From the NCBI GenBank assembly GCA_938034385.1, contig CALHLC010000026.1, positions 1-34,604 of the forward strand: 34,604 nucleotides of DNA, written 5' to 3'. Made by a program: the position numbers and the translations under genes. The notes below the pieces were generated by a model. That model was not told the origin of the DNA. It saw only the letters and a program-made list of their open reading frames with translations, and did not search any database. This DNA is from an uncultured Bacteriovoracaceae bacterium (GTDB lineage: Bacteria; Bdellovibrionota; Bacteriovoracia; Bacteriovoracales; Bacteriovoracaceae). How positions within the stretch are numbered: position 1 is the first letter of the stretch; each line of letters opens with the position of its first letter. Positions 1-34,604 of this stretch are shown here, one piece after another.

Positions 1-1418
1 CGGTCTTCACGCTTAATGGTGGTAATTAATCAATAAATCCTTCTGACACATCTCGTAATTCGCTGATAAATTCATAAAAAAACAGACATAGTCTTCAACT
101 TATTCAAAATTAAATTGCAGTAAAAAATTAACCAAGGAGAACCCTATGTCCGAGAAAAGACTAACACAACATTTACTATTACCCGAGCTGCGTTTTGTTA
201 AACATCATCACCGCAAAAGAAATCAATACATTGAATGCATTAAAGTATCTGCATTTGAAGTCTGCCCAAAGTGTGCTACTAAGAGCTCAAAGGTTTATGA
301 TCACCGATTTGTAACTCCAAGGGATCAACCAATTAGAAATGGAAGCGTTACACTTAAAATAAAAAAGAGAAGATTTAAATGTCAAAATAGTTATTGTGCC
401 AAAGTGTTTACTGAGCCAGTTTCAGGAATAAGAAAAGGCTTCAGGACAACTCAAAGATTCAGATCTTGTTTGCGAGATTACTCTAGCAAATATATGAATC
501 TAAAAGCAGTGAGAAAAGATCTTAAAGTTTCTAGCTCCACTGTCTACAAAGCATTTTATGAGCAAATTGAACTAGAGCTTAGAAAGTCAGCAAATGAATG
601 GCCTAAAACAATTGGAATTGACGAACATTCTTTCAATCGAAATGTTAAAGGTCATTCAAGAGAATTTGTCACTGTATTTGTGGATTATACTAATAAACGC
701 ATGAAGGAAGTGGTTCTGGGTAAATCTATCAATGATCTCCTAAATTCAAGTATTATAGATATTAAAGGTCGAGAAAATGTAAAGAATGTAATTGTTGATT
801 TATCTCCAACCTTTAGATCCTTTGCAATGAGATTTTTTCCAAAAGCTAGATTAATAGCAGATCACTTTCATGTTGTTAAACTTATGCATCCAAGATTAAA
901 TGAACTTAGAAAAACAGTTGTAGATGATTATCAATTCCCAAAATCAAGAAAGAATCCAATTAATAAATTAATCTATAAAAGTAGAAGAAAATTAAGGCAT
1001 CATCAAAAAAGAGTGATCCACGAATTCTTAAAATTTAATGATGAATTAAGAGAACTCTATTTCTTTCAACAAAGACTTTACCGAATATATCAAGTCAGAG
1101 GGTACAAAAGGGCCAAGAAAGCACTTTTTAGTTTATTGGATGACATGGCCAGGTCAAAATTTAAAAAGACCAGAAGTTATCGACAAACATTTTTTAAATG
1201 GCGATACGAGATCTTAAATTATTTTTGTACAAGTAAATTAAATAACGGCAGAACCGAAGGGTATAATTGTAAAGCAAAGCTTATACAACGTTGTGCGTAT
1301 GGATTTAGAAGCTTCCCAAATTATAGATTGAAGCTTTTATACCACTGTCGTTAGAGTTTACTTGAAAGCTTGAAATTGGCTTTGATTTTGAGAGTAAAAT
1401 TACTTCTCGTGAAACCGG
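1..1418 (+). mobile_element. ISL3-family insertion sequence (probable bounds)
   Basis: The element carries a complete ISL3-type transposase gene. Its ends are suggested by a short imperfect inverted repeat: CGGTCTTCACG at 1-11, and CGGTTTCACG on the minus strand at 1408-1417. Both share the TTCACG core that I associate with ISL3-family termini. About 1.4 kb is normal for the family. The left end coincides with the window edge, so it could begin a few bases earlier and no target duplication can be checked. The repeat is short, so the right boundary is an inference. Confidence 0.5.
146..1354 (+). CDS. ISL3-family transposase
   Basis: This DDE transposase of 402 residues is close to full family length. 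An N-terminal zinc-binding region is visible (C40xxC43, then C79 and C84), followed by a helical DNA-binding part. The catalytic triad is probably D159 (GIDEH), D218 (VDLS) and E371 (RTEGYN). The DHFHVVK motif at 239-245, just after the second Asp, is typical of ISL3 enzymes. The start is supported by AAGGAGA six bases upstream of ATG. No frameshift or internal stop is seen, so the element may still be able to move. It lies next to a truncated regulator and an integrase remnant, which fits a region of repeated insertion and decay. Confidence 0.9.
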   Translation: MSEKRLTQHLLLPELRFVKHHHRKRNQYIECIKVSAFEVCPKCATKSSKVYDHRFVTPRDQPIRNGSVTLKIKKRRFKCQNSYCAKVFTEPVSGIRKGFRTTQRFRSCLRDYSSKYMNLKAVRKDLKVSSSTVYKAFYEQIELELRKSANEWPKTIGIDEHSFNRNVKGHSREFVTVFVDYTNKRMKEVVLGKSINDLLNSSIIDIKGRENVKNVIVDLSPTFRSFAMRFFPKARLIADHFHVVKLMHPRLNELRKTVVDDYQFPKSRKNPINKLIYKSRRKLRHHQKRVIHEFLKFNDELRELYFFQQRLYRIYQVRGYKRAKKALFSLLDDMARSKFKKTRSYRQTFFKWRYEILNYFCTSKLNNGRTEGYNCKAKLIQRCAYGFRSFPNYRLKLLYHCR

Positions 1419-1540
1419 CTTGCCTAAAGTGGGCCTTAAGGTATAAAGTTTTAGGTACTTACATTACTAACTGAAAATTTAGTTTTGAAAAAGTTGATGA
1501 ATCATCAATGATTACGAAATGTTAGAGTTAGTTTCCACTA
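1355..1540. other. Non-coding stretch between IS and LysR remnant
   Basis: No convincing gene is present. The IS right end probably falls at about 1418. A near-palindrome, ttgatga-a-tcatcaa at 1494-1508, is followed on the minus strand by CTTTTT. It might act as a weak terminator for the LysR remnant, although its stem is AT-rich. Confidence 0.4.
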
Positions 1541-1867
1541 CTAAGCGAGTATATTCGTCATAAAGTAAGTTGAAAAAACTTCAAAAGTAGCAATTTTAAG
1601 AGATTTTAAAGAGGTCTGTTCTATTTCATTTGTTATCAACTTAAGACCTTCAAAGAAAGCTGGAAGTTTTAAGCTAAGATCTCGGCCATACTCTGTGATT
1701 TTAATTCCACGACCTTGCTGAACGATAAGTTGGTTATTCAACTCTCTCTCTAAGACTTTTATCGATTTGGAGAGGCCACTATGAGAAATTCCTATAATTG
1801 TAGCTGCTTCTCTCAGGTTTTCTGTTTGAGCCAAAATATAAAATTGTTTAAGCCTATTGGTATCCAT
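1541..1867 (-). pseudogene. Truncated LysR-family regulator
   Basis: The 108 residues match the N-terminal winged-helix DNA-binding domain of LysR-type regulators: the MDTNRLKQFYILAQ start, helix-turn-helix around residues 17-45 (AATIIGISHSGLSKSIKVLE), and the wing ending near residue 60. A linker and the first strand of the effector domain follow (LKIATFEVFST, about residues 91-101). The family is normally about 300 residues, so roughly two thirds, including the ligand-binding domain, is missing. The reading frame stops 123 bases from the presumed IS end. Truncation by the IS or by a later deletion is likely. A free DNA-binding domain could still be made, but I treat the gene as broken. Confidence 0.7.
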
Positions 1868-1944
1868 TAGTTACCATAAATAGAAATTTATTCGCTTTTT
1901 GTCTAGAGTTAATTTGTCTATTGTCTCCTTACAAACTTCAAAAC

Positions 1945-1960
1945 AAAGGAGGCAAGTTTG
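1945..1960 (+). promoter_or_regulatory. Strong RBS fixing a TTG start
   Basis: AAAGGAGG at 1945-1952 lies five bases before TTG at 1958. No ATG is suitably placed, so the perfect Shine-Dalgarno sequence decides the TTG start of the secreted protein gene. Confidence 0.7.
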
Positions 1961-2311
1961 AGGTATTTATTAATTTTACTTGGTTTATCTGTAACTGCTA
2001 ATAGCTCAGATGTTAGATGTGAATCAGAAAAGAACACAAATGGTTTTGCTGATGTTTATGTCAGAGTAATAGAGAAAGCTGATGAATATTACGCGTCTGT
2101 TAGCTTCTATTTTAAACCTTGGGGACCTGAACTATTTTTAGATTGTAGTGATAGATATAATCGAAAAGATTACAATTATTGTGTTGGAAAATCTTTCAAT
2201 CAAGGGCATGCAGTATTTAAATTTGTAAAAGAGAACGGAACACTAAAAGTTTACGACAAAGAAGGAAAGTTAATAAAAAAGTCTAGCTATCTACTGAGAT
2301 GCGAGTATTAG
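1958..2311 (+). CDS. Small secreted protein, four cysteines
   Basis: The 117-residue protein starts at TTG after a perfect AAAGGAGG. The first 16 residues (RYLLILLGLSVTANSS) look like a short signal peptide. The mature part has four cysteines (in VRCES, LDCSD, NYCVG and LRCEY), enough for two disulfides, which suits the periplasm or exterior. I do not recognise a family. It lies between the LysR remnant and the integrase remnant and is followed 39 bases later by another small secreted protein with a similar cysteine count, so both may be cargo of a decayed island. Confidence 0.6.
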   Translation: MRYLLILLGLSVTANSSDVRCESEKNTNGFADVYVRVIEKADEYYASVSFYFKPWGPELFLDCSDRYNRKDYNYCVGKSFNQGHAVFKFVKENGTLKVYDKEGKLIKKSSYLLRCEY

Positions 2312-2350
2312 TATTTTAGAAACCTATATATTTAAATTAAAAGGAGAAAC

Positions 2351-2674
2351 ATGAAATTTTTAACAACTTTAATGCTTTTAAACACTTTAGGTTATTCAGG
2401 TGAAGTTAACCCTATAGGCTACTCATCTCAAGAGCTACATAAAAGCAGCCTCACAAAAAGACACGCAAAGGAAGCCAGAGCTGATCTAATTCGTAAGGCC
2501 AACAGCCAGTGTGCTCCTTTAGTCGGATATCGAATATCAAAAATTATATACAAAATAAGAGAGCCTAAATGTCCTCTTTGGGCGTATTGCCCTGACTCAG
2601 ACTCTAGCGATCTGGGATATAGATACGAAGCCAGAGGTAGATTCAAATGTTATTGGCATGGTGGTGACTGGTAA
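2351..2674 (+). CDS. Small secreted protein, four cysteines
   Basis: The 107-residue protein has an N-terminal signal peptide (MKFLTTLMLLNTLGYSG) and four cysteines in the mature part (SQCAP, PKCPLWAYC, FKCYW). AAAGGAG lies before the ATG with good spacing, which supports the start. The middle is basic (KRHAKEARADLIRKA). No family is recognised. The overlapping minus-strand reading frame in the same DNA has no signal of its own. With the preceding gene it forms a probable two-gene unit of exported small proteins inside the accessory segment. Confidence 0.6.
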   Translation: MKFLTTLMLLNTLGYSGEVNPIGYSSQELHKSSLTKRHAKEARADLIRKANSQCAPLVGYRISKIIYKIREPKCPLWAYCPDSDSSDLGYRYEARGRFKCYWHGGDW

Positions 2675-2758
2675 TTCATCACTTAAAATCAAGCTGCTTT
2701 AAACTTTCAAGCTAGGATGATTGAGTATTCCTCGGAGCTTTGAGTAATTTACTAATAG

Positions 2759-3208
2759 TTAATATACTTCTTTAGGTGTAATAGAATTAATAGGCTTGTC
2801 ACCTATCCATGGATAAACATCTTGAGTAAGTCTTCTATAAATTTTAACTTTGTAATTCTCACTCCATTTAGGTTCTTGCCTGCCATACCACTCTTCACCT
2901 ACTGATTTAAAAGTATTTTGAAGTGACTCTGATTTTTTATTCTTTTCATATCGTCTTGTTTCACTTGGATCAATATTTTTCGCTATTGATAACTTCGCCT
3001 CACTCTTTTTAAGCCTAGCTTCTTTAAGATCAACTTGAGGATAAACACCAAAAGAGATTCTTTTCTCCTTTCCGTTAAACCTATACTTTAATCTCCAGTA
3101 CTTTCTTCCCTTAGGAGTAATCTCTAGATATAAACCCTCTCCATCAAAAAGCTTTTGAGTCTTCTCTGTAGGTTTAGCATTTCTAACTTTTGTAGCTGTT
3201 AACTTCAT
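2759..3208 (-). pseudogene. P4-type tyrosine integrase, N-terminal remnant
   Basis: The 149 residues match the N-terminal arm-binding domain (DUF4102) of P4-like integrases: LTATKVRNAKPTEKT, a FDGEGLYLEITPKG-like strand, WRLKYRF, and the ARLKKSEAKLSIAKNIDP helix. The start of the SAM-like core-binding domain follows (about residues 96-149). The catalytic tyrosine recombinase domain (R..HxxR..Y) is absent, and full-length proteins are about 400 residues. The start is supported by GGAAGGAG ten bases upstream of ATG. The gene lies 185 bases downstream of the 3' end of tRNA-Ala on the same strand. That is the usual arrangement for an island integrated at a tRNA, here decayed. Confidence 0.75.
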
Positions 3209-3270
3209 TTGGGGGCAACTCCTTCCAAGAATTCTTTAAATTCTATTGTTGCCCCCTAAGATGCCCCCAA
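3208..3270 (-). repeat. GGGGGCA repeats beside integrase start
   Basis: Three copies of a TTGGGGGCA-like motif flank the integrase start: TTTGGGGGCAAC on the plus strand at 3208-3219, TTAGGGGGCAAC on the minus strand (3248-3259) and TTGGGGGCA on the minus strand (3262-3270). One copy lies between the Shine-Dalgarno sequence and the ATG. Similar G-rich repeats are familiar near P4-type integrases and could be integrase arm sites. That role is inferred. Confidence 0.5.
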
Positions 3271-3393
3271 GTGATCTAGGATATCAATAATTCTCATTGG
3301 ACTTCTCGAGACCTCAATACTAACATAAGTATCTAATTTTATTATATTTTGAGTACTTTAAGAAACGAACTAGAACTTTAAAAAACTAAGTAA

Positions 3394-3469
3394 TGGTGGA
3401 GATGACAAGGATCGAACTTGCGACCTCTTCGCTGCCAGCGAAGCGCTCTCCCAACTGAGCTACACCCCC
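3394..3469 (-). tRNA. tRNA-Ala (anticodon GGC)
   Basis: A complete cloverleaf can be folded by eye. The acceptor stem GGGGGTG pairs with CATCTCC, allowing G-T pairs. The D-arm follows with GCTC/GAGC. The anticodon stem CTTCG/CGAAG encloses loop CTGGCAG with anticodon GGC at 3436-3434, and the TTCGATC loop is present. The 3' ACCA is encoded (3397-3394), giving 76 nt. The 5' ten bases overlap the end of the glycosyltransferase gene. It is the probable former attachment site for the integrase remnant downstream. Confidence 0.95.
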
Positions 3470-4299
3470 ATTACTGAATTTAAAATATAACTAATTTCAT
3501 CGTAGTTATCAAGATTGTTATGTTTCTTATATCCCTTTAATAATATCTCTGCCTTTTTTATAAGAACGCCTTTTGCTAATACTCTCTGATCTTCACTTAA
3601 ATCAAGATGTTCAAGAATCCACTTAATAGATTTCACCCGGTAGTAATCCATTGCAAAAAACTTTCTTGAAAGTTGATCTTCATGTCCACCATATTTTTCT
3701 ATAAGTTCTTCATCTATAAAACCCACTTTTTCTGTCGCACAAATTTTCAACCAAAGATCATAATCTTCACAAACAAGATAATCTTCCCTAAAGCCTCTCC
3801 ACTTCTGAAGTAACTCTCTTTTCAAACACACTGTTGATGGACTTATCACACATAACTCTAAACAACGCTCAAATTGATCGCCACCACCTTTTACATGCTT
3901 TTTCATTTGATTTACCCTAAGCTCATTTCTAATCCATCTCTCTTGAGTGTGATTGATCTGAAATCCTGGGAATTCTTTTATAAATTCAAATTGTCTTTCT
4001 AGTTTTGAAGGTAACCACTGATCATCTGAATCTAGAAAGCAGACCCATGGAGCAGAAGTATTCTCTATACCATGATTTCTAGCTCGACTTACTCCTTGAG
4101 GAGCATCTCTTTTAGAAATAGTTAAATACTTTATGCTTCTAGAATCTAAGTACTCAACAGTTCCATCACTTGAGCCATCATCAATAATGAGAAATTCAAA
4201 TTCTTTAAAACTCTGATTCAAAACGGAATCAATTGATTTTTTTAAAAAGTCTAAACGATTATATGTTGGGATAATAACTGAGAAAAATTTTTTACTCAT
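3460..4299 (-). CDS. Family 2 glycosyltransferase
   Basis: The protein should transfer a sugar from a nucleotide-sugar donor to an acceptor in surface polysaccharide synthesis, at the cytoplasmic face of the membrane. The GT-A fold signs are VIIPTYNR (8-15), DDGSSDGT (40-47), the metal-binding DxD at 90-92 (FLDSDD) and a C-terminal CEDYDLWLKI, where the ED pair usually supplies the catalytic base. At 279 residues it is a single-domain enzyme with no membrane segment. It overlaps the upstream aldo/keto reductase by 8 bases, so the two are translationally coupled. Its TAG stop uses tRNA-Ala bases 8-10. The sugar and acceptor cannot be told. Confidence 0.88.
   Translation of the reverse strand: MSKKFFSVIIPTYNRLDFLKKSIDSVLNQSFKEFEFLIIDDGSSDGTVEYLDSRSIKYLTISKRDAPQGVSRARNHGIENTSAPWVCFLDSDDQWLPSKLERQFEFIKEFPGFQINHTQERWIRNELRVNQMKKHVKGGGDQFERCLELCVISPSTVCLKRELLQKWRGFREDYLVCEDYDLWLKICATEKVGFIDEELIEKYGGHEDQLSRKFFAMDYYRVKSIKWILEHLDLSEDQRVLAKGVLIKKAEILLKGYKKHNNLDNYDEISYILNSVMGV
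3484..3512 (-). promoter_or_regulatory. Promoter for tRNA-Ala inside the GT2 gene
   Basis: On the minus strand, TTGATA (3512-3507), a 17-base spacer and TATATT (3489-3484) form a near-consensus sigma70 promoter. Transcription would start about 8 bases before the mature tRNA 5' end. It lies entirely within the last codons of the glycosyltransferase gene. Confidence 0.65.
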
Positions 4300-5254
4300 A
4301 GTACTTTTGAAGGTGATCTTTCAACTCACTCCAATATTCAAATTCGTTATAAATCTCATTTGATCGCTCAATTGATTTCATTATTGAATCCAACCTTGCT
4401 TTGCTTTTCACTCCACATAAGATCGTACTTAGTTGATCGTGATGTAAATTAAAACTAATTGCAAGATCTAAGAAATTATAATCTTTACTCTCTAAGTATT
4501 TTTTGCACTCATCGACAAGTTGTACTTTCTTTTCTACATCTGATTTTTTCCACCAAGGAGATTTTTTTCGACAATCTGAATCGTCAAAAACTCTTTTTAG
4601 ATTATACATACCAGTCAAAACTCCTTTATCCAGAGTTCCCCAGCTCATAAAATCAATTCCTTTCTCTTTTAAATACGGAAAAACTTCTTTTTCAGCTTTT
4701 CGTTCAAAAAGATTATATTCACTTTGGACGACCTCTATCTCAGCAATTTCCGAAGCTTTTTCTAAATCTTCAATATTAGTATTACAAAGCCCTATATGTT
4801 TAATCACACCTTTTTCTTTGTACTTAGCAAGTACTTCCATAGGCCTTCTAATATCAACTCTCTCATCGGGCCAATGAATAAAATACAAATCTATATACTC
4901 AGTATTAAAACTCTTCAAAGATTGAAGTAGCATCTTTTCTGCTAGTTTAGGATCGTTACTCATGTCAATGCGCTTATTTTCATGCCAAGAAATTCCTGAC
5001 TTACTAATTAAGGTGCATTTCTCTCTTACTTCTTTTAAGCCCAATCCAAGTCTTTTTTCAGATAATCCAAATCCATAAACAGGAGCTGAATCAAAAACTC
5101 TTATACCTAATTCATAAGCATACCTTACAAGCTCAATCGCATCAGATTCTGAAATATCTCCAAATCCATAGCCTCCGCCTTCTCCGCTCAAAGCTGCTCC
5201 CCCAAAACTTAGAGGATGAATAGATTTTCCTAAAAAATTTGCCTCCACATTCAT
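4292..5254 (-). CDS. Aldo/keto reductase family protein
   Basis: This is an NAD(P)H-dependent oxidoreductase with an AKR (beta/alpha)8 barrel. The catalytic tetrad is intact: D55 (VFDSAP), Y60 (VYG), K85 (SKSG) and H127 (FIHWPD). The 320-residue length is normal. SRE-like nucleotide-binding sequence is expected near ILCGVKSKARLD at about 280-291. The start is supported by AAAGGAGAG seven bases upstream of ATG. It overlaps a GT2 glycosyltransferase by 8 bases. AKRs paired with glycosyltransferases often act in sugar modification for surface glycans, so that role is plausible, but the substrate is not evident. It is divergent from the gene at 5290, with only 35 bases between the starts. Confidence 0.88.
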   Translation of the reverse strand: MNVEANFLGKSIHPLSFGGAALSGEGGGYGFGDISESDAIELVRYAYELGIRVFDSAPVYGFGLSEKRLGLGLKEVREKCTLISKSGISWHENKRIDMSNDPKLAEKMLLQSLKSFNTEYIDLYFIHWPDERVDIRRPMEVLAKYKEKGVIKHIGLCNTNIEDLEKASEIAEIEVVQSEYNLFERKAEKEVFPYLKEKGIDFMSWGTLDKGVLTGMYNLKRVFDDSDCRKKSPWWKKSDVEKKVQLVDECKKYLESKDYNFLDLAISFNLHHDQLSTILCGVKSKARLDSIMKSIERSNEIYNEFEYWSELKDHLQKYYE

Positions 5255-5289
5255 TGCAATACTCTCCTTTGAGTAGTAATCCTAAGATT

Positions 5290-6309
5290 ATGAAATTACT
5301 CTGTTTTGCTCATAGAAATGAAGCTAAAACATTTTTTGATCGTCTAAAACTATCACCTTTAGATACGTCTCTCAATCTATTTAAATCCAAAAATGAATTC
5401 ATCCTAATTTCAGGTGAAGGCATACAAAGTACCACTGAATTATTAAGTATAGTACTTTCAAAATATGAAAACATTAGTGAAATTATAAACTATGGTATCG
5501 CGGGATCTCTTGATAAATCGCTTAAGGAAAATTCTATTTTTTCAATTAGAACAGTCTACCAATACTTCGATGATTTTTCTTTTAAAAGCCATACTTCTCA
5601 CGATAAGCAAGCAACTATCGATTTAATTAGTGTTCATAAAAGAATTTATTCACCGGAAGATAAATTAAAGCTCTCCATCTATGCACATTTACTTGATATG
5701 GAAACATGGGCCCTTGCTTCTGTAGCCAAGAGATTTAAAAAGAAATGGAAATCTTATAAAACTGTTTCCGACTCTCTTGATGAGGCAACTAAATGCCAAC
5801 AAATAGCAAATGAAGCAAAATTTTACTCAGATCTTTTCTGGAATCACTTCATAAATACTAAAGAACAATCTCCTCTTTCTGAATCATCAAGAAATCTAAT
5901 ACTAGAAAATTCATCTTTGTATTTCACTCATACTCAGGCCCATCAAATAAGAAAATATTGTAAAAGCTTAATCCTTAGAGATCCATCTTTCCTAGAAAGT
6001 TTTACTTCTTCAAAAAAATATAAATCTATTGTAGAAAGTGAGAAATCTAGAAAAGAAAAATCAAAAGAAGTCCTAAATCTTCTGGCAACAGACTATGACC
6101 CTATTACTTTTAAAGAATTACAAAGAACTCAAAAAGTATTTAAATCCTTAAAAAATCAATATTTAAATTTTGATCACTCAGAATATATTGAAAAAAATTC
6201 AATTAAATTCAAAGGTCAATTTAAAAGCTCTAACGATCTTAGAAATATCATAAGAACTTTAGAAAAAATCAACATTGATGAACTCAAAGGCAAATCTAAA
6301 GATGTTTAA
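5290..6309 (+). CDS. Nucleoside phosphorylase-fold protein (MTAN-like) with extension
   Basis: The first ~190 residues resemble the PNP/UDP phosphorylase superfamily, closest in style to MTA/SAH nucleosidase. NYGIAGSL (67-74) matches the ribose/phosphate loop (NTGSAGGL in MTAN), and DMETWAL (136-142) matches the substrate-binding VEMEATA strand. VSDSLDE (159-165) matches the catalytic Asp loop, and E11 could be the second acid. The remaining ~150 residues are charged, helical and unlike the family. The start is set at the ATG at 5290, because upstream in-frame codons lie inside the divergent gene's leader. The last 8 bases overlap the radical SAM gene. A possible role is cleaving 5'-deoxyadenosine or a related nucleoside made by that enzyme. 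This is an inference. Confidence 0.6.
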   Translation: MKLLCFAHRNEAKTFFDRLKLSPLDTSLNLFKSKNEFILISGEGIQSTTELLSIVLSKYENISEIINYGIAGSLDKSLKENSIFSIRTVYQYFDDFSFKSHTSHDKQATIDLISVHKRIYSPEDKLKLSIYAHLLDMETWALASVAKRFKKKWKSYKTVSDSLDEATKCQQIANEAKFYSDLFWNHFINTKEQSPLSESSRNLILENSSLYFTHTQAHQIRKYCKSLILRDPSFLESFTSSKKYKSIVESEKSRKEKSKEVLNLLATDYDPITFKELQRTQKVFKSLKNQYLNFDHSEYIEKNSIKFKGQFKSSNDLRNIIRTLEKINIDELKGKSKDV

Positions 6310-7294
6310 AAAAGTTTTGGTAGAGAAAGAAGTTCTTAATAATCCAAATACAATTCATATTTTAAGTAAGCTCCCAAAAGCTAAACCTATTATTATAGAT
6401 GATCTCGATCAATACTGGGGAAAAGTAAAAAAACCCTATTTACAAAAAAGAGATAATTTAAACTTATTCATAGGAAAAAAAAGAGGAACTCTCGTTAAGC
6501 CTGCACCTGATGCATACGGTGTGAGTGGAGATCCACACTACTATTTCATTCACTCATATAATTGTATCTATGAGTGCCAATATTGTTTTTTACAGGGATA
6601 TTTTCATACCCCTGATTTAGTTTTATATGTAAATCATGATGAAATCTTAAAGGAGATAAAATCAATCCTTGTAGAGCATCCCAATGCTTGGTTTCACGCT
6701 GGTGAATTCAGCGATAGCTTAGCATTAAACCATATTACGAATGAGTGGTCTCAATACTGGGATTTTTTTAAAAATAATCCCAAAGCAAAATTAGAATTAA
6801 GAACAAAGTCGGTGAATATTAAAAATATTCTACCTCTTGAGCCATTAAAAAATGTCCTCCTTACCTTCTCCCTTTCTCCTCAAGATCCTTCAAAGGAATT
6901 TGATCTCAAAACTCCAAGTACTCGAGCTAAAATTAAAGCAATCAAACAATTAAGTGATGCAGGTTTCCAAATAGGAATTCACTTTGATCCAATAATATAT
7001 TCTGAGAAGTTACAAATTCAATACACACAATTAATTAACGATCTTTTAGAAAACACTAATATAGATCAAATTAATTATTTCTCTTTAGGCGTTGTTAGAT
7101 ATACTAAGGATGTCTATAGACAAGTAGAACTCAACTACCCTGACTCTAAATTACATTCTCATCCTTATATCAAAAGCTTTGATAATAAGATCAGATATTC
7201 AAGGCCTATGAGAAATTGGTTATTATCAACAGTAAAAAACATTCTTTTATCTAAAGATGTTCACGAGTCAAGGATCTATTTATGCATGGAGTAA
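6302..7294 (+). CDS. Spore photoproduct lyase-like radical SAM enzyme
   Basis: The 330-residue protein has the radical SAM CX3CX2C cluster motif at C88, C92 and C95 (YNCIYECQYCF). The surrounding SPL-family pattern includes a SGDPHYYF-like strand, a YCFLQGY sequence, a WFHAGEFSDSLALNHIT stretch (130-146), LRTKS and a TFSLSP strand. SPL itself repairs the spore photoproduct in DNA using a 5'-deoxyadenosyl radical. No spore-forming context exists here, and the hydrogen-donor Cys of genuine SPL is not seen at the aligned GEFSDS position, so another substrate is likely. The start at 6302 overlaps the upstream stop (ATGTTTAA). Upstream in-frame ATGs lie well inside the previous gene. It shares its last 13 bases with the next gene. 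Confidence 0.75.
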   Translation: MFKKVLVEKEVLNNPNTIHILSKLPKAKPIIIDDLDQYWGKVKKPYLQKRDNLNLFIGKKRGTLVKPAPDAYGVSGDPHYYFIHSYNCIYECQYCFLQGYFHTPDLVLYVNHDEILKEIKSILVEHPNAWFHAGEFSDSLALNHITNEWSQYWDFFKNNPKAKLELRTKSVNIKNILPLEPLKNVLLTFSLSPQDPSKEFDLKTPSTRAKIKAIKQLSDAGFQIGIHFDPIIYSEKLQIQYTQLINDLLENTNIDQINYFSLGVVRYTKDVYRQVELNYPDSKLHSHPYIKSFDNKIRYSRPMRNWLLSTVKNILLSKDVHESRIYLCME

Positions 7295-7689
7295 AACACT
7301 TTCACTATAAAAACTTTTGGGGAGAGATCAAGATCACGACAGATACTATAAACCAAGAATTTTTTGTTAAACCTTTAAAAGGAATCACTCCAGAACTTAT
7401 TAAGCTAGACCTTAATGAAGCACTAAAGTTTTCAACAAAAGTCTCTTCATTTGATTACATTGTTGATATTTCTGATTTGTATTTTGCTCACCCTGTTAAT
7501 TTCCTCTATCTCTTGAAATTACAAAAAATCCCACAATTAACTAATCACTACGTTATCTCAAAATATAGAATCCAGAGATTCTTTGCTACAATTTTCAAAA
7601 AGTTCCTAACAATAGAAAAAGTCTTTGAATCAATGGATCAATACCGGACTTATAAACTTTTGGAGCAACAAATTTCTGACGATAGTTAA
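7282..7689 (+). CDS. Small conserved-looking protein in radical SAM unit
   Basis: The 135-residue protein is not recognised. It has no signal peptide or membrane span. Alternating strands and helices (FWGEIKITTD, FFVKPLKGIT, FDYIVDISDLYFAHP, YVISKYRIQRFF) faintly recall STAS/SpoIIAA-like or Sec14-like folds, but no diagnostic motif is seen. It starts within the last 13 bases of the radical SAM gene, with AAGGA 10 bases upstream of ATG, so it is translationally coupled. That tight coupling suggests it works with the other two products, perhaps as an accessory or docking subunit. Confidence 0.5.
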   Translation: MHGVKHFHYKNFWGEIKITTDTINQEFFVKPLKGITPELIKLDLNEALKFSTKVSSFDYIVDISDLYFAHPVNFLYLLKLQKIPQLTNHYVISKYRIQRFFATIFKKFLTIEKVFESMDQYRTYKLLEQQISDDS

Positions 7690-7815
7690 ATTCATTTACT
7701 TATCTAAACTCCCACTAAAATAGCTTCCAAGAAATTCAGAAAAATTTAGAAATTATTAATTTTATACTTGAGCCCATTGTGTTATTTAATAACTATCTTC
7801 TAAAAAGGATTAATT

Positions 7816-9753
7816 ATGAATCATCTTCTCGATGCTCCAAAACTTAACTCTCCCTACACTCTAAAGATCAATAGCTCTCAAAACGAACCAGTCAATTGTC
7901 TGGATCCAAAGGCCATTAGAAGCTTACTTGCCCTTATGGACCAACATGCAGTTAATGGTGGAGCAGCTTGTCATTGGGGAGGACCTAGTGCCATTGCTGA
8001 GTTTTTATCTTGTATCCACGAGATCATGTTTCGAGAATCTGATTGGTACAATCACTATAATTTCGTAAACGATATAGGCCATGCTGAAAATGCACTCTAT
8101 GCAGTTAAGGCCCTTTATGGATATGGAGGCTTAAACTTTGAAAGCTTAAAAGGATTTAGAAGTATTGATTCTAAGCTGACAGGTCATGGAGAATCTCACC
8201 TATTCCCTGAGGGAGTTTTGATGAGTAACGGTCCTCTGGGATCAGCTTTCCCACAAGCTCAAGGTCTTGCAATGAGTGATAAGCTCTCAAATAATAAAAG
8301 AATTACTATTACACTCATCTCCGATGGTGCCTGTATGGAAGGTGAAGCTAAAGAAGCCATGGCGGCTGTTCCAGGTCTTTTTGAAAAAGGCATGATCAAT
8401 CCTTTCTTATTAGTCATCTCTGATAATAAAACAAAATTAAGTGGTCGAATTCATGATGCATTTTCTATGCAGCCAACATTTAATTCACTAAAGGCCCTTG
8501 GTTGGAACATTATAACTCTTGAAGAAGGTCATGATTTAGAAAAAACATATAAAGCTACCCAAAATGCAATTGAAGCCAGCAAAACAACTCCTACAGTTTT
8601 ATGGATGAAGACAGTTAAAGGTCAAGGCATCAAATCAACTGAAGAAGCAAATAGTGGAGGCCATGGGTTTCCATTAAAAAAAGCTGATGGAAAAATTGTA
8701 GCTTTTATTGACGAGCTATGGGATCAAAAAACTCCAGATGATTTCAAGAATTGGGCCAAAGAGCTTAATTCAATCACCGTTGATAAAAAAGACGGTCCCA
8801 GGAAAGAAAAAATGCAAGTTGGAGTCTCTAAAGCTTTAATTGAATTAAAAAATGAAGGACTACCTATTATTAGCATCAGCTCTGATCTTCAAGGCTCAAC
8901 TGGACTGGCTCCATTTCATAAAGAGTTCCCACAAGCTTCTATAGATATAGGTATAGCAGAGAGTAATATGGTAAGTGTTGCTGCAGGATTTTCTAAAAAT
9001 GATTACATCCCTATCGTTGATACTTTTGCTGCTTTTGGAATTACAAAAGGAAATCTTCCACTAATTATGGCAAGCCTTTCAAGCTCTCCCATGATTTGTG
9101 TTTTTTCTCACACAGGCTTCCAAGATGCAGCAGATGGTGCAAGCCATCAAAGTCTAACCTATTTTTCTGCCCTTGCTTCCATTCCAAATGTTGAAATCAT
9201 CGCTCCAGCAAACTCAGACGATACATATAGATTAATGAAGCATTTTGTAAAAAAGCAACATGCTGATAAGAAAAACTCACATGCAAAAAGTTATGTATTC
9301 TTCTTAGGAAGAGAAACATTTATTCCAAGTTTTGAAAAATCTGATAACGATATAGAAACAGATCAACTACTTTTCCAAGGAAAAGATGGTCTTATTATTG
9401 CTACTGGTGCACTTGTTCACGAAGCTCTTGAAGCTAGAGAGTTATTAAAGGCCCAAGGAAAAGATTATGGAATCATAAATCATAGACATTTAAACACTTT
9501 CAAACCAAGTGCCTATGAGCAATGGATTAACGATCATCAAGGAAATGTTCTGACTCTAGAAGATCATCAAGTAAATCATGGAATCGGTGCAAGTTTAACT
9601 CATAAAATAATGACTCAAACAAATGCTAAGGTAAATTCTATTAAAAGCTTAGGTGTTAAAGGTATATTTGGACAATCTGCTTATACAGCAATTGAGTTGT
9701 ATAAAAAGCATGGACTTGATGCCAAGTCCATTGCTCAAAATATTTTAGAATAA
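7816..9753 (+). CDS. tkt: Transketolase
   Basis: The enzyme transfers two-carbon ketol units between sugar phosphates in the non-oxidative pentose phosphate pathway, using thiamine diphosphate. All three family domains are present in order. The N-terminal ThDP domain has the H and TGHGE motifs and the cofactor motif SDGACMEGE (169-177), ending with N204. The pyrimidine-binding domain has the catalytic Glu in GIAESN and an F-HTGFQDAADGASHQS loop, and the C-terminal domain has HRHLNTF. The usual GDG is SDG here. At 645 residues it is close to family length. AAAAAGGA precedes the ATG. It is monocistronic and its last 9 bases overlap the convergent outer-membrane protein gene. Confidence 0.85.
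   Translation: MNHLLDAPKLNSPYTLKINSSQNEPVNCLDPKAIRSLLALMDQHAVNGGAACHWGGPSAIAEFLSCIHEIMFRESDWYNHYNFVNDIGHAENALYAVKALYGYGGLNFESLKGFRSIDSKLTGHGESHLFPEGVLMSNGPLGSAFPQAQGLAMSDKLSNNKRITITLISDGACMEGEAKEAMAAVPGLFEKGMINPFLLVISDNKTKLSGRIHDAFSMQPTFNSLKALGWNIITLEEGHDLEKTYKATQNAIEASKTTPTVLWMKTVKGQGIKSTEEANSGGHGFPLKKADGKIVAFIDELWDQKTPDDFKNWAKELNSITVDKKDGPRKEKMQVGVSKALIELKNEGLPIISISSDLQGSTGLAPFHKEFPQASIDIGIAESNMVSVAAGFSKNDYIPIVDTFAAFGITKGNLPLIMASLSSSPMICVFSHTGFQDAADGASHQSLTYFSALASIPNVEIIAPANSDDTYRLMKHFVKKQHADKKNSHAKSYVFFLGRETFIPSFEKSDNDIETDQLLFQGKDGLIIATGALVHEALEARELLKAQGKDYGIINHRHLNTFKPSAYEQWINDHQGNVLTLEDHQVNHGIGASLTHKIMTQTNAKVNSIKSLGVKGIFGQSAYTAIELYKKHGLDAKSIAQNILE
9703..9731 (-). terminator. Minus-strand terminator inside tkt 3' end
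   Basis: A perfect 9-base stem, ATGGACTTG/CAAGTCCAT (9710-9718 and 9723-9731), has a four-base loop. On the minus strand it is followed by GC and then five T. It lies 14 bases beyond the stop of the minus-strand barrel gene, within the last codons of transketolase. It is probably the terminator for the outer-membrane protein pair. Confidence 0.6.
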
Positions 9754-10689
9754 TAAATCGACGTTAAAAGCCATGGTAGAAGCTTTAAACTTATCATTCA
9801 AACCTGGTCCTTCAGAGAAATTCCCCACTTGAAGATAATAAGTAAAGTTCGGAGAAAGAATTAAAGAGTTTATTCTCCCAAGTTTAAAATTTGCTCCTAT
9901 TCCTATAGGTAGATCAACTAAAATACTTGAAACTTCTACCCCTTGATTTTGAGTATCATCAAGAAGATCTACTTTCTGTGGAGCTGGTGCTAAAGGATTT
10001 GTCGCTATAAGTTCCGCACTAAGTGCCTTCCCTATTCTAGCTCCTGCAAAAACATAAGCCCATCTATGCCCCATTGAATTGCTTAAAAACTTATACTTAA
10101 AGCGAGGCTCTATAGAAATGGTAGTAGTTTTAAACTCTCCGTTTGTACCGAGTCCATCAAAGTTATCAACAGTATTTCTATACGTAGCAAATGACAATTT
10201 AGTACTAAAAGTCATAGAAGGGTTAAAATTTACATCTAAAACAACACCACCCTGAAATCCAAGGCCCGCATCATGCTTAGTTTCTTCGAATTCGCCAGCT
10301 GTAACTTCATCAGTAGCCGTTCCTCCAGAGTAATTTGTCCCCCAGAAAATACCCCAATTAATTGGATCATAAATTTTTCCAGTTGAGCTAGTAATCGAAC
10401 TAGAACTTGAACCACTGGAACTATAAGTAGATGAAGATTTCCTCGCAAAAGAATCAATCCTATCTCCAACATTCAAATCACCAGATAAAACTTTAGCTAC
10501 ATAATTTCCAGCAGATAAATTCTTATAGACTCCAATAAGAGCTTCCCCTGAGTCAGATTGCACTACATATTTTTTACCTTGAACTAGTTCAATATCTGCT
10601 GAGCTAATCATTACCTTATCACCTTTTTTCTTTAAAATTTCTTGAGAAAAAAGAGTAAGTGGTAACAAGAATAAAATTAATATTTTCAA
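9745..10689 (-). CDS. Outer-membrane beta-barrel protein, tandem paralog
   Basis: The 314-residue protein has a signal peptide (MKILILFLLPLTLFSQ) and a compact N-terminal domain of about 60 residues (ILKKKGDKVMISSADIEL to GDLNVGDRID). A serine-rich linker follows (about 85-105). The rest consists of amphipathic strands ending in an aromatic residue (NVDLLF), as in outer-membrane barrels. It is paralogous to the gene just upstream, sharing the N-terminal domain (DSGEALIGVY versus DSGESLIGVY) and the final strand. The start is TTG, fixed by AGGAGG four bases upstream. Thirteen bases separate it from its paralog, so they are cotranscribed. The function is unknown. Confidence 0.7.
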   Translation of the reverse strand: MKILILFLLPLTLFSQEILKKKGDKVMISSADIELVQGKKYVVQSDSGEALIGVYKNLSAGNYVAKVLSGDLNVGDRIDSFARKSSSTYSSSGSSSSSITSSTGKIYDPINWGIFWGTNYSGGTATDEVTAGEFEETKHDAGLGFQGGVVLDVNFNPSMTFSTKLSFATYRNTVDNFDGLGTNGEFKTTTISIEPRFKYKFLSNSMGHRWAYVFAGARIGKALSAELIATNPLAPAPQKVDLLDDTQNQGVEVSSILVDLPIGIGANFKLGRINSLILSPNFTYYLQVGNFSEGPGLNDKFKASTMAFNVDLLF

Positions 10690-10702
10690 AATTCCTCCTA
10701 AA

Positions 10703-11650
10703 TTAAAACAAGACGTCTAGGTTAAAAGCCATGCTACCAAGTTTTATATCAATCTTTCCATCAGTTACAGCTGCATCAGTTTCTAGTACTGTTGATAAAG
10801 GAAAATAATAAGTAAAATTAGGTTCTAACTTTAATTTACCAAGGTTAAAGCTGGCTCCAACATTTAAAGGGATATCTAGATACATTCCAGGTTTAGCCAA
10901 ACCATTAGCGGTATAAGTTTGCTCATCTAGCAGATCAGCCTCTGTACCAAAAGTTTCTCCATTACTTGTGTCTACTGTTTGGCTAGTCAAGCTCATTGGC
11001 ATGTGTAATCTTATTCCTGTTGAAGCAAATAAAGCACTAATAAAGTAATACTTTATTGTTGGTTGAAAAGAAATTGTTGAGTAATCAGTTTGTGCTTCAA
11101 ACGGTCCAGTTGTTGTTGCCCCAGTAGGAACTTCGTCTTTAATAGTTGATGTGAAGAGATTATAAGAAATCTTTGCATTAATCGCGAGCTTTGAACTTAA
11201 GTGATACTGAAGGATAAGTCCTCCTTGGAAAGCTAATCCAGCTTCTGAGTCTACTGACGAATCAAAGTTATCATCGCACCACCCAGCAGTTGTTTCTTCA
11301 CACGATCCTGGCATAGAAGTTAAGTTAACTCCTCCATGAAGACCAAATCTAAACTTCTTAAATGGACCAGAAGCCATACTTCCACCAGAGATTTTCTTTT
11401 TTCTATGAGAAGTAATTCTATCACCCTCACTTAAATCACCTTCTAAAATTCTAGCAACATAACCACTTTCACTTGAACCATTTGTATAAACTCCAATTAA
11501 AGATTCACCTGAATCCGTTTCAAGGTAATACTTTTTTCCACTTTCAAGTTCGATGTCATCGTTACTAATAAGAACATTATCATCCTTCACTTTCAGTATT
11601 TTCTGAGAAAATGCTGGTAACATAAGTGCTAATAAAACTAAATATTTCAT
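10703..11650 (-). CDS. Outer-membrane beta-barrel protein, tandem paralog
   Basis: The protein is 315 residues from the ATG at 11650, chosen because MKYLVLLALMLPAFSQ is a clean signal peptide and AGGAGA precedes it. An in-frame ATG 45 bases upstream lacks these signs. The order is: signal peptide, a ~60-residue N-terminal domain (ILKVKDDNVLISNDDIEL to GDLSEGDRIT), a basic linker (RKKKISGG), then a predicted barrel with two cysteines (GSCEETTAGWCDD) in a loop, ending in NLDVLF. It is first in a two-gene operon with its paralog. I do not recognise the N-terminal domain. It could face the periplasm as an anchoring or regulatory module. Confidence 0.7.
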   Translation of the reverse strand: MKYLVLLALMLPAFSQKILKVKDDNVLISNDDIELESGKKYYLETDSGESLIGVYTNGSSESGYVARILEGDLSEGDRITSHRKKKISGGSMASGPFKKFRFGLHGGVNLTSMPGSCEETTAGWCDDNFDSSVDSEAGLAFQGGLILQYHLSSKLAINAKISYNLFTSTIKDEVPTGATTTGPFEAQTDYSTISFQPTIKYYFISALFASTGIRLHMPMSLTSQTVDTSNGETFGTEADLLDEQTYTANGLAKPGMYLDIPLNVGASFNLGKLKLEPNFTYYFPLSTVLETDAAVTDGKIDIKLGSMAFNLDVLF

Positions 11651-11681
11651 TATAATCTCCTGTAAAAAATTGTTCCTTATA

Positions 11682-11710
11682 ATTATTTCTCCCACTTAGC
11701 CCTTTAACAA
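11682..11710 (-). promoter_or_regulatory. Predicted promoter of the barrel-pair operon
   Basis: On the minus strand, TTGTTA (11710-11705), a 17-base spacer and AATAAT (11687-11682) lie 31 bases before the ATG at 11650. The -10 matches five of six consensus bases. Confidence 0.45.
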
Positions 11711-11809
11711 GGTAAAAGAAAAACACTCAAACATTGACGCACTGAATTTAAATGTAAATTTTCTACCATCTTCTTTATTTAGGTGGCTTTTCAGTTTAAG
11801 ATCTTTTTA

Positions 11810-12169
11810 ATGAAAATATTAAGCATATTTATTTTAAGCACTTTTCTTTATTCATGTAATGAATCAAACCTTGTAGACCCTAAAACCAATGAAATTAATG
11901 CCAATCAAGATACAACTGACTCCATCCCAAAATGTTCCAAAGCCTTATTGAGTGATTTCAGGAGTATACAGATGCAATGTAGAGTCACACATACCCAAGC
12001 AGAGAGAGAACATTGCATTCAACTCGTAGATGAGTTCAATGAAATCTATCCTCCTTACTTTGAATGTAAGGCCGTTGATAAAAGTGGAATTGAAGATAAA
12101 ATAGTTATTCTTAGCACTGAGAAAATGATGCTGATCCGTGAACAACTCGAGAGACGAGATATTCCTTAA
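11810..12169 (+). CDS. Small lipoprotein, four mature cysteines
   Basis: From the ATG at 11810 the protein is 119 residues, with a lipoprotein signal (MKILSIFILSTFLYSC, lipid Cys16). The frame extends upstream to a GTG at 11783, but that would put a polar stretch before the signal. After the acylated Cys come four further cysteines (PKCSK, MQCRV, EHCIQ, FECKA), spaced for two disulfides in a small helical domain. No family is recognised. It is a single gene, divergent from the barrel operon. Confidence 0.6.
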   Translation: MKILSIFILSTFLYSCNESNLVDPKTNEINANQDTTDSIPKCSKALLSDFRSIQMQCRVTHTQAEREHCIQLVDEFNEIYPPYFECKAVDKSGIEDKIVILSTEKMMLIREQLERRDIP

Positions 12170-12189
12170 TTCGTACTACTAAGTGCTCC

Positions 12190-12218
12190 TTGCCAACTTG
12201 TGTTATTTACCCTATTTT
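12190..12218 (+). promoter_or_regulatory. Promoter of rpmB
   Basis: TTGCCA (12190-12195), a 17-base spacer and TATTTT (12213-12218) form a good sigma70-like promoter. The transcript would start about 24 bases before the rpmB ATG. Confidence 0.55.
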
Positions 12219-12248
12219 TACCAAACATATTTTTAAAGAGAGAGAATT

Positions 12249-12482
12249 ATGTCTAGAGTATGCGATTTAACAGGTAAAAGAAGATTAGTTGGAAACAAAG
12301 TTTCCCATTCAAATATCAAAACAAAAATGACACAAAAACCAAATCTTCAGTGGAAGAAAGTTTTTGATCCTGAAACTGGTAAAACTATTAGATTAAGACT
12401 TTCTACTAGTGCTATTAGAACTTTAGATAAGGTTGGATCTTTATCTAAGTTTTTAAGAAAATACGGTCATAAATTTCAATAG
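12249..12482 (+). CDS. rpmB: 50S ribosomal protein L28
   Basis: This is the large-subunit ribosomal protein L28, 77 residues and of normal length. The family start is clear: MSRVCDLTGKRRLVGN, then VSHSNIKTK, FDPETGKTIRLRLSTSAIRTLDK and a basic C-terminus. It is usually cotranscribed with rpmG (L33), but here it stands alone between a small lipoprotein gene and another lipoprotein gene, with its own promoter. A purine-rich AGAGAGAG sequence precedes the ATG. Confidence 0.95.
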   Translation: MSRVCDLTGKRRLVGNKVSHSNIKTKMTQKPNLQWKKVFDPETGKTIRLRLSTSAIRTLDKVGSLSKFLRKYGHKFQ

Positions 12483-12531
12483 AAAGTTTAATCAGTTAAT
12501 TATATTTAAAAACCATTTTATTCAGTAGAGT

Positions 12532-12572
12532 TTGCAACTCAAGTATATTTGTATGTATAATCTTGAAATATG
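12532..12572 (+). promoter_or_regulatory. Strong promoter giving a leaderless transcript
   Basis: TTGCAA (12532-12537), an 18-base spacer and a perfect TATAAT (12556-12561) end only eight bases before the ATG at 12570. The expected transcription start is within one or two bases of the start codon. No Shine-Dalgarno sequence exists, so leaderless translation is predicted. Confidence 0.65.
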
Positions 12573-13439
12573 CTAAAACTACTCGTTATTTTTTTAATAA
12601 TCTCTTCGTGTACTAGAGAAAACAAGAAATTCATTATCGAAGATTTACGTAAGACGTGTAGCACTTGTGTCACAGCATTTGAAGAACAACAATCTGAAGA
12701 TTGCATAGAAGATAGTAAAGAGATTTACGATGATCTATTAGCTAGTACTAATAGTTCTTTTGATAACCTTACAATCGCATCTAAGTGGGAAGTTGTTTAT
12801 AATAGTTCCCAAGAAAATAAAGGTGAAATTTACTTAGTAGATAAAACAACGAACTCTAACGGTGAAAAGTACTTATATTTTTATGTAAGACCACCATCAA
12901 CAGGCATAGGTTCGAACCTTGGAGATATTGATAATCCTTTTGGTTCATCCAGAATAATAAGAGTTTCAAAAACTTCAAATCAATCAGTCGCTTCAAGATT
13001 ACAAATCCTCTCTTGTCTAATTTCTGATAATGGGACTACTAAGATTAATAATAAAGATAATAAAGTTGCCTTTAATTACGTTCTTACGACTCAACAAAAG
13101 ATTACTCAACCAGACGGAAGCGCGATTGAAGATGTATACAATTTAAGAGTTTATCAAGATCAACCTTTATTTATGTTTATATTCGGCTTTGATTACAACA
13201 AAGTTACTTATGATACAGATGATAAACCAACAACTCCTTCTAAAAACCAATTCACTATTACAAAGGTTGCTAGCACAACGGTTGCCATACTTCACACAAC
13301 ACTTAAATCAGATATTCTGGCAGCTAATAGGTGCCACTTGGATTCATTCTTGCCTGGAAACAATATCCCTTTTAACTTTCCACCCTCTACTTGTGGAAGC
13401 TCTAACTTTTACACCCTCCCAACTTTTCCAAATAATTAA
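12570..13439 (+). CDS. Lipoprotein of unknown function, probably leaderless mRNA
   Basis: The 289-residue protein has a short lipoprotein signal (MLKLLVIFLIISSC, lipid Cys14). The mature part has cysteine-rich helical sequence at the front (KTCSTCV, EDCIED), then polar, strand-rich, asparagine- and threonine-rich sequence to the end. No family is recognised. The start codon lies directly below a strong promoter with no room for a ribosome-binding site. The next gene, a barrel-like protein, begins three bases after its stop, so the pair probably forms an outer-membrane complex or at least an operon. Confidence 0.65.
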   Translation: MLKLLVIFLIISSCTRENKKFIIEDLRKTCSTCVTAFEEQQSEDCIEDSKEIYDDLLASTNSSFDNLTIASKWEVVYNSSQENKGEIYLVDKTTNSNGEKYLYFYVRPPSTGIGSNLGDIDNPFGSSRIIRVSKTSNQSVASRLQILSCLISDNGTTKINNKDNKVAFNYVLTTQQKITQPDGSAIEDVYNLRVYQDQPLFMFIFGFDYNKVTYDTDDKPTTPSKNQFTITKVASTTVAILHTTLKSDILAANRCHLDSFLPGNNIPFNFPPSTCGSSNFYTLPTFPNN

Positions 13440-13442
13440 ATA

Positions 13443-14240
13443 ATGAAAAAACTAATACTCTTACTTTCTTTATCACTAGGAGCTCAAGATATAATCACTA
13501 AGGATTACACTCAACTTAGTAATAAAATGGATAGTAATCACTTTAGTTTTCATTCAGATGTCTCCATTCAAACTTATAAGTCAGAAAATGAAATGACTGG
13601 CTTTAAAAAAGCGAGTGTTGCAAAGGATGATAGTGTTACCTACTTAGGTCCAACTCTTGGATTTAGTTATCGATTCTTTTTAAATCATAGAATCTCTACC
13701 GTAAGTAGAGTTGATGGTTTCTATTACTTTTCTAAAAAAAGAGACCTCTTTCAATTCAGTGAAGATTACCCTGAAGATGTTTTAAAGAAAGAAGATTCTA
13801 ATACTATGTATGGAGCCAAATTTTCTCAGTCTTTAGTTTACAGAATTCCAGTTGGCAGAAAAATTTATTTTGAACCTTATATCATAGGGTCTCTTGGGTT
13901 TAGTTTAGTAAGAAATAGTATTGATTATGACTATGATGAAATCTTGAACACTGAAGGTTTTGTTTCTAAAACAAAAGAGAGCTTAATCAATACTGGTCTT
14001 GGAGTTGGTTTTAACATCATGAGCAAAAACGGGCTTTTTGTTTACATGCAAGGTGTAAAGAATTTCTTATCTATTACAAACTCAAAAAAAAGTACCACAA
14101 CTTATCCATGGAGCTCAGGAACTGCTGCTAATCCTCCTAATCCATCAACTACAGCTGTGTCTACACCTGAAACTGATACAAATACTGACTCCAGTAGAGA
14201 CGAATTTTCGGCCTCTCTTGGCTTTGGTTACGTCTTTTAA
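13443..14240 (+). CDS. Predicted outer-membrane beta-barrel protein
   Basis: The 265-residue protein has a short signal peptide (MKKLILLLSLSLGAQD). It is followed by amphipathic strands typical of small barrels (FSFHSDVSIQTY, YLGPTLGFSYRFF, ISTVSRVDGFYYF, YFEPYIIGSLGFSL). It ends in GFGYVF, a classic BAM-recognition C-terminus. A Pro/Thr/Ser-rich stretch (about 220-250) before the last strand is probably an external loop. There is no Shine-Dalgarno sequence. The start follows the stop of the upstream lipoprotein gene by three bases, which suggests reinitiation. The function is unknown. Confidence 0.65.
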   Translation: MKKLILLLSLSLGAQDIITKDYTQLSNKMDSNHFSFHSDVSIQTYKSENEMTGFKKASVAKDDSVTYLGPTLGFSYRFFLNHRISTVSRVDGFYYFSKKRDLFQFSEDYPEDVLKKEDSNTMYGAKFSQSLVYRIPVGRKIYFEPYIIGSLGFSLVRNSIDYDYDEILNTEGFVSKTKESLINTGLGVGFNIMSKNGLFVYMQGVKNFLSITNSKKSTTTYPWSSGTAANPPNPSTTAVSTPETDTNTDSSRDEFSASLGFGYVF

Positions 14241-14272
14241 TTACTCTCATAAAAGCTTAGTATCTTTCCACA

Positions 14273-16000
14273 ATGAAAATCGAAAAAAATCACTCAAATG
14301 AGAAAATTCATCCGATCGTTCTTGATATTTTAAAAAAGAGAAAGGTTGAAGACTTAGATGACTTTTTCTCATGGGACCTTAAAGCATTACCAGATCTTGA
14401 AAGCTTGTTAGATTTAGAACTTGCAGCTCAAAGAATTATTAAGGCCCTAGATAATGATGAAGAAATTGGTGTTTACGGAGATTATGATGTCGACGGAACG
14501 ACTTCTTGCGCTCTCTTATTTCATTTTTTCAAAACATTAAATAAAAAAATTCACCTTTTTCAACCATCTAGATTTGTAGAAGGTTATGGTATTCATCCAA
14601 GCTCTATCGATGATGCGATGAAAAAAGATATTACTCTTCTAATTTCTGTAGATTGTGGAATAAGCAATCTTGAAACCGCTGAATATACTCATGATAAAAA
14701 TATAGACCTTATCATCACTGACCATCACAAAGATGCTAAAGAATATATTCCAAAGGCCTATGCTGTTATTAACCCAAACCGTAGAGACGAAAAACAAGAT
14801 CAGTTAAAGTCTCTAGCAGGAGTTGGTGTTGCTTTTTGCCTAGCTCTTAAAATCAAAAATTTATTGGAAAAAAGAGGTGACGTTGTTACTTCAATATACC
14901 CACTTTTAGAGTTTGTATCCATAGGTACAATTTGTGACTTAGCAAAGCTAAACTCTATGAATAAGAAATTAGTTCGACATGGATTAAAGCAACTTCCAAA
15001 AACTAAGCATCCAGGCCTAAGATTATTTTTAAATCAAGATGATATAAAAAAATCTATTCTTGAAAGCGAGAAGTGCTCATTTCATATCGGGCCTCATATA
15101 AACTCCAGAGGACGTCTAGAACATCCTCAAGATGCCCTTCATTTATTAATTAATGATAATCCCTATGAATGTGATACTTATTTTAGAAATATCGTTTATT
15201 CCAACACTCAAAGAAAGAAGATTCAAAATAGTGTTTATAATGAAGCATTTAGCCAGGTCAAAGAGTCTTGGATGGAACCTACTCCAGTGATCAATATAGT
15301 TTACGCTTCACATTGGCACGAAGGTGTAATAGGAATTGTTGCTTCTAAACTTGTTGAAACTTTCAAGGTTCCTTGTATTGTGTTCACTGACTCCGAAACA
15401 TCGGGAATCATTAAAGCTTCAGCAAGAACTGCAGGAGAACTTGATTTATTTCAGACTCTCGACAGTTGCTCTGACTTATTTCTAAAGTTTGGGGGCCACA
15501 AAGCAGCAGCTGGGCTATCGATGAAAAAGGAGAATCTTCCTCTTTTAAAAAAGAAGATAACCCAGATAGTTTCTAAAGTTCCAGCAATTTTAAGAACCAA
15601 ACAACAAAGCTTTGACTTAGAAGTTAGTATGCATCAACTTGATATTGATCTTTGCAACTCCATTGCTAGAATGGAACCTTTCGGACAAGGCAACCCTTAC
15701 CCAATTTTAAGAATCAAAGATGCCTTCATTAGTGATTATAAAGTTTTAAAAGATAAACATTTAAAATGGACAATCCAAGCAAGAGAAAAAAAATCGAATT
15801 ATCAAAAATCTCTATACGGCCTAAGCTTTTTCTATCTTGAACAATGGAATAAGATCTCTCCAGAAGAACTCATACGAAAACAAAAATCTCAAGAATTAAT
15901 TATTGATGCGAAACTATCCATTAACCATTTCAATGGTCGGAGATCCTTACAATTATTAATTGAGAACTTAGAGATTGGCCTTTCTCCTCTAGCAAACTAA
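14273..16000 (+). CDS. recJ: Single-stranded-DNA exonuclease RecJ
   Basis: RecJ degrades single-stranded DNA 5'->3' in RecFOR recombination, base excision and mismatch repair. The DHH phosphoesterase motifs are intact: YGDYDVDGTTS (68-78), ISVDCGIS around 124-131, and DHH at 150-152. The DHHA1 domain carries GGHKAAAGLSM near residue 410, and a C-terminal OB-like domain follows. The 575 residues match the E. coli length. No Shine-Dalgarno sequence precedes the ATG. The gene probably relies on read-through from the upstream barrel gene, 32 bases away. Its stop overlaps the stop of the convergent lipoprotein gene by three bases. Confidence 0.93.
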   Translation: MKIEKNHSNEKIHPIVLDILKKRKVEDLDDFFSWDLKALPDLESLLDLELAAQRIIKALDNDEEIGVYGDYDVDGTTSCALLFHFFKTLNKKIHLFQPSRFVEGYGIHPSSIDDAMKKDITLLISVDCGISNLETAEYTHDKNIDLIITDHHKDAKEYIPKAYAVINPNRRDEKQDQLKSLAGVGVAFCLALKIKNLLEKRGDVVTSIYPLLEFVSIGTICDLAKLNSMNKKLVRHGLKQLPKTKHPGLRLFLNQDDIKKSILESEKCSFHIGPHINSRGRLEHPQDALHLLINDNPYECDTYFRNIVYSNTQRKKIQNSVYNEAFSQVKESWMEPTPVINIVYASHWHEGVIGIVASKLVETFKVPCIVFTDSETSGIIKASARTAGELDLFQTLDSCSDLFLKFGGHKAAAGLSMKKENLPLLKKKITQIVSKVPAILRTKQQSFDLEVSMHQLDIDLCNSIARMEPFGQGNPYPILRIKDAFISDYKVLKDKHLKWTIQAREKKSNYQKSLYGLSFFYLEQWNKISPEELIRKQKSQELIIDAKLSINHFNGRRSLQLLIENLEIGLSPLAN

Positions 16001-16746
16001 TAAATTATTTCTTCAAGAGTGTTAGGGAGAATCAAGTTTTTTAAGCTTTTGTTTTTTAATGTTCTTGATTTTATTAAATTAAATCTTGCTTCTTTCTTAA
16101 AAGGAGTAAGTATTTGAGACCTGAAATATGGAATAAATTCAAATTTATCATCATAATTATTAAAAATTTCTGCTCCTAAAGAATATGGATAGTCAGCATC
16201 AAGTTTTGAGTCTTCCAGAAATTTTAAAATTGAATACGAACTCTGACAAAGACTCAATAAAATTGGAACTCCATTTTCCATATGCCTAGAATCTAGAAAT
16301 TTCTTTAACCATTTTTTCTTCTCAATAGCACTTAGTCCATCAATCCATATAAAATTGTAAGCTTCATATTGAGGAAAATCATAAAAGCGAACTTTACCAG
16401 TAAGCTTTTCCAAAATTTCATTGATCACTTTCCCTTTATACTTTGATGGATCTTTAGACATCTCAAAATTTAAATAAGATTGTGCCTCGCTAATTTTTTC
16501 ATAATTAAGGCCATAAGATTGATTAATATTTTTGAAATCAAGGAAAATTATCTCTTCTTCATAGAAACATTCTCCTTGATTAGAAAAATTTAAATGTTTC
16601 TCTCTCTTGGGTAAAAAGAAGCCTTCGGACTTCATAAAAGTATTAGATTCAAACTCTGATCTTTTTTCACGTTTAATAGCTTCACTACTAGAGCAAGCTA
16701 TTAAGATAAGACTAAGAAATCTTACGAAATAATTGATTGATTTCAC
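15997..16746 (-). CDS. Lipoprotein of unknown function
   Basis: The 249-residue protein starts at GTG and has a lipoprotein signal (YFVRFLSLILIAC, lipid Cys18). The mature part is helical and charged, with two further cysteines (GECFYEE, LCQSS) and no recognised domain. It overlaps the upstream dinucleotide-fold gene by 35 bases and is last in a five-gene minus-strand cluster headed by a two-component system. Its Shine-Dalgarno sequence is weak, in keeping with coupled translation. It could be a periplasmic partner of that cluster, but nothing in the sequence shows the task. Confidence 0.55.
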   Translation of the reverse strand: MKSINYFVRFLSLILIACSSSEAIKREKRSEFESNTFMKSEGFFLPKREKHLNFSNQGECFYEEEIIFLDFKNINQSYGLNYEKISEAQSYLNFEMSKDPSKYKGKVINEILEKLTGKVRFYDFPQYEAYNFIWIDGLSAIEKKKWLKKFLDSRHMENGVPILLSLCQSSYSILKFLEDSKLDADYPYSLGAEIFNNYDDKFEFIPYFRSQILTPFKKEARFNLIKSRTLKNKSLKNLILPNTLEEIIY

Positions 16747-17689
16747 TTTCTATATTTGACCATTTTTTATCTAGCTCTTCAATATTAGGAAGCGTAAATA
16801 TAGGAAAAAATCCAGGCTCATCGCTATTAAGATAACTCTTAAGTTCAGATTTCTGATCAAACTCACTTAAGACAAATAATTGATCAAGGGCAATTGTTTG
16901 AAGTAATTCTTCTCCCAGGAAACTAGGTCGCTCTAGAGTCAAAAACACTTGATCTTTATCATCCAAGATATCTATATTAGTCGCTTGAACATTCTTGAAA
17001 ACTTCACATTTCAAAGTAGGTTCAGTTAACCTTGTCCCTTGCAACCTCATCTCTTCAAAGTTTTTGATTTCTTGTTCATAGATACCTTTATAGGTCTCGT
17101 AATATTTCTGAGCATTATCCACATTAATCAAAACTAAGTGTTCAGGACTAACCTTACTTAAGAAAGTTTTTACTAATTCCGAATTCCCAATAACTCCTAC
17201 CTTCTTCCCAAGACTTTCGAAGTTAAATGCCTCGATCCCATGAAAGATTCTTTCATCATTATAAAATTTTTCTTCTTGAACACATGGAGCTGATCCTCCA
17301 ATATAATTAGACAACTCAAAAATATTGTTTACATCAACCACTAAGTCGTAATTTTCAAAAGTCTCTATTGTATTTTTCTCATCACTCTTTTGATAAACAA
17401 CTTTAAAAGTATCTTGAATTCTTTTTCCAGCTAAGTCCTGAGAATTTAAATATGTTTTTTGTATTCTAGAAATTGGTTCATTTCTATAAAAAATATTTTT
17501 GGATAACTTCGTTACCAAACCATACCAATATTCTTGATCAAGATTATAAAATGGCAATTCTTTATTCTTCTCAAAGATCTGTAGAGGATTCAAATCGCTC
17601 CACAAAGTAACACTACCGACTTCTAAGTTTATAAACTTATTACAAAAATACAACGACTCTAAAGTGGAGCCAGTTATTAATACTTTCAT
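16712..17689 (-). CDS. Possible dinucleotide-binding-fold protein
   Basis: The 325-residue cytosolic protein has two places that look like beta-alpha-beta nucleotide-binding starts: MKVLITGSTLESLYFCNKF at the N-terminus, and KKVGVIGNSELVKTFL at about 163-178, followed by HLVLINVD. Two such folds in one chain recall FAD/NAD-dependent disulfide-oxidoreductase-like proteins, but the glycine-rich GxGxxG loop is degenerate at both. No redox CxxC pair is seen. It may have lost catalysis. It lies 21 bases after the PilZ gene and overlaps the lipoprotein gene, so the group is probably cotranscribed. No Shine-Dalgarno sequence is visible. Confidence 0.45.
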   Translation of the reverse strand: MKVLITGSTLESLYFCNKFINLEVGSVTLWSDLNPLQIFEKNKELPFYNLDQEYWYGLVTKLSKNIFYRNEPISRIQKTYLNSQDLAGKRIQDTFKVVYQKSDEKNTIETFENYDLVVDVNNIFELSNYIGGSAPCVQEEKFYNDERIFHGIEAFNFESLGKKVGVIGNSELVKTFLSKVSPEHLVLINVDNAQKYYETYKGIYEQEIKNFEEMRLQGTRLTEPTLKCEVFKNVQATNIDILDDKDQVFLTLERPSFLGEELLQTIALDQLFVLSEFDQKSELKSYLNSDEPGFFPIFTLPNIEELDKKWSNIESEINQLFRKIS

Positions 17690-17710
17690 AAAGAATATAT
17701 AGTATGTTTT

Positions 17711-18166
17711 TTAGAGGAAATATACTTTTTTCGTAGAATTATCTACGTTTGAGTACTCTGCAAAGCTTCTAATAAAATTAATAAAAGATTGCAAAACTTC
17801 ATGCCCTGGGAGATCTTGGTCAAACTCAGCCCCAAGCTCCAGAATGTTTGCATTAGTGTCGCTTTTTATAATATTTGATCTCTTAATCTTAGCTGTCAAA
17901 GTCACAAATGACTTCTTTGTAAAATATAGCCTTAAATTTACTTCAGCATCTATCTCAAAGTTCTTTACTCCTGCTGCTTTTTCAGGAATCTCAATTTTAC
18001 ATCCACTCTCTGATATATCTAGAATCTCTATAGGAAAAATTCTATTGCCTTCTTCTATAACTGAATAACAACCAATAACTTCTGAGAAAAAAATTCTTTC
18101 GAACTGTCTTTTCTTATTCTCTATTTTTTCTTGTCGCTTCTTATCGAGGTTTACAATGTTACCCAT
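17711..18166 (-). CDS. PilZ-domain protein (c-di-GMP receptor)
   Basis: This 151-residue protein is essentially one PilZ domain. The c-di-GMP-binding residues are present: RxxxR at 20-24 (RQFER) and DxSxxG at 50-55 (DISESG). Beta-barrel strands continue to about residue 120 and a C-terminal helix follows. It should bind cyclic di-GMP and relay the signal to a partner, classically affecting motility or surface behaviour. TAGGAGAG precedes the ATG. It lies 52 bases after the response regulator gene on the same strand, so the two-component system may control it. Confidence 0.8.
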   Translation of the reverse strand: MGNIVNLDKKRQEKIENKKRQFERIFFSEVIGCYSVIEEGNRIFPIEILDISESGCKIEIPEKAAGVKNFEIDAEVNLRLYFTKKSFVTLTAKIKRSNIIKSDTNANILELGAEFDQDLPGHEVLQSFINFIRSFAEYSNVDNSTKKVYFL

Positions 18167-18218
18167 AGATCTCTCCTATATAAGAGACCTATCGGACATT
18201 CTTTTTTATTTTTGAGTT

Positions 18219-18923
18219 TTAAGAATTCACAGGGTTATTTTGTGGTCTTATACCAGATAATTCCTTCTTAAACCTATAACCCACACCTCTAACAGTCTCG
18301 ATTAACGACTCATCAAGTTTTTGTCTTAATTGTAATACATGCGTATCAACCGTTCTCGTAGAAGGAGTAAACTCAAATCCCCAAACTTTATTCAAAAGTT
18401 CGTCTCGGGTAAATGGTCTCCCCGGATTAGCAGCAAGTAACTTAATCAGGTCGTATTCCATTTTGGTTAAGTATATTAACTCATTCTTATAATATGTTTC
18501 ACGAGTCAATGTATGAATTTCGAGTCTATCTTGAGCTATCACTTCTTGATCGTCACCATCACTAGTTTTTCTCAATTGAACTCTAATTCTAGCTACTAGT
18601 TCTCTTGGTTCAAAAGGCTTTGTTATATAATCATTAGCTCCAGATTCAAGACCTATAATTTTATCAACGAGTTCAGTCCTCGCTGTTAACATAATGACAG
18701 GAGTATCTTTTTTTCTTTGATCAGACTTTAAGTAATCAACTCCTTGCCCATCTGGAAGCATCCAGTCCAGAATAATAATATCTGGTTTCAATTCCTGGCT
18801 TGAAGCAATTGCTTGAGTAAGATTTTTATTCCAATGAACTTTAAATCCTTCTCCTGTTAGAAATTCTTTAAGAGACTCTCCTAAACTTTCATCATCTTCA
18901 ATTAGTAATAGCTTTTGGCTCAT
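18219..18923 (-). CDS. OmpR/PhoB-family response regulator
   Basis: The receiver domain has the acidic pair D10/D11, phospho-acceptor D53 (ILDWMLP), T80 and K102 (TKPF). The winged-helix DNA-binding domain (about 128-226) has the family ending ETVRGVGYRFKK. The 234-residue length is normal. The ATG at 18923 is chosen because AAGGAG lies five bases upstream and the protein then begins MSQKLLLIEDDE. A longer in-frame start would add 21 unrelated residues from the kinase overlap. It overlaps the upstream kinase gene by 26 bases, so phosphorylation by that kinase is expected. Confidence 0.9.
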   Translation of the reverse strand: MSQKLLLIEDDESLGESLKEFLTGEGFKVHWNKNLTQAIASSQELKPDIIILDWMLPDGQGVDYLKSDQRKKDTPVIMLTARTELVDKIIGLESGANDYITKPFEPRELVARIRVQLRKTSDGDDQEVIAQDRLEIHTLTRETYYKNELIYLTKMEYDLIKLLAANPGRPFTRDELLNKVWGFEFTPSTRTVDTHVLQLRQKLDESLIETVRGVGYRFKKELSGIRPQNNPVNS

Positions 18924-20463
18924 GACCGCTCCTTGTGAGGTTAATTGTAAAGGTAGTTGGGTTCTTTGAAAACTCAAGCTTACCATTTAGAGATTTCAAT
19001 GTGGTTTGAACTATATTTAACCCTAGTCCAGTTCCACTACTCTTACTTCCTTTTACGAAGTCCTCTGTCATTTGTTTTAAACTTTCAAAAATACATTCAC
19101 CAGAGTCAATAACTGAAATTTTCACAGACTTTTCACTGACCTGACATTTAACGCTGATAGGAGCTTTCCCATGGTTTAATGCATTCTCAACTAAGTTTTT
19201 CAGACAAACTTGTAACCAATACTCATCGCAATTTAATTTTATATCTTTTTCTAACATATGAAACTTTACACTCGGATAATCAAGACTTATTCCTCCAAAG
19301 AAATCATTTAAAGAATCTAGTTCTTTATTCAAGCTATTTTTTTTCTGAGAAGTAGTGAGGTAGTTGGTACTCATTTCAATAAGTCTTCTTAGCCTGTGCG
19401 CATCGCTTGAGATCTTTAAGATTTTTTCTTGATCATCATCAGTGAAATGATCAAAGTTATTTAAAAGGTTTTCGATTTTTAACAAGATACTCGTCACCGG
19501 AGTTCGTAGTTCATGGCTCAGTATCCTTAAAGCAAACTTTCTTTTCTCATCTTCTTTTTTCTCCTTACTAAAAAGTGAGTAGATAGCAAATAAAGTCGAA
19601 AGAATAAATCCAATGAGAATTAAAGAGATAGTTAGTTTATTATATCCAACCTTTTCTATCATATGAGAAAGAGAATAGTTCCAACAAAGGTTCCCTTCCT
19701 TTATTAGACACTTCTTTCTAGACAAGACAGAAACATTATAAGAACTATCTTTGAAATGATTAATGAAGTCATCTTTTTTATAAACCTTATATATCGTTTC
19801 AAAGAAATTAAAAATATCCCAATCCAAAAGGTATACTTTATTACCTGAAAAGAACGTTCCAGTTAAAGAACCAGTGAAAGATCTTGCTTCTGGCTCAAGC
19901 TCCGCAAGTTGTTGATAAGGCTCAGGGAGTATCTTCCACTTATCTTTCAGTATTTTTAATTCCTCATACGTTAAATATTCAATGTGGTTTAGCACCCAAG
20001 ACTTATCAACTCTATTTTCTCCTCTCAACCTAAAAAATAAATAAACAAATGAATGGCCACTTGGATGATTAAATGGAGGGAATTGAAAAAATGAGCCTGG
20101 TAATTCTTTTTCAAGCCCACATCTAAACTTTTCCCAATATAGGACTTTATGAACTGATGTATTGGCTTGAATCTGAGTTATCTCTTCAAAGCAGTTATTG
20201 CTTCCATAAAAGGTCTCTCGTTTTATGATTCCAGGGCTTTGCTTTCCAAAGGCCAGAGCTTTAAAGTCCTGAGTTGGAAAAAGTGTTCGAGTACTAATTG
20301 TATTAATTGACTGATTTTCTTTTACAAACTTTCTCTTAAGATAAGAAATATCTACTTTATCTTTGGGACTAGCTTCATAATCACCACGAAAACTAAAACC
20401 ATAATAACCTGCTCCAAAAGCTGCAGCTACAAGAAGTAAAATTAATAGGATGTATGATCTCAC
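18898..20463 (-). CDS. Sensor histidine kinase with large periplasmic domain
   Basis: The 521 residues run in order: a membrane segment (about 4-23), a periplasmic sensor domain of ~250 residues with paired cysteines (C91/C115, C252/C260), and a second membrane segment (about 277-297). HisKA follows with H317 (ILSHELRTP), then HATPase with the N box (N427, ENALNH), DSG (453-455) and GTGLGL (477-482). No HAMP domain is present. The sensor domain is not a PAS or Cache that I recognise. Its size is like the DUF3404 sensor of Vibrio VxrA, but this is only a guess. The start is GTG. It is first in the minus-strand signalling cluster. Confidence 0.85.
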   Translation of the reverse strand: MRSYILLILLLVAAAFGAGYYGFSFRGDYEASPKDKVDISYLKRKFVKENQSINTISTRTLFPTQDFKALAFGKQSPGIIKRETFYGSNNCFEEITQIQANTSVHKVLYWEKFRCGLEKELPGSFFQFPPFNHPSGHSFVYLFFRLRGENRVDKSWVLNHIEYLTYEELKILKDKWKILPEPYQQLAELEPEARSFTGSLTGTFFSGNKVYLLDWDIFNFFETIYKVYKKDDFINHFKDSSYNVSVLSRKKCLIKEGNLCWNYSLSHMIEKVGYNKLTISLILIGFILSTLFAIYSLFSKEKKEDEKRKFALRILSHELRTPVTSILLKIENLLNNFDHFTDDDQEKILKISSDAHRLRRLIEMSTNYLTTSQKKNSLNKELDSLNDFFGGISLDYPSVKFHMLEKDIKLNCDEYWLQVCLKNLVENALNHGKAPISVKCQVSEKSVKISVIDSGECIFESLKQMTEDFVKGSKSSGTGLGLNIVQTTLKSLNGKLEFSKNPTTFTINLTRSGHEPKAITN

Positions 20464-20523
20464 AGTTTTTCATATTGCAACTGTAGAGCTTTAGGGTCAA
20501 CTAAGTGAGTGTGAATTTAGGGT

Positions 20524-20551
20524 AAAAAAAAGGGACTATTAAAATAGCCCC
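20524..20551 (-). terminator. Terminator after the metalloprotease gene
   Basis: On the minus strand, GGGGCTAT/ATAGTCCC (20551-20544 and 20539-20532), with one G-U pair and a four-base loop, is followed by eight T. It lies about 180 bases below the protease-barrel stop and above the kinase start. Confidence 0.8.
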
Positions 20552-20733
20552 CTGCATCTCTATTGAAAATCCGTTTTCTTTAGAAGAGAAATTCCATTTT
20601 CTCTAAACTTCCCTGCCTAATATTATATTTGCAATTTGCATGCCACATCTTATTCTAACTCTTTTTCGTACAGAAAAAAAACTGTCATGTTGTTGACTTC
20701 TTACAAACCCTAAGAGTCATTGCTATGACACAC

Positions 20734-23316
20734 TTAAAAACTAAGGTTTGATTTCAAAAGCCAACCTGTATTAGAAGAGTAAATAGGGTGATCACTATAA
20801 GCAGCGAATACATCTATTTCCAGAGGGATCATATACAAGAAATTAAATTTAGTTCTAATCCCAGCAAATCCAGATACTATTTGAGGAAATGATTCAAAAG
20901 CAATATTTCCTCTATTGCTATAAAGAAGATTCCTGGAGTTTATATAATCTCCACCTGCAAAAACTGAAAATGTTTCAAGGTAGGTACCTAAGAAATCTAT
21001 CCCTTCGAAAATATTAAACAATCTATAATTTAACTCTGTTCTTGCAGAAATGAGTTCATTTCCAAAAATATTCCCCGCCCCTATTAGATAATTAGGATGT
21101 TGATACCCGGCTCCTTCTAACAAAGAATTAATCCCTCCACCATAAATCACTCCATCTCTGAAAACAGGTGTTTTTTTATTATTCTTAAATAAGCGTGAAT
21201 ATCGTCCAGTAAAAAAATGAGTTAATCGTTTTGACCAGCGAAACCTTAAATCAAAAATAGAGTTTGAACTATAGAATTCATTAAACTCTCTATTCTTCTT
21301 AAGAGCAAAGTTAGATGAAAGAGAAAACTTCCTATATTTTGAATTCACTGACTTTGTACTATGAGAAATATTCAAAGAAGTTGAATAACTTCTGATTAAT
21401 CTACGATAAGGCTGACCTATCAAAAACTCCAAAAATGAGTCTCTCTCATGATTTTGAAAAACGTAAAGACCATTTCGAAACGATACTTCTCCAATATTCC
21501 ATATAAAGTTTATCCCTCCGCCAAATGATTCTTCTATATTAATATTGTCATTTATACCCGTCTGAACAAAGCTTTTTCCATAACTACCGATTAAAGAAAA
21601 TTTTTCACTTATCCTAATAACAAGATTTGAGTAACCCGTTATAGGTGTTGAAATATTCTGAGAGTCATTTATTCCTAGAACATAATTCACACCTAATGAA
21701 AGAGTGAATCTTGCTCTTGGGTCAACTAAACTTGTATCAGCATTTAGATAAGTCAGACCATTAGAGAATGAAATGACACTAGGAAAAACATATTTGGGGA
21801 AGATATATTTTAGGAATAAGTAATTCGAGTCAGCAACTTTTGGCTCAACATACTCTTTTTTTGCTAAGTTTTTTTCAAGGATTTCTTCTTTAGCAGACAA
21901 CTCTTTATTTACTGTATAAGTTACTTTTTTTTCAGTCAGTTTTTTTATTTCGACATTTTCCAGATGATCAAAGCTATGAAGTATCTCCCCCTCTTCATCT
22001 TCTAATCCCTTGTATTTTACGATTTCCCAGTTTGAGTTCTTAGTATACCTCTTACAAGTAAATTCAGATTTCTTGAAATCTAGAGCTTCATCACAACGCC
22101 CAGGAAGTTTAACAGATCTTGAGCTTTTATTTAATTTTCTTAAGTCTTTAGGAAAAATATAAAAACCTCTATTGGGACTATCGTTATCCTCCAAATTTTT
22201 TCTTAAATAAGAAATTGTTAAGTCCTTGTCTTCTCCTGATTCATAAACTTTTTCAATAACATAATCTATATACTTAACCTTAATCTTTTTTCTTTTTTTA
22301 TTATAAATAATAATCTTCTCTCCATCTTTACCTCCGTATGGTTGAGCATTATTATTTGGACTGACAACTACTATCGCTTGCTTGTCGTTATCAATAAATC
22401 CTTTAAACCAATTTATATTTTTATATTTTTTATATAATCCTCTACATAATTTTTTATTCTCTAGAGGACACGCTGTTTTATTTTCTTTAACAAATTTTCT
22501 CCTAAATTCGTGAAAACTGTCCTTAAAGCCTTTACCAAAACATCGCTTAATTCTATAGCTGATAAAAAATGGAAGGTTTTTAGAGTATCTATACATTAAG
22601 CACTTAATAGTTCCTTTTTTTTGTTCTTCTAGGTACTTTAGATAAAATCCTCCAACCCAATACGCATAGCTTCCATAAGGATAATACCTTGGTCCTTCAA
22701 AGCAATATCTAGAATGACAGTTTTCTTTGTTTTCTAAGACTCTTTTTGTTTGAGATCGTATCCAGGGATGATTAAGTCGTCCTTGATTCGTAAACTCACT
22801 CTCGGCCCATGTGGCAACACCTTCTGCTAACCAACGGGGCATAAACATAGACCACTTCATCGCTGAACCAAGAAAAAACCTGGCAATATCTCGAAGACCA
22901 TGGGTCATTTCGAGAGTTAGTATATGTACATATTCATGGATAACTAAGATCTTTTCCCAATCATCTGAATTCGATAAAGTACTAAATTTGTTAGGAGGAT
23001 AATCATTCAAAAAAATGGTGTTCATAGGAAAGGGAGTTGCTGATCCATTAGAAACCGCAGAGCTTTCATTAATAACAATATGAGTTGATGACCTTGGAAT
23101 ATAGTCAAAAGATTTATGGATTTGATTAAAGTGGTTTTTCGAAATCCTCTCAACTTTATCAGCTAATAGCTTCTTAGATTCTGGATAATGTAGATGGATT
23201 GTAGTATCTCGATCTTTATAACTTAACTTGATCTTTCTAGTCAGATAGTTTTCTCCAGCAAAGCTAAAAGATGAGCAAAAAACGAGAAAAGAGAGTATTA
23301 TTTTGAATGTCTTCAT
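20734..23316 (-). CDS. Gluzincin metalloprotease with C-terminal beta-barrel
   Basis: The 860-residue exported protein has a signal peptide ending near SFSFAG (residue 21). A zinc protease domain follows, with HEYVH (H127, E128, H131) and a third ligand E165 in RWLAEGVATWAE. This is the HExxH...E pattern of the gluzincin/peptidase MA group. Residues ~290-510 are lysine-rich strands, possibly a worn beta-propeller. From ~530 on, long runs of amphipathic strands end in LLKSNLSF, a barrel-type C-terminus. The protease would thus be held at the outer membrane. A periplasm-facing site is expected from an N-terminal passenger, although surface exposure is possible. It stands alone, divergent from pal. 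Confidence 0.75.
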   Translation of the reverse strand: MKTFKIILSFLVFCSSFSFAGENYLTRKIKLSYKDRDTTIHLHYPESKKLLADKVERISKNHFNQIHKSFDYIPRSSTHIVINESSAVSNGSATPFPMNTIFLNDYPPNKFSTLSNSDDWEKILVIHEYVHILTLEMTHGLRDIARFFLGSAMKWSMFMPRWLAEGVATWAESEFTNQGRLNHPWIRSQTKRVLENKENCHSRYCFEGPRYYPYGSYAYWVGGFYLKYLEEQKKGTIKCLMYRYSKNLPFFISYRIKRCFGKGFKDSFHEFRRKFVKENKTACPLENKKLCRGLYKKYKNINWFKGFIDNDKQAIVVVSPNNNAQPYGGKDGEKIIIYNKKRKKIKVKYIDYVIEKVYESGEDKDLTISYLRKNLEDNDSPNRGFYIFPKDLRKLNKSSRSVKLPGRCDEALDFKKSEFTCKRYTKNSNWEIVKYKGLEDEEGEILHSFDHLENVEIKKLTEKKVTYTVNKELSAKEEILEKNLAKKEYVEPKVADSNYLFLKYIFPKYVFPSVISFSNGLTYLNADTSLVDPRARFTLSLGVNYVLGINDSQNISTPITGYSNLVIRISEKFSLIGSYGKSFVQTGINDNINIEESFGGGINFIWNIGEVSFRNGLYVFQNHERDSFLEFLIGQPYRRLIRSYSTSLNISHSTKSVNSKYRKFSLSSNFALKKNREFNEFYSSNSIFDLRFRWSKRLTHFFTGRYSRLFKNNKKTPVFRDGVIYGGGINSLLEGAGYQHPNYLIGAGNIFGNELISARTELNYRLFNIFEGIDFLGTYLETFSVFAGGDYINSRNLLYSNRGNIAFESFPQIVSGFAGIRTKFNFLYMIPLEIDVFAAYSDHPIYSSNTGWLLKSNLSF

Positions 23317-23340
23317 TTTGTTATTTTTATTTAAACGCGC

Positions 23341-23370
23341 TTGGCAGTAAAGAAATATTTCATTTATACT
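23341..23370 (+). promoter_or_regulatory. Promoter of the pal gene cluster
   Basis: TTGGCA (23341-23346), an 18-base spacer and TATACT (23365-23370) form a strong sigma70-like promoter. AGGAGG and the pal ATG follow about 25 bases further on. Confidence 0.6.
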
Positions 23371-23402
23371 AAAACTAAGACAATTCTAATTTAGGAGGAA
23401 AA

Positions 23403-24086
23403 ATGAAATCAATCCTTTCATTGACAATAATATTATCTTTAAGTTTTTTAACTTCATGCTCATCTAACAAGAAAAAAGGTACTCTTGGGAATGACTCAAC
23501 TGTCAGTGTAAATCAAACTGATGATAATTTTAATAACTCTACTGGTCAGGCCGGCAATGGAGTTCCACCACTATATGGTAGCTCCAGTGGTAACGTTACT
23601 GGAGATCAGATACCGGATGGAGCAATTAATGCAGGTAGTTTAAATTCAGGTATTTATGATAATGGCTCTTATAACAATTCAGGAGCAAGTTCTGGATCTT
23701 ACGGGAATAACCCAATTCAAATAAACGGAAGCTCTGATGATTTAAACGCAGGAGGACTCTCAACGGTCTATTTTTCATTTAACTCATCTTTAGTTAATGG
23801 CTCTGCTGCAAATTTATTACAAGATAATATTAGCTATTTAAAAAATAATCCAAATGTATCCGTACAACTTGAAGGACATTGCGATGAAAGAGGAAGTGTT
23901 CAATATAATCTTGCCTTAGGAGAAAGAAGAGCTAATTCGATAAAGGACTTCCTTATAAGCCAAGGGATTAATTCATCTAGAGTTTCAGCTATCAGCTATG
24001 GAAAAGAGAGACCTCTTGATTATGCTCAAGACGAAGCAGCTTGGGCAAAAAATAGAAGAGTGAATTTCGTGATTACTTCAAATTAA
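23403..24086 (+). CDS. pal: Peptidoglycan-associated lipoprotein Pal
   Basis: Pal tethers the outer membrane to peptidoglycan and works with the Tol system in cell division. A lipoprotein signal (MKSILSLTIILSLSFLTSC, lipid Cys19) is followed by a long Gly/Asn/Ser-rich flexible linker (about 25-115). The OmpA-like domain then runs to the end: VYFSFNSS, the peptidoglycan-binding GHCDERGS...LGERRA pattern and NRRVNF. At 227 residues it is longer than E. coli Pal (173) because of the linker. AGGAGG lies just before the ATG. tolB is not upstream. Two further small lipoprotein genes follow. Confidence 0.9.
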   Translation: MKSILSLTIILSLSFLTSCSSNKKKGTLGNDSTVSVNQTDDNFNNSTGQAGNGVPPLYGSSSGNVTGDQIPDGAINAGSLNSGIYDNGSYNNSGASSGSYGNNPIQINGSSDDLNAGGLSTVYFSFNSSLVNGSAANLLQDNISYLKNNPNVSVQLEGHCDERGSVQYNLALGERRANSIKDFLISQGINSSRVSAISYGKERPLDYAQDEAAWAKNRRVNFVITSN

Positions 24087-24087
24087 A

Positions 24088-24417
24088 ATGAAGATTTTTA
24101 ATACTATTATAAAAGGAGCGATTATTGCTCCTTTTTTTATTTCCTGTGCTCTAACAGTTACAAGACCCAAATTAGAACTTGAGTACGCCCGAGTTGCTTT
24201 TGAAGCGGCTAAAACTGCAAATGCAGATAGGTTTGCTTCACTCAATTTCAGAAAGGCTGAGGTTTTACTACTCAAAGCACAAACTGCTTATAGAAAAAAA
24301 TCTTTTGATAAGGCTAAAAAATTTGCTAAATACTCACTACACTATTCTGAGAAGTCAGAATTTGAATCAATAAAAAGGCAGGCATTAAGTAATGAAACAA
24401 TTGATGAATTTGAATAA
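24088..24417 (+). CDS. DUF4398-like small lipoprotein
   Basis: The 109-residue protein has a lipoprotein signal (IKGAIIAPFFISC, lipid Cys20). A helical repeat-like domain follows (ARVAFEAAKTANADRFASL, FRKAEVLLLKAQTAYRKK, KAKKFAKYSLHYSEKSE) that resembles DUF4398, a short alpha-hairpin module often found near Pal/OmpA proteins. It begins one base after the pal stop. The codons for its signal peptide form a perfect terminator-like hairpin. Its end overlaps the next lipoprotein gene by 26 bases. The likely location is the inner leaflet of the outer membrane, assisting Pal. This is inferred from context. Confidence 0.65.
   Translation: MKIFNTIIKGAIIAPFFISCALTVTRPKLELEYARVAFEAAKTANADRFASLNFRKAEVLLLKAQTAYRKKSFDKAKKFAKYSLHYSEKSEFESIKRQALSNETIDEFE
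24111..24138 (+). terminator. Terminator or attenuator after pal, inside next gene
   Basis: A perfect 9-base stem, AAAAGGAGC/GCTCCTTTT (24111-24119 and 24127-24135), has a 7-base loop and runs into seven T (24132-24138). It begins 25 bases after the pal stop, but within the signal-peptide codons of the following lipoprotein gene. Confidence 0.7.
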
Positions 24418-24787
24418 CCTAATAGTTTTTTTACCAATCTTCTTCTTTAGTTGCATGACAACTGAACAGCTAGAAGCTGACAAACTAGACAGAGAATCCA
24501 AAGCTCAAATGCAAGAACAAAAAGAACAACAAAAAAATGAACTATTTTCTAGCTTAATTTCACGAACTCAGGCGCTTGAAGAGAGACTGAACTCCATGTC
24601 AGGTTCAGTTGAAGAAATCTCTTATAAATCTCAACAATCATCTAAAGAATCTAATGATCAAGTTTTAAAGTTACTTGATGAGCAAAGTAAAAGACTTGGA
24701 GCTCTTGAATCAGAAATGCTTGAACAGAGGAAATTCATTGAAAAAGTGACTGAAACCCTTAAGAAAATCTCTACAAACTTAAAATAA
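24392..24787 (+). CDS. Coiled-coil lipoprotein (CpoB N-terminus-like)
   Basis: The 131-residue protein has a lipoprotein signal (NNLIVFLPIFFFSC, lipid Cys21). Almost all the rest is heptad-like coiled coil (QMQEQKEQQKNELF, QALEERLNSMSGSVEEIS, EQSKRLGALESEMLEQ). The position after pal and the coiled coil recall the trimerisation region of CpoB/YbgF, but the TPR domain of that family is missing. It could be a spacer or trimer in the Tol-Pal zone. It overlaps the preceding gene by 26 bases, and its stop is followed directly by the tsaD ATG. Confidence 0.6.
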   Translation: MKQLMNLNNLIVFLPIFFFSCMTTEQLEADKLDRESKAQMQEQKEQQKNELFSSLISRTQALEERLNSMSGSVEEISYKSQQSSKESNDQVLKLLDEQSKRLGALESEMLEQRKFIEKVTETLKKISTNLK

Positions 24788-25804
24788 ATGTACGTCTTAG
24801 GTATAGAAACAAGTTGTGATGAAACTTCTGTTTCTCTATTATCAAATGAACCAAATGTCTCTATTCTTGATACCCTTACTTATTCTCAAATAGAACTCTA
24901 TGAAAAGTGGGGAGGAGTAGTTCCTGAAATTGCTTCCAGAAATCATCTTAAAAAAATTATCCCTTTGTATAAGGATTTATTACTAAAAAATAATATTACT
25001 GAAAAACAAATATCTCTTATAGGAGTGACCACTTACCCTGGTTTATTGGGGCCACTTCTCACAGGCTTAATGTTAGCTAAATCAATATCAATGCTACATC
25101 ACACTCCTATTTACCCTGTGAATCATCTTTTTGCTCACTTAGAAGCTATTCACTTGACTGAAAACATTACTTATCCATATCTCGGAGTTGTTCTTAGTGG
25201 AGGCCATAGTTTTTTCTCTATTGTGAAGTCTTGTAATGAAATAGAAGTTATTGCTTCTACTATTGATGATGCTGCAGGGGAAGCTTTTGACAAGGGAGGA
25301 AAATTACTTGGGTTAAATTATCCTGCTGGAGTACAAATTGATAATGCTGCAAGCTTAGGTGATTCGACATTTCACACTTTTCCGCGTGGACTAAGTAAGA
25401 ATAAAGATACAATGAATATGAGCTTCTCTGGAATCAAAACTTCATTAAGGGTCTATTGTGACAAAGAAAAAACAGATGTAAACACTGATGGATTTAATGA
25501 TATTTGTGCAAGTTATCAAGAAGCTATCATTGACACTATTTTAATTAAACTTAAAATGGCCCACCAAAAATTTAATCTTCCCATTGTCTTTGGAGGTGGC
25601 GTTGCCTGCAATTCAAGATTACGAAAAAAATCTCTTGCTCAATTTCAAGAAGTTTTTTTTGTCGATCCTAACTATTGCACTGACAATGCTGCAATGATAG
25701 CAAACCTTGCTTATCTAAATAGAGATAATAAAATATCTTTCCCTGAATCTTTAAGTCTTGAAGCATCTAGTCGTTTCATTGATAAAAAGAGTATTCATGG
25801 TTAA
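24788..25804 (+). CDS. tsaD: tRNA threonylcarbamoyladenosine transferase TsaD
   Basis: TsaD transfers the threonylcarbamoyl group to A37 of ANN-decoding tRNAs, with TsaB and TsaE. The ASKHA-fold signs are plain: GIETSCDETS (5-14), the metal-binding pair H113 and H117 (NHLFAHLEA), the SGGHS strand, AGEAFDKGGKLLGL, and GGGVACNSRLR near residue 277. The 338-residue length is normal. The ATG follows the preceding stop with no gap and no Shine-Dalgarno sequence, so translation is coupled. It overlaps rsmA by 8 bases. Confidence 0.95.
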   Translation: MYVLGIETSCDETSVSLLSNEPNVSILDTLTYSQIELYEKWGGVVPEIASRNHLKKIIPLYKDLLLKNNITEKQISLIGVTTYPGLLGPLLTGLMLAKSISMLHHTPIYPVNHLFAHLEAIHLTENITYPYLGVVLSGGHSFFSIVKSCNEIEVIASTIDDAAGEAFDKGGKLLGLNYPAGVQIDNAASLGDSTFHTFPRGLSKNKDTMNMSFSGIKTSLRVYCDKEKTDVNTDGFNDICASYQEAIIDTILIKLKMAHQKFNLPIVFGGGVACNSRLRKKSLAQFQEVFFVDPNYCTDNAAMIANLAYLNRDNKISFPESLSLEASSRFIDKKSIHG

Positions 25805-26567
25805 TAAATTCTCTCCCAATAAAGAACTAGGACAACACTTTTTAAAAAATGAATCTGACGTTATTAAAATATGCAATACAATAGATGAGAACATTCCACA
25901 TCTAATTGAAGTTGGTCCTGGCCCAGGAGTTTTAACAAAAGAGCTCATAAAAAAAAACAAGGTCTTAACTCTCATAGAAAAAGACTCTCGATTCATAGAA
26001 CACTTAGAATTGTTATCTGACTCGATAAAGGTATTTAACAAAGATGCTCTTAAGTTTAACCTTTCAGAGTTAAAACAAGTTCCAACCTGGTTAGTTTCAA
26101 ACCTGCCTTATAATATTAGTGTGCCTTTAACTATGAACTTCATTGAATATAGTTTTATTGAAGGTATGACATTAATGTATCAAAAAGAAGTTGGTGACAA
26201 AATTATCATTACTCCTAAGTCTAATTTATTATCAATGATTATTAATCCTTTCTACAAGGTTAAAAGACTAATGAACTTAAAGCCAGGTGCTTTTAATCCT
26301 CCTCCAGAAGTTGACTCTACAGTCTTAATCTTTGAAAAAGTTCAATCTCCTTTAATAAAAAGAGAAATGCTTCAAGATTATAAGCGATTCGTAAAACATT
26401 TATACTCTTTTAAAAGAAAGCAAATTAAAGGAAATATTAAATATAAGAAATCTCATGATATTTCATTGATTTTTAAAAAATATGATATTAGTCTCACAGC
26501 TAGGGCACAAGAGCTTAAGCTCGATCAAGTAATCGCTCTTTATAATGAGTTTGAAAATGGGAATTAA
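25797..26567 (+). CDS. rsmA: 16S rRNA dimethyladenosine transferase RsmA (KsgA)
   Basis: RsmA dimethylates the two adjacent adenosines in helix 45 of 16S rRNA, a late step of small-subunit maturation. From the ATG at 25797 the protein is 256 residues and begins MVNKFSPNKELGQHFL, the family's usual opening. An upstream in-frame ATG lies inside tsaD and would add an unrelated 13 residues. The SAM-binding EVGPGPGVLT (38-47) and catalytic NLPYNIS (102-108) are present. It overlaps both tsaD and smpB, giving a run of translation and RNA genes. Confidence 0.92.
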   Translation: MVNKFSPNKELGQHFLKNESDVIKICNTIDENIPHLIEVGPGPGVLTKELIKKNKVLTLIEKDSRFIEHLELLSDSIKVFNKDALKFNLSELKQVPTWLVSNLPYNISVPLTMNFIEYSFIEGMTLMYQKEVGDKIIITPKSNLLSMIINPFYKVKRLMNLKPGAFNPPPEVDSTVLIFEKVQSPLIKREMLQDYKRFVKHLYSFKRKQIKGNIKYKKSHDISLIFKKYDISLTARAQELKLDQVIALYNEFENGN

Positions 26568-27003
26568 AATTATATCAAAAAACAAGAGGACCTTTTATGA
26601 CTTTGTCATAAGCCAACGCATAGAAGCTGGAATTCAACTAAAAGGTACAGAAGTTAAATCTTTGCGTGAAGCTCAAGTACGAATAGCGGACTCATTTGTA
26701 ACTATCGATGAACGAAAAGAAGCCTGGATACATAACCTACATATTCCACATTATGCATTCGGTAATATCAATAACCATCAAGAAAATCGTAAAAGAAAAC
26801 TTTTATTAAATAAAAAAGAAATTGAAAAGCTCTATCATGAAATGAAAAGCAAGAGTCTTACTATCGTACCAATCAGTATTTACTTCAAAAAATCTAATGT
26901 TAAGGTTGAAATTGGCCTAGCAAAAGGTAAGAAGTTACATGATAAAAGACAAGATGAAGCGAAAAGAGATGCAAAGAAAAAAATAAGACTAGGAGAATAT
27001 TGA
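26557..27003 (+). CDS. smpB: SsrA-binding protein SmpB
   Basis: SmpB binds tmRNA and carries it to stalled ribosomes for trans-translation. The ATG at 26557 gives 148 residues. An in-frame ATG four codons earlier is also possible, but the family usually begins with a short basic stretch as here (MGIKIISKNKRTFYD). Signature parts are EAGIQLKGTEVKSLR, a tRNA-mimic barrel, FFKK-like YFKKSNVKVEIGLAKGKK, and the basic C-terminal tail KLHDKRQDEAKRD. The start overlaps rsmA by 11 bases. The last codons contain a terminator for the opposite strand. Confidence 0.93.
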   Translation: MGIKIISKNKRTFYDFVISQRIEAGIQLKGTEVKSLREAQVRIADSFVTIDERKEAWIHNLHIPHYAFGNINNHQENRKRKLLLNKKEIEKLYHEMKSKSLTIVPISIYFKKSNVKVEIGLAKGKKLHDKRQDEAKRDAKKKIRLGEY

Positions 27004-27015
27004 TCTCTCCTAGTC
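26975..27015 (-). terminator. Minus-strand terminator overlapping smpB stop
   Basis: A perfect 10-base stem, GACTAGGAGA/TCTCCTAGTC (26987-26996 and 27006-27015), has a nine-base loop containing the smpB stop. On the minus strand it is followed by TTATTTTTTTC. It should end the rmuC-barrel transcript. The plus side lacks a T run. Confidence 0.75.
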
Positions 27016-27024
27016 ACTTATAAT

Positions 27025-27579
27025 TTATAACTTAAAAGGTATACTAATAGTTGCTGCAAACATTTTAAGATCAGCATCTGCACTTGGATTAACGGATCCA
27101 GCTGATAATTCATATTTTCCAAAGTTATATAACTTATACTCTAGGTTTAACTTTATAAAAGGATAAATAGAATATCCTACTCCAAACTTAACACCCTGAA
27201 GTTTTTCAAATTTTCCACCTGTTTCAAAGTCAATCTTTCCTAAGAATGTATAACCAACATATCCTCTTAATAAAATAGGGAGTTCATATCCAACAAACGC
27301 TCCAAACTCGGTTAAATCACCTTTTTGAGCTGTATTTTGATCAAACTTCATTGCTTTAGTTAAAGCGCCATCAAGTCCAACTTGAAATCCAATTTTTGTA
27401 TATCCTAATCGGCCTCCAAGGGTAAATGGTATCTTATCAGACTTTCCTTTGGCAGCATTTACTGCAGCACTTTTATAATCGAAGTCTCCCAAGATATTAA
27501 CACCTACATAGGGCTCTATAAGAACTTTTGTAAATCCTAGAGTACTAAAGACTAAAGATAGCATAATAATTTTTTTCAT
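27025..27579 (-). CDS. Small outer-membrane beta-barrel protein
   Basis: The 184-residue protein has a signal peptide (MKKIIMLSLVFSTLGFTK). It is followed by about eight amphipathic strands typical of OmpA-like or OprF-like small barrels (VLIEPYVGVNILG, FTLGGRLGYTKIGFQVGL, GYVGYTFLGKIDF, GVKFGVGYSIYPFIKLNLEY). It closes with MFAATISIPFKL. The start overlaps the rmuC stop by four bases (ATGA), so it is coupled to rmuC. No specific function is evident. Confidence 0.7.
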   Translation of the reverse strand: MKKIIMLSLVFSTLGFTKVLIEPYVGVNILGDFDYKSAAVNAAKGKSDKIPFTLGGRLGYTKIGFQVGLDGALTKAMKFDQNTAQKGDLTEFGAFVGYELPILLRGYVGYTFLGKIDFETGGKFEKLQGVKFGVGYSIYPFIKLNLEYKLYNFGKYELSAGSVNPSADADLKMFAATISIPFKL

Positions 27580-28673
27580 AACTGAATTTCTCCTTCTTTC
27601 TTAACGGGTATATTTACTTCACTGATTTTGTGAAATCTTTTTTCTATTTTCTTTGATGAGATTGAAATCTCTCCAGCACTTTTAGATATCGTATCAATGG
27701 CACGAGACAACTTCTCCCACCTCTGCTGGTGCAACTTAAAGTCTTTTGATAAAAGCTTTAACTCTTGTTGTATGAGATCAGCACTTTCTTGTTGCTTAAT
27801 ATTTCTAAGTACAATTTGTACCGTTGATAAAATTGCCATCAACGTTGTAGGAGAGACCATCCAAACTGATTTCTCATAAGCATATTCAACAAGGCTAGGA
27901 TGATAAGCATGTATTTCAGAAAATACCGCTTCAGCAGGGATAAACATCATTGCCTGGTCAGCAGTTACTCCTTCAAGAATATATTTTTTCTTAATATCAT
28001 CAATATGTTTTTTTATATCCTTTTGAAACAAGCGCTCATTTTCTGTTGATTTATCTTCTTTGATTTTCTTATAATTTTCCAAAGGAAACTTTGAATCAAT
28101 ACATATACTTCCCATAGGAGGAGGCAAATGAATCATGCTATCTACAATATAGCCATTAGGTAGCTTGTGCTGGATAAGATAATTTAGATTACTTGAGCCA
28201 AATATATTATAAAGAATTTGATTTAATTGAATTTCACCAAATATCCCTCTTGATTTCTTATCAGTTAAAATATCTTGAAGGGATCCAACATTTTTAGACA
28301 AGTGATCAATATTTTTTTGAGCCTCATCAATTTTAGCAAGTCGTTCTGAAATTTTCCGAAAAGTAACTTGTCCTTTCTCTACCCCTGTACTTAATTTCTC
28401 GTTTAAGTTTTCATTCAATTTATAAAAACTATCAAAAAAATTCTCTTTAAATTCAGATTGAAAGTTATATTGATCTTTATTAAATTGTTTTTGAAGATCA
28501 AAGACTAAGGCCTGTAAATCTTTATAATCTTCCGATGACTTTTCTTTAATAAAGTTTTTTAAGTCGTTTTTTGATTTTAAATAAACAATCATAATAAACA
28601 AAAACAATATTATTAAAAGTGCCCCTATGAGGGCAATACTATTATAATTTTCTACTTTAAAGATATTTTCCAT
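27576..28673 (-). CDS. rmuC: DNA recombination protein RmuC
   Basis: RmuC limits sequence inversions at short inverted repeats and is thought to be a nuclease with a PD-(D/E)xK-like fold. The order is: an N-terminal membrane anchor (about 14-32), a coiled coil (to ~140), then the RmuC domain with GIFGEIQLNQIL, PNGYIVDSMIHLP, ICIDSKFPLENY and a MFIPAEAVFSEI strand. The 365-residue length is within the family's range. No clear Shine-Dalgarno sequence precedes the ATG. The barrel gene downstream overlaps it by four bases. Confidence 0.9.
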   Translation of the reverse strand: MENIFKVENYNSIALIGALLIILFLFIMIVYLKSKNDLKNFIKEKSSEDYKDLQALVFDLQKQFNKDQYNFQSEFKENFFDSFYKLNENLNEKLSTGVEKGQVTFRKISERLAKIDEAQKNIDHLSKNVGSLQDILTDKKSRGIFGEIQLNQILYNIFGSSNLNYLIQHKLPNGYIVDSMIHLPPPMGSICIDSKFPLENYKKIKEDKSTENERLFQKDIKKHIDDIKKKYILEGVTADQAMMFIPAEAVFSEIHAYHPSLVEYAYEKSVWMVSPTTLMAILSTVQIVLRNIKQQESADLIQQELKLLSKDFKLHQQRWEKLSRAIDTISKSAGEISISSKKIEKRFHKISEVNIPVKKEGEIQL

Positions 28674-28865
28674 ACGTTTTAGCTAATACTAAATTGTTAA
28701 TGCTAGTTTGCCTATCAAACAATAAATGCCATTTTAATGACTCGCGTAATAAGTGAATGTTAGAAAAAAAATTGACCGAGTTTCTTGGATATTCAGTTTT
28801 TGACCAATAGAATCAATCTTACAGTCATAGTTTATGAATAACAATCTAAAGTAAAGGAATACGAA
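28674..28865. other. Divergent intergenic region
   Basis: These 192 bases separate rmuC (minus) from the subtilisin gene (plus) and should carry both promoters. TTGACC appears twice on the plus strand (within 28771-28805), but no well-spaced -10 can be matched. AAAGGA precedes the subtilisin ATG. Confidence 0.4.
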
Positions 28866-30179
28866 ATGATTAAGTTAGCAATTATACTCTCCATGTTTTC
28901 AAGTTTAGGTTTTTCAAAAACTTATATTATTAGAATGAAAAAATCAGTAGGCTTACAGACTTCAAGCTTAAGATCTTATCTAGGTGGAGTAAAAATCAAA
29001 AGACTTGATTTGAGCTTTGGTAATTTTTATTTGGTTTCAATTAAGACCAAATCCCAAATTAATCAGTTAAAAAAACTTACTAAGTCAAAGCACTTCATAT
29101 CAGTTGATAGAAATACAAAAATTCAAATAAATCCGATTACTCACAAAGATAGCTATATAAAGCGATCAAAAAGATCTAATAGACGTGGTATAGATGATAC
29201 TCTCTTTAAAGATCAATGGGCCTTAAAAAATACTGGAGACAATGCAGCTTCTAGAAAGGTTCCTGTTGGAGTTAAAGGAATGGATCTTAATGCCCTTAAA
29301 GCCTGGAAAAATAATAAAGGTGATAGAAAAATTAAAATTGCAATTGTTGATACAGGACTAAATGCAACTCATAAAGATTTAGCTCCTAATACATTCATTA
29401 ACGAAGCTGAAGCAAAAGGTGCTGATGGAGTTGATGATGATGGTAATGGATTTATTGATGATGTGTACGGATATGATTTTTACAATAATGACGGGGACCC
29501 TAAAGATGATCATGCTCATGGTTCTCATTGTGCAGGGATTATTGGAGCTGCTCATAATGACTTAGGAATCAGAGGCTTAATGAGCAACGTACAAATGATA
29601 GGTCTTAAGGCATTTTCAGGATCTGGTTCTGGATCATTAGCCGGAATTTTAAAATCAATTGATTACGCACTAAAGAGTAAGGTCGATATTATTTCAAATT
29701 CTTGGGGATCAAGTTCTAACCCAAGTTCAGCTTTCCAAGCAGCTGTTGATGCTGCCGAAAAACAAGGTGTTCTCTTTATTAAAGCAGCTGGAAATAGTAA
29801 TGGTAACAATGATGTTGTTGGAAATGACTCTAATTTAAAAAATCCAAACGTTATTATTGTTGGAGCTCATAACGGGAAGGGTGAAAAATCTTATTTTTCA
29901 AGTTATGGAAAAAAGAATGTTCATGTTTTTGCTCCAGGCTCAGCAATACTTTCAACTGTCTTAGGTACTGGATATGAAAAATTTTCTGGAACTTCAATGG
30001 CCACTCCATATGTTGCGGCTCTTGCAGGACTTATCAAATCAAGTGAACCAAATTTAACAGCTCCAGAGATTAGAGATAGGATTATCAATACTTCAGTATC
30101 TTCAGGAAATTTAGGTAAGTATTCTGTTTCTAAAGGAAGAGTAGATGCTCATAGAGCATTGAATAATATTACAAAATAG
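28866..30179 (+). CDS. Secreted subtilisin-like serine protease (S8)
   Basis: The 437-residue protein has a signal peptide (LAIILSMFSSLGFSK). An I9-like propeptide of about 90 residues follows, ending in a basic stretch (YIKRSKRSNRRG), a likely processing point. The catalytic domain has D162 (IVDTG), H218 (HGSHCAG), oxyanion N310 (AAGNS) and S377 (FSGTSMATP). A calcium-binding DDDGNGFIDD loop (190-199) matches the family. There is no C-terminal anchor or extra domain, so the mature enzyme should be released to the periplasm or medium. AAAGGA lies seven bases before the ATG. Confidence 0.92.
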   Translation: MIKLAIILSMFSSLGFSKTYIIRMKKSVGLQTSSLRSYLGGVKIKRLDLSFGNFYLVSIKTKSQINQLKKLTKSKHFISVDRNTKIQINPITHKDSYIKRSKRSNRRGIDDTLFKDQWALKNTGDNAASRKVPVGVKGMDLNALKAWKNNKGDRKIKIAIVDTGLNATHKDLAPNTFINEAEAKGADGVDDDGNGFIDDVYGYDFYNNDGDPKDDHAHGSHCAGIIGAAHNDLGIRGLMSNVQMIGLKAFSGSGSGSLAGILKSIDYALKSKVDIISNSWGSSSNPSSAFQAAVDAAEKQGVLFIKAAGNSNGNNDVVGNDSNLKNPNVIIVGAHNGKGEKSYFSSYGKKNVHVFAPGSAILSTVLGTGYEKFSGTSMATPYVAALAGLIKSSEPNLTAPEIRDRIINTSVSSGNLGKYSVSKGRVDAHRALNNITK

Positions 30180-30220
30180 GCCTTTGATGAGCTCGAGAAA
30201 TTGAGTGCATTTTAGAAAAG

Positions 30221-30251
30221 AAAAGGGGGCAACGGATTGCCCCCTTTTTTT
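30221..30251 (+). terminator. Bidirectional terminator
   Basis: A perfect 8-base GC-rich stem, GGGGGCAA/TTGCCCCC (30225-30232 and 30237-30244), has a CGGA loop. It is flanked by AAAA upstream and seven T downstream. It lies between the convergent subtilisin and PhoX genes and should serve chiefly the plus strand, with some activity on the minus. Confidence 0.9.
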
Positions 30252-30267
30252 ATTTCATTTTTTGAAC

Positions 30268-31809
30268 TTAAGATTGAAAAAATTTACTTTTTATTTCAAC
30301 AACGCTGGATCTTGGTAATTCATTTCCACCAAAAGGCCAATTGCTAGTGAGATTCGTCTTACTTTTAGAGGTCTCGCCAGGGTGTTGTACAGCTAAAAAC
30401 ATAGAATTCGAATCAGGTGAAAACTTTATTCCAGTAAATTCCGCGGCCACTGGTGCCGAAGCAATCTGAATGACTTTCCCTTGATCGACTCCTCTAGCTG
30501 GTACTACAAAAAGTCCGTTATTTCCAAAGCTCTTATATTGTTTTTTTCCAATTTTTGAACCGGAGATATCCGTGGCAAACCACAAATTCCCAGACTTATC
30601 AAAAGCAAGATTGTCAGGACAAGAAAACCCACCTTCTTCTCCTCCTATATGGAGTTCCCCGTAAGTGAAGTCAGTACTTGCATAATTACCATTTTCACTA
30701 ATCTTACAGATTTTCCCATGATGATTATTTGTTTTTTTGTTATTAGTTAATGTAAAAACAATATCTCCATTGATAGGATTTAATTCTATATCCTCTGGTC
30801 TATCTAGTGGAGTGGCTCCAACTATCTTTGCTGCTTCTCTCGCATAAACCATTACATTTTTCTGGGTCTTAAATTTCTCTAATCGCTTATCTTTAGTGAT
30901 ATCTAAAGGAAGCCACTTCCCTTTTTTAATATCTGCTACATAGAGAGTCCCTTTAGATAAATTCTTATCATAATCAGATACAAATTTATAAATATGTTCT
31001 CCCCTTGCGTCATCTCCAGAGTAAACGACTAGACCATTTTGAGATTGAACAACAAGTGCACATTCATGCATAAACCTTCCCATCTCAACTCTTTTTTCAG
31101 CTTTCATCGTAACTGGGTCTACTTCTACAACCCATCCATAATGCTCTGGAGGATTAGGATAAAACTTATTCCACTTATCATAAGCCGGAGAAATTTCTTC
31201 TCCAGAAAAACTCTTATCTCCGTAACAGTAATTATAATTTTCTTCACAAGTTAAAATTGTATTCCAAGGTGTTTTTCCTCCAGAGCAATTATTAATTGTT
31301 CCTTCAGCTATATTAGAACCTTTTATTACATGATTATTTGAAAAAGGAATTTTAGTTTCTCCAGTAATTCTTTTATTATGTTTTGAATCAAATTGAACTT
31401 TCCAGCTTCCATTCACTTTTTTGATATGCACAACACTCGCTCCAACTGCTGCTCTTTCTATATCAATGTTTTCTTTAGTTCTCTCTTTACCTGAAACAAT
31501 AGGCATTAGAGGTCCAACATATTCGTTATTAACCCATAGTAGATATTCATCTGTTTTTCCAGGTAATGGAATATAATCTATATAATCATTATTGTGTCCA
31601 AAATATTCTGTAGCATTAATTTTATCACCCCAAGAGATCATTCTCTCCCAAGTAAAACCAGGAGCTAACTCTAGAGCATCATTTAAAGTTGGGTTAATAC
31701 TAGGAAAAGTTGTGGCTTTTGAAGTTGAAGAGCATGAACTAATTAACTGGGAGCCAGCCAAAGCAAAAGATCCATAACCTAAAAATTCAATAAATTCACG
31801 TCTATCCAT
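30268..31809 (-). CDS. PhoX-family alkaline phosphatase-like protein (DUF839)
   Basis: The 513-residue beta-propeller protein belongs to the PhoX group, which hydrolyses phosphate esters with an iron-calcium centre. Family signs are NNCSGGKTPW (C175), LTCEEN (188-190 area), GWVVEVDP, GRFMHECA, YSGDDARGE and RPEDIELNP. The N-terminus MDRREFIEFLGYGSFALAG resembles a Tat signal with a twin Arg at residues 3-4, and ISSC (Cys26) is a lipobox. It may therefore be exported folded and then lipidated. GGAGG precedes the ATG. Direct repeats TTAAGTTAAGTTAAA lie in the leader (31825-31839). Confidence 0.85.
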   Translation of the reverse strand: MDRREFIEFLGYGSFALAGSQLISSCSSTSKATTFPSINPTLNDALELAPGFTWERMISWGDKINATEYFGHNNDYIDYIPLPGKTDEYLLWVNNEYVGPLMPIVSGKERTKENIDIERAAVGASVVHIKKVNGSWKVQFDSKHNKRITGETKIPFSNNHVIKGSNIAEGTINNCSGGKTPWNTILTCEENYNYCYGDKSFSGEEISPAYDKWNKFYPNPPEHYGWVVEVDPVTMKAEKRVEMGRFMHECALVVQSQNGLVVYSGDDARGEHIYKFVSDYDKNLSKGTLYVADIKKGKWLPLDITKDKRLEKFKTQKNVMVYAREAAKIVGATPLDRPEDIELNPINGDIVFTLTNNKKTNNHHGKICKISENGNYASTDFTYGELHIGGEEGGFSCPDNLAFDKSGNLWFATDISGSKIGKKQYKSFGNNGLFVVPARGVDQGKVIQIASAPVAAEFTGIKFSPDSNSMFLAVQHPGETSKSKTNLTSNWPFGGNELPRSSVVEIKSKFFQS

Positions 31810-31869
31810 TACATCCTCCGAAGTTTAACTTAACTTAAGAGAATGTAATCGAATTTTCAATCAGTGTTT

Positions 31870-32193
31870 TTAATTTTGAATTGGATATCCTTGAGATATC
31901 CATTTTTCGGTACCACCATCACTAATACAGATCAGATTGACACCACTATCAAGCTTAGATGACAGAATTTGATGTGCTACTTGAGCCCTTGCTCCTCTTC
32001 GACACAAAATATAGATTTTTTTATATGCATTTAATTCTTCAATATGATTATTCACTTGAGTATGAGGAATGTTCTTACTTCCCTCTATTCTCGCTTCTTC
32101 AAATTCATCAGTCCCTCTAACATCAAGTAAAACTTCTCCATCAGAGATAGTCTTAAAATAATCCTTAAAGAATTCATCTATAGAAATATTCAT
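31870..32193 (-). CDS. Rhodanese-like sulfurtransferase
   Basis: This single rhodanese domain has 107 residues, with an N-terminal [23 protein letters not shown] and the active loop CRRGAR beginning at C64. It should carry a persulfide in sulfur transfer or detoxification in the cytosol. Its ATG overlaps the malate dehydrogenase stop (ATGA), so the two are coupled, although no direct biochemical link between them is known. Confidence 0.9.
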
Positions 32194-33179
32194 TTGATTA
32201 AACCTAAACTTTTAACAGTGTCTCTTTCGCTAATTAACTCTTCATGAGTAATTTTCATTTTCTCTTTTCCAAAATCATTATGCTCAAAATTCTCAACAAC
32301 TGTCACTTTTCCATTTATTGTTCTACATGGATAAGAAAAGATTAACCCTTCACTAATTCCATACTCACCTTTAGAGCATACACACATTGAATATGTTTCT
32401 CCTTCTGGTGTTTCAGTAGTCATGTTTCTTACTCCATCTACAATAGCGTTTGCTGCTGATGCTGCTGAAGATGCTCCTCTTGCTTCAATAATTGCTGCCC
32501 CTCTTTTTTGAACAGTTTTAATAAAGTCTGTTTCCAGCCAATTAGAATCAGAAATGACATCTGTCGCTCTTTTTCCACCAAGCTTAACATTATGAAAGTC
32601 AGGGTATTGAGTTGAAGAGTGATTACCCCAAATTGTCATATTTTTAATTTGATCAACTCCAAGGCCTGACTTAGATGCTAATTGAGACTTTGCTCTATTC
32701 TCATCAAGAGTAGTCATAGCAAAAAAGTTTTCATCAGGAATCGTCGTTGCACTATTCATAGCTATTAAGCAATTTGTATTACATGGATTACCAACAACAA
32801 AAACTTTTACATCTTTTGCTGCATTATCATTAATTGCTCTACCTTGCTCTGTAAAAATACCACCATTTATTTTAAGTAAATCAGCACGTTCCATCCCTTT
32901 TCCTCTTGGAACAGATCCAACGCAAATTACCCAATTTGCTCCATCAAAACCTTCATCGATATTTGCTGTGCAAGTTATCTTTTTCAATAAAGGAAAAGCA
33001 CAATCTTCAAGTTCCATAGCTACACCTTTTAGTGCAGGTAAAGCTCTCTCTAGCTCAAATAAGCTAAGTTCAACTTCAGTTTTTGGTCCAAACATTTGGC
33101 CAGATGCGATACGAAATAATAATGCGTATCCAATTTGACCAGCTGCTCCCGTGATAGCGACTTTTACTCTTTTACTCAT
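32190..33179 (-). CDS. mdh: Malate dehydrogenase (type 2)
   Basis: This is the NAD-dependent malate dehydrogenase of the citric acid cycle. GAAGQIGY (11-18) is the NAD loop. [13 protein letters not shown] holds the two substrate arginines, VVGNPCNTN the nucleotide edge, and [12 protein letters not shown] carries the catalytic Asp and third Arg. [12 protein letters not shown] holds the catalytic His. The length of 329 matches the Thermus-like dimeric type. TTLDENRA departs slightly from the usual TRLDHNRA. TAGGAGA precedes the ATG. The rhodanese gene follows with a 4-base overlap. Confidence 0.95.
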
Positions 33180-33316
33180 GATATCTCCTAATAAAATTAA
33201 CGATGAATTAGTTAATACATACTTTGACCCAAAGGGTTATAACTAGCATATATCGATATAATACTTTATCGCCGTCAATGTACAAAGTTAACCTTTTTCG
33301 TAACAATAGAAAAACT

Positions 33317-34048
33317 ATGACAAATGAGAAAAAACCTGAAAATGAATCTGGCTCAAGACCAAAAAAGCGAAGGCCAAACAATAGAAATAGAAATAGGAAC
33401 CGAAATAGAAATAAGAAAAATCCTAACTCTGAAAAAAATGGATTACAGGCTAAAGAGAATACTCCAGCTAAGCCTGACCAAAAAAATCCAAATAGAAACC
33501 CTAATCGAAAAAAAAGTAAAAAGAAATATCTAAACTCAAATAGAAACAGAAGACCAAATTCTAGATCCAATGGGCCTAAGAAGAAATTTCCAAATAGAAA
33601 CAATAAACCTCGAAAAGAATTTATTGATAAGCCAGAACCTCTAAAAGCTGGAAATATCTTTAATGCTTATTTTGTAGTTTTAAAGAAATACCTGAGATCA
33701 AGGAATAAATTTTTTAATGCTTTTAGAGAGAAAGTTGATCGTAGATCTAGAGGTGCTCAAAATGACTATCAAAGAAATCTAAACGCTCTAAGAAAGTTTC
33801 AAAGAGGTTTGAAAAATTGGCAAAAAGAAGAATTAAATAATCACTTAAATGCCTTACCTCTAGATAGTGAATACTCTACTAATAATCCAGATGCTGAAAC
33901 TGTTAGTGAAAGACCAGAGAAAGTGTCATTTTTCTCTTTTCATGAAAAACCTTCTCAAGTTCAAAGAGACAGTTATAAACAAGATACAGATGAGAGCACT
34001 GGAAGTATGGAAGACTATCAATCTTATAAAGAATCCAGCCAAGTTTAA
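33317..34048 (+). CDS. Basic Arg/Asn-rich protein, unrecognised
   Basis: From the ATG at 33317 this is 243 residues. Upstream in-frame ATGs at 33224 and 33278 fall in the probable promoter zone (a TATAAT lies at 33257-33262). Residues ~15-110 are low-complexity and highly basic, with NR dipeptide repeats (RNRNRNRNRN) and KKK runs. Then a short globular helical segment (NAYFVVLKKYLRSRNKFF to LKNWQKEE) is followed by an acidic, serine-rich tail. RN-rich basic tails often bind RNA or nucleoid DNA. Nothing identifies a family. The long opposite-strand frame here is rich in Phe and Leu and is a mirror of this bias. Confidence 0.55.
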   Translation: MTNEKKPENESGSRPKKRRPNNRNRNRNRNRNKKNPNSEKNGLQAKENTPAKPDQKNPNRNPNRKKSKKKYLNSNRNRRPNSRSNGPKKKFPNRNNKPRKEFIDKPEPLKAGNIFNAYFVVLKKYLRSRNKFFNAFREKVDRRSRGAQNDYQRNLNALRKFQRGLKNWQKEELNNHLNALPLDSEYSTNNPDAETVSERPEKVSFFSFHEKPSQVQRDSYKQDTDESTGSMEDYQSYKESSQV

Positions 34049-34057
34049 TTTTTAGTC

Positions 34058-34086
34058 AAAAAAAAGGCTTCTTTTTAAGAAGCCTT
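34058..34086 (-). terminator. Terminator between convergent genes
   Basis: The stem AAGGCTTCT/AGAAGCCTT (34064-34072 and 34078-34086) has a five-base loop. The minus strand follows it with eight T, serving the XRE gene. The plus side has a weaker T run and may also stop the RN-rich gene. Confidence 0.8.
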
Positions 34087-34115
34087 CAATAAATTTATTT
34101 TTTAATTATTTAAAA

Positions 34116-34562
34116 CTAGTATGTACTAGTGTTTTCAGAATTAAAAGTATTCGTTGCCGTAGTAGCTGGTTTGTTATTTGAATTCATAAAACCATAATTA
34201 TTATTTAAGTTTGTAGAATTGTTTGTAAAACCAGTATTCATAGCTGGGTTATTAACTGTTTGTTCAGTTTTATTAGCAGCCATTGGGTTAGTAAATCCTT
34301 GATTAGTCTGAAGATAAGAATTAATCGTATCTCTATAATCATTAAGCATTGCCCCTGAAATCTCATCTGAAGTTATGTGAATTATATCACATACCTTATT
34401 AATCATTTTAAAAGGGATGTTACATAAAGCTCTTTCAACGTTACTGATGAATTGACCGTTTTTGTAACCTAGTAAGTGGGATAAATCAGATTGTGATAAA
34501 CCTTGTGGGTGAGACAACCTTTTTGATTTAATTAGTGCAGCTATGTGCGTGAACTTTCTCAT
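34116..34562 (-). CDS. XRE-type HTH regulator with Asn-rich tail
   Basis: The 148-residue protein has an N-terminal Cro/cI-type helix-turn-helix (about 5-65; LSQSDLSHLLGYKNGQFISNVER) of the kind that binds operator DNA as a dimer. From ~85 on, the chain is low complexity, rich in Asn and Thr with scattered Met/Phe/Gly (AMNTGFTNN, LNNNYGFMNSNN). Such tails are unusual on small regulators and look disordered or prion-like. AAAGGAG lies seven bases before the ATG. Its target cannot be seen. Confidence 0.7.
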   Translation of the reverse strand: MRKFTHIAALIKSKRLSHPQGLSQSDLSHLLGYKNGQFISNVERALCNIPFKMINKVCDIIHITSDEISGAMLNDYRDTINSYLQTNQGFTNPMAANKTEQTVNNPAMNTGFTNNSTNLNNNYGFMNSNNKPATTATNTFNSENTSTY

Positions 34563-34604
34563 TCGTAAACTCCTTTAATTTGCAGTCCCATTATTATCAA
34601 TAAA
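34563..34604 (-). promoter_or_regulatory. Leader of XRE regulator gene
   Basis: On the minus strand a TAATAAT sequence (about 34590-34597) could be a -10 element, but the -35 lies outside the window. AAAGGAG is the ribosome-binding site. Confidence 0.3.

Follow-up and report, generated by a model that had tools for sequence, protein, structure and literature searches.

A nucleosidase-fold protein encoded with a spore photoproduct lyase-like radical SAM enzyme in Bacteriovoracales points to a two-protein enzyme

Introduction

In spore photoproduct lyase (SPL), the H-donor Cys141 is essential for clean repair and for SAM recycling, and in SPL that is devoid of this cysteine the product radical is not quenched in the usual way (PMC5368176). 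Nucleosidases can be tied to radical SAM chemistry on the product side. MTAN cleaves 5'-deoxyadenosine, an inhibitor of radical SAM enzymes, and relief of this inhibition is established for radical SAM enzymes other than the one described below (PMC8102628). The option of a nucleosidase acting on a special product has a precedent in HpnH/HpnG (PMC12583986).

Here we analyse a locus in a window of 34,604 nucleotides, the whole stretch of DNA under study, which is part of contig C26 of an uncultured Bacteriovoracaceae bacterium (genome of 2.67 Mb, 99% complete). The locus encodes a two-domain protein with a nucleosidase fold, P1, directly followed by an SPL-like radical SAM enzyme, P2. A literature search returned no description of the P1-P2 pair, and no assigned reaction was found for SPL-like enzymes of the Glu type to which P2 belongs.

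Results

Gene layout of the locus

The preliminary description had reported three open reading frames on the same strand with overlaps of 8 and 13 bases, and the coordinates agree with this (Table 1). At some distance, an integrase-like short fragment of 149 residues (2759-3208, minus strand) adjoins a tRNA-Ala gene (3394-3469, minus strand) and looks like the remnant of an integrated element. Elsewhere, the source genome holds two MTAN-like genes as well as one gene for a purine nucleoside phosphorylase and one for an AMP-nucleosidase-like protein.

Table 1. Features of the P1-P2 locus, in positions of the window.
Feature	Position	Strand	Basis
Glycosyltransferase family 2, after the aldo/keto reductase	3460..4299	-	PF00535, 111 bits
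Aldo/keto reductase, divergent to P1	4292..5254	-	PF00248, 193 bits
P1, two-domain partner protein, 339 aa	5290..6309 (ATG 5290, stop 6309)	+	ORF; PF01048, 31.6 bits; AlphaFold2 model
P1 N-terminal MTAN/PNP-fold domain, residues 1-192 (about)	5290..5865	+	Structural match to MTAN
P1 catalytic residues E11, E138, D161	5320-5322; 5701-5703; 5770-5772	+	Equivalents of E12/E174/D197(Ec)
P1 C-terminal helical domain (CTD), residues 213-339, proposed radical SAM-docking domain	5926..6306	+	Homology to the C-terminal domain of ParB-type partners
P1/P2 overlap, 8 bp, ATGTTTAA	6302..6309	+	ORF coordinates
P2, SPL-superfamily radical SAM enzyme, 330 aa	6302..7294 (ATG 6302, stop 7294)	+	ORF; PF20903, 87.9 bits; AlphaFold2 model
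Radical SAM motif CX3CX2C (C88/C92/C95), with Y94 = Tyr97(Bs)	6563..6586	+	Alignment
P2 E135, at the SPL H-donor position Cys140(Gt)/Cys141(Bs)	6704..6706	+	Alignment
P2/P3 overlap, 13 bp	7282-7294	+	ORF coordinates
P3, small protein, 135 aa, outside the conserved unit	7282..7689 (ATG 7282, stop 7689)	+	ORF

Distribution of the pair

The relatives taken by name were Bacteriovoracaceae, Halobacteriovoraceae and similar Bdellovibrionota. P1 lies immediately upstream of P2 in all 77 testable loci, that is, those in which the contig extends far enough to show P1, among 80 named loci from Bacteriovoracales and Calditrichota. PNP-type P2 was found in 101 genomes of a Bdellovibrionota sample of 369, and 99 of these encode P1 too; in the two others P2 sits at the start of a contig. 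The two genes overlap by 1-11 bp in 66 of 76 relatives, the commonest value being the exact 8 bp of our locus (38/76), a recurrence that exceeds coincidence. One genome (75% complete) encodes P1 with its CTD, and no P2 was found in it.

The three-gene order expected from the preliminary description is therefore conserved beyond close relatives for P1-P2, which recurs in different genera and families and in a further phylum, but not for P3. Homologues of P3, which has no Pfam or NCBIfam match, were found only in the source genus and once in a further genome, there on a contig apart from P1-P2. This genus-limited distribution and the unlinked copy rule out P3 as a third component, and the proposal that a coupled small protein belongs to the unit had to be abandoned. 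P1 and P2 form an obligate pair, with P3 outside it.

The nucleosidase domain of P1

In its N-terminal half, P1 matches the nucleoside phosphorylase/nucleosidase superfamily in Pfam (PF01048) with 31.6 bits against a cut-off of 25.1. It stays below every NCBIfam equivalog cut-off, with 17.6 bits for PRK05584 (169 needed), 40.6 bits for PRK07164 (161) and 23.7 bits for HpnG (187.1). An AlphaFold2 model built from 30 relatives has a mean pLDDT of 88.6 and shows two domains connected by a flexible, low-confidence linker (residues 194-199). The best structural match of the N-terminal domain is the C. jejuni MTAN (PDB code 6aym; Z = 24.8, 192 aligned residues, r.m.s.d. = 2.2), and futalosine hydrolase is also among the top neighbours, with Z-scores of 24.2 (H. 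pylori) and 23.9. Profile alignment equates E138 and D161 with E174(Ec) and D197(Ec), and the structural register equates E11 with E12(Ec). All three residues are invariant in 76 of 76 P1 proteins and in a Fusobacterium fusion protein described below. The PNP/UDP fold with MTAN-like residues that had been proposed for the first product is borne out by the MTAN-type fold, and the alignments and the structural register show the catalytic triad to be kept.

The pocket itself appears altered. The positions of Met9, Ile50 and Met173 of MTAN, which line the 5' side of the pocket, correspond in the alignment to H8, E43 and R137 in P1, with Met at the third in 3 of 76 rows, among them the source P1. 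Since these residues differ from the hydrophobic MTAN set and offer, as far as the sequence tells, no obvious fit to a 5'-methyl group, P1 may act on a substrate other than 5'-deoxyadenosine or MTA. Three further residues, F98, S100 and C169, set P2-linked P1 apart: they are conserved there and mostly absent from bare nucleosidase homologues.

The SPL-like radical SAM enzyme P2

P2 matches PF20903 with 87.9 bits (gathering score 27), and scores 102.2 bits against TIGR04070 (spore photoproduct lyase), far below the curated cut-off of 400. Its AlphaFold2 model (pLDDT 89.2) superposes on the Geobacillus SPL structures 4fhc/4rh0 with a Z-score of 32.3 over 314 residues (r.m.s.d. = 2.6), while the next radical SAM structures reach only Z = 15.5, and MqnE Z = 13.2. 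The family match and the full-length SPL fold confirm the SPL-like radical SAM identity that the second product had been given.

The cluster motif and Y94 are invariant in 30 of 30 close relatives and in all SPL-like rows compared. The first relay tyrosine is kept; at the second, 81 of 83 PNP-type P2 rows have Tyr and the source P2 has Phe. At the Cys141(Bs) position, Glu is found in 83/83 PNP-type rows and in 35/35 rows of the ParB-type, ParB-like or CTD-only kind; the Bacillus, Nostoc and Granulicella proteins keep Cys. Because an invariant Glu stands for the H-donor Cys, P2 is, on these alignments, not an SPL proper. A C-terminal Y-x-C-M-E motif (P2 residues 325-330) is invariant in PNP-type P2, and its C328 could serve as an alternative H-donor. 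C-M-E is kept in ParB-type and partnerless P2 relatives, and not in SPL proper. Two loci, in genomes G016 and G063, encode a third SPL-like type in which Gln takes the Cys141 position and Ser replaces the second relay Tyr; neither locus has the partner gene.

The C-terminal domain and alternative partners

Distant families of Bdellovibrionota have a different partner, whose gene precedes that of a related radical SAM enzyme and abuts or overlaps its start. The C-terminal half of these partners matches the P1 CTD with E-values down to 8e-11, but their N-terminal half is either ParB_N (40.9 and 42.1 bits) or ParB-like in a diverged form; two consist of the C-terminal part only. Compared with hhalign, the CTDs of P1 and of the ParB-type partners align with a probability of 97.1 (E = 5.7e-11, 124 columns), and the ParB partners match the ParB-like ones (E = 6.9e-14). 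The N-terminal domains of P1 and of the ParB partners, in contrast, gave no match in a profile comparison (probability 0.1), and Pfam finds no ParB_N in P1. Partners of the ParB_N, ParB-like or CTD-only kind lie directly upstream of SPL-like radical SAM genes in many Bdellovibrionota families; no partner was assigned at two loci, one of them at a contig edge.

The P2 tree places the PNP-type rows in one group (support 97/94) and the ParB-type rows in a separate one (96/93), and the PNP-type group adjoins a group of Fusobacterium and gut-contig sequences with a joint support of 100/97. With the same CTD on both kinds of partner, the CTD and the radical SAM enzyme are the constant core, which makes the nucleosidase a swapped-in, lineage-specific alternative to the ParB-like module.

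Fusobacterium vincentii (NZ_CP084075, ~1191769-1193607) encodes an MTAN-like domain and an SPL-like domain in a single open reading frame of 624 residues. The N-terminal domain of this fusion matches the P1 nucleosidase in profile comparison (probability 84.6, E = 6.9e-6), and Tyr occupies the Cys141 position. A CTD homologue sought in the fusion by the same approach reached a probability of only 0.4, so we limit the claim to a nucleosidase-SPL fusion. Although entered as a plasmid, this record is 2.1 Mb long and so probably a chromosome. A plasmid search with the fusion returned itself as the only match, and viral contigs scanned with the same query and with its relative from the gut yielded none. 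Two unverified and unannotated 'phage' records have an SPL match, and one of them carries bacterial-looking genes. The dedicated partner postulated beside the radical SAM enzyme is thus upheld by a near-absolute P1-P2 linkage and by the fusion, but it is not shared by the sister families, which have a ParB-like partner instead.

Neighbouring genes and genomes lacking P2

In 62 loci the aldo/keto reductase gene and P1 are arranged divergently, with at most 140 bp between them in 55. The glycosyltransferase, present in 34 of the 80 loci, is a weaker conserved neighbour. Neither gene is linked to the pair in Calditrichota, and for this reason the reductase is not a core part. At six loci, in several Bacteriovorax, an efflux/ABC-transporter-like gene set is inserted directly upstream of P1; this insertion displaces the reductase and leaves P1-P2 intact. 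In other Bacteriovoracales P2 is often followed by a 2OG-Fe(II) oxygenase gene, present at 50 of the 80 loci and abutting or overlapping P2 in 26 of these 50. The oxygenase (PF13640, for example at loci L073, L080 and L130) has a conserved HxD...H...R motif. It is absent from the source genome and genus, which rules it out as a core part. Repair genes do not recur in the neighbourhood of P1-P2.

Within the family, four genomes that have no PNP-type P2 (G041, G063, G026 and G137) carry the reductase with a divergent bare nucleosidase of 195-220 residues and no CTD, and by coordinates the same arrangement is found in two more (G014 and G020), also without PNP-type P2. In these genomes the CTD is absent together with P2 and the nucleosidase stays with the reductase; the CTD therefore goes with P2, and the nucleosidase with the reductase. 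In Bacteriovoracales, reductase and glycosyltransferase are conserved divergently beside the nucleosidase domain even where P2 has been lost.

Discussion

P1 and P2 occur together in about 100 genomes of predatory bacteria and also in another phylum, a distribution that suggests a two-protein enzyme not described before. Our leading reading, tentative and with somewhat less than an even chance of being right, is that the obligate pair works as one enzyme in which the P1 nucleosidase hydrolyses the SAM-derived adenosyl product of P2. Going by its fold, P2 would act on a nucleic-acid-like substrate. It probably uses up SAM, because the SAM-recycling Cys of SPL is replaced by Glu, and would release 5'-deoxyadenosine or an adenosyl-derived product. 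The P1 CTD may dock on P2 or on its substrate, as suggested by the exact co-occurrence and by the presence of the same domain on ParB-like partners. The nucleosidase would then convert the adenosyl product to adenine and a 5-deoxyribose-type sugar and so drive turnover, a step to which fold, triad and fusion all point. In Bacteriovoracales, one may further speculate that the divergent aldo/keto reductase reduces the freed sugar. Salvage of 5-deoxyribose by methylthioribose kinase was rejected, the best match in the genome (82 bits) lying below the cut-off of 275. An anti-phage defence system was rejected as well, given that no PADLOC-DB family matched at E 0.01.

Relief of product inhibition, the role originally suggested for the nucleosidase, is favoured by the P1-P2 linkage and the intact triad. 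However, such a partner is not universal for this radical SAM lineage, the bare form occurs without P2, and other MTAN-like genes exist. As the genome already has two MTAN-like proteins, generic relief is not a sufficient explanation, and a dedicated P1 suggests local channelling or a special product. Against our leading reading stand these two proteins, the bare nucleosidase kept with the reductase, the seemingly polar 5' pocket of P1, the single 75% complete genome in which P1 with its CTD was found and P2 was not, and the ParB-type sister systems, which have the same Glu and no nucleosidase.

A special product is central to a different and rather unlikely scheme, modelled on HpnH/HpnG or on MqnE with futalosine hydrolase, in which P2 would add the 5'-deoxyadenosyl radical to its substrate and P1 would strip off adenine, leaving a 5-substituted ribose that the reductase would reduce and the glycosyltransferase may decorate. 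The high rank of futalosine hydrolase among the structural neighbours of P1, the nucleosidase-reductase-glycosyltransferase order kept in many Bacteriovoracales and the HpnH/HpnG precedent (PMC12583986) fit such adenosyl transfer, as do the unquenched product radical of Cys-less SPL (PMC5368176) and a seemingly polar 5' pocket, which would suit a substrate that exceeds 5'-deoxyadenosine in size or polarity. The fold of P2, however, is that of SPL and not HpnH- or MqnE-like, and the reductase and glycosyltransferase are unlinked in Calditrichota; in genomes devoid of PNP-type P2, moreover, the reductase is still found beside the bare nucleosidase. The source genome also has no squalene-hopene cyclase (no PF13243 match), which rules out a strict hopanoid-type pathway.

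The SPL fold of P2 and the ParB_N domain of the sister partners would equally suit a DNA or RNA repair or modification complex whose partner N-domain picks or processes the target, being a ParB-like DNA binder in most Bdellovibrionota and handling bases in a nucleosidase-like manner in Bacteriovoracales, with clean-up of 5'-deoxyadenosine incidental. SplB-like radical SAM enzymes have been reported beside SOS and repair genes (PMC3765255). A Deinococcus SPL-family gene, moreover, adjoins dinB and uracil-DNA glycosylase. We nevertheless regard this complex as doubtful, since repair genes do not recur beside P1-P2 and we know of no PNP-fold enzyme that excises bases from polymeric nucleic acid. 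The persistence of the bare nucleosidase with the reductase, without P2, means that the nucleosidase domain may serve another pathway. In its full form this would make the P1 N-domain mainly the nucleosidase of the reductase locus, fused to a P2 partner domain and taking no share in the P2 reaction. The six genomes with bare nucleosidase and divergent reductase are in line with such a housekeeping role, but we consider it quite unlikely: the full pair occurs without the reductase in Calditrichota, a nucleosidase domain is fused to SPL in Fusobacterium, and P2-linked P1 conserves F98, S100 and C169, which the bare homologues have mostly lost.

At its widest, the locus could belong to a modular radical SAM system for nucleic-acid repair or modification, built from a Glu-type SPL-derived enzyme and a partner that joins a constant docking domain to an interchangeable half, either ParB-like and DNA-binding or an MTAN-like nucleosidase. 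The nucleosidase form would install or remove a deoxyadenosyl-derived group on DNA or RNA, the nucleosidase finishing the reaction on the product. We think this quite unlikely. If the Glu-type enzyme does carry out new nucleic-acid chemistry, a further pathway for repair or modification would be present throughout Bdellovibrionota. Three features together offer a concrete route to the substrate: the obligate partner with its exchangeable module, the natural fusion, and the genomes that miss both the docking domain and the enzyme. The same set bears on the question of whether radical SAM enzymes enlist partners dedicated to clearing their products.

Comparison with known systems

With MTAN (Pfs/MtnN) and futalosine hydrolase (MqnB), P1 shares the fold and the E12/E174/D197(Ec) triad, but it has an extra C-terminal domain, a shorter middle region and sequence-level differences in the 5' pocket, and meets no equivalog cut-off. 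P2 shares with SplB (PF20903/TIGR04070) the full-length fold, the CX3CX2C motif and the equivalents of Tyr97(Bs) and Asp144(Bs); it differs in the invariant Glu for Cys141(Bs), in its obligate partner protein and in a host not known as a spore former. HpnH/HpnG and MqnE/MqnB likewise tie a radical SAM enzyme functionally to a PNP-fold nucleosidase, whereas P2 is of another radical SAM family, P1 carries an extra domain and the genome has no hopanoid cyclase. The SplB-like radical SAM enzymes associated with DUF4130 and uracil-DNA glycosylase (PMC3765255) also have a partner gene, but the partner of P2 is of a different family and the DUF4130-type association is not seen here. Unlike ParB/Spo0J-type proteins, P1 is devoid of a ParB_N domain, yet its CTD is common to the ParB_N-containing partners of related radical SAM enzymes, and both kinds of partner are encoded immediately before an SPL-like radical SAM enzyme.
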